DNA of 64,000 nucleotides, taken from NCBI GenBank assembly GCA_903945495.1, contig CAJAVU010000021.1, positions 335,594 through 399,593 of the forward strand. The letters run 5' to 3'. This stretch comes from an uncultured Flavobacteriales bacterium (GTDB taxonomy: Bacteria; Bacteroidota; Bacteroidia; Flavobacteriales_D; Crocinitomicaceae). A model generated the notes under the pieces. It was given only the letters and a program-made list of their open reading frames with translations. It did no database searches and was not told where the DNA came from. Numbering within the stretch: the stretch's first letter is position 1; each line of letters opens with the position of its first letter. A program made the position numbers and the translations under genes. Shown in pieces: positions 1-64,000 of the stretch.

Positions 1-1809
1 GTAGGCAAATCCATTGTAAAACAATTCACTTGTCTTCAATTTGTTTGTCGTAAACACCAACGAACGTTTTGTGTTGAATGCGCTATCAATCAATAATTCT
101 TTTCCAACAAATGGAGCTGAAGGAGGAAGATTTTTGTTGTAATTCACACGTAAGAAATTGTAAATCGTCGGTGTAATATCCAAATGCGAAACAATTGATT
201 TCGATAATTTTCCTTCTTTTAACAAGGGCGAATAGATGAGAATTGGAACGTTGTATTTGGTTAATTTATTCGGTGCATACAATTCTGTACCGTGATCTCC
301 TGTGATAATGAAGATGGTATTTTCATACTCTTTTCGGAGTTTCCACGTCTCAAAAAAGTCACGTAGTTTTGCATCTGTATACGCAAATGAACCAAATTTA
401 CCAGCATTTTCCGCAATATTTAATCTTATTTCACGGTCTTTAATACGTTTTGATTTGCGTTTGACAATTCGTGTGTACTTGTTTTTATCTGGATAAACGA
501 ATGGATCGTGTGTTGAGATCGTCAGAAATACATCGAACAAAGGCTCTTCATTTTCTTCGGGTAAATTGACAAATGATTGCTTGAATAAATCTTCATCTGG
601 AAATCCCCAAGGACTTCCAATTGCTTCATTATGCGCAATCGCTTCTTCGGACCAATCGTCTACCAAGTAATCTGCTTTTTGGTAATTCATGAATCCGCGC
701 ATGTTCAAATACTCCAAATAAACGCCGCAGAAAAAACGTGTTTCGTAGGTCTTATTCAACAAGCGCATCAACGACCAATGATTCGGAAATTCGATTTGCT
801 GAAACACATTTCCGTCCATTACATTTGGAACCGAAGACAAGGTTGCTGGCAATACATTATGCGTACGTTGCGATGTCGAAAAGGTATTTGGAAAGTAAAG
901 TGATTTTTCAGAAAGCTCATCCAAAAACGGCATGATGTGTCCAGTTTTGTAAGCACGTTCACCACATAAATCAGATGACAAACTTTCGACAATAATGAAA
1001 ACGACATTGGGTGCTTTTCCGTTCGACGTTTTATTAAAATAAGGATCTAACGAACTTTTCGACGGTAATTTGTGCCACAAGGGAAACAAAGGATTCTCAT
1101 TCGAATTGGAATAAAAAGAAACATCCAATTGCTTGAAATCGCGTGGAAAAATTGTTTTGATATCTGATTCCGGTGTGAAACCATAACGAACACTTTGGTC
1201 AACAAACAAGATCAAACGATTGTTGGCGAGTCCTTCTTTTGCTAAATCATTGTCAAATTTGTTGTGCGCAAACGGAAGCATGAAAAAGGCGATGAAGCTT
1301 GCATAGAAAAGTAGCGTGGTTCGTTTGTTTTCAGAAGTGAGGCGTTTATTCAACCAAGAAGAGAGGTAAAAATAAAGCGCAAATATTCCGACTAAACTAA
1401 GAACCATTGCCACAGAAAGGCGCTCTTCAATACCAATAATCATCATCAATTCTTCAAACGAAAAGAAGAAAAACGATTCATCCAAGGGCTGAAACATCGT
1501 CATGTAATACTGATCCAATGCAATGCATGAAAACAATACAACAGAACCAATGAATGGAGCAAGGAAACGTTTTGGCCATTTGTTCCAAATACTGAAAAGC
1601 GCATTCAGGGATGAGGTTAAAATCCATACAGCTAAAACCAACCAAGCGTCGAATGCTAAACCAAACCAATTGACATGAAGCGAAGTGTCACGCGCAATCG
1701 AACTGTTTTGCAAAGAAAAATACAGGTAAATGCGTAACAACCATAGCAAGAGCAAAAGCGGTAAAAACCAACGTTGACTTAATCCAAAATGGTGTTTAAT
1801 TCGCTTCAA
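1..1809 (-). CDS. LTA synthase/sulfatase-family membrane phosphoglycerol transferase-like protein (C-terminus truncated by window edge)
   Basis: Continuous minus-strand frame read by eye: hydrophobic N-terminal helices, then sulfatase-type motifs (NVVFIIVESLSSD, TISTHDPFVYP, FIITGDHGTELY). Frame is open to the window start; likely TTG start near 1809. Not listed in the ORF track because no stop lies in the window. Confidence 0.8.
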   Translation of the reverse strand, partial: MKRIKHHFGLSQRWFLPLLLLLWLLRIYLYFSLQNSSIARDTSLHVNWFGLAFDAWLVLAVWILTSSLNALFSIWNKWPKRFLAPFIGSVVLFSCIALDQYYMTMFQPLDESFFFFSFEELMMIIGIEERLSVAMVLSLVGIFALYFYLSSWLNKRLTSENKRTTLLFYASFIAFFMLPFAHNKFDNDLAKEGLANNRLILFVDQSVRYGFTPESDIKTIFPRDFKQLDVSFYSNSNENPLFPLWHKLPSKSSLDPYFNKTSNGKAPNVVFIIVESLSSDLCGERAYKTGHIMPFLDELSEKSLYFPNTFSTSQRTHNVLPATLSSVPNVMDGNVFQQIEFPNHWSLMRLLNKTYETRFFCGVYLEYLNMRGFMNYQKADYLVDDWSEEAIAHNEAIGSPWGFPDEDLFKQSFVNLPEENEEPLFDVFLTISTHDPFVYPDKNKYTRIVKRKSKRIKDREIRLNIAENAGKFGSFAYTDAKLRDFFETWKLRKEYENTIFIITGDHGTELYAPNKLTKYNVPILIYSPLLKEGKLSKSIVSHLDITPTIYNFLRVNYNKNLPPSAPFVGKELLIDSAFNTKRSLVFTTNKLKTSELFYNGFAY

Positions 1810-1828
1810 TTCTTCGTATAAAGATGCG

Positions 1829-2815
1829 TTAGATCAATCCTTTCTCAATCAATAATTTTCCGATTTGAACAGCATTTGTAGCGGCTCCTTTACGTAAATT
1901 ATCTGCCACAATCCACAAGTTTAAGGTATTTGCTTGTGATTCATCACGGCGAATGCGACCAACAAAAACGTCATCTTTTCCTTCTGCATATTTCGGCATT
2001 GGATACGAATAGGTTGTTGGATCATCTTTCAAGGTAATTCCGCTTTGTTCATGCAATAACTTGCGCACATCTGCTAAGTCAAAATCGTTTTCAAATTCGA
2101 TATTCACCGCTTCTGAGTGACCTCCAACAACAGGAACACGAACAGCAGTTGCCGTTACATTGATTGCAGGATCTAATATTTTCTTTGTCTCATTCGTCAA
2201 TTTCATTTCTTCTTTCGTGTAACCGTTGTCTACGAAAGAATCACATTGAGGAATACAGTTTTTATCAATTGGGTAATTGTAAGCCATGTCGCCATTGATT
2301 CCATTACGTTCATTTTCCATTTGCTGAACCGCTTTTACACCTGTTCCAGTGATAGATTGATACGTAGAAACAACAACGCGTTTCACTTTATATGCTTTGT
2401 GCAGAGGTGACAAAGTCAAAACAAGTTGAATCGTACTACAATTTGGGTTTGCAATAATTTTATCAGTTGCTGTTAATTCATTCCCATTGATTTCTGGAAC
2501 GATTAACTTCTTTGTTGGATCCATTCTCCAAGCTGAAGAATTGTCGATCACAGTTGTACCAACCTCAGCAAACTTAGGAGCCCATTCCAATGAAGTATCT
2601 CCACCTGCCGAAAAAATTGCCACATCTGGTCGCATGTTCACAGCTGTTTCCAAACCTACAACTTTGAATTTTAAACCACCAAAATCGATTTCAGTACCAA
2701 CCGATTTTTCTGAGGCAACAGGAATTAATTCTGTAATTGGAAAATTTTGCTCACGCAAAACTTGTAATAGCACGTTTCCAACCATTCCTGTAGCACCAAC
2801 AACCGCAACTTTCAT
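1829..2815 (-). CDS. asd: Aspartate-semialdehyde dehydrogenase
   Basis: 328 aa; N-terminal VAVVGATGMVG NAD(P)-binding motif, IANPNCSTIQLV active-site Cys, GGHSEAVNIEF. Confidence 0.95.
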   Translation of the reverse strand: MKVAVVGATGMVGNVLLQVLREQNFPITELIPVASEKSVGTEIDFGGLKFKVVGLETAVNMRPDVAIFSAGGDTSLEWAPKFAEVGTTVIDNSSAWRMDPTKKLIVPEINGNELTATDKIIANPNCSTIQLVLTLSPLHKAYKVKRVVVSTYQSITGTGVKAVQQMENERNGINGDMAYNYPIDKNCIPQCDSFVDNGYTKEEMKLTNETKKILDPAINVTATAVRVPVVGGHSEAVNIEFENDFDLADVRKLLHEQSGITLKDDPTTYSYPMPKYAEGKDDVFVGRIRRDESQANTLNLWIVADNLRKGAATNAVQIGKLLIEKGLI

Positions 2816-2875
2816 AATTATTTAATTTAAACTTATGCCAAAATTAGTATATTTAGCAGCATAGAAAAGAATCGA

Positions 2876-5464
2876 ATGAAATACTTTTTGACCTTTGTTA
2901 TTTTCTTAACTGCTCTAAGACTACAGGCGCAATTAAATGACAATTTTACAGATGGAAATTTTTCAGCAAATCCAGCGTGGATAGGCGATGACTCAGTATA
3001 CACAGTTGTGGATGTTGCGGGTGATATGCATTTGCGTTCAAACAAACTCCAAACGAATTCCAGCTTTTATTTAGCAACTCCTAGCACACAAGCGTCAAAT
3101 GCACAATGGGAATTGTATTCGAATTTAACGTTCAATACATCAAGCGCGAATTATGTTGACATTTACTTAATGTCCGATCAAGCCAATTTATTAAGTGGAA
3201 CCTTGAATGGCTATTTCGTGCGTATTGGCGGTACAACTGATGAAATTTCGCTATACAGAAAAGTAGCGGGAACAGCTGTGAAAATTATTGATGGAACGGA
3301 TGGGATTTGCAATGTGAGCAACAATACCCTAAAAATTAAAGTGATTCGAACAACGGCAAACGATTGGACCTTGTCGAGAGATATTACTGGAACGGGAACA
3401 AGTTATTTTACGGAGGGAACCATCAACGATGCTACAATTGCAACAAGTAGTTTTTTTGGTATTTCAATTACGCAATCAACAGCATCTTTTTTCCAAAAAC
3501 ACTTCTTCGACGACATCTATGTTGGACCAATCATTTTGGATGTTACACCACCTGTTTTACTTTCTGCAACGGCAATTTCGGCAACACAAGTAGATGTTTT
3601 ATTTGACGAAAATTTGGACCAAACAAGTGCTGAAACAGTTGCGAATTTTGACATTCAACCCTTTGTTTCCATTGCGTCAGCATTACGCGATGCTACTAAT
3701 TTAAGTTTGGTGCATTTGACAGTGACAGCTCCTTTAACGAATGGAAGTTCGTATCAACTATTTGCGCAAAATGTGGAAGATATTGCATTGAATGCAGCTG
3801 GAATTCAATCAACAAACTTTAGCTATTTAGTGGCCGAAACTCCTGCAATTGGTGACGTAATCATTAATGAATTTATGTGTGACGAATCTCCGAGTGTAGG
3901 ACTTCCAGCAGTTGAGTATGTTGAAATTTATAATAAGTCGACTAAGTACTTCAATATCCAAGATTGGAAATTGGGTGATGCTGCTTCGGATGGTACGGTT
4001 CAAAATGGTTGGTTGTACCCTGGGCAACATATAATTCTGTGTTCAACAGCAAATATAGATTCGTTCCCAATCATGACAGCCGCGGCAGTAACAAGTTTTC
4101 CTAGCTTGAACAATGCAGGAGACGATATCGTTTTGAAAACAGACACAGGCATTGAATTGGATCGAATTTCGTATACGGATGATTGGTACCAAGATCCAAC
4201 CAAATCCGATGGTGGATATTCCATTGAATTAATCAATCCAAATGACCCATGTTCCGCAGCGGACAATTGGAGAGCAAGCAATGGAATTCTTGGAGGTTCA
4301 CCAGGTGCTCAAAATTCAGTGTATGATATCACTGCAGATTCACAAAATCCATTTATTACGGAATTAATTGCCCTTTCGCCGAATCTCTTGACCATCAACT
4401 TTTCAGAAGGAATGGATTCAACCTTGTTGGCAGATGCACTTGTTTCTGTAAATCCAACCTTAACACTTTCGAATACGTATATTTTAGATCCATTTCCAAC
4501 TACGGTTACGTTTGAATTCAATGAGAATTTAGTTGGAAGTCAAACCTATGCAATTTCGCTACAAAATGTAGGCGATTGTTGGTTAAACACGACCAATTTA
4601 AACGGAATATTTGTTTTACCAGAAAATCCAGTAAAGGGCGATATTGTAGTGAATGAAATTCTCTTTGATCCTTATACTGGCGGTTATGATTGGATTGAGT
4701 TGTTGAATACATCAAACAAAACAATCGATTTAAAAGATTGGCAAGTAGCGAATTATGACAACGACACAATTGACAATAACAAGGTAATTGCAAATCATTA
4801 TATTCTTTCACCGGGAGAGTATGTAGTACTTGGGAAAGATTCCAATTTTGTCAAAATGAATTATCCAGTAACGATTCCAGGCACCTTTATTCAAATGGAT
4901 TTACCGAGTTTGAATGTAGACTCGAGTACGGTTTATTTGATTTGGAATTTTCAAGTAATGGATAAAGTTTCATACACAAGTGACTGGCATTTTGCATTGT
5001 TGGATGTGACAGATGGAGTTTCACTTGAACGAATAGATCCAGATGGAGTTTCTGATAATTCTTCAAATTGGCATTCGGCTGCTGAAGCAATTGGTTTTGC
5101 AACACCGGGTGGAAAAAATTCGCAATATTATCCAGCGATTTCAAACGGAGAATTCAATTTTACAAGTGAAACGATATCTCCTGACAATGATGGATTTGAA
5201 GATGTGTTGATTGTAAGTTACACGATGAATGAACCTGGATTATTGGGGAAATTCACTATTTACGATGACCGTGGCCGTTTAATTAAATCTTTGTTCTCAA
5301 ATGAATTATTAGCAACAAGTGGAACCTTTTCATGGGATGGCGTTACAGATGAAAATGTGAAAGCCAGTATTGGAACCTATGTTGCAGTTTTTGAATCCTT
5401 TTCTTTGGATGGTGAAACAAAATTTTCAAAAACCAAAGCCTTTGTTGTAGCTGGTAAGCTTTAA
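2876..5464 (+). CDS. Secreted lamin-tail-domain (LTD) protein with Ig-like domains and FlgD-like C-terminal region
   Basis: 862 aa; signal peptide; two LTD-like segments (GDVIINEFMCDE...VEYVEIYNKS; GDIVVNEILFDPYTGGYDWIELLN); C-terminal SPDNDGFEDVLIVSY...GRLIKSLF. Confidence 0.75.
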   Translation: MKYFLTFVIFLTALRLQAQLNDNFTDGNFSANPAWIGDDSVYTVVDVAGDMHLRSNKLQTNSSFYLATPSTQASNAQWELYSNLTFNTSSANYVDIYLMSDQANLLSGTLNGYFVRIGGTTDEISLYRKVAGTAVKIIDGTDGICNVSNNTLKIKVIRTTANDWTLSRDITGTGTSYFTEGTINDATIATSSFFGISITQSTASFFQKHFFDDIYVGPIILDVTPPVLLSATAISATQVDVLFDENLDQTSAETVANFDIQPFVSIASALRDATNLSLVHLTVTAPLTNGSSYQLFAQNVEDIALNAAGIQSTNFSYLVAETPAIGDVIINEFMCDESPSVGLPAVEYVEIYNKSTKYFNIQDWKLGDAASDGTVQNGWLYPGQHIILCSTANIDSFPIMTAAAVTSFPSLNNAGDDIVLKTDTGIELDRISYTDDWYQDPTKSDGGYSIELINPNDPCSAADNWRASNGILGGSPGAQNSVYDITADSQNPFITELIALSPNLLTINFSEGMDSTLLADALVSVNPTLTLSNTYILDPFPTTVTFEFNENLVGSQTYAISLQNVGDCWLNTTNLNGIFVLPENPVKGDIVVNEILFDPYTGGYDWIELLNTSNKTIDLKDWQVANYDNDTIDNNKVIANHYILSPGEYVVLGKDSNFVKMNYPVTIPGTFIQMDLPSLNVDSSTVYLIWNFQVMDKVSYTSDWHFALLDVTDGVSLERIDPDGVSDNSSNWHSAAEAIGFATPGGKNSQYYPAISNGEFNFTSETISPDNDGFEDVLIVSYTMNEPGLLGKFTIYDDRGRLIKSLFSNELLATSGTFSWDGVTDENVKASIGTYVAVFESFSLDGETKFSKTKAFVVAGKL

Positions 5465-5475
5465 ACAAAACATGT

Positions 5476-5955
5476 ATGAGGACTTTTCTAATCGTCATTT
5501 TCGGAATGACAATTTCATTTGTTGCATATAATCAGCAATACAATGTTGCACTTGGTATTAAAGGTGGATACCATTATAACGGCGGTGCTTCCTTAAGTCT
5601 AAAACATTTTGTTAGAAGCAATGGCGCTTTTGAATGGAATTTTGGAGGAGGAAAAAATGATTTGTGGCTCCAAGGACTTTTTGAAATGAATTATCCTTTG
5701 AGCAAAGGTGTAGAATGGTATTGGGGAGCAGGCGCTGATTTTGGAACGTGGAGAAATGGCTTTCAATTTTACAGTAAACCAAATCAATCTTACTATTCTG
5801 GTGTGTGGGGTGGAGTTGAAGGTGTAATCGGTTGGGAATACACGTTTAAGCAAGCTCCAATTAACTTAGCAATGGACATTGGCCCAACGGTTCGGGTGTA
5901 TCCTTATTTTGGTGTTACAATTTGTGGAGGAATGGCGCTTCGATATGCGTTTTAA
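5476..5955 (+). CDS. Putative outer-membrane beta-barrel protein
   Basis: 159 aa, signal peptide, alternating aromatic/Gly beta-strand pattern, terminal aromatic (ALRYAF). Confidence 0.55.
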   Translation: MRTFLIVIFGMTISFVAYNQQYNVALGIKGGYHYNGGASLSLKHFVRSNGAFEWNFGGGKNDLWLQGLFEMNYPLSKGVEWYWGAGADFGTWRNGFQFYSKPNQSYYSGVWGGVEGVIGWEYTFKQAPINLAMDIGPTVRVYPYFGVTICGGMALRYAF

Positions 5956-6048
5956 GAGGATAGTTTTTAGCGTCAGCTTATTTCGTTAGAATGGCGAATT
6001 TTGGCTAAAAACATGAGATATATCATTCATTATAAGGATAAGAAACCT

Positions 6049-6056
6049 TAACTTTG
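6049..6056 (+). promoter_or_regulatory. Bacteroidetes -7 box-like motif TAACTTTG
   Basis: TAACTTTG matches the TAnnTTTG consensus, 22 bp upstream of the 6078 start codon. Confidence 0.45.
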
Positions 6057-6077
6057 TCCATACATAATTAAGAAAAC

Positions 6078-6632
6078 ATGAAAAAAGTATTATCAATTAT
6101 TGCAATTGCGATGCTATCAAATTTAGCAAACGCGCAAGCATTCGAAAACAAAGGAAATTACGTAAATTTTGGATTTGGATTAGATCCAACGGGAAGAGTA
6201 GCTGCAACTTTTGTTGGCTATAATTATTACAATATAGGTCCACTAGTTGTTGGATACGAAAGAGGAATCACAGAAAAACTTGGAATTGGTCGTTTAGGAG
6301 TTGGTGGAATTATTGGGCATTCTTTTCAAGGAGAGAAATATGGGACTTATAAAACACATTGGACACGTACAACGGTTATTTTAAGATGTGCCTATCACTT
6401 TGATTTTAACATCGATAAAATGGATGTGTATGCTGGTGTAGGAGCAGGAACACATATTTATAGTAGAGAGAGTACGAATGATGCATCGTATATTACTTCT
6501 TCTGGAAGAATTGGTGCTACGCATTATGTATTTGGTGGAATTCGTTACTATTTCTCCAACAATTTAGGCGTTTATGCTGAGGTTGGAGATGGTTTAGCAA
6601 CATTCCACGGAGGACTTGTTCTGAAGTTCTAA
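6078..6632 (+). CDS. Putative outer-membrane beta-barrel protein
   Basis: 184 aa, signal peptide (MKKVLSIIAIAMLSNLANAQ), Gly/aromatic-rich strands, ends GGLVLKF. Confidence 0.6.
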   Translation: MKKVLSIIAIAMLSNLANAQAFENKGNYVNFGFGLDPTGRVAATFVGYNYYNIGPLVVGYERGITEKLGIGRLGVGGIIGHSFQGEKYGTYKTHWTRTTVILRCAYHFDFNIDKMDVYAGVGAGTHIYSRESTNDASYITSSGRIGATHYVFGGIRYYFSNNLGVYAEVGDGLATFHGGLVLKF

Positions 6633-6651
6633 CAACAAAAGAATTTATTAT

Positions 6652-6683
6652 AAAGCGCTTCGAGAGAAGCGCTTTTCTTTTTG
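6652..6683 (+). terminator. Rho-independent terminator
   Basis: Perfect 10-bp stem AAAGCGCTTC-gaga-GAAGCGCTTT followed by a T-rich tract. Confidence 0.8.
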
Positions 6684-6691
6684 TTGTAATT

Positions 6692-7975
6692 TTGTTTCCA
6701 ATGAATTCAAAAATGTTGCAACCAGGTTCCAAAGGATGGATTAACAAATATTTCGATTTGGTAGAAAAAAACCAATTCGATTTAATGTGTGATTTGCCAG
6801 ATGAGGTGGATAAACATTCGTTTATGCATGCTGCTTTGGGTAGAACAGGAATTATTTTTGGATTTCCTTCTCGCTTGCAATTTGCCAAGGAATTGGATGA
6901 TTCGAAATGGACATCAGAGGAAAAGTTGAAGCTACTTTTGTTTGAATGCCATTTATTTGCTTACAAGGTGAATCTTGCCGATCCAAATCAATTTAGCAAA
7001 GAAGATTTTATTAATGCACTTGTTGACTTTTACGGGAAATACAATGCACGATCGATTTCTAAAATCTTTACCTTCTTTTTAAAAGAAACAAAAGTTGAAA
7101 AGTTGGAGGCTGTTCTTGCAAAACGTGTGGACATCAAAGCCAATTTCTTAGAAAATCGTTTTTGGGTTAACTACCTGAACAATGTGTTTATTTACCTCGA
7201 TGTTATTTTGTTCAATGATTTCATGGAGCACCGCAAGAAAAGTACATTTTATAATTACGATGAGCTGGCGATGAATGCCTTAACTGCTATTACCTTGGCA
7301 GCTTATTCAGATGGTGAAATTGAGTCGCAAGAAAAGTCAATGTTTTCTGTGTTTTTAGCTTCGGCAAATTTATCGGATATCCACAGAGATCTAGCAGAGT
7401 CGCGCTTTAAATCAGGAGCAAGTTTTGATGATTTTACAGATGTAGTTGAATCGAATTGGTTGTTTAAACGCTTTTTGGTTGACTTGTCTTCGTTTGTTAT
7501 TTTTTCGAACCACGAAGCCGATATTGAAGAAAAGAAATACTTAGCTCAACTTGGCGAAAAATTGGGTTTAACAGAACTCGAATTGAACGAATCATTGGCG
7601 TTGACTGAGCAATTTATTTTGACCAATCAAAGCACAATACCCTTTCTGAACAATTCTACTTCCGTGGAAAAGGTGTATAGTAGTTTATCGAAAAGATGGG
7701 TGAAGATTCTTGGAAGAAATAAGGATAAACTTGCTGTAGAATTAAAACAAAGTAAAGAACTTGTTCAACTCATCCGAAAATCAACTACAACGGAATTAAG
7801 CAAAGAAGAAAAAGAAGCTGTAAAAACACAATTTAAGGATCTGGTCAAATCAATGCCTTCCTTGGCTATTTTTATGTTGCCTGGAGGTGCTGTGTTACTT
7901 CCAATTGTTCTAAAGGTAATCCCAGATCTAATTCCTTCTGCTTTCAGGGATAATGAGGTTGATAAAGAAAAATAA
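6692..7975 (+). CDS. LETM1-related (biofilm-associated type) protein
   Basis: 427 aa; acidic/helical body and C-terminal LETM1-like segment (KDLVKSMPSLAIFMLPGGAVLLPIVLKVIPDLIPSAF). Start could be ATG at 6701. Confidence 0.65.
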   Translation: MFPMNSKMLQPGSKGWINKYFDLVEKNQFDLMCDLPDEVDKHSFMHAALGRTGIIFGFPSRLQFAKELDDSKWTSEEKLKLLLFECHLFAYKVNLADPNQFSKEDFINALVDFYGKYNARSISKIFTFFLKETKVEKLEAVLAKRVDIKANFLENRFWVNYLNNVFIYLDVILFNDFMEHRKKSTFYNYDELAMNALTAITLAAYSDGEIESQEKSMFSVFLASANLSDIHRDLAESRFKSGASFDDFTDVVESNWLFKRFLVDLSSFVIFSNHEADIEEKKYLAQLGEKLGLTELELNESLALTEQFILTNQSTIPFLNNSTSVEKVYSSLSKRWVKILGRNKDKLAVELKQSKELVQLIRKSTTTELSKEEKEAVKTQFKDLVKSMPSLAIFMLPGGAVLLPIVLKVIPDLIPSAFRDNEVDKEK

Positions 7976-8086
7976 CACGTGTTTAAAAAGTTATTTATTG
8001 TTTAATTTACGGCAATAATGTTAAATTAACAACATTTAGCTAAATCCGTTTAGTTATCTCAAAATGAATGTTCTAACTTAGCATTC

Positions 8087-9697
8087 ATGAAACTACTACT
8101 CTCCACTCTAGTGCTAATCGCGTGTCCATTTGTGCGTGCGCAAACATTTAACACAACTTCTTCTGTTCCTTTTGATTTAGATGGCGGTACGAACTATGCT
8201 TCTTGTGCAAGTCCCGGAACCAAAGCTTTTTCGTTTACCGTTTCTGGTGTTGGAACCCTGAATACATCAACAAATCAATTAGCGGAAATTGATATTCGCT
8301 TGAATGCAGCTTGTGGTGCAAGTTTAACAACGATTGGTTGTTACTTAAAATCGCCAGCAGGAACCTGCGTGCAAATTTCCAGTGTGATGGGAACCACGAC
8401 AAATTATTCCGGTAATCCAACAACTTATTTAGATTATGCCTTTCGTAATGCTGTTAGTTGTTTAAACAAGACACCTGATTATGCAGCTTTTCCATCAACT
8501 GTTCCTAGTGAAGCAAGTTTGGATGGTCGCTTTGGCATTTTTTCAACAGTTGGAAATTTGGCTACTGGATTTAATGGTCAAAATGCAGATGGCGTTTGGA
8601 CATTGTATTTTACTGAAGGAACAGCAAGTGCGCCATGTGTTGAAAGTGCATCGCTGTTGTTTGGTGATCCTACGGTTTCGAATCAAACACCGAATGGTGA
8701 TAATTGTGTTACTGCAATTCTTTGGGATGGTTCTCCGATTTGCGCAAGTACGAATGGAAAAACATCAAGCACAAATATGCCAGGTTGGAATGGAGCAACG
8801 TTTACAGGTTGTCAGTGGAATGCAGCAAACAATAACGACGTATGGATTAAATTCCAGGCGACTTCTACTAGTGTTTGTTTAGCAATCAGTGGTTTAGTTG
8901 ATAATTTACAATCCGTAATTGTTACTGATCCAAACGCTGATGGAGATGGAAACCCTTGTACTGGTGCTGGAAATGGAACCTATTGGACGAATGTAAATTG
9001 TCCGCGTACATCCGATAATATTTATGCGGCAGTAACAGGTACGACTAGAAATCAAAATCATTGTTTCACTGCTACAGTGGGTCAAATGTACTACTTGGTA
9101 GTCGATGGAAATGGTGGAGCTGAATCGCCGTTTTATATTACAGGAATTAATGGATTGAATGAAGTTTTACCAATCGAATTGGTTGAATTTTCTGCATCTT
9201 GTTCGGATAAATTTGTTGAATTGAATTGGTTAACGGCAACTGAGCGTAACAATGATTATTTTGTCGTTGAAAGAAGTACAGATGGAATGAATTGGGAGAA
9301 GGTGAGTACAGTGCAGGGACAAATCAATTCTGATAAACACCATTCGTATCAAATAACTGATTATACGCTTCTTCCAGTAGTTAGCTACTATCGTTTAAAA
9401 CAAGTTGATTTAGACGGACGTTTTTCATATTCTAACATCGTGTCAATTGATTGTTTCAAAAATCAACATGAGTTACGTTTAATGCCAAATCCAACGAATG
9501 GAGAATTTTATTTAACAGGATTGAATGAACGTGAACAAATTACGATTCTTAATGCGGTTGGAGAAGAAATTACTTCAGTTACAGCAAAATCAATTACTGA
9601 AAAAATGCATCTTGAAGGTCACGCTGCTGGTTTGTATTACATTCGGGTAATGCGCAACAATGGCACTATAGAAACGCTTAAAATCGTTTTATACTAA
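8087..9697 (+). CDS. T9SS type A sorting domain-containing secreted protein
   Basis: 536 aa; signal peptide; C-terminal LMPNPTNGEFYLTGL...GLYYIRVMRNNGTIETLKIVLY. Confidence 0.85.
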   Translation: MKLLLSTLVLIACPFVRAQTFNTTSSVPFDLDGGTNYASCASPGTKAFSFTVSGVGTLNTSTNQLAEIDIRLNAACGASLTTIGCYLKSPAGTCVQISSVMGTTTNYSGNPTTYLDYAFRNAVSCLNKTPDYAAFPSTVPSEASLDGRFGIFSTVGNLATGFNGQNADGVWTLYFTEGTASAPCVESASLLFGDPTVSNQTPNGDNCVTAILWDGSPICASTNGKTSSTNMPGWNGATFTGCQWNAANNNDVWIKFQATSTSVCLAISGLVDNLQSVIVTDPNADGDGNPCTGAGNGTYWTNVNCPRTSDNIYAAVTGTTRNQNHCFTATVGQMYYLVVDGNGGAESPFYITGINGLNEVLPIELVEFSASCSDKFVELNWLTATERNNDYFVVERSTDGMNWEKVSTVQGQINSDKHHSYQITDYTLLPVVSYYRLKQVDLDGRFSYSNIVSIDCFKNQHELRLMPNPTNGEFYLTGLNEREQITILNAVGEEITSVTAKSITEKMHLEGHAAGLYYIRVMRNNGTIETLKIVLY

Positions 9698-9714
9698 ACA
9701 ATCAAACGAATAGA

Positions 9715-9744
9715 TGAGGCTCGAATATGTTTACTCGAGCCTCA
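9715..9744. terminator. Hairpin between convergent genes, possible bidirectional terminator
   Basis: Perfect 10-bp inverted repeat TGAGGCTCGA...TCGAGCCTCA between convergent genes ending at 9697 and 9756. No clear T-tract. Confidence 0.5.
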
Positions 9745-9755
9745 GTTCGTCTTGC

Positions 9756-11141
9756 TTAATGTAAGCCTTTGATCCAAACCGTCATTTCCCTTAAGACAGT
9801 TTCAGAGAACGTTTCTTCCAATTCGCCGTATTCGCTTATTGTACAAGTTGTACATTTTTGAAACAAGTGATTCAATCCATCAATAACAATGGCTTTCGAT
9901 TGGGGAAGGGATTTTTTTGAAAAGTTGTTTGCAAATCCAGCTTGATTGCTCACTGGCGGAACTTGTATGTCTTTTGAACCGTTGATTGCTAAAATAGGGA
10001 CTTTAATTTTCTTCAAATAAGTGGCTGTCTGAAAACCTAAAAACTGTCTTCCCCAATCGTTGTTTAACATCATTTGTATTCCCATTTGATAGTTAGAAAG
10101 ACTCGTTACATCCGTAAATTCTTTCGGAGCCATTGCATAACGTGACTCAATGTACTTTGTCAATGGGTCAAGTGCTTTATCAACTGAATTCGCAGCTAAA
10201 ATTCCACAAATCCCTGTGATGGTTTCTTTTGCCCAAATTCCTACTTCTTCTGAACTTCCACTTGTGACAGAGATTAAATAGTTTTGTTCTGCTAAAACTT
10301 CTCCACCCGAGGTTCCAACAGATGCTAATTGAACAATGAATTGAATTTTCTTATTCGATTTAGCCGCAATCAATGTGTGCATTCCTCCTTCTGAATGACC
10401 TGCAACACCAATTTTATTTCCTGCAAAACGTGGATCTTGGACAAGATAAGTGACGCAGGCATTCACATCGGAAGCGAAATCTTCTAAACTTGCTGTTTGA
10501 AATGAACCTGTACTTTTTCCAACTCCTCGATCATCAAAACGCAAAGAACCGATTCCATTGCGCGCCAAATAATCAGCTATGACTAAGAAGGATTTGTGCC
10601 CGACTAACTCACAATTGCGATCTTGCGCACCAGAACCAGAGGCTAACACGACAATTGGATAATTTGAACCTGCATTCAATGGCAAAGTTAACGTTGCCCC
10701 TAGCACATTTTCTCCATTCTGAATCAAGATTTCCTCTACAGGATAAGCAAATGGTGCTTTTGGTTCTTGCGGACGTTTCACAACAATTTTTTCTTGTTCC
10801 GTTCGTGTGAAATTTGCTGCCCACTTTACATCCATTTGTGACATTACACCAACAATTGAATCTCCTGTTTTTGAAAATTTACCGTCAAATGTTAGTCCGA
10901 TTTTGGTCCATAAAAATGAAAGTGTTGAATCCGTTATTTTCAGTTTATCCATCACAATATTCTCGTAACTTCCATCGGGATCAGACATTTTTGACACAGG
11001 ATTAAACGGATAATTCGATATGGTTAAATCCATTCGATTCGAATTCCCCATAATACTAAAGCTAGTGTGCCAAGTTCCGTTGATTTGTCCGAATGTTGAA
11101 GTTGTAAGTAAAATCAGCGTGAATAAAAGGATTGGTTTCAT
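9756..11141 (-). CDS. Alpha/beta hydrolase family protein (secreted)
   Basis: 461 aa; signal peptide; VVLASGSGAQDRN, GSLRFDDRGVGKS, GVAGHSEGG nucleophile elbow, late His (DGLNHLF). Confidence 0.85.
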   Translation of the reverse strand: MKPILLFTLILLTTSTFGQINGTWHTSFSIMGNSNRMDLTISNYPFNPVSKMSDPDGSYENIVMDKLKITDSTLSFLWTKIGLTFDGKFSKTGDSIVGVMSQMDVKWAANFTRTEQEKIVVKRPQEPKAPFAYPVEEILIQNGENVLGATLTLPLNAGSNYPIVVLASGSGAQDRNCELVGHKSFLVIADYLARNGIGSLRFDDRGVGKSTGSFQTASLEDFASDVNACVTYLVQDPRFAGNKIGVAGHSEGGMHTLIAAKSNKKIQFIVQLASVGTSGGEVLAEQNYLISVTSGSSEEVGIWAKETITGICGILAANSVDKALDPLTKYIESRYAMAPKEFTDVTSLSNYQMGIQMMLNNDWGRQFLGFQTATYLKKIKVPILAINGSKDIQVPPVSNQAGFANNFSKKSLPQSKAIVIDGLNHLFQKCTTCTISEYGELEETFSETVLREMTVWIKGLH

Positions 11142-11150
11142 AAGGTTAAT

Positions 11151-12284
11151 TTATGGGTGAATGAGCGATAGTAATTTGAGCGTTTTCGGCTCATTATCAA
11201 AAGGTTTTAAGAATTCTTGACGTTTGTTCAATTCATCTTCGTTGAACGATTTTTGCATCAGAACTTCTACGAGATGCTTGAAATCTGAAGGCGATTGCGC
11301 GACTGAAACGAGTTGTTTTAAATCACCTGTTCCCGCAAGCATGTGTGGATTACAAACAATGAATTTTCCCGAATAAAGTACATTGATTAATTTTAATTTC
11401 AAACCAGTTGGTTGATTCGTATACAACAAGTGAATGTGCGCATGTTGAATCAATTCAGTCATCGTTTGATCATCTGGACTATTGACCAAGCGAATATTCT
11501 TTTTAGTTGAAAGATCTGCGATTAGTCGTTCACTTGGATTTAATCCAGCAACCACAAATGGATACGGTAACTCAAAAACACCTGCTTCAGCGAGTGAATA
11601 ATACGCCAGTACATTTTCTTGAACACTCAAATTCCCATGAAACAAAATGTACGGTTCTTCGACAGATTTTGTGGAAACGTGTAATACATCATTAGCATGG
11701 AAACTTGGAAGATAACTAACCTTATTTGTTGGAAATTGTTTTTCGAAATAGGCTGTGTCTTCTTGCGAAACAATCAGCATGTGTTTTGCTTTTGCTAAGT
11801 GTTTTTCGTAGGATTTTAACTTACGTGCTTCAAGCAGAAAAAAGCATTTTTTAATCCAATTGCGCTCGGCCTTTGCCAAACCATTGTAATAATCATGTTC
11901 AATATTGCTTTCCCTGAAAATCGTAAGGCGATCTTTGAAACGATCATCTAAAAGCAAACCTGTTGTATGCAAACCTTCCATTAAAATGGGAAAATTGTCT
12001 TGCAACAAGCGTTCATTTAATTCTTGTGAAATTCGGGATTTTACAATGTATGGAATCTTAGAAAATTGCTGAAAAAACGAAGTTGAACGTTTGTAGTAAT
12101 GCACTTCCAACGCAAGTTTATTCAAATAAGCTTGTTCGCCACGGCCGTATTCAAAGCAATGCAAAATCACATCGACGCCTTGTTTTTTTAAGCAACGAAT
12201 TTTGTGAAACACATCAATCACACCACCATAATTTGCAGGATATGGAACATCGAATGAGATGATATGTACTTTTGTGTTAGTCAA
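11151..12284 (-). CDS. Glycosyltransferase
   Basis: 377 aa; VHIISFDVPYPANYGGVIDVFHKI N-terminal GT-B-like motif; overlaps the next gene by 8 bp. Confidence 0.7.
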   Translation of the reverse strand: MTNTKVHIISFDVPYPANYGGVIDVFHKIRCLKKQGVDVILHCFEYGRGEQAYLNKLALEVHYYKRSTSFFQQFSKIPYIVKSRISQELNERLLQDNFPILMEGLHTTGLLLDDRFKDRLTIFRESNIEHDYYNGLAKAERNWIKKCFFLLEARKLKSYEKHLAKAKHMLIVSQEDTAYFEKQFPTNKVSYLPSFHANDVLHVSTKSVEEPYILFHGNLSVQENVLAYYSLAEAGVFELPYPFVVAGLNPSERLIADLSTKKNIRLVNSPDDQTMTELIQHAHIHLLYTNQPTGLKLKLINVLYSGKFIVCNPHMLAGTGDLKQLVSVAQSPSDFKHLVEVLMQKSFNEDELNKRQEFLKPFDNEPKTLKLLSLIHP

Positions 12285-13404
12285 CTTTTGGATATATTTC
12301 TTCTAAAATATGTTGCTCACTTTCCCAATTTTCTACCTTCGCTGCAAGTGCACAATTGGCTTTAAATTGTTCCAATTTACTTGGGTTTTCTTGTAAATCA
12401 CGAATTGCGTTTGCTAAGTTTTCAGGTGTTAATTCTGGCAGAATAGTTCCCAATTCATGTTGTTCTATGATGCGCTTAATTTCAACCAAATCTGTTGCAA
12501 TAATCGGCGTTGAAGCATGAATGTAATCGAAAACTTTATTGGGCAAGGAATACAAATAATTCAAATTCGTTGGTTTATCTAAGGTTAAACCAACATCGGC
12601 ATGATGCGTGAAAGCCATCATCTCAGCGTATGGACGTTTTCCATAGAAACGTACTTTTTCATTTAGCTGTTCTCGTTCAACCGTTTCTTTCAACTGCGCT
12701 ACAACATCGCCATCTCCAACAATCATCAAACATGTGTTCTCAAGTAATTTCATTGCTTCAATTGCTTCTTCAGATCCGCGATCCACATTGATTCCAGCAC
12801 CTTGAATAATTACTAAAAATGTATTTTCTGGAATATCCAATTCTGCTTTCGTGGGAAGATGATTTAAGTGGAAAGTGGGTGAAATGTTTCGAACGACCAA
12901 TACTTCTTTCTTGTATTTTTCACGGTACAATTTTGCGATGGATTCATTCACTGTGTAAATGGTTTTCAGCTTAGGAAAAATCCAACTTTCGATTCCTTCC
13001 CACACTTTTTGAACACGTGGACGATGAATCAATTCAGGCACTTCCGTAAAATACTCATGTGAATCGTATACCAATCGAGCATTCGGTTTAAATTTACTTG
13101 CAGCGTAATTGGCAAGTAAAGTATCCAAATCATTCGACACCAATAAACTTGCACGTTTTGTCAACAAGAAAAAGAAAAGGCGAAGATTGTAAAGTGCATA
13201 AAAACCTGCTCCTTTTTCTTTCGCTAATTTGAATCGTTTGGTCGCATAACTGCGTTTTGGAAGCTCAATGCTGTCTTTCTTTTGACGACCAACAAGTAAA
13301 ACGTCATATCCTTGCTGCTGCAGAAACAAACAAATTTTATTCACCCTATTATCGGTGTACAAATCATTGGTAACAGATACAATTGCACGTTTTTTTCTAG
13401 CCAT
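12277..13404 (-). CDS. Glycosyltransferase, GT4-like
   Basis: 375 aa; SVTNDLYTDNRVNKICLFLQQQGYDVLLVGR; C-terminal GDGDVVAQLKE, LPNKVFDYIHASTPIIATDLVEIKRII. Confidence 0.85.
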   Translation of the reverse strand: MARKKRAIVSVTNDLYTDNRVNKICLFLQQQGYDVLLVGRQKKDSIELPKRSYATKRFKLAKEKGAGFYALYNLRLFFFLLTKRASLLVSNDLDTLLANYAASKFKPNARLVYDSHEYFTEVPELIHRPRVQKVWEGIESWIFPKLKTIYTVNESIAKLYREKYKKEVLVVRNISPTFHLNHLPTKAELDIPENTFLVIIQGAGINVDRGSEEAIEAMKLLENTCLMIVGDGDVVAQLKETVEREQLNEKVRFYGKRPYAEMMAFTHHADVGLTLDKPTNLNYLYSLPNKVFDYIHASTPIIATDLVEIKRIIEQHELGTILPELTPENLANAIRDLQENPSKLEQFKANCALAAKVENWESEQHILEEIYPKVD

Positions 13405-13436
13405 CGTTCAAAGGTAGAAAAACCAAATTGATTAAT

Positions 13437-14018
13437 TTAAAGAAACATTAGAACTAAGAAAAATAATAGGAAAAGCAACGATATTCCGATAATTACGGCA
13501 TCAATAATTAAAAACACGCGGCTTAAACGCAGGTTGCGCTCACCGGCTAAAGTGATGTAACGCGATTTACTTGCTCTTTTGTAAAACACCAATCCTAAAA
13601 TGGTCATAATAATTCCTAATAAAGGAATGAATGGTGTAACAATGCCAATACCGGATTGAATGGCTGCAGCTTTTGCATTTCTTTCTGCTTGCAAGGCTTG
13701 GTCGACGATTTCTGAGTTGTCTTGTGTTAAGGAATCGTCAATACTTGTTTGTTGAATGTCTTGTTGTTGCTCAATTGCTATATCAGAAGCGATTTCCGCA
13801 TCCGAACGATTTACATCACTGCTTTGAACGGGTGTTTCGATAGATGTTGTTGTCGCGAAAGAATGCGTTCTGTCTTCGGTTTCGATAGGTTTGGCTGAGG
13901 TTTCTATGATTTCGCGTTGTACATTATCCGTTTTCACAAAACGTAATTTACCGTTGTTGAAACTTCCGCACGAAGCAACCAAAAAGGAAAGAGTCAAAAA
14001 GAATAAAACGTATTTCAT
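13437..14018 (-). CDS. Hypothetical lipoprotein with C-terminal membrane helices
   Basis: 193 aa; lipobox-like LVASCGS; low-complexity polar middle; two C-terminal hydrophobic segments. Confidence 0.5.
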   Translation of the reverse strand: MKYVLFFLTLSFLVASCGSFNNGKLRFVKTDNVQREIIETSAKPIETEDRTHSFATTTSIETPVQSSDVNRSDAEIASDIAIEQQQDIQQTSIDDSLTQDNSEIVDQALQAERNAKAAAIQSGIGIVTPFIPLLGIIMTILGLVFYKRASKSRYITLAGERNLRLSRVFLIIDAVIIGISLLFLLFFLVLMFL

Positions 14019-14138
14019 AGAATATTTTTTCTAGTTAACGTAGAAAGAGCGCGTTTAGTTTATTCGGCCAATGTTTTTTCAGCATGAAGACCATTGTAAA
14101 AGTAATTCAAAGTGAAAACACGATGAATAAAATGATTT

Positions 14139-17100
14139 CTAATTATTTTGCAATGGTTTTACAATGCTACTGATTTGCTCAAAAGCATGCTTGATATGTT
14201 TCACATCGGCAAAGACAATGCGCAACTTATCGTTTTGCTCGCTCAATTTACATCCCTGTCCATTGCGCTGAATGTAATTTAAGACTTGCTGGAACATATC
14301 GGTTTCGTAGAACGGCGATTGCGGATTCGAAATGAAGTAACCAACCATTTTTCCTGATTTAATTACCAAACGTTCTAGGCCAATTTCTTCTGCCAACCAA
14401 CGCAATTTAAACGATAACACCAATTCATTCACTTGTTTTGGAAGCGGACCAAATCGGTCGATCAACATTTCTGAGAATTTCTGTAATTCGGCTTCGTCTT
14501 TCAAGTTGTCCATTTCTTGGTACAAACTCAAACGCTCAGCAACATTATTTACGTAATCATCTGGAATACGCACTTCCAAATCGGTTTCCAAAATACAATC
14601 CTTCACGAAATGCAACATGGAATCAGTCGTGCGCTCATCAAATAATTCTTTGAACTCACTTTCACGTAATTCTTCAATCGCTTCATTCAAGATTTTCTGA
14701 TACATCTCAAATCCAATTTCTGAAATGAAACCACTTTGTTCGCCACCCAACATATTTCCAGCACCTCGAATGTCTAAATCTTTCATCGCAATATTGAAAC
14801 CTGAACCCAAATCTGAGAATTGAACCAAAGCCTCCAAACGTTTGCGCGAATCAGATGTCATGATGCTAAACGGTGGCGCCACCAAGTAACAGAATCCTTT
14901 TTTATTGCTTCGACCAACGCGACCACGCAACTGGTGCAAATCGCTCAATCCAAAATTGTGCGCATCGTTGATGATAATCGTATTGGCATTTGAAATATCA
15001 ATTCCAGATTCAATAATCGTTGTTGCCAACAAGACATCGTATTCGCCATTGATGAAATCAAACATGATTTTTTCCAATTGCTTTCCGTCCATTTGTCCGT
15101 GACCAATTCCAACGCGCACACCTGGACACAAACGACTAATCATTCCTGAAATTTCACGAATATTGGCCAAACGGTTGTGCACGAAAAATACTTGTCCTCC
15201 GCGACTTACTTCGTATGCAATGGCATCGCGAATCGTTTCTTCGTTGAAGAGAATAATATCAGTTAAAACGGGTTGTCTATTTGGTGGTGGCGTATTGATA
15301 ATGCTCAAATCGCGCGCTCCCATCAACGAAAACTGTAAAGTTCGTGGAATCGGAGTTGCAGTTAAAGTCAAGGTATCAACTGTCGCACGCAAGGTTTTCA
15401 ATTTGTCTTTTACAGCCACACCAAATTTTTGTTCCTCATCGATAATCATCAATCCAAGGTCTTTGAATTTGACGCGTTCGGCAACAACGGCATGTGTTCC
15501 AATCAAAATATCGATTTTCCCATCCGCCAATTTCTTTAAGGTTTCCGTTGTGTCCTTCGACGATTTAAAACGATTGATATAATCAACTGTCACCGGGAAA
15601 TCTTTCAAACGTTCTTTGAAACTGCGGTAATGTTGCATCGAAAGAATCGTTGTTGGAACCAATACGGCAACTTGTTTTCCGTCAGTAGCAGCTTTGAACG
15701 CAGCGCGAATGGCAACTTCGGTTTTACCAAATCCAACATCACCACAGATCAATCGATCCATTGGCGTTGGCGATTCCATGTCTTTTTTAATGGCTTCCGT
15801 TGCTTTCAGCTGATCAGGAGTATCTTCATACATGAACGATGCTTCCAACTCGTTTTGCAAATACGTGTCTTCGTTGAATGCAAAGCCCGGCTGACTTTTG
15901 CGTTTCGCATATAATTGAATTAAATCGAAGGCAAGTTCCTTGATTTTTTTCTTGGTCTTATTTTTTAAGTTCGTCCACGCCTGCGTTCCTAATTTGTTCA
16001 TTTTCGGAACAGAACCATCTTTTCCAGTGAACTTCGAAATGCGGTGAAGCGAGTGAATTCCAACATACAAAACGTCGCCGTCTTTGTACACCAAACGAAT
16101 CGCTTCTTGTGGTTTTCCGTTTACATCAATCGTTTCTAAGCCCGAAAATTGTCCAACACCGTGATCGATATGCGTCACATAATCACCTTTTTGAAGGTTG
16201 TAAATTTCTTTAAGTGTTAACGCTTGTTTTGCCTGACGGAATCCTTCTTTCAAACGGAAACGATGGTAGCGCTCAAACAATTGATGATCGGTATAACACA
16301 CCAATTTCTGACTCGGAGAAATAAAGCCTTCGTGCAAGGCAATCGGAATAGGTTTGAAATCTACTCCGCCGCCAATGTCTTCAAAAATCTGATACAAACG
16401 ATCAATTTGTTTCGGCTGATTGGAGAAGATGAGGTTGGTGAAACGTTGTTCTGTTCTGTTCACCAAATCCTGACGCAATAAGTCAAAGTTCTTATTGAAA
16501 CTTGGTTGTGGAAGAAAATCGAAGTTATAAACTTGATCTGCTTTGAAATGAAATTCTGGACCCCATTCAATGCAATTATAGGCTTCAATTTCCTTTTTCA
16601 CATCACTTGGATGCAAGTACAATTCACTCGGAATCGTGCGTTTTACTGTATCCGATAAACCAGAGAAAATTTTCACCGATTTCTCGTATTCTTTTTCCAA
16701 AGTAGAAGTCAATTGATCGAAAGACGAAAGCCAAAGCGTTACATTCTTTCCTAAAAATTCAAAGAAACTTCCATTGCCTTCCAAGTTCAATTGTCCTTGG
16801 ACGTTTGGAATGATATTAAAATGTTTGTGGGTTGTTAACGACAATTGTGAACTCGCATCGAATGTTCGGATGGATTCTACCTCATCGCCAAAAAACTCAA
16901 TGCGGAACGGATGATCGTTGGAATACGAGAAAACATCGATAATTCCACCACGAATGGAAAATTGTCCAGGTTCGTAAACGAAATCAACGCGCTCAAAATG
17001 GTATTCCATCAACAACTCATTGATAAAATCAATCGAATAGGTTTTTCCAACTTCAATGCGCAAGGTGTTTTCGCTCAGTTTCTTTTGGGTAGGAACTTTT

Positions 17101-17489
17101 TCAAACAAGGCTTTCGGATAGGTAACAACCCAAACATTGCTGCCATTGTTGATTTTTTCCAATACTTCAGCACGCGAAACAACATTGGCGTTATCCGTTT
17201 CTTCCAATTGATAGGGAACACGATACGATGCTGGATAGAACAACACACGTTTATCGTCAGGAAATAAACCTTCTAAATCATTCAAGAAATAAGCAGCATC
17301 TTCTTTATCGTTCAAGACAAATAAATGATGTCCGGGCGTTTGATCCGCTAATGCAGAAGCACACAAACTGCGGGAAGAACCAACAAGTCCTTTCCAATGA
17401 ATATGTGTTCCAGCAAATTGCAGTTGATTCGCCGTTGCGTCAATCTGAGAAAGTTTCGAGAAGAGTTGTTTAAGTTCCTTTTGTTCCAT
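14139..17489 (-). CDS. mfd: Transcription-repair coupling factor
   Basis: 1116 aa; RNAP-interaction region (LQKGDYVTHIDHGVGQFSGLE), helicase motifs ICGDVGFGKTEVAIRAAF, DEEQKFGV, TATPIPRTLQFSLMGARDLS, QLRGRVGRS. Confidence 0.97.
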   Translation of the reverse strand: MEQKELKQLFSKLSQIDATANQLQFAGTHIHWKGLVGSSRSLCASALADQTPGHHLFVLNDKEDAAYFLNDLEGLFPDDKRVLFYPASYRVPYQLEETDNANVVSRAEVLEKINNGSNVWVVTYPKALFEKVPTQKKLSENTLRIEVGKTYSIDFINELLMEYHFERVDFVYEPGQFSIRGGIIDVFSYSNDHPFRIEFFGDEVESIRTFDASSQLSLTTHKHFNIIPNVQGQLNLEGNGSFFEFLGKNVTLWLSSFDQLTSTLEKEYEKSVKIFSGLSDTVKRTIPSELYLHPSDVKKEIEAYNCIEWGPEFHFKADQVYNFDFLPQPSFNKNFDLLRQDLVNRTEQRFTNLIFSNQPKQIDRLYQIFEDIGGGVDFKPIPIALHEGFISPSQKLVCYTDHQLFERYHRFRLKEGFRQAKQALTLKEIYNLQKGDYVTHIDHGVGQFSGLETIDVNGKPQEAIRLVYKDGDVLYVGIHSLHRISKFTGKDGSVPKMNKLGTQAWTNLKNKTKKKIKELAFDLIQLYAKRKSQPGFAFNEDTYLQNELEASFMYEDTPDQLKATEAIKKDMESPTPMDRLICGDVGFGKTEVAIRAAFKAATDGKQVAVLVPTTILSMQHYRSFKERLKDFPVTVDYINRFKSSKDTTETLKKLADGKIDILIGTHAVVAERVKFKDLGLMIIDEEQKFGVAVKDKLKTLRATVDTLTLTATPIPRTLQFSLMGARDLSIINTPPPNRQPVLTDIILFNEETIRDAIAYEVSRGGQVFFVHNRLANIREISGMISRLCPGVRVGIGHGQMDGKQLEKIMFDFINGEYDVLLATTIIESGIDISNANTIIINDAHNFGLSDLHQLRGRVGRSNKKGFCYLVAPPFSIMTSDSRKRLEALVQFSDLGSGFNIAMKDLDIRGAGNMLGGEQSGFISEIGFEMYQKILNEAIEELRESEFKELFDERTTDSMLHFVKDCILETDLEVRIPDDYVNNVAERLSLYQEMDNLKDEAELQKFSEMLIDRFGPLPKQVNELVLSFKLRWLAEEIGLERLVIKSGKMVGYFISNPQSPFYETDMFQQVLNYIQRNGQGCKLSEQNDKLRIVFADVKHIKHAFEQISSIVKPLQNN

Positions 17490-17512
17490 TTTTTAATTGA
17501 AGCAGAATGCTT

Positions 17513-18517
17513 TTAGTACTCCAAAAGACTCAATGCTTTTTCAACCATTTGTTTTGAGCCAATGAACAATGGAACACGTTGGTGTAAACGTGTTGGTTTA
17601 ATATCTAAAATACGTTCTTTACCTGTTGATGCCAATCCGCCAGCTTGTTCAGCGATAAAAGCCAATGGATTGCATTCATATAACAAACGCAATTTTCCTT
17701 CTGGAGAAGTTGTTGTATCTGGGTAAATGTAAATTCCACCTTTGATCATGTTGCGGTGAAAATCTGCCACCAACGAACCGATGTAACGACCTGAATAAGG
17801 TGCACCTTTATCGTTTTCGAAGCTTTGACAGTATTGTGTATATTTCTTAATTCCTGGGTTACAAATGTCGATGTTTCCTTCGTTCATCGCATACATTCTA
17901 CCTGTTTCAGGCATTTTCATGTTTGGATGTGATAAACAAAATTCACCGATCGAAGGATCCAAGGTAAATCCGTTTACGCCTTTTCCGGTTGTATACACCA
18001 ACATCGTTGATGAACCATACAACACGTAACCTGCTGCGATTTGGTCTGTTCCAACTTGTAACATGTCTTCCTCAGTTGCCAAAGTTCCTTGTGCACTTGT
18101 GCGTTTGTAAATCGAGAAAATCGTACCGATTGAAACATTCACATCGATGTTTGAAGAACCATCCAAAGGATCAAACAAAACAACATATTTTGCATTTTTC
18201 GCAGTTTCAGATTCGAAAGCAACGAAATCGTCATTTTCTTCAGATGCAATTCCACATACTTCACCACCATTGCGGAAAGCTTTGATAAATTGCTCATCAG
18301 CTACCACGTCAAGTTTTTGTTGTTCTTCACCTTGCACATTTGTTGCTCCGTGCGCACCCAAAATGTGGTCTACCAATCCAGCTTTACGTACATCGCGGCT
18401 CACCATTTTCGATGCAACAGCAATATCGTTTAAGATGCGAGACAATTCACCAGTGGCATTTGTGAAATCCGCTTGGCGGTCCATGATGAATTCATTCAGT
18501 GTGATAAGATTTGACAT
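17513..18517 (-). CDS. fbp: Class 1 fructose-1,6-bisphosphatase
   Basis: [57 protein letters not shown]. Likely start is the internal Met ([10 protein letters not shown]) at 18517. Confidence 0.95.
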
Positions 18518-18637
18518 GACGCTAATTTTTTTGCAAATATCGTTATTTCTGCCGTATAACTTTTGATAATCCAGGATAAAAATCCCTAAGTCCAATATGT
18601 CTTCCAGTTCATTGTCTTTTGTCCTTCGTCTTTCCGT

Positions 18638-18685
18638 CCTAACATCTTAAAGTCCTAAAGTCTTAATATCCTAAAGTCCTAATAT
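18638..18685. repeat. Six-unit tandem array of degenerate 8-bp repeat (CCTAAAGT family)
   Basis: Read directly: CCTAACAT|CTTAAAGT|CCTAAAGT|CTTAATAT|CCTAAAGT|CCTAATAT. Confidence 0.9.
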
Positions 18686-19102
18686 CCAAATCAAAACAGC
18701 ATACCGCAACACTTTCCCCAACACCATCAAACCAAAGAAGCGCCAGAACGAAACCCTGAAATAGCCGAGTGCCACTGAAAGCGGATCACCAATAAACGGC
18801 ACCCACGAGAAAAAGGCCAACCAATAACCATAAGTATGAATGCGATGTTCGAAAGAACGAATTTTCATGTGACTGATGCCGATGCGTTTGAGCCAATTGG
18901 GATTCCCGAGCAAACCGAGCGCATAATTCGTTAAACCACCGAGTGAATTTCCAATGCTCGCAACGAGTAAACAGAGCGTTGGGTCATATCCCTGCGTAAG
19001 CATTAAGAGTAGAATTCCTTCCGAACTCAATGGCAGAATCGTTGCCGAAAGAAAACTGGCAAAAAACAATCCTACATAACCCGCGGTGAAATACTCCATC
19101 AA
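18671..19102 (-). CDS. YqaA family / DedA-like small membrane protein
   Basis: 143 aa; LFFASFLSATILPLSSEGILL, GNSLGGLTNYALGLLG, FFSWVPFIGDPLSVALGYFRV. Confidence 0.8.
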   Translation of the reverse strand: MMEYFTAGYVGLFFASFLSATILPLSSEGILLLMLTQGYDPTLCLLVASIGNSLGGLTNYALGLLGNPNWLKRIGISHMKIRSFEHRIHTYGYWLAFFSWVPFIGDPLSVALGYFRVSFWRFFGLMVLGKVLRYAVLIWILGL

Positions 19103-19120
19103 CCAAAGATAGGTTTAAAT

Positions 19121-19640
19121 AAAGAAAGTGCCTTGTGTTTCCTAGTAATTCCCTTCCGCGAAACTCTGCGAAATCAGCGGGAGAATTAGGATATTGGTGT
19201 TTTGGTTTCCCACAGATTACGCAGAAAACCGCAGATTGGTATTTTTCAATATCCACTACGAACCTTTGCGCTCTTTGCCCCTCTCACTTCGTGGCTGCTC
19301 CGCGGTGCGTTAAAGAAAGTGTTCTACATCCGGAAAATTCGGACAAATGGAATCTAGAATCAACAAAGTTGATGAGCAACCCTTGTGTCTACATCCAGCA
19401 CATCCATTTGTGAACTCCGTGCCTTTGTGGTGAAATAAAAAAGTGCTTAGTGTTTCCAAGTTTTTTGCCTTTCAGCGAAACTCAGCGAAATCAGCGGGAG
19501 ATTTAGTTATGGTTGTTTTAGTTTCCCAACATGAATGACAAGTCGCATTAAAATCAACTTGTTGATGCGCAACCATTGTGACAACATCCAGCACATCCTC
19601 TTTTGAACTCCGTGCCTCTGTGGTGAAAAAAAAATCTAAG
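19121..19640. repeat. Compound degenerate direct repeats containing TCTGCGAAATCAGCGGGAGA / ACTCCGTGCCTCTGTGGTGAAA motifs
   Basis: Unit around 19126-19439 and unit around 19441-19630 share AAGTGC..GTGTTTCC, CAGCGAAACTC(A/T)GCGAAATCAGCGGGAGA, CATCCAGCACATCC and GAACTCCGTGCCT(T/C)TGTGGTGAAA. The first unit carries extra repeat-like sequence (CACAGATTACGCAGAAAACCGCAGATT). Confidence 0.85.
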
Positions 19641-19644
19641 ACAC

Positions 19645-19677
19645 AAAAAAACCGTCCCTCTTGCGAAGAACGGTTTT
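19645..19677 (-). terminator. Rho-independent terminator for the T9SS cargo gene
   Basis: Minus strand AAAACCGT-TCTTCGCAAGAGGG-ACGGTTTT followed by TTTs. Confidence 0.75.
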
Positions 19678-19695
19678 CCAATCTATAATCAAAAA

Positions 19696-21699
19696 TTATT
19701 TTTTGATGAATTTTTGTGTTGCAACTGAGTTATCAGTGTTAATGTTCACATAGTAAACACCACTTGACAAGTTAGAAGCATCAAAAGAAGTTTTTTGCGT
19801 TCCAGCTGTTAAGTTGTTTTCAGTTACAGTTGAAATTACTTTTCCTGTTACGTCAACAATTTGGATAGTTACTGTTGCATCATTTTTCAATGAGTAAACA
19901 ACTGTTGTTTCACCTGATGTTGGATTTGGAGCAATAGTTCCTACTGTTACATCTGAAGATAATTCATTCACATTCAATGATTGGTTCAAGTTCAATTCAG
20001 TAACTACTTGAGTTCCCATTGTAAACCAGTTGTTTCCTGGAGTTGAACCGAAATCACCAAATACGTGTGTTGAAGCGTCATCATCAAATGGGTTTTCTAA
20101 GTAACAGAAGTGATTAGCCTCACCACCATCGTGTTGAATCAATGCTAAGTAGTAGTTACCTGCTAACAAAGTTGGTATTGAAGATGGTCCAGATGCTGCT
20201 TGGTGGAAATTCAAAGTAACATCTTTAGAACTGTTGTTTGAAGAAGGATACATTGCAGAAGTGATAGGGAAATACCAGTCACCAGCTTCAACGATATGTG
20301 CATCAGCAAATGTTGTAGCATTCGTGAAGTCAACCAAATACAAAGCAACGTACAATTCACTTCCAACTGTTGTTGGGTAATTTGTTGAACGACCAACTTT
20401 CAAGTTGATTCCGTGTAAGTCAGCATCTGTAGGGATGAAGAATACAGATCCTAAGCCCATAAATGCACTTGACGTTGCTGTAGCACCCAGGTCTTTACCG
20501 ATACTTCCGAAGTACAATGGTTGTTGTAAGTCTGTTTGACCATAAACACCATCCGTAATTTTAAATGTACGTGTGAAATCATTATCAGCTGTATTTTCAT
20601 CAACTTCTGTCATACCTATAGTATAAGCTACAGTGTATGTACCAGCAGCGAACGCAGACATGTCAATTGTTGTTGCGAATGTAATTGTATCCGCTTCTAA
20701 ACTGAAGTCATTTGTTAAAACACCACCTGTTTCAGTAACGTTTACTCCTCCAGGACCTGTAACTGTAACAGTTAATGCAGTGTTTGTTGGAGTTAATTTA
20801 CCTAAGTTTTTAACTTTTGCTTGAACAGTTAAGTTTCCTGCGAATACAGTTGGAATACTTGTGTATTCATAACCAGCAGCGATATCACCTAACCATGCAT
20901 CAACTAATTCTAAGTTGTAATTAGGTTTCTCATAGATTTGAATATCATCAATCAACCAGAAATAATGTGTATTAGCTTGACCATTTTGATCTGTATTAAC
21001 ACCATCCCAAATGAATTTCACTTTAGATGTTGCAGACAATGTCAATGCATAAGGAGTTAAATCAATTGATACATCCATTGGTTGTACAATGTCTTCAGTT
21101 GGTTGATTTCTATCAACACCTAAATCAACTGGAATTGGAGCAGACCAAGTTGTTCCGTTATCTTCTGATACAGCAATAGCGAAAGGAATTTCTGTTGCAT
21201 TACAACAGTACATTGCTTCCGTTTTGAACGTCATTACAATTCCGTTTGTACCAGTTGAAAAGTCAATTGTTGGAGAAACTACCTCTCCATCAACTGGTGT
21301 AGAAGCGAAGTCTACTTCAGTTGGGTAAAGTGGTCCAAATGAATTCCAAGTCAAGAAACGACCTGTTAAGTTATCAGTGTAACCATATGCACTCATCGGG
21401 TGAGTAGAACCTAATGTCCAGTAAACTCCTGGGTTACCAACTGCAGAATAAACTCCGTTTGGCGTTGTCATTGCTGTTGTTCCACTGAAATCTTCAGTCC
21501 ATAATACGTTTAATGCTTTTTCAGCTTCTTCTTTTTGTGCTGGAGTAGAAGGTTTTACAGCAACAACAGAAGGTTGAGTTTTCGGAGTTGTGATTTTACC
21601 ATCAACACCGAAATTGTACTCTTTTGTTAAGTTTTGCCCCAAAGCCGTTGCACAAAGTGCCAAGGAAGCAATCGAAAAGTATACTTTTTTCATAATCAT
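19696..21699 (-). CDS. T9SS type A sorting domain-containing secreted protein
   Basis: 667 aa; signal peptide; C-terminal IAPNPTSGETTVVYSL...SSGVYYVNINTDNSVATQKFIKK. Confidence 0.85.
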   Translation of the reverse strand: MIMKKVYFSIASLALCATALGQNLTKEYNFGVDGKITTPKTQPSVVAVKPSTPAQKEEAEKALNVLWTEDFSGTTAMTTPNGVYSAVGNPGVYWTLGSTHPMSAYGYTDNLTGRFLTWNSFGPLYPTEVDFASTPVDGEVVSPTIDFSTGTNGIVMTFKTEAMYCCNATEIPFAIAVSEDNGTTWSAPIPVDLGVDRNQPTEDIVQPMDVSIDLTPYALTLSATSKVKFIWDGVNTDQNGQANTHYFWLIDDIQIYEKPNYNLELVDAWLGDIAAGYEYTSIPTVFAGNLTVQAKVKNLGKLTPTNTALTVTVTGPGGVNVTETGGVLTNDFSLEADTITFATTIDMSAFAAGTYTVAYTIGMTEVDENTADNDFTRTFKITDGVYGQTDLQQPLYFGSIGKDLGATATSSAFMGLGSVFFIPTDADLHGINLKVGRSTNYPTTVGSELYVALYLVDFTNATTFADAHIVEAGDWYFPITSAMYPSSNNSSKDVTLNFHQAASGPSSIPTLLAGNYYLALIQHDGGEANHFCYLENPFDDDASTHVFGDFGSTPGNNWFTMGTQVVTELNLNQSLNVNELSSDVTVGTIAPNPTSGETTVVYSLKNDATVTIQIVDVTGKVISTVTENNLTAGTQKTSFDASNLSSGVYYVNINTDNSVATQKFIKK

Positions 21700-21767
21700 G
21701 ATTATTTTAGATTAACAAATATAAACCATTTATAGTAATATTGATTCACCACTTAACTATTTAACTA

Positions 21768-22541
21768 CTACCGATCCTTCAAAAAAGGCAACAGTTCACG
21801 CGTTGAGCTTAAGTTTTCGTTCAGTAATGTCACAATTTTAACTTCTTCATTTCCAGGTTCGCAAAAATTAACAGCTCCCAAGGCGTCCACAACAACAGAG
21901 TCTCCTGAATAACTTAATCCATTTGCGTCTTCACCTACTCGGTTCACCCCGACAACATAACTTTGGTTTTCGATTGCACGTGCTTTCAAAAGTGCTTTCC
22001 AATGTTCGTTTCTTCGAGCGGGCCAATTGGCGATATACAGAATAACGTCGTAAACTGGCGATTGGTTGGAAGCAATGCGATTTCTCACAATTTCAGGAAA
22101 ACGCAAGTCGTAGCAAATTTGCAGTTGTAGGTTCCAACCTTTAAAACAAACGATTCTTTCTTCCGTCCCTGCGCTGTATGTTAAATCTTCACCAGCCAAG
22201 CCAAAGGTCTTCCTTTTATCGTAAACAGTGATGGTTCCATTCGGCTCAACAAAAAGTCCACGGTTGAAAAACTTACCATGTTCACGTACAATCATCGACG
22301 TATAAATAGCCGCATTTTTTTTCGATGCCAAATCCTTTAACCACTTGATAGAAACAGAATCGCTCATTTCTTCGGCCAATTGCTCGGCATTCATGGAAAA
22401 TCCTGTTTGAAACATTTCAGGAAGGAGAATAAGATCAACTTGTTCCGTCTCGGACAATAAAGCTGAAAAATGAGCCAAGTTGGCGTTTTTATCTTCCCAA
22501 ACTTGGTGGGCTTGTAGGAGGGCAATTCTTAAATCTTGCAT
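21768..22541 (-). CDS. Carbon-nitrogen hydrolase (nitrilase superfamily), omega-amidase-like
   Basis: 257 aa; catalytic pattern DLILLPEMFQTGF / DKRKTFGLAGE / LQICYDLRFPE. Confidence 0.85.
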   Translation of the reverse strand: MQDLRIALLQAHQVWEDKNANLAHFSALLSETEQVDLILLPEMFQTGFSMNAEQLAEEMSDSVSIKWLKDLASKKNAAIYTSMIVREHGKFFNRGLFVEPNGTITVYDKRKTFGLAGEDLTYSAGTEERIVCFKGWNLQLQICYDLRFPEIVRNRIASNQSPVYDVILYIANWPARRNEHWKALLKARAIENQSYVVGVNRVGEDANGLSYSGDSVVVDALGAVNFCEPGNEEVKIVTLLNENLSSTRELLPFLKDR

Positions 22542-23656
22542 AAACGTTCAGCGGCTTGTGTGAGTGTATCTGTGTCTTTTGCAAAACAAAAACGAATCAA
22601 TTTTAGATCTTTTCCATCGGCATTGAAAACGGATAAAGGAATCGTTGCAACACCGTGTTCCAACACTAGTCGCTTACAAAATTCGGTATCTGCTTCTTGA
22701 CTAATGTTTGCATAAGAAGCCACTTGAAAATAGGATCCTTCGGAAGGCAATAGTTCAAAGCGACTTTCGGTGATGAGGTTACGGAACAAATCGCGTTTAT
22801 CCTGATAAAACGATCCTAGTTGCAATACGTCCACTTTATCCAAGTATTCGCTCAAGGCAACTTGCGCTACACTGTTTACGCTAAAGACTAAAAACTGATG
22901 TACTTTTTTGATTTCTATCATCAAATGTTCAGGTGCAACTAAGTAACCAACTTTCCATCCAGTGATGTGAAATGTTTTTCCAAACGAGGAAACAACAATT
23001 GTGCGATCGATCAATGCTGGTCGAGTATTCGCAGAAATATGGCGTTCTTCAAAGGTGATGAATTCATACACTTCGTCGGAAAGCAACAACAAATTCGGAT
23101 GTTTCGCTAGTACGTTTTCCAATTGCTCAATGTCTTCAAGCGAGAAAATGCGTCCAGAAGGATTGTGCGGATTGTTGACAATTAATAAACGCGTTTTTGG
23201 CGTAATTGCTTGTTCGATGCGTTCCCAATTGGGTGTAAAATCATCATTCAAGGAAATACGAACAGGTTTTGCGCCAGTCAAAATCACAGGAGGCTCGTAG
23301 CAATCATAACTTGGATCTAAAATAAGTACTTCTTCACCTGCTTGAACCAAAGCTTGGATAGTTGCGTAGATTGCTTGCGTTGCTCCAGCGGTCATCAAGA
23401 CTTCTGTTTCGGGAACAACATTTCGTCCATAACAACGCTGAATCATTCCACAGATTTTTGCCAACAAGGGCGGATAACCAGCCATTGGAGCATATTGATG
23501 AATGGAATCTTTGGCAATGCGCTGCAGAATATCAGTCAATTGTTCATCGACAGGAAAATTTGGAAATCCTTGTGAAAGATTGATAGCATTGTGCTCCACC
23601 GCCAATTTTGACATAACAGTGAAGATGGTCGTTCCAACATGAGGTAATTTAGACAT
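22529..23656 (-). CDS. PLP-dependent aminotransferase, methionine aminotransferase (YbdL)-like
   Basis: INLSQGFPNFP, NNPHNPSGRIF, LLSDEVYEFITF, SSFGKTFHITGWKVGY. Overlaps the nitrilase gene; likely start is the second Met. Confidence 0.88.
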   Translation of the reverse strand: MSKLPHVGTTIFTVMSKLAVEHNAINLSQGFPNFPVDEQLTDILQRIAKDSIHQYAPMAGYPPLLAKICGMIQRCYGRNVVPETEVLMTAGATQAIYATIQALVQAGEEVLILDPSYDCYEPPVILTGAKPVRISLNDDFTPNWERIEQAITPKTRLLIVNNPHNPSGRIFSLEDIEQLENVLAKHPNLLLLSDEVYEFITFEERHISANTRPALIDRTIVVSSFGKTFHITGWKVGYLVAPEHLMIEIKKVHQFLVFSVNSVAQVALSEYLDKVDVLQLGSFYQDKRDLFRNLITESRFELLPSEGSYFQVASYANISQEADTEFCKRLVLEHGVATIPLSVFNADGKDLKLIRFCFAKDTDTLTQAAERLCKI

Positions 23657-23796
23657 GTGCGAATTTTTGTAACGCAAATATAGAGAATCAGATGAATCTC
23701 AATAGACCGTTCAACAAGCCATTAGTCAAATTTAACAGTTGTGTTTTTGAATCGATTCCTTTTTTAACTATTATTGTTTCACAAATTTATATACAA

Positions 23797-24261
23797 ATGA
23801 AACAGACATATATAGTTATTGCCACTGCACTTTTAAGTTTAATTGCATTCGGATCTCAAGCGCAAGAAGTGAAAGAACTTAAAAAAGAAGTGCGTAAAGA
23901 GGTGAATTTACAAGAAGAAAATGGTGTAAAAACCTTAACCATTACGACAACTGAAAATGGTGTAATAACTGAAGAAGTTTACAAAGGTGAAGCAGCTGAA
24001 GCGAAAATGGCGGAGTTTGAAACCAAAGAAGGTGAAGTACGCGAAGAGGTGAATGTAATTGAAAACAACGGCGAAAAAACTGTAACAGTTACAAAAACAG
24101 TCAATGGTGAAACGACAGTTGAAGTATTTACTGGAGCCGAGGCGGATGCTAAGTTAAAAGAAATGGAGCTTGGATCATCGAAAGAAACGAGTCCAAAAAA
24201 ATTAGATGTGAAATTGGAGAAACGTGAATTTCCAAAAACTGAACCAGTTAAGAAAAATTAA
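23797..24261 (+). CDS. Hypothetical secreted protein rich in E/K/V/T
   Basis: Signal peptide MKQTYIVIATALLSLIAFGSQAQ from internal Met; imperfect internal duplication EVRKEVNLQEENGVKTLTITTTENGVITEEVYKGEAAEAKM / EVREEVNVIENNGEKTVTVTKTVNGETTVEVFTGAEADAKL. Confidence 0.6.
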   Translation: MKQTYIVIATALLSLIAFGSQAQEVKELKKEVRKEVNLQEENGVKTLTITTTENGVITEEVYKGEAAEAKMAEFETKEGEVREEVNVIENNGEKTVTVTKTVNGETTVEVFTGAEADAKLKEMELGSSKETSPKKLDVKLEKREFPKTEPVKKN

Positions 24262-24282
24262 ATTGTTGGTTTAAAATAACCT

Positions 24283-24312
24283 AAGCTGTCTTGTAAAAGG
24301 CAGCTTTTTTTA
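24283..24312 (+). terminator. Rho-independent terminator
   Basis: AAGCTGTCTT-GTAA-AAGGCAGCTT stem (one G-U type mismatch) followed by T-tract. Confidence 0.75.
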
Positions 24313-24322
24313 TATTCGTAAA

Positions 24323-24577
24323 ATGAAAAAGATACTTTTAGTAGCATTGCCATTGTTGGTTTTTTCCTGTTCATCAAAGGATGAGCAATTTTGTAAGTGT
24401 TTGCAAGCAGGTGAAGAATTGAATGATTTTTCTGCAAAAATGATGACGGAAGAAGTCACTCAAGAGAAAGCAAACAAAATGCAGCAATTAAAAGATGTAA
24501 AGAAAAAAGAATGCGTCGACTATCAAACTATGATGGGCGATGAAATGTTGAAGCGTAAAGCAGAATGTAACAACTAA
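24323..24577 (+). CDS. Hypothetical small lipoprotein
   Basis: 84 aa; lipobox LLVFSCSS. Confidence 0.55.
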   Translation: MKKILLVALPLLVFSCSSKDEQFCKCLQAGEELNDFSAKMMTEEVTQEKANKMQQLKDVKKKECVDYQTMMGDEMLKRKAECNN

Positions 24578-24587
24578 AACGAAACAC

Positions 24588-24908
24588 ATGTTAGGCCTAC
24601 TACTCATTTACTTTATCGGAAAATACTTCTATCAATTGGCAGAAGACAACAACCGCAACAAATGGCTTTACGCTATTTTGGGAGTTGTTGTGTATTATAT
24701 CGGAATGATTGTATTAACAGTCGTTTTTGGTGTGATCATGTCATTTACAATCTATCCTTATTTCTTTGACATGAACGATGTATTACTTACCCTCATTGCA
24801 ATTCCTTTTGGATTGTTGAGTGTATGGATCTTTTATTCAATTCTAAGAAAGGCGTGGAAAAACAAACCTGTCATAAAAGAGAATGATAATTTGATTGATG
24901 ATTTTTGA
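24588..24908 (+). CDS. Hypothetical membrane protein
   Basis: 106 aa with about three hydrophobic segments; starts 10 bp after the previous stop. Confidence 0.55.
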   Translation: MLGLLLIYFIGKYFYQLAEDNNRNKWLYAILGVVVYYIGMIVLTVVFGVIMSFTIYPYFFDMNDVLLTLIAIPFGLLSVWIFYSILRKAWKNKPVIKENDNLIDDF

Positions 24909-24919
24909 TTGAAAATAGA

Positions 24920-24949
24920 AAAAGGCTGCTAAATAAGTAGCAGCCTTTT
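24920..24949. terminator. Bidirectional rho-independent terminator
   Basis: AAAAGGCTGCT-AAATAAGT-AGCAGCCTTTT between convergent genes. Confidence 0.8.
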
Positions 24950-25003
24950 GCCTATCAAATTATTCTCAATGAACTTCTAAATATTTAAATTTATTGAAGT
25001 TAC

Positions 25004-26311
25004 TTAATTGAAGATCACATCTAACGCCTCACAGAATTTACTAGCTGTATGCGCTAAAATTTCTTTCGTATGTGCAGCTGAAACAAAACCAACTTCGTAT
25101 CCACTCGGTCCTAAATAAACACCACGATTCAATAATTCACGGTGAATGTTTTTGAATCCTGTCATGTCTGGGTTGATTTCATCCGCTTTGTGAATGCTTT
25201 TCTTTCCATCAAAAGACAACCAGAAAATAGATCCAATGGTTACCAGTTCAAAGTTGTATGCATTTGCTTTTGCATGTGTGTTGATGATGTCAACAAAATA
25301 GCGTGTGCGTTCTGCTTGCTCTTCGTAAAATCCTGATTTCGCGCATTCTGTTAATTGCGCAATTCCAGCGGCCATTGCTACTGGATTCCCAGATAAGGTT
25401 CCAGCTTGATAAACAGGTCCATCAGGTGAAATTTGTGCCATGATTTGTGCTTTAGCACCGTATGCCCCAACTGGTAAGCCACCACCTATAATTTTTCCAT
25501 AAGTAACGATATCTGGTGCAATTCCATACAATTCAGCAGCACCTGAAAAAGCAACTCTGAATCCTGAAATTACCTCATCAAAGAACAATAAAATGCCTTC
25601 TTCAGTACAAATTTCTCTCAAGGCTAACAAGAATGTTTTTTCTTGCAATAACAAACCATTGTTCGCTGGAATTGGTTCGATAATCGCACAAGCAATTTGA
25701 TCTTTATATTCTGCTACACATTGTTTTAATGCGTCTAAATCGTTCAAAGGTAAAACCAACGTATCTACTGCAACATTCACAGGAACACCAGCGCTGGATG
25801 TTTCCCCAAACGTTACCAATCCACTTCCGGCTTTCACCAATAAGGCATCCGAATGTCCATGATAACAACCTTCAAACTTGATAATTTTTGTTTTACCAGT
25901 ATACCCGCGTGCTAAACGTAAAGCAGACATCACCGCTTCCGTTCCTGAACTAGTAAAACGGATTTTATCAATAAATGGATTGCGACTCAAAATCAAATCC
26001 GCCAATTCATTTTCTAAACGGGTAGGCGCTCCGAAGCTCGCACCGTTTTGCAATGCTCCAACAATTTTTTCATAAACAGCTGGATGATTGTGACCTAAAA
26101 TAAGTGGTCCCCAACTACAACAATAATCGATAAACTGATTGTCGTCTTCATCCCAAATGTAACAACCGTCACCTTTCTTAATAAAAAGAGGTGAACCTTC
26201 AACCGATTTAAACGCACGAACAGGAGAATTTACACCACCTGGAAAATACGTTTTTGCTGTTTCAAATAGCGCTTCAGAAGTTGAGCGTTTTATCGTGTGT
26301 TGCGTTGACAT
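25004..26311 (-). CDS. hemL: Glutamate-1-semialdehyde 2,1-aminomutase
   Basis: YFPGGVNSPVRAFKSV, GCYHGHSDALLVKAGSG, TYGKIIGGGLPVGAYG. Start placed at MSTQHTIKRS. Confidence 0.96.
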   Translation of the reverse strand: MSTQHTIKRSTSEALFETAKTYFPGGVNSPVRAFKSVEGSPLFIKKGDGCYIWDEDDNQFIDYCCSWGPLILGHNHPAVYEKIVGALQNGASFGAPTRLENELADLILSRNPFIDKIRFTSSGTEAVMSALRLARGYTGKTKIIKFEGCYHGHSDALLVKAGSGLVTFGETSSAGVPVNVAVDTLVLPLNDLDALKQCVAEYKDQIACAIIEPIPANNGLLLQEKTFLLALREICTEEGILLFFDEVISGFRVAFSGAAELYGIAPDIVTYGKIIGGGLPVGAYGAKAQIMAQISPDGPVYQAGTLSGNPVAMAAGIAQLTECAKSGFYEEQAERTRYFVDIINTHAKANAYNFELVTIGSIFWLSFDGKKSIHKADEINPDMTGFKNIHRELLNRGVYLGPSGYEVGFVSAAHTKEILAHTASKFCEALDVIFN

Positions 26312-26465
26312 GCTTATCTGTTTTGAGTGCAAAATTAGTACATAAATACCGATTTCAACAGAAAAATAAAGTGTCTTTCTGTTAATCATTAAACAACTAA
26401 AAGGAATATTTAGCTCACTTATTAAGAATAATTAACAAAAATTTGGATTATTGTTGTTGATTTCA

Positions 26466-26591
26466 ATGAAATGGTTCCGCGACATGGGTGAAGGTGGTGG
26501 AATGTTCTCATATGGTTTAGGATTGATCTTATTCTTGATTGGTTCTTCTTTGGGAGCAATTTCTTCAATCTTAGGATTCATGAAAAAATAA
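26466..26591 (+). CDS. Small single-TM glycine-rich protein (41 aa), not in the supplied ORF track
   Basis: Translation MKWFRDMGEGGGMFSYGLGLILFLIGSSLGAISSILGFMKK*; followed 18 bp later by a strong terminator. Confidence 0.5.
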   Translation: MKWFRDMGEGGGMFSYGLGLILFLIGSSLGAISSILGFMKK

Positions 26592-26609
26592 TAAACGACT
26601 TTCGTTTGG

Positions 26610-26640
26610 AAAAGGTCTTCTTCGGAAGGCCTTTTTTTTG
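26610..26640 (+). terminator. Rho-independent terminator with TTCG tetraloop
   Basis: AAAGGTCTTC-TTCG-GAAGGCCTTT followed by T-tract. Confidence 0.8.
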
Positions 26641-26704
26641 CGTTTTACATTCCTATCGGTTAATTACTTTTTTTCAGCGAAACCCTTCCCTTTCAATCTT
26701 TCAT

Positions 26705-26712
26705 TATCTTTG
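26705..26712 (+). promoter_or_regulatory. Bacteroidetes -7 box-like motif TATCTTTG
   Basis: Matches TAnnTTTG, 19 bp upstream of the kynU ATG. Confidence 0.5.
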
Positions 26713-26730
26713 AAGTGAAATCTAGATATA

Positions 26731-28017
26731 ATGAGCCATTTCGAAAATTCTTTAGCTTTTGCACAAGGTTTGGACGCAAAAGATCCATTAAAATCCTTCC
26801 GCGATAAGTTTTATTTCCCAACATTTCACGACAAAACTGTTCGATATTTCACAGGAAACTCGCTTGGATTACAACCAAAATCAACCAAAGAATACATTCT
26901 TGAAGAATTGGACGCTTGGGCTGAATACGGTGTTGAAGGACATTTTTTAGCAAAGCGTCCGTGGTTTGCTTACCACGAAAATTTAACGCAAAAAGCTGCG
27001 AACGTCGTTGGCGCATTACCAGTTGAAGTGGTGGTGACTCATTCCTTAACAACCAATCTACATTTATTGATGGTGTCGTTCTATCGCCCAGAAATCAACG
27101 GTAAACGAACAAAGATTTTATGCGAAGCGAAAGCTTTTCCAAGTGATCAATACGCTTTGGAATCACAAGTGAAATTTCATGGACTTGACCTAGCTGAACA
27201 TTTAGTGGAAGTAGCACCACGCGAAGGAGAGCAATTGATCCGTGAAGAAGATATTTTAGCGAAAATTGATGAATTAGGTGACGAATTAGCAATGGTAATG
27301 ATTGGTGGTGTAAACTATTACACGGGACAATTATTCGACATGGAAAAAATCACAAAGGCGGGTCATGCTGTTGGTGCAATCGTTGGTTTTGACTTGGCGC
27401 ATGCCGCAGGAAACATTAATCTTAAATTGCACGATTGGGGCGTAGATTTCGCTGCTTGGTGTGGTTACAAATACTTAAATTCTTCACCAGGTGGAGTAAG
27501 TGGAATGTTCGTACACGAACGTCATGCTTACAATCCTGAATTACCGCGTTTTGCTGGCTGGTGGGGTTACGACAAAGAAACGCGTTTCTTGATGCAACCA
27601 GGATTCAATCCAATGAAAGGAGCGGAAGGTTGGCAATTGAGTAACGCACCAATTCTTGGAATGGCAGCGCATTTAGCATCTTTAGATATTTTCGAAGAAG
27701 CAGGAATGGAGCGCATCGGAGAAAAACGCGATTTGATGACAGCCTACATGGAATTTGTCATTGACAATATTTCAGAAAAAAACAAAGAACGTTGCACATT
27801 TGAATTAATAACGCCGCGCGACAAAACAAAACGTGGAGCCCAATTGTCTATCATGGCGAAAGGACAAGGAAAAGCATTGTTTGATGCCTTGTCAGCTGAA
27901 GGAGTAGTAGCAGATTGGAGAGAACCAAATGTCATCCGAATCGCACCTGCACCATTATACAATTCATACGAGGATTGTTACTGGTTCGGGCAACTATTGG
28001 AAAAAGCAATACAATAG
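26731..28017 (+). CDS. kynU: Kynureninase
   Basis: 428 aa; FTGNSLGLQPKS, VGFDLAHAAGNINLKLHDWGVDFAAWCGYKYLNSSPG PLP-lysine region. Confidence 0.95.
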   Translation: MSHFENSLAFAQGLDAKDPLKSFRDKFYFPTFHDKTVRYFTGNSLGLQPKSTKEYILEELDAWAEYGVEGHFLAKRPWFAYHENLTQKAANVVGALPVEVVVTHSLTTNLHLLMVSFYRPEINGKRTKILCEAKAFPSDQYALESQVKFHGLDLAEHLVEVAPREGEQLIREEDILAKIDELGDELAMVMIGGVNYYTGQLFDMEKITKAGHAVGAIVGFDLAHAAGNINLKLHDWGVDFAAWCGYKYLNSSPGGVSGMFVHERHAYNPELPRFAGWWGYDKETRFLMQPGFNPMKGAEGWQLSNAPILGMAAHLASLDIFEEAGMERIGEKRDLMTAYMEFVIDNISEKNKERCTFELITPRDKTKRGAQLSIMAKGQGKALFDALSAEGVVADWREPNVIRIAPAPLYNSYEDCYWFGQLLEKAIQ

Positions 28018-28028
28018 GATTCGTGATT
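28016..28028. repeat. Left arm of 13-bp perfect inverted repeat flanking the four-helix-bundle gene
   Basis: AGGATTCGTGATT; reverse complement AATCACGAATCCT occurs at 28532-28544. Confidence 0.9.
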
Positions 28029-28112
28029 TATAATTTATAATTCATGATTCATGATTTGATTTTTGAAAATTGTGATTAACTTAATTTAGAGTATTCACAA
28101 AACGCAAGATAA

Positions 28113-28532
28113 ATGATAAAGAAATTTGAAGATTTAGGAGTTTGGCAAGAAGCAAGAGAGTTGTGTAAGGAAATTTATATGCACATTTCAAAGACTCCAT
28201 TTTCAAATGACTATGCACTTGTGAACCAAATCAATCGTTCAAGTGGATCTATCATGGATAATATTGCAGAAGGTTTTGAACGATCTGGAAATCGCGAGTT
28301 TATTCAATTTTTGACAATCAGTAAAGCATCTTGTGCAGAAGTAAAATCGCAAGTTTATCGTGCATTCGATCGCCAGTATTTGTCAGAAAGTGAAGTAGAA
28401 AAACTAAGTGCTAAAACACAAAGCCTCATCAATCAATTGGGAGGTTTTATACATTATTTAAAACAATCAGAATTTAAAGGAACGAAATTCAAGGAACCAG
28501 ATTTAGTCTATTTCCCAAATAACGAATCCTGA
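28113..28532 (+). CDS. Four-helix-bundle protein (S23/IVP family, Avd-like)
   Basis: 139 aa; KKFEDLGVWQEARELCKEIY, QINRSSGSIMDNIAEGFERSGNREFIQFLTISKASCAEVKSQVYRA. Confidence 0.9.
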   Translation: MIKKFEDLGVWQEARELCKEIYMHISKTPFSNDYALVNQINRSSGSIMDNIAEGFERSGNREFIQFLTISKASCAEVKSQVYRAFDRQYLSESEVEKLSAKTQSLINQLGGFIHYLKQSEFKGTKFKEPDLVYFPNNES

Positions 28533-28544
28533 ATCACGAATCCT
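28532..28544. repeat. Right arm of 13-bp perfect inverted repeat flanking the four-helix-bundle gene
   Basis: AATCACGAATCCT; embedded in a direct repeat ACGAATCCTGAAT (28522-28534 and 28536-28548). Confidence 0.9.
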
Positions 28545-28569
28545 GAATGACAAATTATGAATTGCAAGT

Positions 28570-29916
28570 ATGGAAAATAATAAAAAAGTAATCATCGTTG
28601 GAGCCGGCTTGGTTGGTTCATTGTGGTCAGTTTATTTATCAAAAGCAGGTTATTCTGTCACGATTTATGAACGTCGTCCCGATATTCGTAAAGCAGAAAT
28701 TTCTGCTGGAAAGTCAATTAATTTGGCCTTATCAAACAGAGGTTGGAAAGCATTGGATACTGTTGGTGTTGGTGATGAAATTCGCAAAATCGCGATTCCA
28801 ATGCACGGACGTGTGATGCACGACATGAAAGGAGATTTGACGTATCAACAATACGGTAAAGACGGCGAAGCGATTTACTCTGTTTCACGTGGAAAAGTCA
28901 ATGCAACCATGATGGACATTGCAGAAACACATGGAAAAGCAACGATTCATTACAACCACGATTGTCGAAAAGTGGATTTGAAAAACGGGATTGTTTACTT
29001 GACAAATTCCGTAACAGGTGAAGAAATCGTTGACAAAGCAGATTTAGTATTCGCTGCCGATGGAGCATTTTCTTCTGTGCGTTACAACTCAATGCAAAAA
29101 ACAGATCGCTTCCAATACAGTCAAAATTACATTGCTGATGGTTACCGCGAAATTTTACTTCCTGCAAATCCAGATGGTTCATACAGAATGGATAAAAACG
29201 CTTTGCATATTTGGCCACGTGGTCGTTTCATGATGATTGCCTTGGCAAACGAAGATGGTTCATTTACGTGTACTTTGTTCATGCCGCATGAAGGTGGAGA
29301 AAATGCCTTTGATAAATTAACATCGAAAGAAGCAGTTGATAATTTCTTCAAATCAACCTTCCCAGATTTCTATGAAATGATGCCAAACATCGCCGATGCG
29401 TGGGAAGATCATCCCTTATCTGCCTTGGCAATTGTTCGTTGTTATCCTTGGCACAATGGAAAAGTAGCTTTGATGGGTGACGCGGCGCATGCGACAGTTC
29501 CTTTCTACGGACAAGGAATGAATGCTGGTTTTGAAGATTGTACAGTTCTAAATGAATTGATGATCAAACACAACCACGATTGGGATGCAATTTTTGCGGA
29601 ATACAGTCCATTGCGTAAACCAGATGGTGATGCTTTACAAGATTTGTCGCTTGATAATTACTATGTAATGCGCGATTTTGTTGCAGATCCAGCGTTCTTA
29701 TTGCGTAAAAAAATCGAAGCAAAATTCAGTACTTTGTATCCAGAAAAGTGGATGCCGTTATACTCGCAAGTAACCTTCAGTGAAATTCGCTACAGTGTTG
29801 CGTATAAGCAAGGTCAAGTGCAAAATGGAATCATGGATCAAGTAATGGAGATGCCAAACATCGAACAAAACTGGGATTCAGAAGAAGTGATGCAAAAAAT
29901 CCTTTCCTTGTGTTAA
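28570..29916 (+). CDS. kmo: Kynurenine 3-monooxygenase (FAD-dependent)
   Basis: 448 aa; VIIVGAGLVGSLWSVYLSKAGYSVTIYERRPD, KSINLALSNRGWKAL, ALMGDAAHATVPFYGQGMNAGFEDC. Confidence 0.95.
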   Translation: MENNKKVIIVGAGLVGSLWSVYLSKAGYSVTIYERRPDIRKAEISAGKSINLALSNRGWKALDTVGVGDEIRKIAIPMHGRVMHDMKGDLTYQQYGKDGEAIYSVSRGKVNATMMDIAETHGKATIHYNHDCRKVDLKNGIVYLTNSVTGEEIVDKADLVFAADGAFSSVRYNSMQKTDRFQYSQNYIADGYREILLPANPDGSYRMDKNALHIWPRGRFMMIALANEDGSFTCTLFMPHEGGENAFDKLTSKEAVDNFFKSTFPDFYEMMPNIADAWEDHPLSALAIVRCYPWHNGKVALMGDAAHATVPFYGQGMNAGFEDCTVLNELMIKHNHDWDAIFAEYSPLRKPDGDALQDLSLDNYYVMRDFVADPAFLLRKKIEAKFSTLYPEKWMPLYSQVTFSEIRYSVAYKQGQVQNGIMDQVMEMPNIEQNWDSEEVMQKILSLC

Positions 29917-29933
29917 TTGATTAAATAAGAACT

Positions 29934-30824
29934 ATGAATAGAATTCTTTCAGCTGTATTTATACTGTCAGCGTTTGTTGTTTTTTCTCAACGCGATTTAA
30001 CTCCTGGTAAGAAAAGAGGCGATGTTTTTGGAAAGTCAGATTACAAAGATTACCGTTATTTTGGTTTACAAGTTTCTGGAGGGCCAACGTACATGTTTAC
30101 GCGCTCGAACAAAAACAATCCAACGTATGCAACAACAGATGCAATTGGAAGACCATTGGATTACACCTTTGATCCAGCTGGAAAATTAGGATTCTTCCTT
30201 GAAGTTGGAATGGCACATTTCCCGAAAAAACGCTCGAAATTGTCAACTAAATTGAAGACGGTTCTTGTGTCGTATTATGATTGGGGACTTGGCTTCAAAT
30301 ACCTTGGAGGAACTGAAACAACAACAATTAATTACTACAACCTTTCGAATCAATTATTGTCAACAACAACCGGAAAAGGTTCGTTTTACAATGGTTCGAT
30401 TTACGGTCGTTTTACCTTGCACAAAAACATCAACCTTACGAAAAAATACTTCATTGACAATGGTTTAGGTGTGAATTTCGATTACCGTTTAGTAAATGGA
30501 AATCAAGCGTATGATGGTGCTTCACTTCCGGGTGATCAATCCTTTGCGAAACCGTTTGCAGCACAATTGCACTATGATTTAGGATTTGGAATTAAAATGA
30601 GTCGCAGAAGTTACTTCATTCCAGGTGTTCAAATGCCAATTGTTGGTTTTGCACAATGGCGTGGCGGATGTGCAGCAACACATTGGTTTTCATCAAACTA
30701 TGTTCCTGCCTTGTTCCACTTGAAATTGATTTATTTATTCGAAAAGAAAGCAAAAGGTTGTCCTGCTGCGAAAGGCAACGACGACGACAATAAACGTTAC
30801 CGCGAAGGTCAAGGAGGAAATTAA
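29934..30824 (+). CDS. Putative outer-membrane beta-barrel protein
   Basis: 296 aa; signal peptide; FGLQVSGGPTYMF, beta-strand pattern. Confidence 0.55.
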   Translation: MNRILSAVFILSAFVVFSQRDLTPGKKRGDVFGKSDYKDYRYFGLQVSGGPTYMFTRSNKNNPTYATTDAIGRPLDYTFDPAGKLGFFLEVGMAHFPKKRSKLSTKLKTVLVSYYDWGLGFKYLGGTETTTINYYNLSNQLLSTTTGKGSFYNGSIYGRFTLHKNINLTKKYFIDNGLGVNFDYRLVNGNQAYDGASLPGDQSFAKPFAAQLHYDLGFGIKMSRRSYFIPGVQMPIVGFAQWRGGCAATHWFSSNYVPALFHLKLIYLFEKKAKGCPAAKGNDDDNKRYREGQGGN

Positions 30825-30830
30825 ACAAGG

Positions 30831-31184
30831 ATGAAAAAGATCTATTATTTAAGCACATGCGATACGTGTCAACGTATTTTAAAGGAAATTAATCCGGGAA
30901 AAGACGTTGAATTGCAAGATATAAAAGCACAAAACATTGATGCAACAACCTTGGATTGGATCAAAGAAAAAGTGGGTTCTTACGAAGCGTTGTTTTCAAA
31001 ACGTGCAATTAAATACCGTTCACTTGGACTCAATGAAATGAGTTTAACAGAAGCAGATTACCGAAAGCATTTATTGGAAGAATACACCTTTTTGAAACGT
31101 CCGTTTATGATCAACGGCGATGAGGTATTCATTGGCAATGCAAAGAAAGATGTTGCCGCTGCGGTGGAATCGTTTAACAAGTAA
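30831..31184 (+). CDS. ArsC/Spx-family thioredoxin-fold protein
   Basis: 117 aa; CDTCQRILKEI motif, KRPFMINGDEVFIGNAKKDV. Confidence 0.8.
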   Translation: MKKIYYLSTCDTCQRILKEINPGKDVELQDIKAQNIDATTLDWIKEKVGSYEALFSKRAIKYRSLGLNEMSLTEADYRKHLLEEYTFLKRPFMINGDEVFIGNAKKDVAAAVESFNK

Positions 31185-32111
31185 ATGAAAAACAAAACAC
31201 TTTCTGCGCACATTGCACTTTTCTTGGTAAATACATTGTATGGCGCCAGTCACGTGCTTGCGAAAGGTGTAATGCCAGCTTATTTAACACCCAACGTTTT
31301 CATCTTGTTTAGAGCTTTTGGAGCAACTGTGTTGTTTTGGATGGTGAAAGCCTTTTTTGTGCGTGAACGTGTTGAACGAAAAGATTTACTCTTACTCGCT
31401 TTTTGCGGATTGTTCGGCGTAGCCATTAATCAATTGTTCTTTTTTCATGGCTTGAATTTATCCTCATCCATCAACTCGGGAATCATCATGGCCTTTAACC
31501 CAATTTTGGTCGTTATTCTCTCGTTTTTTGTCTTAAAAGAATCGATTACGGTCACAAAAGCAGTGGGAATTCTCTTGGGAACAAGCGGCGCCATCTTACT
31601 CACCTTAACCGCCGGAACAGGAAAAGGCGATTCCATGTTGGGCGATTTCTTTCTCTTCATCAACGCCTTGAGTTATGCCATTTACTTGGTGATCGCAAAA
31701 CCATTGATGAAAAAATATTCTCCTTTAACGGTCATCACCTATGTCTTTACCTTTGGCTTGGGAATGTTGTTCGTGTATCCACCAGTCTTAACTGAATTGT
31801 TCCAAACAAATTTTACTGTTATTCCAACCGAAGCGTGGTTGAAAATCGTGTATGTGGTGGTGGGCGTTACCTTCATGACGTACTTGCTTACGATGTACGG
31901 CTTAAAATACCTCACGCCATCCGTTTCAAGCGCCTACATTTATTTCCAACCAGTAATGGTGATGTTCTTCGCATTTTCCTTCAGCGCACTTGGCATTGCA
32001 GCCGATTACACAGGAACCATCACCCTCGAAAAAATTGCCTACATGTTGGTGATTTTCTTAGGCGTTTACATTACTTCCCACAGCGCCATTCGATCGCGAT
32101 TGAAGGGGTGA
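31185..32111 (+). CDS. EamA/DMT-family transporter
   Basis: 308 aa, about 10 hydrophobic segments, two EamA-like halves. Confidence 0.88.
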   Translation: MKNKTLSAHIALFLVNTLYGASHVLAKGVMPAYLTPNVFILFRAFGATVLFWMVKAFFVRERVERKDLLLLAFCGLFGVAINQLFFFHGLNLSSSINSGIIMAFNPILVVILSFFVLKESITVTKAVGILLGTSGAILLTLTAGTGKGDSMLGDFFLFINALSYAIYLVIAKPLMKKYSPLTVITYVFTFGLGMLFVYPPVLTELFQTNFTVIPTEAWLKIVYVVVGVTFMTYLLTMYGLKYLTPSVSSAYIYFQPVMVMFFAFSFSALGIAADYTGTITLEKIAYMLVIFLGVYITSHSAIRSRLKG

Positions 32112-32356
32112 GTATCACAATATGGTAAAACTAATTTAATACTTTGTTAAAATACAAACAAGTGTAAAGGGCTTACTTTGTCGAAGAAATGCAATGTGTT
32201 CAACTCATGCCTATTAGCAGATTAAATAATCTCTTAAACTCCTAACTTACTAAATATCAATGTATGAAAGATTGCTTTTTTTGAATCAAAAAGAGTTCAA
32301 ACATAAAGCAAACAAATAAACTAAACCTATCACTTGATGATTCGTCTATCAGATAG

Positions 32357-33448
32357 ATGAAGTCAACACGCCTACTCATGCGAAATTGCCGAAATGGTGT
32401 TGCTCAGCCAACGAGGAATTTACTAAATTTACTAAAATCTTATTATTTGAATAAAGTACTTTTTATATTATTTCTAATTGTCATTAATATTGGTTACGGC
32501 CAAACGTACATTGATGTTACGAACCAATTTATTCAAAACCCAAGCTTTGAAGACTACACTGCTTGCCCACAAAGCAACTCCGCATACCCAAATTCAATGT
32601 GGATTGATAGCGTATTAGGTTGGTATGCACCAACACTAGGAACTAGTGATTATTTTAACGTTTGCAATACGAATAACCTTAATAGTGTTCCAAATAATAC
32701 CGCAGCTGGTTATCAATATGCTTATCATGGGAGTGCCTATTGTGGATTTTTAGCATATTCACTTTGGTCAAATCATATGTGGAGCGAGTATATTCAAACC
32801 CAATTGTTACAACCGCTTGAGGTTTCTAAGTATTATAAATTCACCATGAGAATAAATCGGGCAAATGATTATAATTTAGCAGTAAAGAATATCGGGGTAA
32901 ATTTCTCCGAATTCTCTGATACGGATCATACCAGTGCTAAATCTTTAAATATTTTACCGACTATTTTTAATGGTGCTGGCTATATTACAGATACGCTAAA
33001 CTGGATTGTTGTGCAAGGTGTTTTTCAAGCGTCAGGAGACGAAAATTATCTAACGATAGGTTGGTTTGGAGACACCATAACGGATGATTATACATTTTTT
33101 ATTCCACCAGACATTGACCCAATTACGGGAGATTCACTTTACTTAACAGATACATATTATTTGGTTGATAGTTTAAAACTCTACGAAATTGAATATGACT
33201 ATGAAGATTTTAATATCAACGTAATTACTCCAAATGGTGACAATATCAATGATGTATTTGAATTACCATTTTCTTATTCAAAAGTTTCCTTACTCAATAG
33301 ATGGGGAAACTTAATTTGGGAAAATACTGGAATGCAGTTTTGGAATGGTAAATCACAAGATGGTAATGATGTGAGTGATGGTGTTTACTTCTATGTGATT
33401 GAAACAGAAAATAAAACTTATAAAGGATTTGTTCAAGTAGTAAGGTAA
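32357..33448 (+). CDS. T9SS type B sorting domain-containing secreted protein
   Basis: C-terminal NVITPNGDNINDVFELPF...LLNRWGNLIWENTGMQFWNGKSQDGNDVSDGVYFYVIE. True start may be downstream near the signal peptide (LNKVLFILFLIVINIGYGQ). Confidence 0.85.
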   Translation: MKSTRLLMRNCRNGVAQPTRNLLNLLKSYYLNKVLFILFLIVINIGYGQTYIDVTNQFIQNPSFEDYTACPQSNSAYPNSMWIDSVLGWYAPTLGTSDYFNVCNTNNLNSVPNNTAAGYQYAYHGSAYCGFLAYSLWSNHMWSEYIQTQLLQPLEVSKYYKFTMRINRANDYNLAVKNIGVNFSEFSDTDHTSAKSLNILPTIFNGAGYITDTLNWIVVQGVFQASGDENYLTIGWFGDTITDDYTFFIPPDIDPITGDSLYLTDTYYLVDSLKLYEIEYDYEDFNINVITPNGDNINDVFELPFSYSKVSLLNRWGNLIWENTGMQFWNGKSQDGNDVSDGVYFYVIETENKTYKGFVQVVR

Positions 33449-33616
33449 AAATCAATTTTAAATGAATTTGTTCCCCAAATCACTTTAGCTTTTCAAGCAT
33501 CCCTTGCGCTGAAAAATCAAAAATAGCTTAAAAACGCTGTTTTTTCTTCAATTTACGCATTTCTAAACCCCAGTATTCACGGCACTTTCAGAAGAATGAG
33601 CTATAGATGCTAGATG

Positions 33617-33671
33617 GATAAAGCATAGATAAGCCATAGATAAAGCATAGATACTGTATGGATAGTGTATG
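33617..33671. repeat. Five tandem degenerate 11-bp repeats (GATAAAGCATA family)
   Basis: GATAAAGCATA|GATAAGCCATA|GATAAAGCATA|GATACTGTATG|GATAGTGTATG, in exact 11-bp phase. Confidence 0.9.
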
Positions 33672-33755
33672 AAAAAGAAATGGTAAAATCCTATTTATTG
33701 AAAATTATAGGATTTCAAGAAAGATACAAAGGTGCATCACCAAAGAATACCACGT

Positions 33756-35363
33756 TTAAAACAACTCCAAAATTCCGTACAAATCAACAACAGTGAAATA
33801 CGTTCCTTTGTCGCCCGTGAGTAAAAGCTTATTTGTACCCGGTTGAGGGTTCTCTAAATAGTAAATGGTATTAATTCCTTCTGTATAATTGATGTCCACT
33901 TCTGTAAAATGATGATCGAAGCTCTTGGAAGGTAATTCCGCTTGGTTTTTTGGCGTTTTATACTTGCCTAATTTGTTACCCGGAACAAACAACACCTGCT
34001 CATAACTGTTCAAGTGTAAATTGATACTCGCGCCTTTTTTCACAACTGCCGAATAAATGTCGCCCTTCTTTTGATTGCTGTACACAAAACAATACACGTC
34101 ATAACCCGATTCGTTTTTCAATAGCGTTAAGTGCTTGCCAGTTTTTTTGTTCAAGTCATTCACGTCTGAATAAAAGGTGTTCGCACGTTGTTTCGATGTA
34201 AAAACAGGACGCGTTGTATCGTAAACGCCTAAATTGTGTAAATCAGCATCGATCAAAAAATCCTTATACAATTCTTCCATGCGCTCGTTTTTCAGAGGAA
34301 CACGAATCGCCAACGAAACACCATTGCCCATCAACGGATTGTAGGCTGCCGTATCGTATAAATCCGGCTGGTATTTGTGCTCGATTTCCGTTAGCATGGA
34401 ATCAATTTTGATGCGCTCTTCTTTGGTGAATTGTTCAAACGATGTGGCTGATTGATTGATATCGTTCGGTGTTTCAGAAAAGGGTTTCTTCCAGACAATC
34501 CAAACAACCAAGGCTAAAAGTCCAACAATCAGTGAACTTGCTGCAATCGAACGAAATGAAATATGAATCTTGTTTTGAATCAAGGTGTTTTTCACGCGGA
34601 TCTTTCCATCTTTTAAGTCGCGCTTCAGTTCAGTGATCTTTTCTAAATGTTCTGGATTGAGTTCAATCTTCTCCAACTGTTTCAACAACCAATTGGCCAA
34701 GCGAACGGTACACGCTTTTTGCTTTACAATCCACAGCAATTGATCAACGTACCACAATTTTGTAGCATACGACGAGCGCGATAAATAATTCAATCCGCGG
34801 AGCATGTCATCCGAACAAAAAGCATGGATTTCTTCCAACAAAGCTTGTTCATTTTCTGCTGCTTCAATCTTATCCTTCGAAGCTGTAAAACGCTCTTGAA
34901 TTCCTTTAAACAACAATTGTTCAATGAACATGCGATCCGTTTCAGGCAATAATTGCGCATAGGAAAACGCACGAACCGTAACTTCTAAGACTTCATTTTC
35001 TTTGAAACGCAACAGCTGCGGCAACAAATATGGACTTAAAAATCCTTGAAAAGGCGCATACATCGTATGACCTTTCCAGTTTTGAGCATCGGTAAAATCG
35101 TTCGTTGGAACCTTTCCGATAAGCAACGATTTTAAAGAAGCGTATTGGTCGATCCAATCCAAGAAAACAACTTTCGTTAAATCGAGTTCTTGTAAGAAGA
35201 GTTGAAGTTCAGCGCTTGAATAGCTTTGTCCATCGATGGTCAATTCGCCATTTTCACTCTTTGCTTCAAGCGAAGAAAGAAGTTCATTCAGCTGCGTTTT
35301 GTCGGTAAAATCTCCGTCAAATTGGAATGCTGCTCGTAGCGATTGTAGCGAGATGAACTTCAT
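33756..35363 (-). CDS. Hypothetical protein with a single central TM segment
   Basis: 535 aa; hydrophobic segment SLIVGLLALVVWIVW near the middle; no recognised domain. Confidence 0.5.
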   Translation of the reverse strand: MKFISLQSLRAAFQFDGDFTDKTQLNELLSSLEAKSENGELTIDGQSYSSAELQLFLQELDLTKVVFLDWIDQYASLKSLLIGKVPTNDFTDAQNWKGHTMYAPFQGFLSPYLLPQLLRFKENEVLEVTVRAFSYAQLLPETDRMFIEQLLFKGIQERFTASKDKIEAAENEQALLEEIHAFCSDDMLRGLNYLSRSSYATKLWYVDQLLWIVKQKACTVRLANWLLKQLEKIELNPEHLEKITELKRDLKDGKIRVKNTLIQNKIHISFRSIAASSLIVGLLALVVWIVWKKPFSETPNDINQSATSFEQFTKEERIKIDSMLTEIEHKYQPDLYDTAAYNPLMGNGVSLAIRVPLKNERMEELYKDFLIDADLHNLGVYDTTRPVFTSKQRANTFYSDVNDLNKKTGKHLTLLKNESGYDVYCFVYSNQKKGDIYSAVVKKGASINLHLNSYEQVLFVPGNKLGKYKTPKNQAELPSKSFDHHFTEVDINYTEGINTIYYLENPQPGTNKLLLTGDKGTYFTVVDLYGILELF

Positions 35364-35375
35364 AGCACCAGTTAT

Positions 35376-36977
35376 TTATTTCAACTGTTTTATAGCTGTT
35401 TGCACTTCGCGATCAAACTTGTTCGACACTTGGTAGTAGCCATCTTCTAGCCACATTTGTCGTGCAATTTCAGCTTTCAAAGTGCGCGCAATCAATCCTT
35501 TACTGTGATTAAAATCGCTCTTAACAAACTTAATTTTATACTCTTTTGCAGCAAATGCCGTGAAGTGATTTAAGATAGCATCGTTCACCGTGAATTTCTT
35601 ATCGAATTCTGCTACAGATTTCCAAGTATTGCGTTTGTTTTGCACGAAATCGAAGGCAAAGGCATTAAAGGATTGCGAATAACGTAAGTCGGTGAAATAC
35701 CAACTTGAACCAGAAGAATCAAGTGGAACAAATACATCCGGCATGATTCCACCACCACCGTAAACGATTTTACCTTTTGGTGTTTTGTACTTCAGTGAAT
35801 CATTGAAATACGTTGAGTCTTGCACATACAATTCTCCGCTATCGTAACGATCCAATTGATCATTCATGTATTCTTCGTAACCTTCCTTATACGGTTTTTG
35901 GATACAACGTCCAGTTGGTGTGTAATAACGAGCAATTGTTAAACGCAAGTTACTTCCATCGCGTAATTTCACATCTTCTTGCACCAAACCTTTTCCAAAT
36001 GAACGGCGTCCAACAATGGTTCCGCGGTCATTGTCTTGAATTGCTCCAGCCAAAATTTCACTTGCAGAAGCTGATTGTGCGTTGATGAGTACTACTAATT
36101 CTGTGCTTTCCAACATTCCTCCGCCAGTAGAGCGATAAACTTCAGATCGTGTATGTTCGCCTTTCGTTTTCACGATCACCAAATCCTTTATCAAAAATTC
36201 ATCTGCAATATCTGTAGCTGATTGTAAAATTCCACCGCCGTTGTTGCGCAAATCGAGGATCATTTTGGTCATTCCTTTTGATTTCAAATACTCAGCAGCC
36301 TTTCTAAATTCATCCGTTGTGGTTGCAGAAAACTGTTCAATTTTAATGTAGCCAATTTTTGGTTGAATCATGTAGGCCGATAAAACCGATTCAATTGGAA
36401 TAGCACCTCTTACAATTTCTTTGGTAAACTGTTTTCCATTGCGGTCAATTTTCACGGTGACAATCGTATTTTCTTTTCCTTTCAACAAGGACATCACTTT
36501 ATCGTTTGTGATTTTCTTTTTAGCGATTTTTTTACCATTCACCTCAATGATTTTATCACCCGCTTTCAACCCAGCTTTTGAAGAAGGCGAAAAGGCGATG
36601 ACATTTGTAATGCAAACCGTATCACGTAAAATGAAGAAGCGCACACCAACACCACCAAACTCACCATTGATGGATTCCGTCATTTCCGCTAAATCTTTTG
36701 CCGCGATGTAATTGCTGTGCGGATCCAATTTGTGAAGCATGTCAGAAATCGTTTGCTCGAACAACTCTTCGCCATTTAAAGAATCCACGTATTTTTTATC
36801 CAAGACTTCAATGATGTCTTGCATTTTTCGGTATTTCGCTGCACCTCCAGAAAGTTGATATTCTGAACTTCCAGTACTCAACAAGTTTCCAAGGTATAAA
36901 CCAATTATTAGCGTTAGAGCCAATAAAAGTGGTAAGCGATAATTAACGTTAGAATTTTCCTCCATCAGTATTTTCAA
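35376..36977 (-). CDS. S41 family C-terminal processing peptidase
   Basis: 533 aa; PDZ (SPSSKAGLKAGDKIIEVNGKK), MILDLRNNGGGILQSATDIADEF, SASASEILAGAIQDNDRGTIVGRRSFGKGLVQ. Confidence 0.93.
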   Translation of the reverse strand: MKILMEENSNVNYRLPLLLALTLIIGLYLGNLLSTGSSEYQLSGGAAKYRKMQDIIEVLDKKYVDSLNGEELFEQTISDMLHKLDPHSNYIAAKDLAEMTESINGEFGGVGVRFFILRDTVCITNVIAFSPSSKAGLKAGDKIIEVNGKKIAKKKITNDKVMSLLKGKENTIVTVKIDRNGKQFTKEIVRGAIPIESVLSAYMIQPKIGYIKIEQFSATTTDEFRKAAEYLKSKGMTKMILDLRNNGGGILQSATDIADEFLIKDLVIVKTKGEHTRSEVYRSTGGGMLESTELVVLINAQSASASEILAGAIQDNDRGTIVGRRSFGKGLVQEDVKLRDGSNLRLTIARYYTPTGRCIQKPYKEGYEEYMNDQLDRYDSGELYVQDSTYFNDSLKYKTPKGKIVYGGGGIMPDVFVPLDSSGSSWYFTDLRYSQSFNAFAFDFVQNKRNTWKSVAEFDKKFTVNDAILNHFTAFAAKEYKIKFVKSDFNHSKGLIARTLKAEIARQMWLEDGYYQVSNKFDREVQTAIKQLK

Positions 36978-37398
36978 TTTGAATTAGTTCAATTCCCGCA
37001 TCTTTTAGGAAATCAATTCCCGCCGTATCTTTGTATGAATCCTTAAAAACAACACGTGTGATACCTGCTTGAAGCACTAATTTACTACAATCTTTGCACG
37101 GAGAAAGGGTTAAATACAAGGTTGCTCCTTTGCAGTTGTTCGTAGATTTCGCCACTTTTAAAATCGCATTTGCTTCGGCATGTAGCACATACCAATTCGT
37201 TTCACCGTTCTCATTTTCGCAACAATTGTCAAATCCAGCAGGCGTTCCATTGTAGCCATCGGAAATAATCATTCCATCATTCACGATAATTGCTCCTACT
37301 TTTTTGCGTTGACAATGTGATAATTGTGACCAAGATTCAGCCATTTTTAAATAAGCTGTATCGTAACGTAATTGTTTTTGTAATTCTTTATTCTCCAT
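36949..37398 (-). CDS. Deoxycytidylate deaminase (ComEB-like)
   Basis: 149 aa; HAEANAILKVAK and LYLTLSPCKDCSKLVLQAGI zinc-binding motifs. Confidence 0.92.
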   Translation of the reverse strand: MENKELQKQLRYDTAYLKMAESWSQLSHCQRKKVGAIIVNDGMIISDGYNGTPAGFDNCCENENGETNWYVLHAEANAILKVAKSTNNCKGATLYLTLSPCKDCSKLVLQAGITRVVFKDSYKDTAGIDFLKDAGIELIQIENTDGGKF

Positions 37399-37475
37399 AA
37401 TTCTTCAATGCGCAAAAATAACAAATTGAACTTCTAAAGATTGGTTTTTAAGCTTATTTGGGATAAAAGTGGGAC

Positions 37476-38168
37476 TTAAACAGTGAATTTGTAACCAACC
37501 GCTCGAATCGAATGAAAATAAATTGGATTTTTTGGATCGTCTTCAAACAATTTACGGAAGGAGAGAATATAATTATCAATTGTTCGTGAAGTTGGAAACT
37601 GGTCTTTCCCCCAAATTTTATCCAAGATTTCGTCGCGAGAAATAACGATACCTTCTTTCTCAGCAAATAATTTCAATAGTTCGATTTCTTTCTTCGAAAT
37701 GGTTACACCAACGTTGGAACGAATATCAATGACTTCATACGTTTCAAAATTCACTTCTTTCCCGCCAATAATCAAGGTGCTCGGCTGGCTATTTTTTTGC
37801 GTTAAATGTTTCGTCAGAATATTGACGCGCAACAACAATTCTTCGAGATCAAAAGGTTTACTCAAGTAATCGTTCCCGCCCAATTTCAATCCAGCGATGC
37901 GATCTTCGGTTGTGCCTTTGGCAGATAGAAACAAAATTGGAACGTCGCCGTGCTTGCGGATTTCTTTGCAAATGTCTAAACCGCTTACTTCAGGCAGCAT
38001 CACATCCAAGATAATCAAATCCAATTTCGCCAACTCTTGCGCTTGTTGAAACGCCACTCGGCCGTTGTGAATGCATTGCACGTCGTATTGATCCAATTCT
38101 AAATTCAACTGAATTAAATCAGCCAAACTTTTCTCATCTTCAACCAAGCAAACCTTAATCATAAGCAA
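37476..38168 (-). CDS. OmpR-family response regulator
   Basis: 230 aa; VCLVEDEKSLADLIQ, DLIILDVMLPEVSG, C-terminal winged helix (SRTIDNYILSFRKLFEDDPKNPIYFHSIRAVGYKF). Confidence 0.92.
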   Translation of the reverse strand: MLMIKVCLVEDEKSLADLIQLNLELDQYDVQCIHNGRVAFQQAQELAKLDLIILDVMLPEVSGLDICKEIRKHGDVPILFLSAKGTTEDRIAGLKLGGNDYLSKPFDLEELLLRVNILTKHLTQKNSQPSTLIIGGKEVNFETYEVIDIRSNVGVTISKKEIELLKLFAEKEGIVISRDEILDKIWGKDQFPTSRTIDNYILSFRKLFEDDPKNPIYFHSIRAVGYKFTV

Positions 38169-38304
38169 ATTTGTTTCAACGAAGTTAAGGAATTTTAAGC
38201 AGTGATAAATCGCTCAAAAAAGTTCAAATTTAAAGACTTAAGAAAAGATAGGTGAATTTCATCCCTTTTTTGTTTTTAAACCTTGATGGTCAGAAAATTT
38301 AGAC

Positions 38305-38312
38305 TAATTTTG
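38305..38312 (+). promoter_or_regulatory. Bacteroidetes -7 box-like motif TAATTTTG
   Basis: Matches TAnnTTTG, 23 bp upstream of the purH ATG. Confidence 0.45.
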
Positions 38313-38334
38313 CACTTTCTTACATTTTCAGGAG

Positions 38335-39864
38335 ATGAGTACATCAAAAAAAATCAATTCTGCATTAATTTCAGTTTTCGACAAAACCGGTTTAGCACCG
38401 ATTGTCCAAGAGTTACACAAAAACGGCGTCGTTATTTATTCGACAGGTGGAACGCAATCGTTCATTGAAGAGATGAATATTCCAGTTGAGCGCGTTGAAG
38501 ATTTAACGTCTTACCCTTCTATTTTGGGAGGTCGTGTGAAAACATTACACCCAAAAGTATTTGGTGGTATTTTGAACCGTCGTGACTTACAAGAAGACCA
38601 AGAGCAAATTGCAGAGTTTGACATTCCTGAAATTGATTTAGTGATTGTTGATTTGTATCCATTTGAGGCAACGGTTGCTTCAGGAGCAGATCATGCTGCC
38701 ATTATTGAGAAAATTGATATCGGTGGAATTTCCTTGATTCGCGCAGCTGCGAAAAATTACAAGGATGTTGTGATTATCCCATCTCAAGCTCAATATGCTG
38801 AATTTCTCGAAATGCTTGTTAACCAAAACGGTACAACATCAATCGAACAACGTGAATCATTCGCTCGCGATGCCTTCAATGTTTCTTCTCACTACGATTC
38901 AATGATTTTTAATTACTTCAATAAAGGAGAAAAAGAAATCTTGAAAGTGAGCACGCAACAATCACAGGTTTTGCGTTACGGAGAGAATCCACATCAAAAA
39001 GGAATTTTCCATGGCGATTTGGATGCAATCTTTGATAAATTACACGGTAAAGAATTGTCATACAACAACTTATTGGATGTTGATGCGGCAGTAAACTTAA
39101 TGGCTGAGTTCAAAAACGAAGCACCAACGTTTGCTATTTTAAAGCACAACAATCCTTGTGGTTTGGCGATTCGTCCAACAATGAAACAAGCGTATGTGGA
39201 TACCTTAGCAGGTGATCCTGTAAGCGCTTTCGGTGGAATTTTAATTGCCAACGGAGAAATTGATTTGGAAACAGCTGTTGAAATCAACGAATTATTTTGT
39301 GAAGTTGTAATTGCACCAAGCTACAATGCTGAGGCTTTGGAATTGCTGAAAAGCAAAAAGAACCGAATCATTTTGGTACAAAAAGAAGTTGCTTTACCAA
39401 AACGTCAAATCAGAACAATTTTGAACGGAATCTTAGAACAAGATAAAGACTTAATTACTGAAACGGCTGATCAGTTGGAATCAAGAACAAATGTGAAACC
39501 AACGGATGCTGAAGTGAAAGATTTATTGTTCGCAAATAAAATTGTGAAACACGTAAAATCAAACACGATCGTTTTGGCAAAAAACAATCAATTGTTGGCA
39601 TGTGGAACAGGACAAACATCACGTGTTGATGCCTTGACACAATCCATTCATAAAGCAAAATCGTTTGGTTTTGACTTGAAAGGAGCTGTGATGTCTTCGG
39701 ATGCATTTTTCCCGTTCCCTGATTGTGTAGAGATTGCAGACAATGCTGGAATTTCTGCTGTTATTCAACCAGGTGGATCGATAAAAGACGAGTTATCAAT
39801 TGATTACTGCAACGAGCACAACATGGCAATGGTGTTCACAGGTAACAGACATTTTAAACACTAA
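38335..39864 (+). CDS. purH: Bifunctional AICAR formyltransferase/IMP cyclohydrolase
   Basis: 509 aa; ALISVFDKTGLAPIV, GGRVKTLHPKVFGGIL, LKHNNPCGLA, SDAFFPFPDCVEIA. Confidence 0.97.
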   Translation: MSTSKKINSALISVFDKTGLAPIVQELHKNGVVIYSTGGTQSFIEEMNIPVERVEDLTSYPSILGGRVKTLHPKVFGGILNRRDLQEDQEQIAEFDIPEIDLVIVDLYPFEATVASGADHAAIIEKIDIGGISLIRAAAKNYKDVVIIPSQAQYAEFLEMLVNQNGTTSIEQRESFARDAFNVSSHYDSMIFNYFNKGEKEILKVSTQQSQVLRYGENPHQKGIFHGDLDAIFDKLHGKELSYNNLLDVDAAVNLMAEFKNEAPTFAILKHNNPCGLAIRPTMKQAYVDTLAGDPVSAFGGILIANGEIDLETAVEINELFCEVVIAPSYNAEALELLKSKKNRIILVQKEVALPKRQIRTILNGILEQDKDLITETADQLESRTNVKPTDAEVKDLLFANKIVKHVKSNTIVLAKNNQLLACGTGQTSRVDALTQSIHKAKSFGFDLKGAVMSSDAFFPFPDCVEIADNAGISAVIQPGGSIKDELSIDYCNEHNMAMVFTGNRHFKH

Positions 39865-39960
39865 AAAACATTTATTTGTCGAAAAGTGTAACAAAAATTC
39901 AAATTTTACGAAGAAACTGCTTAACATTATAAGCTACTAAAAAGAAGCGAGCAAAAAAAC

Positions 39961-40986
39961 ATGGGATTATTTAGCTTTTTAACGCAAGAAATTGCAATCG
40001 ACTTAGGGACGGCAAACACGCTTATCATCATGAATGATAAAGTGGTTGTTGACGAACCTTCAATCGTTGCAAAAGATATTCAATCGGGCAAAGTTGTCGC
40101 CATCGGAAAGAAGGCACAACAAATGCATGGGAAAACCCACAAATTGATTGAAACCGTACGTCCTTTGAAAGATGGTGTAATTGCCGATTTCCAAAGTGCC
40201 GAACAAATGATTCGTGGAATGATCAAAATGATCAATCCAGGAAGAAGCTTGTTCAACCCTACATTACGAATGGTTATCTGTATCCCATCAGGTATTACCG
40301 AAGTTGAAAAACGTGCAGTACGTGACTCTGCTGAACATGCAGGCGCGAAAGAAGTATATTTGATTCACGAACCGATGGCAGCAGCAATTGGTATTGGAAT
40401 CGATGTTGAAGAACCAATGGGTAACATGATTATTGATATCGGTGGTGGTACTTCTGAAATTGCTGTCATTGCTTTGGGTGGAATTGTTTGTGATAAATCA
40501 ATCCGTATTGCAGGTGATGATTTCACAAATGACATTGAAGAATACATGCGTCGCCAACACAACATTTTGGTGGGTGAACGTACAGCAGAACAAATTAAAA
40601 TTGAAGTGGGTGCCGCTTTACCTGAATTAGATAATCCACCAGAAGATTTCGCCGTACGTGGTCGTGACCTTATGACGGGAATTCCAAAGGAAATTATCAT
40701 TACGTATTCGGAAGTAGCTCACGCCTTGGATAAAACAATTTCGAAAATTGAAGAAGCGATTTTAAGTGCTTTGGAGATGACACCACCAGAACTTTCTGCA
40801 GATATCTATAAAACAGGTATCTACTTAGCAGGTGGAGGTTCGATGTTGAGAGGTTTAGATAAACGAATTTCAGCGAAAACAAAGCTACCAGTTCACATTG
40901 CGGAAGACCCGCTAAGAGCTGTAGCCAGAGGAACGAGCATTGCTTTGAAAAACATTGATCGCTTCCAATTCTTGATTAGAGATTAA
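39961..40986 (+). CDS. mreB: Rod shape-determining actin homologue
   Basis: 341 aa; AIDLGTANTLI, IDIGGGTSEIAVIALGGIV, AGGGSMLRGLDKR. Confidence 0.97.
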   Translation: MGLFSFLTQEIAIDLGTANTLIIMNDKVVVDEPSIVAKDIQSGKVVAIGKKAQQMHGKTHKLIETVRPLKDGVIADFQSAEQMIRGMIKMINPGRSLFNPTLRMVICIPSGITEVEKRAVRDSAEHAGAKEVYLIHEPMAAAIGIGIDVEEPMGNMIIDIGGGTSEIAVIALGGIVCDKSIRIAGDDFTNDIEEYMRRQHNILVGERTAEQIKIEVGAALPELDNPPEDFAVRGRDLMTGIPKEIIITYSEVAHALDKTISKIEEAILSALEMTPPELSADIYKTGIYLAGGGSMLRGLDKRISAKTKLPVHIAEDPLRAVARGTSIALKNIDRFQFLIRD

Positions 40987-40990
40987 TTTG

Positions 40991-41024
40991 AAAGTCCCGG
41001 TACATATTTACCGGGACTTTTTTA
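40991..41024 (+). terminator. Terminator/attenuator-like hairpin between mreB and mreC
   Basis: AAAGTCCCGGTA-catat-TTACCGGGACTTTTTT; ends about 10 bp before the mreC ATG at 41034. Confidence 0.8.
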
Positions 41025-41030
41025 TCTTTG
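41023..41030 (+). promoter_or_regulatory. Bacteroidetes -7 box-like motif TATCTTTG overlapping the terminator T-tract, upstream of mreC
   Basis: TATCTTTG ends 3 bp before the mreC ATG. Confidence 0.4.
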
Positions 41031-41033
41031 TGC

Positions 41034-41876
41034 ATGCGCAATTTGATAGCCTTTTTTAGGCGTTTCCGTGTATTCTTGTTTTTTGTGGTGTTGCAAATCT
41101 TTGCACTGTCCACTTATTTCTCTTTTTTACAGTTTCCACGTTCGCAATATTTAACAACTGCATCTTCCATCAATGGTTCAATTTTGGAAATGCGCAACGA
41201 TGTAACGAAGCATTTTAACTTGAGCAAAAACAACGATGCCTTGCAACGTGAAAACATTTTGTTGCGAGAACGCTTGCCTCAAAGCTTCCACCGTTTGCAA
41301 TATGGATTGGTTAAAATTGATGATACTTTGTACCGTCAACAGTATGAATATATTCCTGCGACGGTTATTAACTCTACTGTCACAAAACGCAATAATTACT
41401 TTACCTTGAACATTGGTTCTAAACAAGGGATTAAACGCAACATGGGCGTGTTCTCTGAAAAAGGAATTGTTGGAATTATTCACAACACAAGTGAAAATTA
41501 CAGTGTTGTAAAATCTGTGTTAACGGAAGACATCAATTTGGACGTGATGATTGAGCCAATTGGAATGGTTGGTTTGTTGAAATGGGATGGACGTGATCCT
41601 CGAATTGGTTCAATTACTGGGATTTCAAATGACTTAAAAATTAAATTGTGGTCGAAAGTTGTTACACGTGGTGGTTCAGGCTATTTTCCACGTGGACTAA
41701 CGGTTGGACATGTACGAAAATTGAATGCAGTTGAAGGAAAACCATTGTGGGATGTTGCTATTCGCTATTCAGAAGATTTTAGAACGATACAACGTGTTTA
41801 CGTCATTAAAAACTTAATGCAAGAAGAACAACAAGCCATTGAGGCATTAATTCCAGCGGATAAAGAAGATGAATGA
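41034..41876 (+). CDS. mreC: Rod shape-determining protein MreC
   Basis: MreC-like: N-terminal TM, coiled coil (ENILLRERL), YFTLNIGSKQGIKRNMGVFSEKGIVGII. Confidence 0.93.
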   Translation: MRNLIAFFRRFRVFLFFVVLQIFALSTYFSFLQFPRSQYLTTASSINGSILEMRNDVTKHFNLSKNNDALQRENILLRERLPQSFHRLQYGLVKIDDTLYRQQYEYIPATVINSTVTKRNNYFTLNIGSKQGIKRNMGVFSEKGIVGIIHNTSENYSVVKSVLTEDINLDVMIEPIGMVGLLKWDGRDPRIGSITGISNDLKIKLWSKVVTRGGSGYFPRGLTVGHVRKLNAVEGKPLWDVAIRYSEDFRTIQRVYVIKNLMQEEQQAIEALIPADKEDE

Positions 41877-42384
41877 GGTAATTAAACATAGTATTCGTTT
41901 TATTGTGTTGGTGATTCTTCAATCATTGATACTTAATCAGTTGGAAATTGGTTGGGGAATCCAATTGATGGTCTACCCGTTGTTGATTATCCTTTTGCCG
42001 TTTGAATTAGGCACAATTTATCTCTTGACAATTGCGTTTGTTATGGGAATGGCGATTGATTCAATTTCCAATACCTACGGATTACACACGTCTTCCTTGT
42101 TGTTGGTGGCCTATCTAAGACCACAAATTTTCAAAATGTTCGCTCCTCGAGATGGTTACGATAATCTGAAAGAAGGAAATATCTATGAAATGGGAACGCG
42201 TTGGTTTATCTACGTATTCGGAACACTTTTATTCATTCATCATTTTTGGTTTTTCATCTTAGAAATGTTCCGATTGAATGATATTCTGTTAATTCTTCAA
42301 AAAACACTCTTGAGTTTGCCTCTTTCTTTTTTAATTTGTTTGTTATTGCAAGCATTACTTGTTTCTAAGCCGCAAGAAAGATGA
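41869..42384 (+). CDS. mreD: Rod shape-determining protein MreD
   Basis: 171 aa multi-TM; overlaps mreC and precedes mrdA. Confidence 0.88.
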   Translation: MNEVIKHSIRFIVLVILQSLILNQLEIGWGIQLMVYPLLIILLPFELGTIYLLTIAFVMGMAIDSISNTYGLHTSSLLLVAYLRPQIFKMFAPRDGYDNLKEGNIYEMGTRWFIYVFGTLLFIHHFWFFILEMFRLNDILLILQKTLLSLPLSFLICLLLQALLVSKPQER

Positions 42385-44240
42385 ATTTCGACGCACGTAA
42401 ATACGTAATAATCACATTTGTGGTATTGGTAGGTCTTATCTATGCCATGCGTATTTTTTATATGCAGGTGATGGATGATACCTGGACACTGCGTGCGCAA
42501 GAAATCGCTGAGAAACGAAAAGAAATTACACCACCACGTGGAGTTTTGTTTGACCGTAACGGCAAGAAAATCGTATCCAACCGCACGTATTACAACTTAA
42601 TGATGGTTGAGGCAGATATCAAAAACTTGGATACTGTCGCATTTGCTAAATTAATCGGTTGGACAAGAGAAGAAGTACGTGAACGATTCATTGCCATTCG
42701 TGAAGGTGAAGGAGTGTATCGCAACAAGCATACTGGAAAAACAACGCCGAATTATCAAAAGATTAGAGCGTATCCTTTCCTAAAGGAATTAACGCTTGAT
42801 GAAATTGCAAACATTGCTCCTCACTTAGAGGATTTCCCTGGATTTTATGAAGAAGTAACGAGCATGCGTTCCTATCCATTTGCGAATGGAGCGAACATTG
42901 TTGGTTACTTATCCGAAGTGAATGCTGAAGAAGTAAAAGCGGATCATTTCTACAAACCAGGAAACAATATCGGTCGCGCTGGATTGGAACGTTATTACGA
43001 AAATGAATTAAGAGGCCGAAAAGGAATTCGTTATATCGTTACGTCAGCAATGAACAATGCGATTGAACCGTATGCGGATGGAAAATACGATACAACTGCT
43101 TTGCAAGGTCCTGCCTTGAAATTGGGTGTTGATATTATCCTTCAAGCGTATGGAGAAAAATTATTGCAAAACAAACGTGGTTGTATTGTGGCAATTGAAC
43201 CAAACACAGGTGAAATATTGGCCTTGGTTTCTGCTCCGTCGTACGATCCAAACTTATTAATTGGGAAGCGTAATATTTCCATGAATTATCCGAAACTGTT
43301 GAAGGATCCAAATATGCCTTTACTTCCACGACCGTTGTCATCAGAATATCCACCCGGTTCAACCTTCAAATTGCTGAATTCCTTAATTGGTTTGCAAGAA
43401 GGTGTTATTACACCTGAATCAGGGTTCCCTTGTAACAAATCCGTTGTTGGATGTCACAATCACGCTAGTGCGGGAAATTTAGCGGACGCCATCAAACATT
43501 CCTGTAATCCCTATTATTACGCTGTAACAAGAAGAATTATTCAACAAGGAAAGAAACGCAGTAATTTTGAAGATGCAGAAATCGGATTGAATATCTGGGC
43601 AAAATACATGCATAGCTTTGGACTTGGACAACGTTTAGAAACAGATATTACAGGTTTGCGCTCAGGAACAATTCCAGATGCAGCGTATTATGATAAATGG
43701 TACGGACATCATCGTTGGGCCTTTTCTACGATTCGTTCAATTTCGATTGGTCAAGGAGAAGTCATGTTGACACCTTTGCACATGGCCAATATTGCTACCA
43801 TTATTGCGAATCGAGGCTGGTACATTACACCACATTTCGTGAAATCAATTGGAAAAGACGGTCCTTTACCTGAATTCCGCAAGAAGCATTACGCGATGGT
43901 CGAATCGAGACATTACGCTACAATTGTAGAAGGAATGCGTCGTGTAGTGCATGAACCAGGAGGAACGGGAAAGCGTGCGCAATTAAAAGATATTATTGTG
44001 TGTGGTAAAACAGGAACGGTTCAAAATCCGCATGGAGACGATCACTCGGTTTTTGTAGCTTTTGCTCCGATGTATAAACCGAAAATTGCCATTGCAGTGT
44101 TCATTGAAAACGCAAAAGGTGGTGGTGGACTTTGGGCCGCTCCAACTGCAGGTTTGATGATTGAAAAATACTTAACACGAAAAATCACGGAGAAAGAACG
44201 TGAGAAAATAATTTTGGAAGCAAACTTTGCTTATAAATAA
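42381..44240 (+). CDS. mrdA: Penicillin-binding protein 2
   Basis: 619 aa; PPRGVLFDRNGKKIVSN, PGSTFKL (SxxK), KTGTVQN. Confidence 0.95.
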   Translation: MNFDARKYVIITFVVLVGLIYAMRIFYMQVMDDTWTLRAQEIAEKRKEITPPRGVLFDRNGKKIVSNRTYYNLMMVEADIKNLDTVAFAKLIGWTREEVRERFIAIREGEGVYRNKHTGKTTPNYQKIRAYPFLKELTLDEIANIAPHLEDFPGFYEEVTSMRSYPFANGANIVGYLSEVNAEEVKADHFYKPGNNIGRAGLERYYENELRGRKGIRYIVTSAMNNAIEPYADGKYDTTALQGPALKLGVDIILQAYGEKLLQNKRGCIVAIEPNTGEILALVSAPSYDPNLLIGKRNISMNYPKLLKDPNMPLLPRPLSSEYPPGSTFKLLNSLIGLQEGVITPESGFPCNKSVVGCHNHASAGNLADAIKHSCNPYYYAVTRRIIQQGKKRSNFEDAEIGLNIWAKYMHSFGLGQRLETDITGLRSGTIPDAAYYDKWYGHHRWAFSTIRSISIGQGEVMLTPLHMANIATIIANRGWYITPHFVKSIGKDGPLPEFRKKHYAMVESRHYATIVEGMRRVVHEPGGTGKRAQLKDIIVCGKTGTVQNPHGDDHSVFVAFAPMYKPKIAIAVFIENAKGGGGLWAAPTAGLMIEKYLTRKITEKEREKIILEANFAYK

Positions 44241-45638
44241 ATGAGAAAAGGAGAATCGCTGGTAGCTCACTTAGATTGGGCATTGTTCATTGTCTACATG
44301 ATTTTATTAATCATGGGAGTGGCAACAGTGTATTCAACCGCCTACAATGAAGATCATCCAAACATTTTTGATTTTTCACAGAAGTATGGAAAGCAAATCA
44401 TGTGGGTGGGCGTTTCGCTTTTCCTTGGATTAATGGTCTTTCTAATTGATTCGGATATCTATCGAAAATTCTGTGTACCGATTTATTTGTTTACACTCGT
44501 TTTGTTGGTCATTGTACTATTCATGCCCGCTGTAAATGGTGCGCATGCATGGTTAGGAATTGGTTCAATGGGTATTCAACCCGCTGAGTTCGCCAAAATC
44601 GGAACAGGACTTTTACTTGCTCGATTTATCAGTAATGTAAACGTAAAACAACAGAACATTCAAACAGTTTTATTGGCGAATGCAATCATTTTGGTTCCAA
44701 TGTCCTTAATTCTGCTTCAACCAGATGCTGGAACCTTTGTCGTTTTTACGTCCTTTCTGTTTGTAATGTACCGCGAGGGAATTACGTATGATCCATTGAT
44801 TTTGAAAATGGTAAACAGTATTCCGGGAGTTAAATTCAAACAAACATGGGTGGGAAGTCACTTCATTCCTATTCTTTTTGTTGTCGTTTTCTTAAGTGTT
44901 GTTACGCTATTAATGAGTAATGAAACCTTAGAATTCTCTTGGCTGGGTGATGTAAAAATTCCTGGTTTTTGGAGTGTAATTATTGCCTTAACCATTTTTG
45001 CGCTAATCATGTTCTTGATTCTGCGTTTCTTATCATCGCGAAGAGATCGAAACAGAGCAACGTTTGTTGTACTCTTTGGGTATATTTTAGCATCTGGATT
45101 GGCAACAACGGTGAATTATGGCTTCCAAGGATTAGCGACGCACCAAAAAGATCGTATTGAACTTTTTCTTGGTTTGAAAGAAGATCCAGATGGAGATGAT
45201 TATAACCGAAATCGTGCGATGGCGGCTGTTGGATCTGGTGGTTTTACAGGAAAAGGCTACAACAAAGCTTCAGTTTCAAGTGTTGAAAGTAACCACGTTC
45301 CTGAAAGTGAAACGGATTTCATTTTTTGTCCATTTGCAGAAGAATGGGGCTTCATCGGTGTTTTTGTTTTGTTTGGACTATACATGTTTATGTTGCTGCG
45401 AATCATTGTGATTGCAGAACGTCAACGATCTTCCTTTAATCGTATTTACGCGTATACTGTTGCAATGATTTTATTTTATCACTTTGCCATAAATATTGGG
45501 ATGAACATTGGATTTGCGCCGGTTATCGGGATTCCATTGCCGTTCTTTAGTTATGGTGGTTCCTCGATGATGTCGTTCTCGATGATGATGTTCATTTTAT
45601 TAAAATTGGATAGTCAACGAAGGGATGTTCTTCAATAA
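44241..45638 (+). CDS. rodA: Rod shape-determining SEDS glycosyltransferase
   Basis: 465 aa; AHAWLGIGSMGIQPAEFAKIG, ESETDFIFCPFAEEWGFIGVF, PLPFFSYGGSSMMSFSMMM. Confidence 0.95.
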   Translation: MRKGESLVAHLDWALFIVYMILLIMGVATVYSTAYNEDHPNIFDFSQKYGKQIMWVGVSLFLGLMVFLIDSDIYRKFCVPIYLFTLVLLVIVLFMPAVNGAHAWLGIGSMGIQPAEFAKIGTGLLLARFISNVNVKQQNIQTVLLANAIILVPMSLILLQPDAGTFVVFTSFLFVMYREGITYDPLILKMVNSIPGVKFKQTWVGSHFIPILFVVVFLSVVTLLMSNETLEFSWLGDVKIPGFWSVIIALTIFALIMFLILRFLSSRRDRNRATFVVLFGYILASGLATTVNYGFQGLATHQKDRIELFLGLKEDPDGDDYNRNRAMAAVGSGGFTGKGYNKASVSSVESNHVPESETDFIFCPFAEEWGFIGVFVLFGLYMFMLLRIIVIAERQRSSFNRIYAYTVAMILFYHFAINIGMNIGFAPVIGIPLPFFSYGGSSMMSFSMMMFILLKLDSQRRDVLQ

Positions 45639-45697
45639 ATTTTAAAACGAATTTACGAATCAAAGAAATCTTTATTTTTACATAAATAAATCTGAAT

Positions 45698-48214
45698 ATG
45701 AAGGATAGAAAAGAAACAAAAGTTACTTTTTCTGAAGGGGGTAAAAAGAAAATGACCTATGCTTTTTGGGCATTTGGAATGTTTCCTTTTTTGATTGTTT
45801 GTGCCTTGCTTTTGTTCCAATCTGAAGATGATTTGCCACCAGTAGAAATGTTGGCAGATCCACCCGAATTGCAAGCATCTGTTGTGTTTGCAGCGGACGG
45901 TGAAACGGAGTTGGGACGTTATTGGAAAGTAAACCGCACAAGTGTGGAATACAAAGAAATTTCTCCGTTTGTAACAGATGCGTTGATTTCTACTGAAGAT
46001 GAACGTTTTCATGATCACTCCGGAGTAGATTTTAGAGCGATTGGACGTGCAATTATGAGTGTTGGTGGTGCTGGTGGAGCATCGACAATTTCTCAGCAGT
46101 TGGCAAAATTATTATTTACCCTGCAACAACGCGATCGTGAAAAATTGGCGCAAGCAACTGGTGAAGCAGTTGAAGGATCTGATTTAGGTTACATCGGTCG
46201 TAAACTAAAGCGTATCAATGAAAAAGCACGTGAGAATATCATCGCAATTCGTTTAGAAAAATTGTATACGAAGGAGGAAATTATCACGATGTACTTGAAT
46301 CAGTTTGATTTCTTATACAACGCCGTTGGAATTGAGAATGCAGCGAAAGTTTATTTCAATAAAAAACCGAAAGATTTAACGAAAGAGGAAGCAGCAATGT
46401 TGGTTGGAATGTGTAAAAACCCTTCATTGTACAATCCTTATTCGTTTAAAGTCGAAAACTATAGACGTAAATTAGCTGCGCGCATGGAAATTGCTCCAGA
46501 GGCAGTAACTAGAGAACAAATTGCAGAGGCACGCGCTTCAGATTCATTGCGCGCAGTTTCACGTAGAAATCAAGTTTTGTTTCAATGGTTGAAAAATAGC
46601 AATGAAGAGAATGAAGCATTGCGCAATAAAATTACGCAAGAGGAATACGATAAATTGAAAGAAAAACCACTTGTAGTTGATTACCAAGAAGTAGATCACA
46701 AACAAGGTATGGCGCCTTATTTCCGTGAAGCAGTTCGTAAAGAATTGTCAGCAATCTTATTGGAAAGAAATACAGATGGAAGCTGGAAATACAAACGTCA
46801 AGATGGTACGCCATGGGATATTTACCGTGATGGTTTAAAAATATACACAACAATTGACGCTAATCTTCAAGAATATGCTGAAGAAGCTGTTGAAAGACAT
46901 TTGAAAGAGAATCTTCAAAGTGCATTTGATGACAATAACCGTGGAACGCGCAATTATCCTTTTAGTAATGCAATTACAGATGACGCAGCTGAAGGAATCA
47001 TGCGATCTGCTCGATTGAATTCACCTCGATACGCTGAATTGAAAGACCAAGGAATGTCTGACGGTGAAATTGTTGCGAATTTTAATACCCCAACGTCAAT
47101 GCGTGTATTCTCTTGGAAACACGGTGAAGTAGATACTTTAATGACACCAAATGATTCAATTCGTTATTACAAATCTTTCTTGCATGCAGGATTAATTTCA
47201 ATTGAGCCACAAACGGGATTCGTAAAAGCTTGGGTGGGTGGTGCAAATTTCCAACATTTTGCCTTTGACCACGTGCGACAAGGTAAACGTCAAGTTGGTT
47301 CAACTATCAAACCGTTCGTTTATAGTACCGCAATGGCAATGGGTGTTGTTAAACCATGTACGCAATTCGAAAACAGAGCGTATTGTGTGGATTTACAAGA
47401 TGCTGAAGGAAACATTGACGATCGTTGGTGTCCTAAAAATGCTGGTGGATCGGATGCAAGCGTTGTTACAGCATCAACTGGTTTAGCGCAGTCGATGAAC
47501 AACATCACCGTTGCTGTAATGGCAAAAATGGGTGGTTATGCTGGACCAAAAACCATTTCTAAATTATTGAAAATGATGGATATCAATCTTCGTCCTGAGG
47601 ATGAGGTTCCAGCATTGTGTTTGGGAATTATGGATTTATCCTTGTATGAATTGGTAGGCGCGCAATGTATTTTTGCGAACAACGGAATTTACAATCGTCC
47701 AACAACCATTTTACGTGTTGAAGACAGAAATGGAAACGTGATTTATAACGCGAAACCATATTCGAAAGAAGTATTGAATGAGAATGTTGCCTACGAAACG
47801 TTGTTAATGATGAAGAAAGTTGTGACGCAAGGAACAGCAGGAAGTCTTCGTGGGGGACAATCGTGGGGGAATGTTTTGGCACCAACGGCTGGTAAAACAG
47901 GAACAACACAAAATAACTCTGACGGATGGTTTGTTGGTTTAACACCAGAATTAGTAACAGGTGTTTGGGTAGGAGCTGAAGATCGTGCTGTACGTTTCCG
48001 TTCAATGAACTGGGGACAAGGAGCAAGAATGGCTTTGCCAATTTATGGATATTATATGCAGAAAGTGTACAAAGATCCGGTCGTTGCTTTGTCGACAACT
48101 GATTTTGAAGCGCCTGCAAATTATGATCCTCAGCAGTTTTCATGTGCAGGTGAGGCTTCTCTGGAGCCAGCAGCAGATGAAGTAAGCCCTGAAGATCCAC
48201 TTTTTGATTTTTAA
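45698..48214 (+). CDS. Class A penicillin-binding protein (PBP1A-like)
   Basis: 838 aa; TEDERFHDHSGVDFRAIGRA, GGASTISQQLAKLLF, GSTIKPFVYSTAM, KTGTTQNNSDGWFVG. Confidence 0.95.
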   Translation: MKDRKETKVTFSEGGKKKMTYAFWAFGMFPFLIVCALLLFQSEDDLPPVEMLADPPELQASVVFAADGETELGRYWKVNRTSVEYKEISPFVTDALISTEDERFHDHSGVDFRAIGRAIMSVGGAGGASTISQQLAKLLFTLQQRDREKLAQATGEAVEGSDLGYIGRKLKRINEKARENIIAIRLEKLYTKEEIITMYLNQFDFLYNAVGIENAAKVYFNKKPKDLTKEEAAMLVGMCKNPSLYNPYSFKVENYRRKLAARMEIAPEAVTREQIAEARASDSLRAVSRRNQVLFQWLKNSNEENEALRNKITQEEYDKLKEKPLVVDYQEVDHKQGMAPYFREAVRKELSAILLERNTDGSWKYKRQDGTPWDIYRDGLKIYTTIDANLQEYAEEAVERHLKENLQSAFDDNNRGTRNYPFSNAITDDAAEGIMRSARLNSPRYAELKDQGMSDGEIVANFNTPTSMRVFSWKHGEVDTLMTPNDSIRYYKSFLHAGLISIEPQTGFVKAWVGGANFQHFAFDHVRQGKRQVGSTIKPFVYSTAMAMGVVKPCTQFENRAYCVDLQDAEGNIDDRWCPKNAGGSDASVVTASTGLAQSMNNITVAVMAKMGGYAGPKTISKLLKMMDINLRPEDEVPALCLGIMDLSLYELVGAQCIFANNGIYNRPTTILRVEDRNGNVIYNAKPYSKEVLNENVAYETLLMMKKVVTQGTAGSLRGGQSWGNVLAPTAGKTGTTQNNSDGWFVGLTPELVTGVWVGAEDRAVRFRSMNWGQGARMALPIYGYYMQKVYKDPVVALSTTDFEAPANYDPQQFSCAGEASLEPAADEVSPEDPLFDF

Positions 48215-48217
48215 GAG

Positions 48218-48913
48218 ATGAATAAAGTTGTAAAAAATGTTGAAGAAGCATTGGTTGGTATCGAAGACGGTATGACTTTAATGCTTGGCGGTTTTGGATT
48301 GTGTGGAATTCCTGAAAATTCAATTGCTCAATTGGTAAAAATGGGCACAAAGAATTTAACATGTATTTCAAACAATGCAGGTGTTGACGATTTTGGTTTA
48401 GGCTTGTTGTTGCAACAAAAACAAATCAAAAAAATGATTAGTTCATATGTTGGTGAAAATGCTGAATTTGAGCGTCAAATGCTTTCCGGTGAATTGGAAG
48501 TTGATTTGATTCCACAAGGAAGTCTGGCAGAAAGATGTCGTGCTGGTGGAGCTGGTATTCCTGCGTTTTTTACACCTGCTGGTTACGGAACTGAAGTAGC
48601 TGAAGGAAAAGAAGTGCGTATTTACAATGGAAAACCACATATTTTGGAATCTGCTTTAACGGCTGATTTCGCAATTGTAAAAGCATGGAAAGGGGATACA
48701 GAAGGAAATTTAGTTTTCAAAGCAACGGCTCGAAACTTTAATCCAATGATGGCAATGGCTGGTAAAATCACAATTGCTGAAGTGGAAGAATTGGTTCCAG
48801 CTGGAGAATTGGATCCGAACTATATTCATACACCAGGAATATTTGTTCAACGTATTTTCAAAGGAGAGAAATTTGAGAAACGCATTGAGCAACGAACTGT
48901 TAGACAGAAATAA
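48218..48913 (+). CDS. 3-oxoacid CoA-transferase subunit A
   Basis: 231 aa; [46 protein letters not shown]. Confidence 0.93.
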
Positions 48914-48932
48914 AATGATCATATAATTCGAG

Positions 48933-48971
48933 AATTTGAAGATTCGAGTATTCACTGTTTCGCTTCAAATT
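48933..48971. repeat. AT-rich inverted repeat in the 88-bp CoA-transferase intersubunit gap
   Basis: AATTTGAAG (48933-48941) and CTTCAAATT (48963-48971), within a run of ATTCGAG/AATTTGAAG/TTTCAAATT motifs. Confidence 0.75.
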
Positions 48972-49001
48972 TTCAAATTCAAGAATTTTCAAATTTGAGT
49001 T

Positions 49002-49658
49002 ATGGCTTTAGATAAAATTGGAATTGCAAAACGCATTGCACAAGAGTTAAGAGATGGTTGGTATGTAAATCTTGGGATTGGCATTCCGACACTTGTTGCA
49101 AATTATATTCCTGAAGGAATTGAAGTTGAATTTCAATCTGAAAATGGTGTTCTTGGAATGGGCGCATTTCCGTTTGAAGGTGAAGAAGATGCTGACTTAA
49201 TTAATGCTGGTAAACAAACGATTACTGTGCGTGAAGGTGCTGCTTTTTTCGATTCAGCGATGTCTTTTGCAATGATTCGTGGACAGCACGTTCAATTGAC
49301 AGTTCTTGGAGCAATGGAAGTTTCTCAAAATGGTGATATCGCCAATTGGAAAATTCCAGGTAAAATGGTGAAAGGAATGGGTGGTGCGATGGATTTAGTT
49401 GCGTCTGCTGAAAACATTATTGTTGCCATGATGCATTCAAACAAAGCTGGTGAATCGAAGATTTTAAAAGAATGTACGTTGCCATTAACCGGCGTTGGTT
49501 GCGTAAAAAAAGTCGTGACGGAATTGGCGGTAATGGAAATCAAAGACAATAAATTTCATTTAATTGAACGCGCGCCTGGTGTGACGGTTGAAGAAATTAT
49601 TGCACTTACTGAAGGTGATTTAGTTGTGCCTGATTTCGTTCCAGAAATGGTTCTTTGA
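49002..49658 (+). CDS. 3-oxoacid CoA-transferase subunit B
   Basis: 218 aa; GWYVNLGIGIPTLVANYIP, SENGVLGMGAFPFEGEEDADLINAGKQT. Confidence 0.94.
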   Translation: MALDKIGIAKRIAQELRDGWYVNLGIGIPTLVANYIPEGIEVEFQSENGVLGMGAFPFEGEEDADLINAGKQTITVREGAAFFDSAMSFAMIRGQHVQLTVLGAMEVSQNGDIANWKIPGKMVKGMGGAMDLVASAENIIVAMMHSNKAGESKILKECTLPLTGVGCVKKVVTELAVMEIKDNKFHLIERAPGVTVEEIIALTEGDLVVPDFVPEMVL

Positions 49659-49662
49659 TTCG

Positions 49663-51459
49663 ATGATTAACTCCATTCGGAACGTATCTTTTTTAAAGTA
49701 CATCGTACTTGCGTTTTGTGTTGTTTGGTTAATTTATTTCATGCTTAACAATGAAATCCCAACTGATCCAGGTGACGGGATTATGCATTTTTTCATTGCG
49801 CAAGGTTCATGGCATCAACCGGAGCTTTTTTTACATCATTGGGGAAAACCATTCTTCATTCTTGTAAGTTCGCCTTTCGCCCAATTTGGTTTCAACGGAA
49901 TGGTTGTGTTCAATATTCTTGTTTTTACCTGTACAGTTTTACTTGGCTTTCGCATTTTATCAAAACACGGTGTTTCTGTTTGGTTGCAAGTGCTTTTTCC
50001 ACTCATTTTATTGGTTGCACGTGATACAATAGATACACTACTTGGTGGATTAACAGAGCCTTTGTTTAATCTGGCTGTTATGCTGTCTTTATTGCTATTG
50101 CTTGAAAAGAAATGGATGTGGTTTGCTATCCTAGTTTCGTTTATGCCGTTTATGCGTAGTGAGGGACAATTGCCCATTGTACTAGGAATCATGCTTTTAT
50201 TATTCAATCGATCGTACAAAACCATTCCTTTTATTTTCACCGGTTTCATTGTTTATGCTTTAATTGGTCTCATTGGATATAATGACTTTTGGTGGTATTT
50301 CACAAAAAGTGCTTACAGCATGGGTAATTCAATGTATGGCCATGGAACGTGGGATCACTATCTTCTTTCGTATAGGTACTACTTGGGAAATCCGGGACTT
50401 TATATTCTTCTGCTCGGAATTCCGTGCATGCTAGTTTTACTTATTAAGAAGCGTTGGAGTGCCTTTCAATTCAATTGGGCGTTTTATAGCTATGGCATTT
50501 TTTTAGGAATTGTCGTTTTACATTCGTATTTCTGGGCAACTGGACAAAATGGATCGGCAGGATTGACACGAATTGCCACACAAGGCGTTCCAGTGGTAAT
50601 ACTCTTAAGCCTCTATTATATAAGTCGATTTAAACTGTCGAATCACTTGATTTCATCCATTATTTTCCTTGTTTTTACTGGAATAATGACACTTACATTG
50701 GTACAAACCGAAATTTATCCTAAAAAAGCAACTGCACTTGAACATCAATTAATTGCTGCTGCTGATTTTATGAAGACCCAAAAAATGGGCGACAATAAAG
50801 TTTATTACCATTATCCGCTTTTTAGTTTTCGTTATGGTGAAAATCCGTTTCAACCAGATCGAAAATTAATTCATTATAGTTTCGCTGATTTGGATACATC
50901 AATGAAATACACGCTTAAACCTGGCGATTTTATTGTCCGCGATAGTCATTTTGGTCCGATGGAAGCCAATGTACAATTGAAAGATGTAAAGAAACATCCT
51001 GAATTAGTGATTGTGAAAGAATTTGTGAGTTCGGAGCAATTGAATGATGCGTTGAACGAAATAGAAGGTGTGATTATTTACCAGTATATTCCGCTAAAGA
51101 AGCAAGTGAAAGTGCAAACTGTTAAACAAGTAATTGCAGCAAACAAAGTTCTACACATTAAAGCAAATGAAGAATTTACAGCATTGCCCTCTGTAAAAGA
51201 ATTTTATTCGACAGAAACGAAATTATGGGTGAATTTGGTGGCTAAGTCAAATGGTTTGAAAATCGTTTACGATTATAATAACAAAGAAGACTACAGCTTT
51301 GTGGAATTAAAAGCAAATGAAGCAATTGAAAATTCTTACGTGTTCAAAACCGTTGGAAAGGGTAAACTTTACATCTGGAATCCAGATAAAGTGGCAACTG
51401 ATTTAATTGTGAATTCCATTCAACAAGAAAAAGTAGCATACCATCCGATTATGAGATGA
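49663..51459 (+). CDS. Multi-pass membrane protein, possible GT-C-type glycosyltransferase
   Basis: About 598 aa from Met at 49663; around 10 TM N-terminal half, soluble C-terminal region. Confidence 0.5.
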   Translation: MINSIRNVSFLKYIVLAFCVVWLIYFMLNNEIPTDPGDGIMHFFIAQGSWHQPELFLHHWGKPFFILVSSPFAQFGFNGMVVFNILVFTCTVLLGFRILSKHGVSVWLQVLFPLILLVARDTIDTLLGGLTEPLFNLAVMLSLLLLLEKKWMWFAILVSFMPFMRSEGQLPIVLGIMLLLFNRSYKTIPFIFTGFIVYALIGLIGYNDFWWYFTKSAYSMGNSMYGHGTWDHYLLSYRYYLGNPGLYILLLGIPCMLVLLIKKRWSAFQFNWAFYSYGIFLGIVVLHSYFWATGQNGSAGLTRIATQGVPVVILLSLYYISRFKLSNHLISSIIFLVFTGIMTLTLVQTEIYPKKATALEHQLIAAADFMKTQKMGDNKVYYHYPLFSFRYGENPFQPDRKLIHYSFADLDTSMKYTLKPGDFIVRDSHFGPMEANVQLKDVKKHPELVIVKEFVSSEQLNDALNEIEGVIIYQYIPLKKQVKVQTVKQVIAANKVLHIKANEEFTALPSVKEFYSTETKLWVNLVAKSNGLKIVYDYNNKEDYSFVELKANEAIENSYVFKTVGKGKLYIWNPDKVATDLIVNSIQQEKVAYHPIMR

Positions 51460-51484
51460 CAACGGGGGAATTTGATAATTTGTA

Positions 51485-51534
51485 GATTCAAAAATTCGAG
51501 GATTAAATCTTCAAATCTTTCAAATTTTTGAATC
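51485..51534. terminator. 12-bp perfect inverted repeat between convergent genes, possible bidirectional terminator
   Basis: GATTCAAAAATT (51485-51496) and AATTTTTGAATC (51523-51534). Confidence 0.55.
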
Positions 51535-51541
51535 CTTTTAA

Positions 51542-52156
51542 TTATCGATAGAAGTTCATTTCCTCAATGTACTTGTGAACGGGTTCTGTCAGCAAATAAC
51601 GCACATCTTTACCATCACGAATGGCATTGCGCACAAAACTCGCTGAAACTTTCATTACTGGAGCTTCATCGCAAAAAACAACATTCGCATCTTTTGCAAA
51701 ATCATTTCCAATGTGTGAATTGATTCCAGTTACTTCTGCTTCTTCTTGAACCGTTAAGACACGAGGGTAAACGTAGATTTTGTGATTTTTAAGAATCACA
51801 TCGTGGTTGTACCATTTGTGCAACGTTCTCAAATTATCTTCGCCCATGATTAAGGCAAAATTGTGCTGTGGATAATGGTCTTTTAAATATGCTAAGGTTG
51901 TGGCAGTATAGCTTGGTTTTGGCAAAGAAAACTCGATATCACTTGCGCGCAACTTGGTATTGTCATCGATGGCAACTTTCACCAAGGCCAAACGGTGTAA
52001 ATCAGTTAGCAGTGTCGATTTTTCTTTAAGTGGATTATGCGGTGAAACAATCAACCAAACTTGGTCCAAATCGGTAAAGTCGGCCATGTAGTTAGCAATG
52101 ACCAAATGTCCGACATGAATCGGGTTAAACGTTCCAAAGTATAATCCTATGTTCAT
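51542..52156 (-). CDS. nadD: Nicotinate-nucleotide adenylyltransferase
   Basis: 204 aa; GLYFGTFNPIHVGHLVIAN, SPHNPLK, ISASFVRNAIRDGK-like motif. Confidence 0.94.
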   Translation of the reverse strand: MNIGLYFGTFNPIHVGHLVIANYMADFTDLDQVWLIVSPHNPLKEKSTLLTDLHRLALVKVAIDDNTKLRASDIEFSLPKPSYTATTLAYLKDHYPQHNFALIMGEDNLRTLHKWYNHDVILKNHKIYVYPRVLTVQEEAEVTGINSHIGNDFAKDANVVFCDEAPVMKVSASFVRNAIRDGKDVRYLLTEPVHKYIEEMNFYR

Positions 52157-52725
52157 TTTTCGATAAATTCAACAACAAGGTTTTTTGCCTTTTCAATGGC
52201 TTTTTCCAAGTCGTCGTTGATTAAAACAACATCAAATTCAGGAGCAGAACTCAATTCCGTGTGCGCCTTGCTCATGCGTTGCTGTATTTTTTCTTCCGTT
52301 TCCGTACTTCTGTAGCGCAAGCGTTTCTCTAATTCTTCATAACTCGGAGGTTGAACAAAGATAGCCAAAGCAGCATCGCCAAAAATGCGTTTTAAATTTA
52401 AACCACCAATCACATCCACATCAAAAATCACCGTTTTACCGTTTGACCAAATGCGTTCGATTTCGGATTTCAAGGTTCCGTAAAAGTTGTTGGTGTACAC
52501 TTCTTCCCATTCGATAAACGAACCATTTTCAATTTCTTCTTTGAATTTTTCGATTCCAAGAAAATGGTAATCTTTACGATCAAGCTCATTCGGACGAGGA
52601 TCTCTACTACACGCAGAAACAGAAAATTCCAAGCCAATTCCAGCGCTCAACAAGGCGTGAACGATGGTTGTTTTTCCAGCACCTGAAGGAGCAGAGAAGA
52701 TAATGCATTTGCCGCTTTTAGTCAT
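52153..52725 (-). CDS. gmk: Guanylate kinase
   Basis: 190 aa; IIFSAPSGAGKTTIVHALL, SVSACSRDPRPNE, YHFLGIEKFKEEI. Confidence 0.96.
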   Translation of the reverse strand: MTKSGKCIIFSAPSGAGKTTIVHALLSAGIGLEFSVSACSRDPRPNELDRKDYHFLGIEKFKEEIENGSFIEWEEVYTNNFYGTLKSEIERIWSNGKTVIFDVDVIGGLNLKRIFGDAALAIFVQPPSYEELEKRLRYRSTETEEKIQQRMSKAHTELSSAPEFDVVLINDDLEKAIEKAKNLVVEFIEK

Positions 52726-52753
52726 AAATTAAAAGTCAAAAGTGTATTCTTTA

Positions 52754-53614
52754 TTACAAGGTATTTAAAATCTGTTCTTTCAGTTTTTCCAGATTGTCTT
52801 TCATATCAACTACCAATTTTTGCATTTCGGCGTGATTGCTTTTGCTTCCAAGTGTGTTGATTTCACGACCAATTTCTTGAGAAATGAATCCTAATTTTTT
52901 ACCAGATTTTGGTAAAACCATCGTTTCCAAATAATAATCAAGGTGATTCGCTAAACGCATTTTTTCTTCCGCAACGTCCAATTTCTCAATGTAGAAAATC
53001 ATTTCTTGCTCCAAACGATTATCGTCGTGTTTGCTATTTTCTAATTCTTCCAAGCCTTTTTTGATGCGCTCACGAATCGTATCAATGCGCTCATTTTCAT
53101 ATTTTGGAACTTCATTCAACAAAGAGCGAATGTCTTCGATGCGATCAGTAAACTCATTCTCCAACGCAATTCCTTCTTGACGTCTGAACTCATTCAATTT
53201 AACACATGCATCTTTCATTAATTCCAAGACCCACGCTTTTTCCTCGTCTGATAATTCTTCACGCTCATTCACATAAATGTCTGGCATGCGCAAAATCAAG
53301 GCTAAATAATCTACCGTTGATTCACCAATTGCTTCATTTACCGCTTTCAAATCAGTATAATACGCCTTGGCTAAATCTTTATTGATGGTAAAATTCTTTG
53401 TGTCGCCTGTACTGTCCAAATTCACGTTCACATCGACTTTCCCACGATCCAAGTGTTCACTCACGATGTTGCGAATCGCTAATTCCAATTCACGGTAAAC
53501 AGGTGGAGTTCTTACATTTAAGTCCAAGGATTTACTGTTCAGCGAACGAATTTCGATTGATACTTTTTTACTTTGGTATGTTCCGGTTGTTTTCCCGAAA
53601 CCTGTCATGGACAT
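52754..53614 (-). CDS. YicC/YloC family endoribonuclease
   Basis: MSMTGFGKTTG start; RGKVDVNVN; C-terminal SKSNHAEMQKLVVDMKDNLEKLKEQILN. Confidence 0.93.
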   Translation of the reverse strand: MSMTGFGKTTGTYQSKKVSIEIRSLNSKSLDLNVRTPPVYRELELAIRNIVSEHLDRGKVDVNVNLDSTGDTKNFTINKDLAKAYYTDLKAVNEAIGESTVDYLALILRMPDIYVNEREELSDEEKAWVLELMKDACVKLNEFRRQEGIALENEFTDRIEDIRSLLNEVPKYENERIDTIRERIKKGLEELENSKHDDNRLEQEMIFYIEKLDVAEEKMRLANHLDYYLETMVLPKSGKKLGFISQEIGREINTLGSKSNHAEMQKLVVDMKDNLEKLKEQILNTL

Positions 53615-53742
53615 GAGCATAGAATCTATTTTTAGGTAAAAATAGGAATTTTCAAGGAATGACGTTTCGATTCCGGTCCTCATCAATTGTTCAAGGCAAT
53701 GTTGAGCAGATATAATTTGAGTTTATTCCTTAACTTTACGCC

Positions 53743-54054
53743 ATGATTTTATACAATGTCACAGTAAGTATTGACCCAGCAATTGCAGAAGATTGGGTGA
53801 ATTGGATGCGTTCGAATCACATTCCTGATGTAATGGCAACGGGTTGTTTTGTAGAAAGTAGAATTTCACGTGTGCACGGTGAAGAGGAAGGCGGAGTAAC
53901 ATACGCAATTACGTATTTGTCGCCAAGTCAGGAAAAAATGGACGAGTACCAGCAACAACACGCACCTGTTTTGCAAAAAGATCATGCTGAACGTTATGCC
54001 GGAAAATTCGCAGCGTTTAGAACTATTTTATCAGTAATTGAAGAATTTAAATAA
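53743..54054 (+). CDS. DUF4286 family protein
   Basis: 103 aa; MILYNVTVSIDPAIAEDWVNWMRSNHIPDVMATGCF. Confidence 0.8.
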   Translation: MILYNVTVSIDPAIAEDWVNWMRSNHIPDVMATGCFVESRISRVHGEEEGGVTYAITYLSPSQEKMDEYQQQHAPVLQKDHAERYAGKFAAFRTILSVIEEFK

Positions 54055-54831
54055 ATGTCAGTAAGAGCAAAAAAACACCTTGGACAGCATTTCTTGACGG
54101 ATAAAAACATTTGTCAAAAAATTGCAGCCCAACACAAGGGGCATCAAGATTGCACGAAAGTGTTGGAGATTGGTCCAGGAATGGGCGCGATTACTGAATA
54201 CTTGTTGCAACAGGAGAATCAGGATTTGTATGTCATGGAAATTGACCGCGATTCGATTGCCTATTTGAAACAACATTTTCCGCAATTGGAAGGAAAAATT
54301 ATTGAAGCCGATTTCCTTAAAATGGATTTGAAAAAAATCATGGGCGATGATAAATTTGCCGTGGTTGGAAATTTCCCTTACAATATTTCGTCTCAAATTC
54401 TTTTCAAATGTTTGGATTACCGTGATCAGATTCCTGAAATCATGGGCATGTTCCAAAAGGAAGTAGCTATGCGTGTTGCAGAAAAACCAGGGACGAAAAC
54501 GTACGGAATTATGAGTGTGCTGCTTCAAGCATTTTACGATATTGAATACTGTTTTACGGTAGATGAGCACGTGTTTAATCCACCACCAAAAGTAAAATCA
54601 GGAGTGATTCGTTGCACGCGAAACGAACGTGGATCTTTGCCGTGTGATGAAAAATTATTCATTCGCATCGTAAAAATGAGTTTCAATCAACGTAGAAAAA
54701 CGATTCGTAATTCGATTAAACAATTGATCAATGGGAAAGAATTCGATCATCCGTTTTTGACCTTACGCCCGGAACGTTTATCGGTGGAAGATTTCGTTGA
54801 ATTGACACAAGCGGTTCAAAAAATACTTTAA
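54055..54831 (+). CDS. rsmA: 16S rRNA (adenine(1518)-N(6)/adenine(1519)-N(6))-dimethyltransferase
   Basis: 258 aa; KKHLGQHFLTDKNICQKI, VLEIGPGMGAIT, VVGNFPYNISSQILF. Confidence 0.96.
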   Translation: MSVRAKKHLGQHFLTDKNICQKIAAQHKGHQDCTKVLEIGPGMGAITEYLLQQENQDLYVMEIDRDSIAYLKQHFPQLEGKIIEADFLKMDLKKIMGDDKFAVVGNFPYNISSQILFKCLDYRDQIPEIMGMFQKEVAMRVAEKPGTKTYGIMSVLLQAFYDIEYCFTVDEHVFNPPPKVKSGVIRCTRNERGSLPCDEKLFIRIVKMSFNQRRKTIRNSIKQLINGKEFDHPFLTLRPERLSVEDFVELTQAVQKIL

Positions 54832-54916
54832 CTTTTTCATGAGCCATAAATATTTTCAGGGAATCTAGCGTTGATTTAAGAAAAATGATTTTCTTTGTAC
54901 TACTAAATAAAGGATT

Positions 54917-55096
54917 ATGAATAATTTTTGGCACTCACTTGGAGATTTATTGAACGGAGCATGGTTCTATGATAATATCGGGAACATGTTTAACTATTCA
55001 GTAATTGTACTTGGATTTTTCGGTTTGTTCTACTGGTTGAGAACACAAAAAAAATTAAGCGATAAAGCAGCAAAAGATCCGAATCAATTAAAATAA
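54917..55096 (+). CDS. Small single-TM protein (59 aa), not in the supplied ORF track
   Basis: MNNFWHSLGDLLNGAWFYDNIGNMFNYSVIVLGFFGLFYWLRTQKKLSDKAAKDPNQLK*; followed by a terminator. Confidence 0.6.
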   Translation: MNNFWHSLGDLLNGAWFYDNIGNMFNYSVIVLGFFGLFYWLRTQKKLSDKAAKDPNQLK

Positions 55097-55116
55097 TTCG
55101 GTTTTAAAAATAGTTG

Positions 55117-55152
55117 AAGGTTGTTGGTTTTATTATCAACAACCTTTTTTTG
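55117..55152 (+). terminator. Rho-independent terminator
   Basis: AAGGTTGTTG-gttttattat-CAACAACCTT followed by TTTTT. Confidence 0.85.
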
Positions 55153-55169
55153 TTTCGTATATTTGACTC

Positions 55170-55847
55170 ATGAGTCATTTTTCAATAATTATCACAGCAG
55201 GAGGAATTGGTAAACGCATGGGGGGAACGCTTCCAAAGCAGTTTATGTTAGTTCAAGGAAAACCTATTTTACTGCATACCATGGAAATTTTTCATGCGTA
55301 TGATTCAACGGCTCAATTGATTATTACGCTACCAAACGAATGGGTTTCGTATTGGAAAGAACTGTTACACGAACGCAATTGTACTATTCCACATAAATTG
55401 GTGGATGGCGGTTCAGAGCGTTATCACTCAATTAAAAATGCACTTTCAGTTTGTACGGGTGAATTTATTGCAGTTCACGATGGTGTGCGGCCGTTGGTCA
55501 ATCATAAAACGATCAAAAACTGTTTTGATACAGTACACGAAAAAGGACAAGTAATTCCTGTTGTTTCGGTGAAAGAATCATTACGAATGATTTTCGATGA
55601 TACCTCGAAAGCAGTTCCAAGAGCTAATTATTGTTTGGTTCAAACGCCTCAAGTATTTAAAGCCGAAGTTCTGAGAATAGCCTACGAACGCGAATTTCAC
55701 GCAGCAATAACGGATGACGCAAGTTTGGTAGAAGAAGCTGGTTTTCCAATCACTTTGGTTGAAGGAAATGAAGAGAATATCAAAATCACGACGCAGCTGG
55801 ATTTAAAAATTGCAGAAATAACCGTCTTAAAAAATGGTAATTTTTAG
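55170..55847 (+). CDS. ispD: 2-C-methyl-D-erythritol 4-phosphate cytidylyltransferase
   Basis: 225 aa; IITAGGIGKRMGGTLPKQFM, VHDGVRPLV, QTPQVFKAEVL, TDDASLVEEAG. Confidence 0.94.
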   Translation: MSHFSIIITAGGIGKRMGGTLPKQFMLVQGKPILLHTMEIFHAYDSTAQLIITLPNEWVSYWKELLHERNCTIPHKLVDGGSERYHSIKNALSVCTGEFIAVHDGVRPLVNHKTIKNCFDTVHEKGQVIPVVSVKESLRMIFDDTSKAVPRANYCLVQTPQVFKAEVLRIAYEREFHAAITDDASLVEEAGFPITLVEGNEENIKITTQLDLKIAEITVLKNGNF

Positions 55848-55877
55848 CTGTAAAATTCCGAATTCAGATTTCTAAAG

Positions 55878-55885
55878 TATCTTTG
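55878..55885 (+). promoter_or_regulatory. Bacteroidetes -7 box-like motif TATCTTTG
   Basis: TATCTTTG, 19 bp upstream of the probable metF ATG at 55904. Confidence 0.5.
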
Positions 55886-55903
55886 CACTTCACGAATAAA
55901 GAA

Positions 55904-56854
55904 ATGAAAGTAACAGAACACCTTAAAGAAGCAAAAGACACCTTATTCTCTTTTGAAATTTTACCTCCATTAAAAGGAAAAAGTATTCAATCAATTTATG
56001 ACGGAATCGATCCTTTGATGGAATTTAAACCTCGTTTTGTCAATGTTACTTATCACCGTGAAGAATTCATCTACAAAGAGCGTGAAAACGGTTTGTTAGA
56101 GAAAATTGCCATTCGCAAACGTCCAGGAACTGTTGGGATTTGTGCGGCAATTATGAATAAATACCAAGTCGATGCTGTTCCTCACTTAATTTGTGGAGGA
56201 TTTAGTAAAGAGGAGACAGAAAATGCATTGATTGATTTGCAGTTTTTAGGAATTGACAATGTCTTAGCCTTACGTGGTGATTCAATCAAAACAGAATCAA
56301 CGTTTCGTCCGCACAAAGATGGTCACAAATATGCCGTTGAGTTAATTCAGCAAATTGGTGAAATGAATCATGGAACATACATGATGGATGATATTCAATT
56401 GGAACCAACTGATTTTTGTATTGGTACAGCTGGATATCCTGAAAAGCACTTTGAGGCAATGAATATGACAACCGATTTGCAATATTTGAAAGCGAAAGTA
56501 GATGCTGGAGCGGATTATATTGTGACACAAATGTTTTTCGATAATAAAAAATATTTTGATTTTGTTGCAGCTTGTCGTGAAATAGGAATTAACGTTCCAA
56601 TCATTCCAGGATTGAAGCCAATTAAGACAATGGATCACATTACGTTCCTTCCGAAATTCTTCAAGATTGATTATCCTGAAGCCTTGTCAAATGAGTTACT
56701 GAAATGCAAAGACAACAAGCAAGTTGAGCAATTGGGTATTGAATGGGGAATTCAGCAATCAAAAGAGTTGAAAGAAGCAGGCGCTCCATGTATTCATTAT
56801 TACACGATGTCTAATTCATCGATGGTAAAAGCGATTGCAAAAGAAATTTTTTAA
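55904..56854 (+). CDS. metF: Methylenetetrahydrofolate reductase
   Basis: MKVTEHLKEAKDTLFSFEILPPLKGKSIQ, LALRGDS, GADYIVTQMFFDN, IIPGLKPI. Start set at the internal Met. Confidence 0.95.
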   Translation: MKVTEHLKEAKDTLFSFEILPPLKGKSIQSIYDGIDPLMEFKPRFVNVTYHREEFIYKERENGLLEKIAIRKRPGTVGICAAIMNKYQVDAVPHLICGGFSKEETENALIDLQFLGIDNVLALRGDSIKTESTFRPHKDGHKYAVELIQQIGEMNHGTYMMDDIQLEPTDFCIGTAGYPEKHFEAMNMTTDLQYLKAKVDAGADYIVTQMFFDNKKYFDFVAACREIGINVPIIPGLKPIKTMDHITFLPKFFKIDYPEALSNELLKCKDNKQVEQLGIEWGIQQSKELKEAGAPCIHYYTMSNSSMVKAIAKEIF

Positions 56855-56881
56855 TTAATACCAACTAATCAACGTAAGCAT

Positions 56882-57418
56882 ATGAAAAATTTGACTTTAT
56901 TACTCCTTCTCTTAGTTGCTGTGAATGTGCAAGCGCAAAAAGAATCAATTCAATTGAAAAATGCATTGGTGGTTGGTCAATTAGATAAAGCAGAAGATCG
57001 TTATTCAGTGGAAATAAATTTAACTGAGTTGTTAACTGAAGCAGGTGTTAAGGCAATCCCATCGTTGAATATTTTAAAAATGGGAAGTGATGCTTCAATT
57101 ATTGCGACAGACTCAATTCAAAAGCTAATTGCCGCTAAAGGAATTGATACGTACATTTTAGTTTCAGTTCGTGGTTATGATAAAAAATTCAAAAAAACGC
57201 ATCGTAAAGATGAATTGAAAACAGCATTAGATGCTGGTAATTTATTTCCTATTTACCGTGATGAGGTTGTTTCCGTTAGTTTTGAGTTTATGTTCTACAG
57301 AAATGGTCAATTCATCGGAACGGACATTGTTAAGTGTGGAAATGTATCAAGTCGTGACACTGTGATCAAACGTTTCAGAAAGAGTGTTGCTAAACGAATT
57401 GAGAAGAGTTGGAAATAG
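56882..57418 (+). CDS. Hypothetical secreted protein
   Basis: 178 aa; signal peptide MKNLTLLLLLLVAVNVQAQ. Confidence 0.55.
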   Translation: MKNLTLLLLLLVAVNVQAQKESIQLKNALVVGQLDKAEDRYSVEINLTELLTEAGVKAIPSLNILKMGSDASIIATDSIQKLIAAKGIDTYILVSVRGYDKKFKKTHRKDELKTALDAGNLFPIYRDEVVSVSFEFMFYRNGQFIGTDIVKCGNVSSRDTVIKRFRKSVAKRIEKSWK

Positions 57419-57997
57419 TTATTTCCCCATCATCTTAGCAACGTATTTCCCGATAATATCAAATTCTAGATTAACCGTCGCACCAACTTCTAAGGTATGA
57501 AAGTTAGTATGATCATACGTATACGGAATAATGCAAACGGAAAATTCATGTGTTTTTGAATCAACAACTGTTAAGCTTGTTCCATTAATTGTAATAGAAC
57601 CTTTTTCAACGGTTAAATCAGCACTTTCATATCGGAAAGTATATTTCCAGCTGCCGTTTTGATCTTCAATTGCAATACAGGTTCCAGTTGTATCGACATG
57701 GCCTTGAACAATGTGTCCATCCAAACGTCCATTCATTTGCATGCAGCGTTCAAGATTGACTTTCGTTCCAACTTTCCATGAACCTAAATTGGTTTTAATC
57801 AGCGTTTCTTGAATGGCTGTAACGACGTATTCATTTCCAGAAATTTCAACAACAGTAAGGCAACAACCATTGTGTGCAACGCTCTGATCTATTTTCAATT
57901 CAGAGGTAAAAGGTGCTTCCAACGTGAAGTGAATATTTTCACTTTCCTTTTGAATGGATTTAACCACTCCTAATTGTTCGATGATTCCTGTAAACAT
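57419..57997 (-). CDS. ribE: Riboflavin synthase alpha chain
   Basis: 192 aa; MFTGIIEQLG, VAHNGCCLTVV, GHIVQGHVDTTG, duplicated lumazine-binding fold. Confidence 0.95.
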   Translation of the reverse strand: MFTGIIEQLGVVKSIQKESENIHFTLEAPFTSELKIDQSVAHNGCCLTVVEISGNEYVVTAIQETLIKTNLGSWKVGTKVNLERCMQMNGRLDGHIVQGHVDTTGTCIAIEDQNGSWKYTFRYESADLTVEKGSITINGTSLTVVDSKTHEFSVCIIPYTYDHTNFHTLEVGATVNLEFDIIGKYVAKMMGK

Positions 57998-58042
57998 TGT
58001 ATTTTTGCATAAAGTTACTTCAAAATTAATAGTTAGCCATTC

Positions 58043-58969
58043 ATGAAATCAAAATTCCTACTCGCGATTACTCTTCTTGTTCTTGGTTCTTGCAATTTGG
58101 TCAGAATGAAGAACAATCATACAGCGAAAGTTTTATTGAAAGATTCTATTGAAACAGCCAATTTTGATCTTGATTCCTTACATATAAAATATTGGAAAGG
58201 TGGTCAAGGTCCAACGCTTGTTTTTGTTCATGGTTTTGGTGGCGATGCCTTGATGACATGGGACCGTGAATTGGCACATTTTGCAAAAACACATACAGTT
58301 ATAACATACGATTTGTTATGGTTCGGAAAAAGTTATTCGAACGAGACACCCAATTTGTTAACCCAAACAGCCGCGTTAGAAAAGTTGTTGGCCTATCTGA
58401 AAGTCGATTCTGCAACCTTTGTTGGTCAAAGTTATGGCGGTTTTATTGCCCTAGATTTTGCAACACAACATCCTGAAATGATTCAAAAATTGGTGATTGC
58501 GAATAGCCCTGGATCTACATTTGATGTCTCATATTTAGATACAGTTTGCAAGAATTATGGGGTTACTAGAATAGATGAATTGTTTGTAATGGAACAGCCA
58601 AAGGATTTACAACGCTTGGTAAATATGTCAACCTACAAAAAACCTCACATCCCGAAATTTCTTTTGAAACAGATGTATACTGAATTTTGTGATCAGTATC
58701 ATCAAGAACAACGTTTATTATTGCAAACATTGCCAGCTGAAAAAGCACGCATTTCGAATATAGATCAAATTAAACAAATTCCAACCTTGGTTTTATGGGG
58801 TGAAAATGATGAATTGTTTCCAAAAGCTGAAGGGATAAAATTTGCCAATGCAGTGAACGCAAACTTCGTTTCGATTCCTAAATGTGGACATGCTGCTCAA
58901 ATTGATGATCATGACTCATTCCTAAAGTCTTTAAACGAGTTTATTAATGGTGTTAATCGTCAAGATTAG
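58043..58969 (+). CDS. Alpha/beta hydrolase (lipoprotein-like N-terminus)
   Basis: 308 aa; LVLGSCNL; TLVFVHGFGGDAL, FVGQSYGGFIALDFA, LVLWGENDELFP, CGHAAQIDDHDSF. Confidence 0.9.
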   Translation: MKSKFLLAITLLVLGSCNLVRMKNNHTAKVLLKDSIETANFDLDSLHIKYWKGGQGPTLVFVHGFGGDALMTWDRELAHFAKTHTVITYDLLWFGKSYSNETPNLLTQTAALEKLLAYLKVDSATFVGQSYGGFIALDFATQHPEMIQKLVIANSPGSTFDVSYLDTVCKNYGVTRIDELFVMEQPKDLQRLVNMSTYKKPHIPKFLLKQMYTEFCDQYHQEQRLLLQTLPAEKARISNIDQIKQIPTLVLWGENDELFPKAEGIKFANAVNANFVSIPKCGHAAQIDDHDSFLKSLNEFINGVNRQD

Positions 58970-60167
58970 AAAGTTTGAAACTATATAAGGTTCCTGTTTC
59001 TGTTGAATTTCTGGAATATTCTCCGTCCAATTGTTCTGTTAGTGTTTCGATTAATTGAAGGCCAAAAGAAGATTGATTTTCCTGTTCTTTCCAAGATCCA
59101 TTGTCTTCGTATGTAAGCAGTAATTGTCCGTCGAGTTCTGAAGTAAAGATGATATTAATAATTCCTTGGTTCTCAAAGGCATGCTTCATTGAATTAGAAA
59201 CGAGTTCAGCAACAAGAAGTGCCAGAGGAACAATTGTTTTGGAACCAACTTTATCTAAATTCGAAGTAACATTCACTTGAATAGGCAGCTGTACAGAAGT
59301 TGATCGAATTAAATCGTCGATGAGGGTTTTGAAATAATCCGATGCATCCATTTGCGACAAGTTCTTTTCTTGATACATTTTTTGGTGAATCAATGACATA
59401 GTCATCACACGGTTTATGGCATCGGTAAAGTGAACTTTTGCATCTTCGGATTCGATTTCAGCCGATTGTAAGCGCAAGAGACTCGTGATTACCTGTAAGT
59501 TGTTTTTTACACGATGATGAATTTCCTGTAAAAGAACTGTCTTTTCCTCGTTTTGAAGGCGAATCATTTTGTATTGTTCATTCAATTCTCCATTAGCTTG
59601 TCTAAACTTCCCTTCAGCGTGCGCTGTTGTATTTATAAAAATGTGAATGAAATAACCAATAATGAACATACAAAGGGTAAATTCTAGCATTAAACCAATC
59701 AATTCCATTTGAGAATAATTCTCTTTTAATGTTTCATTGGTATTCATAAAAAAATAGAAGTACAAAGAAACGCTAATGGCAATGATTGCCAATATAGTGT
59801 GTCCAACTTTCTTTCCAAGGTTAAAGAAGCCAAAAATGGCGATGATAATCATCCAAAGTGGTTCAATTATGTGAGGATTATTCTTAACCAAGAACATGGA
59901 TGAAATAACCAGGATCAAGGATGCTATTACATTGAAATAGGATACGATAATGAATCGTTTCGTAACAAGTAAATAGATTAAACCCGTTAATGAAATAAGA
60001 AATCCACTTAGATATTGGATAAAGGTTGTGATATTATGAAAGGAAAAGAATGCGGATATCACAAAAAGCCCAATGCATAAAATGACATTTACTCTCCATG
60101 CCGATTTAAATCGAGCGATGTCATAAAAATCTGTATAAGAATGTTTTGGTTCTTTAAAGAAGAGCAC
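58953..60167 (-). CDS. Sensor histidine kinase, HisKA_2-type
   Basis: 404 aa; about 6 TM; EIHHRVKNNLQVITSLLRLQSAEI; HATPase region (VAELVSNSMKHAF, SFGLQLIETL). Confidence 0.9.
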   Translation of the reverse strand: MLFFKEPKHSYTDFYDIARFKSAWRVNVILCIGLFVISAFFSFHNITTFIQYLSGFLISLTGLIYLLVTKRFIIVSYFNVIASLILVISSMFLVKNNPHIIEPLWMIIIAIFGFFNLGKKVGHTILAIIAISVSLYFYFFMNTNETLKENYSQMELIGLMLEFTLCMFIIGYFIHIFINTTAHAEGKFRQANGELNEQYKMIRLQNEEKTVLLQEIHHRVKNNLQVITSLLRLQSAEIESEDAKVHFTDAINRVMTMSLIHQKMYQEKNLSQMDASDYFKTLIDDLIRSTSVQLPIQVNVTSNLDKVGSKTIVPLALLVAELVSNSMKHAFENQGIINIIFTSELDGQLLLTYEDNGSWKEQENQSSFGLQLIETLTEQLDGEYSRNSTETGTLYSFKLSNLDD

Positions 60168-60219
60168 GGTCTAAATTTCAGTGAGTGATGAAGATAGCGT
60201 AAATTATAACATAAATCAA

Positions 60220-60663
60220 TTAGGGAACAAAATTATTTGCTTTCCATTTGCCTTTTTGAACAATTCCGTTAGCGAACCATAAAGTACCTTTTCCTTCTAG
60301 CAATCCATCTACGAATCCTCCTTCGTAATAATCTCCATTGGTCCAAGACATTGATCCTTTACCATTTTGTAAGCCCATGACCCAATTTCCTTCATAGGTT
60401 TCGCCAGTTTCCCAAACCATTTTTCCTTTTCCGTTTTGGAAATTATTTTTCCAGTTCCCTTCGTAATACGCACCACCTGACCAGAACATTTTTCCGAATC
60501 CATTGGCTAATCCATTTTCCATCTCGCCGATGTACTTATCACCAGAATCGTAAAATATTGTATCACCAAACTCCTGTGATAGAGAATCAAAACTGATAAA
60601 CGAAAATGAAATCAAAACAAGAAAAAGAGCTTTTTTCATACAATTGGGTTTTAGAATTCTCAA
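60220..60663 (-). CDS. MORN repeat protein
   Basis: 147 aa; consecutive MORN units (YIGEMENGLANGFGKMFW, YYEGNWKNNFQNGKGKMVW, TYEGNWVMGLQNGKGSMSW, YYEGGFVDGLLEGKGTLWF). Confidence 0.9.
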   Translation of the reverse strand: MRILKPNCMKKALFLVLISFSFISFDSLSQEFGDTIFYDSGDKYIGEMENGLANGFGKMFWSGGAYYEGNWKNNFQNGKGKMVWETGETYEGNWVMGLQNGKGSMSWTNGDYYEGGFVDGLLEGKGTLWFANGIVQKGKWKANNFVP

Positions 60664-60914
60664 AGATATTCATTTGATTTTCAAAATTCTTGAAAAAAGT
60701 TTGATTTTTTGAAAAATTCGCGAATGCTTTTAAAGTATTGAAAATCAATTATAAAAACGGTATTAACCGACAACAAACGAAAAATAGTCGAAAGAAAACG
60801 ACAAATAACCGAATCACGAAATTGAACCATCACAACTTTGCATCGTCGAATTCAGAATACGACTTCTGATCAGACACTTAACAAATTTTTCAAACTTTTT
60901 AAATTATTACAAAC

Positions 60915-61268
60915 ATGAACACATTACGCAACAAAGTAAGTTTGATTGGACGCCTTGGGGCACAACCAGAAGTAACAACTTTCGAATCTGGAAGTACATT
61001 AGCACGCTTCACATTAGCAACAAACGAAAGCTACAAAGACAAAAACGGGCAATGGCACGAAAACACACAATGGCATACAATCAATGCCTGGGGAAGAATT
61101 GCTGAACGTGTAAAAAAAGCGCTGAACAAAGGTCAAGAAGTGATTGTCGAAGGCAAATTAGTACACCAAACCTACGAAACAAAAACGGGTGAAAAACGCT
61201 ATGGCACAATCATCGAGGCAACGGAATTCTTGTTGTTGCAACCGAAATCAGAAACAACTCAAAAATAA
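60915..61268 (+). CDS. Single-stranded DNA-binding protein paralogue 1, no acidic tail
   Basis: 117 aa; NKVSLIGRLGAQPEVTTFESGSTLARFTLATNE, ENTQWHTINAWGRIAERV, GQEVIVEGKLVHQTYE. Confidence 0.92.
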   Translation: MNTLRNKVSLIGRLGAQPEVTTFESGSTLARFTLATNESYKDKNGQWHENTQWHTINAWGRIAERVKKALNKGQEVIVEGKLVHQTYETKTGEKRYGTIIEATEFLLLQPKSETTQK

Positions 61269-61283
61269 ACCTAATCTACCACC

Positions 61284-61309
61284 AATGGAGCCGTTAAGGC
61301 GGCTCCATT
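61284..61309 (+). terminator. Terminator/attenuator-like hairpin between SSB paralogues 1 and 2
   Basis: Perfect 10-bp stem AATGGAGCCG-ttaagg-CGGCTCCATT; T-tract short. Confidence 0.6.
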
Positions 61310-61323
61310 TAAAATCGTACAAA

Positions 61324-61635
61324 ATGAATCACGTTAATTTAATTGGAAAAGTGTGCTCAGCACCAAAAGTTGTTCAACTTCCTAGTGGAAGAAAAATCGC
61401 AAAATTTACCATGTCAACCAAAGAAATGTACTTGGATGAAACGGGTAAAACAAAATCAAGAAGCCAATGGCACCAACTTACAGCTTGGGGAAGATGGGTA
61501 CAAGTAATTGAAGAACTTGGTCAAGTGGGAATGGATTTGGCAGTGGAAGGAAAGTTAGTTTCTCGTTTCTATCAGCAGGAAGGACAGCGAAAATTTGTTT
61601 CTGAAGTTGAAGTGAATGATCTAATTATTCTGTAA
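61324..61635 (+). CDS. Single-stranded DNA-binding protein paralogue 2, no acidic tail
   Basis: MNHVNLIGKVCSAPKVVQLPSGRKIAKFTMSTKE, SQWHQLTAWGRW, DLAVEGKLVSRFYQ; 103 aa from ATG at 61324. Confidence 0.9.
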   Translation: MNHVNLIGKVCSAPKVVQLPSGRKIAKFTMSTKEMYLDETGKTKSRSQWHQLTAWGRWVQVIEELGQVGMDLAVEGKLVSRFYQQEGQRKFVSEVEVNDLIIL

Positions 61636-62042
61636 TGGAAACGACAATCATGACTCAGCGAAAAGATACTTTCTCCTTCGAAGATTTAATCGCATGGCAA
61701 AAAGGACATAAATTGCTCATTACTGTTTTTAAGCAATTGAAAGAAAAGGAAAGTACAGTTGATCGACAATTTGATGTTCAAATGAAGCAAACCGCAATTG
61801 CCATTTGCAGCCAAATCGCAGCGGGATACGAACAAAGTATTCCTTCAATAACGATTGATTTTCTTCGGAATGCAAAAGGTGCAGCAGCTTCCTTGACAAC
61901 GCAGATCATTCTAGCAAAAGAACTAGGTTATTTTGAAGCTGATTTAACATCAGAATTATATGCCTTAGCAAAAGAAGTTTCAAAAATTATCCAAGGCTTA
62001 ATCAATTACATCAGCAATAAAAATGAATCAAATTTAGCCTAA
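61635..62042 (+). CDS. Four-helix-bundle protein (S23/Avd-like)
   Basis: 135 aa; FSFEDLIAWQKGHKLLITVF, QTAIAICSQIAAGYEQSIPSITIDFLRNAKGAAASLTTQIILAKELGYF. Overlaps the SSB2 stop by one base (TAATG). Confidence 0.82.
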   Translation: METTIMTQRKDTFSFEDLIAWQKGHKLLITVFKQLKEKESTVDRQFDVQMKQTAIAICSQIAAGYEQSIPSITIDFLRNAKGAAASLTTQIILAKELGYFEADLTSELYALAKEVSKIIQGLINYISNKNESNLA

Positions 62043-62113
62043 GCGCTTTTCATGCATAACTCATTATACACAACTTAAATACACAATTCATTTCACCTTT
62101 AAAATTCACAAAT

Positions 62114-62437
62114 ATGACACTTAGAAATCACATTACACTTGTAGGAAACATTGGCACACAAGCTGAAATCACAAATTTCGATAACGGAAACAAAGTTGCA
62201 CGATTCAGCATTGCAACGGACAAAACGTATCGAGCAAACAATGGAAAAATAAAATCCGACACCGAGTGGCACCGCGTTTTTGCCTGGGGAAACATGGCTC
62301 AGTTCATCGAACAATACGCCGAAAAGGGTAAAAAAGTGGCAATTCACGGAAGACTGGTTAACCGCACATATTTAAATCAAGAAGGTGTGAAACGCAGTGT
62401 CACCGAAGTCGAATTACGACATATAATTGGATTATAA
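62114..62437 (+). CDS. Single-stranded DNA-binding protein paralogue 3, no acidic tail
   Basis: 107 aa; NHITLVGNIGTQAEITNFDNGNKVARFSIATDK, DTEWHRVFAWGNMAQFIE, KKVAIHGRLVNRTY. Confidence 0.92.
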   Translation: MTLRNHITLVGNIGTQAEITNFDNGNKVARFSIATDKTYRANNGKIKSDTEWHRVFAWGNMAQFIEQYAEKGKKVAIHGRLVNRTYLNQEGVKRSVTEVELRHIIGL

Positions 62438-62582
62438 ACGGCGATTCGATTAGTAGAGAGGTTCCCAAAAATTTAGGTGATAGATGGATATAGGTAAGTT
62501 TAAACTTCTCCACTAATTGACTCCCGTTTTTAATGAAGCTCCCGACACTTAACCTACCAATTTTACGATGTGCAGGGACTCA

Positions 62583-62616
62583 AAAAAAGCGATCATAGAA
62601 ATATGGTCGCTTTTTA
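62583..62616 (-). terminator. Rho-independent terminator for the 62620 minus-strand gene
   Basis: AAAAAGCGATCAT-agaaat-ATGGTCGCTTTTT. Confidence 0.75.
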
Positions 62617-62619
62617 TGT

Positions 62620-64000
62620 TTAATAATTTCTATAATCGTTCCATAAAGAACTTCGAATCCCAATCATTGGAATGTACATTGTTGATTTAAACGCACTATC
62701 GTAGCGCAATTGGTTTTCGAAAAATGCTTGAAGATTCCCATGAGCAACCAATTGATAGGAAACAGTTAAACTCAATCGCAAACCATTATTTCCTATTCCT
62801 TGTCCAATAAAATTACCATAATCGTTTGGTCGCAACGTATAAGATTGATATAAATTTCCACCATAACTATATCCATCTTTGTCATATCCTCGAAGAAAGT
62901 AACTCGCAAATCCTTTGAAGGACCACTTATTAACTTGCATTTTATATTCTCCTAGAAGTTCCATAAAATTAGAACCATAAGGATGCGACAAAGTCATACC
63001 TTGGTTCCCGTAATTCTGACCTGAATTCAAATGCGCATACGTATATGGACGAACAAAATTGTACTCCAAACGATAAAATGATTTAGCTTTTCTACTTCCA
63101 AATCTACCTTTGATACCCAACTGACCACCGTATTTATTAGCCCACCAGCCAGATTTTGCTTTCACTTCTGCCAAAAAGAACTCATCTAGAATAAATTGAC
63201 CATACAACATGTGTTTCTTGTATTTGGCACTGAAACTCAATCCCAAAACAACATTATCCGAAGACCCCATCGCGTATTCTTGAGGTCGATAGAAAATAAC
63301 AGGATTCAAGTATTCAGCATCGTAGCCACGATTCAACAAGGTGTCTTTAGGTTGGAATATTACAGATTCAAAAACACCAATGTTCAACCATTTTGTTGCG
63401 TTTAAACTAATATGATGCGAAACACCATTTTTCATTTTCCACTTTTCGCCAGATTGTTCGCGGAAAAATTGATATAAAACACTGTATTCAACTCGCCAAA
63501 AACGCACTTTAATTGATCCAAACGGATAGGGTTTTCCATAATCACTTAAAAATAAAGAGCGATTTCCTTCACCTATAAAATTATGATCTAATCCTACCTG
63601 AAAATTGAAGATAGAATTTGGTGTATAAGACAATCTTCCTCTTAAATCGGTGTATAGGAAATTGCGGCCCATAGAATCAATGATAAACGCTTTTGGTTCA
63701 AATAGTGAATCAGCGTGCGACAGCCCTTCAACAGCGCCTATACGAATAAACCATTTTTCTTTAAATGTACTTTCCAATTGAACGCCTAATCCACCACGAA
63801 ATTCGGATTGATTGGAATAGCGGAAACCAGCGTCGATTAAACCAGTTATTGATAAGTATGATTTTTTTTCACCGGTTGAATCTGATGTTTTATTTATTAA
63901 ACGCGTTTGAGGTAAATAACCTGAATGGACGGTAACTGAATTTTTTTGAATAGAATCAGAAGGCATTTCTTCATACAACAGTCCTACAGTTCCTTGTGAA
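62620..64000 (-). CDS. Outer-membrane beta-barrel protein, capsule assembly Wzi/RemB-like (N-terminus truncated by window edge)
   Basis: Frame continues open to the window end (SQGTVGLLYEEMPS...). Wzi-like YLNPVIFYRPQEYAMGSSDNVVLGLSFSAKY; long alternating beta-strand pattern. Confidence 0.65.
   Translation of the reverse strand, partial: SQGTVGLLYEEMPSDSIQKNSVTVHSGYLPQTRLINKTSDSTGEKKSYLSITGLIDAGFRYSNQSEFRGGLGVQLESTFKEKWFIRIGAVEGLSHADSLFEPKAFIIDSMGRNFLYTDLRGRLSYTPNSIFNFQVGLDHNFIGEGNRSLFLSDYGKPYPFGSIKVRFWRVEYSVLYQFFREQSGEKWKMKNGVSHHISLNATKWLNIGVFESVIFQPKDTLLNRGYDAEYLNPVIFYRPQEYAMGSSDNVVLGLSFSAKYKKHMLYGQFILDEFFLAEVKAKSGWWANKYGGQLGIKGRFGSRKAKSFYRLEYNFVRPYTYAHLNSGQNYGNQGMTLSHPYGSNFMELLGEYKMQVNKWSFKGFASYFLRGYDKDGYSYGGNLYQSYTLRPNDYGNFIGQGIGNNGLRLSLTVSYQLVAHGNLQAFFENQLRYDSAFKSTMYIPMIGIRSSLWNDYRNY

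Follow-up and report, generated by a model that had tools for sequence, protein, structure and literature searches.

The locus examined here raises the question of why a bacterium should keep three short SSB genes in a row in addition to its housekeeping SSB, how these genes are regulated, and what role is played by a four-helix-bundle gene that is embedded among them. It is part of a stretch of 64,000 nucleotides (the window) from an uncultured Flavobacteriales bacterium of the family Crocinitomicaceae. The genes of the locus are as follows:

60915–61268, plus strand: ssb1 (SSB1, 117 aa, tail-less, basic; PF00436, 4.8e-31, 107 bits; one of three position clades)
61324–61635, plus strand: ssb2 (SSB2, 103 aa, tail-less, basic; PF00436, 4.4e-21, 75 bits; clade support 99)
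61635–62042, plus strand: S23-family four-helix-bundle gene between ssb2 and ssb3 (135 aa; PF05635, 3e-18, 66 bits; TIGR02436)
62114–62437, plus strand: ssb3 (SSB3, 107 aa, tail-less, basic; PF00436, 3e-29, 102 bits; position clade)

The four ORFs of the preliminary description are real and co-directional, its three divergent SSB-fold products all exceeding the PF00436 cut-off of 26 bits, and the overlap of the SSB2 stop with the ATG of the S23 gene (TAATG) was seen again. The mechanical ORF of SSB2 begins at GTG 61189; position 61324 is the correct start, because the N-terminal sequence MNHVNLIG(K/Q) is near-invariant among the orthologues (alignment A1). Rfam gave no match between 58000 and 64000, where no rRNA is present, and PADLOC gave no convincing match.

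SSB1, SSB2 and SSB3 share 35–39% pairwise identity. An SSB-type OB fold is present in all three, and the aromatic residues that stack on ssDNA, at positions 40, 54, 60 and 88 of Escherichia coli SSB, are kept in all three clades (W40>Y, W54, F60>W, W88>Y). The chains stop right behind the OB fold; the most distinctive of them is SSB2, with the N-terminus MNHVNLIG and the C-terminus NDLIIL. The acidic C-terminal tip is missing from all three, as had been claimed, and likewise from the other trio tails inspected, while it is present in the housekeeping copies. The proteins are basic (pI 9.43, 9.17 and 9.91 for SSB1, SSB2 and SSB3), and the median pI of the three clades is 9.4, 9.3 and 10.0, respectively, as compared to 5.1 for the housekeeping group.

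In total, five SSB genes are present in this genome of 3.64 Mb (114 contigs). A tailed housekeeping ssb, which the earlier reading had expected elsewhere, was found on contig C35, flanked by mutY and a gldE-like gene; its product ends in GDDSDLPF and has a pI of 5.29. The trio is, thus, not a set of redundant housekeeping SSBs. The fifth SSB gene (L005, 1378–1851; G000:C21:302845), about 90 kb away from the trio and adjoining an N-acetylmuramoyl-L-alanine-amidase-like gene, encodes a divergent, acid-tailed protein that terminates in LDEDDF and does not have the usual DDDLPF end.

In the family, ssb1-ssb2-ssb3 recurs with order and strand unchanged in about 20 genera, counted over the sampled family genomes; named records with the trio include Crocinitomicaceae, Fluviicola and Taishania. 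Of the 71 family genomes, 53 have an SSB2 orthologue (threshold at least 126 bits, next score 111); the 199 genomes of the order yielded none outside this family. In a tree built from 36 complete trios, the sequences group strictly by position, with 36 sequences in each clade, no intruder, clade supports of 89/99/88 and the minimum of 3 changes among 4 groups; therefore, one early triplication was followed by the retention of each copy in its place. Some relatives have two of the trio genes or one, in samples that are partly metagenome-assembled and where broken contigs have cut off some clusters. Outside the family, genomes of the order and class mostly have one short SSB and sometimes two. 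The genes flanking the trio vary between genera; hence, either the cassette relocates or the genes around it turn over, with the trio staying together. That it has been kept together for so long suggests that the subunits may have different roles or may form a mixed complex. Of the proposed SSB-SSB-4HB-SSB synteny, the family-wide order of the SSB genes held, while the four-helix-bundle gene is missing from most trios; as a conserved unit this arrangement was, therefore, dismissed, the core being SSB-SSB-SSB.

Regulation of the operon appears to involve a sequence about 100 bp 5′ of ssb1, outside the coordinates of the preliminary description, with these features:

60755–60856, plus strand: conserved ssb1 promoter region of 102 bp (gap-free in alignment A3 of 36 loci; match of profile R1 in the genome, E=5e-19)
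60758–60814, plus strand: array of six ~10-bp boxes with a TTACAAACGA-like consensus (CG peaks, periodicity)
60834–60849, plus strand: -7-type element AACTTTGCATCGTCGA, then conserved GTCGA (TTTG and GTC invariant in A3)

The CG steps of the six boxes are located at 60758, 60768, 60778, 60789, 60799 and 60810, corresponding to A3 columns 4, 14, 24, 35, 45 and 56. Their period is about 10.4 bp and their phase coherence 0.97, versus 0.43 for random positions, placing the boxes on one face of the helix. They are followed by ACTTTGCA-N2-GTCGA, where GTCGA is the likely transcription start. Bacteroidetes sigma-A promoters carry the -7 box TAnnTTTG, which the ACTTTG of the ssb1 promoter resembles as a variant (PMC9723704).

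Of 12 genomes, 11 give one strong match each to the sequence-only profile R1, at the trio operon. The exception is G017, where the contig ends at the cluster and the full site is, therefore, lost; in G012, the promoter was found on a separate contig end (C13). Across the class, a wider profile, R2, has matches in 149 of 296 genomes, representing 88 of 167 genera. Among its 30 best matches—some from genomes of the training set, many from outside it—28 lie no further than 500 bp from a short ssb, and nine also have a gene for a treble-clef protein near or across the array. The E-values of both profiles are rough owing to a short calibration. Set aside were R1 matches with E about 1e-3 (G000, G001, G037), which are inside or behind coding genes, a weak R1 match in G009 (L292) close to a treble-clef gene, unconvincing on reading, and arrays in G480, G613 and most of G553, which look like repeats peculiar to those genomes and were left out of the regulon. 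The predicted phased-box promoter is ancient in the class.

The treble-clef protein (about 120 aa; CLECGEK...FCSDxCRN; weak DUF2116/zf-FCS) is encoded divergently from a short ssb across the array in many families (L195, L196, L312, L401, L405, L409, L413, L415, L417, L420, L425, L426, L438, L447 and L449). No curated family covers it.

One might regard the array as the operator of an SOS-like response to DNA damage, the trio then guarding ssDNA at stalled forks in the manner of the SOS-induced ssb of other bacteria. For this speaks that the predicted Bacteroidetes SOS regulon holds ssb and recQ in several species, and its LexA operators are known as CTAA-N5-TTAG and GGA-N5-TCC (PMC8565304). 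Neither operator is, however, present upstream of the ssb1 gene of the window, and among 153 upstream regions they occur in only 4 and 2, respectively, with 1.2 and 2.9 in shuffled sequences.

Other genes behind the array bear on the same question; the regulon beyond ssb is drawn from about ten sites that were picked from ranked lists. An array match precedes recQ in G186 (E=1.6e-9), and arrays are found at tyrosine recombinases of the XerA/integron-integrase type in G018, G052, G071, G092 and G411, being oriented away from the recombinase in G071 and G092. In G522, an IS200-type Y1 transposase (an ssDNA transposase) and a PolB-like 3′-5′ exonuclease each begin right behind an array (L433, L434). 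The substrates of such enzymes are ssDNA or recombination intermediates. The sharing of the array with recQ and recombinases would agree with a damage response; however, no lexA, dinB, umuC or imuB was found among the 20 class-wide secondary sites fetched. Overall, we consider this explanation rather unlikely.

The secondary targets are sporadic, with the recQ array in one genome and no array at most recombinase loci. A general recQ or recombinase promoter was, thus, ruled out (one of six close recQ orthologues, few recombinase loci), and these targets are a hint at the condition in which the array fires, no proof of a fixed regulon. In G480, where 11 array-like matches occur, one of them is found about 0.8 kb upstream of recA. 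Neither comEC nor dprA nor comF was seen among the secondary promoter sites inspected.

At G000:C44 of the own genome, no repeats were found near the recombinase, which ruled out a cassette array there. On G193:C1 and C2, at least 12 near-equal genes for 300-aa tyrosine recombinases probably represent an abundant recombinase-borne element. L322 (G047:C20:69000-87567) consists of about 18 kb of repeats of ~180–380 bp in one orientation, between unrelated ORFs that include a toxin-antitoxin-like pair and a possible RT; box arrays occur within the repeats, and the region has the look of a cassette array.

A derivation of the trio from the SSBs of plasmids, ICEs or phages, as a domesticated or anti-defence relic, was considered as well. 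Similar short SSBs are found beside DUF5712 mobilisation and coupling-protein genes in some Flavobacteriaceae (L187, L189), and there are matches to PHROG 44. The phased promoter is, however, missing at seven mobilisation-linked short SSBs (L159, L161, L162, L171, L172, L175 and L177), the trio tracks the host family and is placed between chromosomal genes, and no integrase is present among the neighbouring genes checked, which makes a mobile origin quite improbable. In Flavobacteriaceae-like genomes, the short SSBs of L187, L189 and L193 belong to mobilisable elements, where they form an invariant block together with DUF5712 and a coupling-protein-like ATPase; the phased promoter is missing there too. 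A 509-aa gene adjoining ssb in Flavobacterium, considered as a candidate ComM, turned out to encode a CN-hydrolase/GNAT fusion.

The product of the embedded gene at 61635 belongs to the S23 family, as initially proposed, according to its matches to PF05635 and TIGR02436 and to a confident four-helix-bundle model (AF2, pLDDT 84), which is nearest to the S23 crystal structures 2gsc (the best PDB match) and 2rld, with TM scores of 0.65–0.75 by query length. The supposition that it is basic did not survive: with a pI of 5.84, the protein is acidic.

The S23 gene is a facultative insertion outside the conserved core. It is missing from the trios of the congeners G017, G037 and G051; within the genus of the window, it is kept in the sister species L450, L452 and L455 and missing in L451, L453, L454, L456 and L457, the first three of which are named relatives. 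Across 160 loci (1.19 Mb), every gap between ssb genes of more than 310 nt is filled by an S23 gene and by no other gene type. This is the case at six loci, i.e., in the window, G012, G026, G042, G055 and G061, the last belonging to another family. In G004, an S23 gene is located just downstream of the ssb cluster, and one further S23 gene was found elsewhere in the flanks of the 160 loci.

Given an S23 frequency of about 4.6 genes per genome, 163 gaps should contain 0.39 internal copies, an expectation that assumes a gene count and was computed after the data had been seen. Post hoc Poisson probabilities are 4e-6 for the six internal copies and 7e-3 for three independent events. Since S23 recurs in ssb clusters far beyond chance, its pairing with ssb is no accident. 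On the S23 tree, the ten cluster copies force at least three label changes and suggest six; a single embedded lineage travelling with ssb was rejected (AU p=8e-5), with two subgroups inseparable. The copies of the window and of L450 are 84% identical, and their dN/dS of about 0.04, at saturated dS, indicates that the gene is under purifying selection.

It may still be that S23 is a selfish or neutral hitch-hiker between co-directional genes, comparable to the S23 ORFs of 23S rRNA intervening sequences and unconnected with the SSBs. Its abundance in the genomes, its absence from most trios and the several lineages found in ssb clusters would fit this, as would the S23 ORF of Coxiella, which has been called selfish and probably not expressed (PMC4990558). 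Against it are the excess of internal copies, with a further one adjacent, the restriction of the long inter-ssb gaps to this gene type, the low dN/dS, and G012, whose sole S23 gene is the copy in the ssb cluster. Hitch-hiking is, hence, a serious contender, to which we assign somewhat less than an even chance. A second S23 gene of the window (28113–28532) is likewise situated inside a co-directional gene row, between a kynureninase-like gene (26731–28017) and a kmo-like monooxygenase gene (28570–29916). In a distant family, an S23 gene directly follows an array-like sequence (L441, 2135–2548; G553:C30); G553 has several similar repeats, and this pairing may be chance. The recurrent pairing with SSBs is a concrete lead on the role of the S23 family, which is very common and has no assigned function.

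Taken together, the trio points to dedicated, so far undescribed handling of ssDNA. The explanation that we favour, at about even probability, is that of a co-regulated accessory module for ssDNA coating, in which three tail-less SSBs are produced from one regulated operon. A regulator would bind the six phased boxes cooperatively and switch the operon on when ssDNA needs handling in DNA uptake, recombination or repair. SSB1–3, singly or as a hetero-oligomer—the latter proposed from the co-conservation of the three genes—would then coat and protect ssDNA, the loss of the tip keeping away those proteins of replication and repair that recognise the acidic C-terminus of the housekeeping SSB. The S23 protein would have been recruited into the operon in some lineages, probably as an optional partner. 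From the sequences at hand, the trio would thus serve ssDNA handling, with DNA uptake, damage or element transfer as the possible trigger. A more far-reaching version, i.e., an ancient, LexA-independent ssDNA regulon of Bacteroidota under a regulator that recognises six helically phased boxes, whose core in Crocinitomicaceae would be an RPA-like three-SSB heteromer with recurrent S23 recruitment, is doubtful.

Trio and promoter would offer an entry point to the handling of incoming or damaged ssDNA in Bacteroidota, which has hardly been studied in this phylum. The promoter signature is strong enough to find such ssb genes class-wide, and the array is short and conserved, so that its regulator could be fished directly.

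Among known systems, the Bacteroidetes SOS regulon is likewise predicted to include ssb and recQ; its operators are, however, absent here, where a six-box phased array is present. For the embedded protein, Pfam, TIGRFAM and fold all agree with the S23 family (2gsc, 2rld; the 23S rRNA intervening sequence proteins), whose founding members are located inside a 23S rRNA intervening sequence, whereas the S23 gene of the window is placed between ssb genes. Avd (4dwl, 8ub7) has the four-helix fold in common with it, at TM scores of 0.62–0.69 by query length and weak E-values, while sequence similarity is below detection; moreover, Avd is a basic pentameric barrel and the S23 protein is acidic. As none of the genes around the locus (55883–63978) encodes an RT domain, a diversity-generating retroelement with Avd was ruled out. 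The suggestion of an ssDNA module with retroelement character, thus, holds in part: the promoter is sporadically common to recombination genes, and the retroelement link is a shared fold only.

RPA, the heterotrimeric ssDNA-binding complex of eukaryotes and archaea, is similar in that three distinct OB-fold subunits are retained together; however, the chains of the trio each consist of one OB fold of the bacterial SSB type, and a complex of the three would be predicted from their co-conservation. The trio also resembles the SsbB of naturally transformable Firmicutes (pneumococcus and Bacillus subtilis), a second, specialised SSB beside the housekeeping one with separate regulation. Pneumococcal SsbB maintains a store of ssDNA taken up by the cell; its tail-less derivative SsbB-delta7 (pI 9.39) binds such ssDNA and stabilises it (PMC3128108). 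The pneumococcal protein is, however, single and keeps its acidic tail, while here three tail-less paralogues are encoded in one operon behind another promoter. While the accessory SSBs known so far, such as those of competence, occur one at a time, the trio is a fixed set of three without tails.
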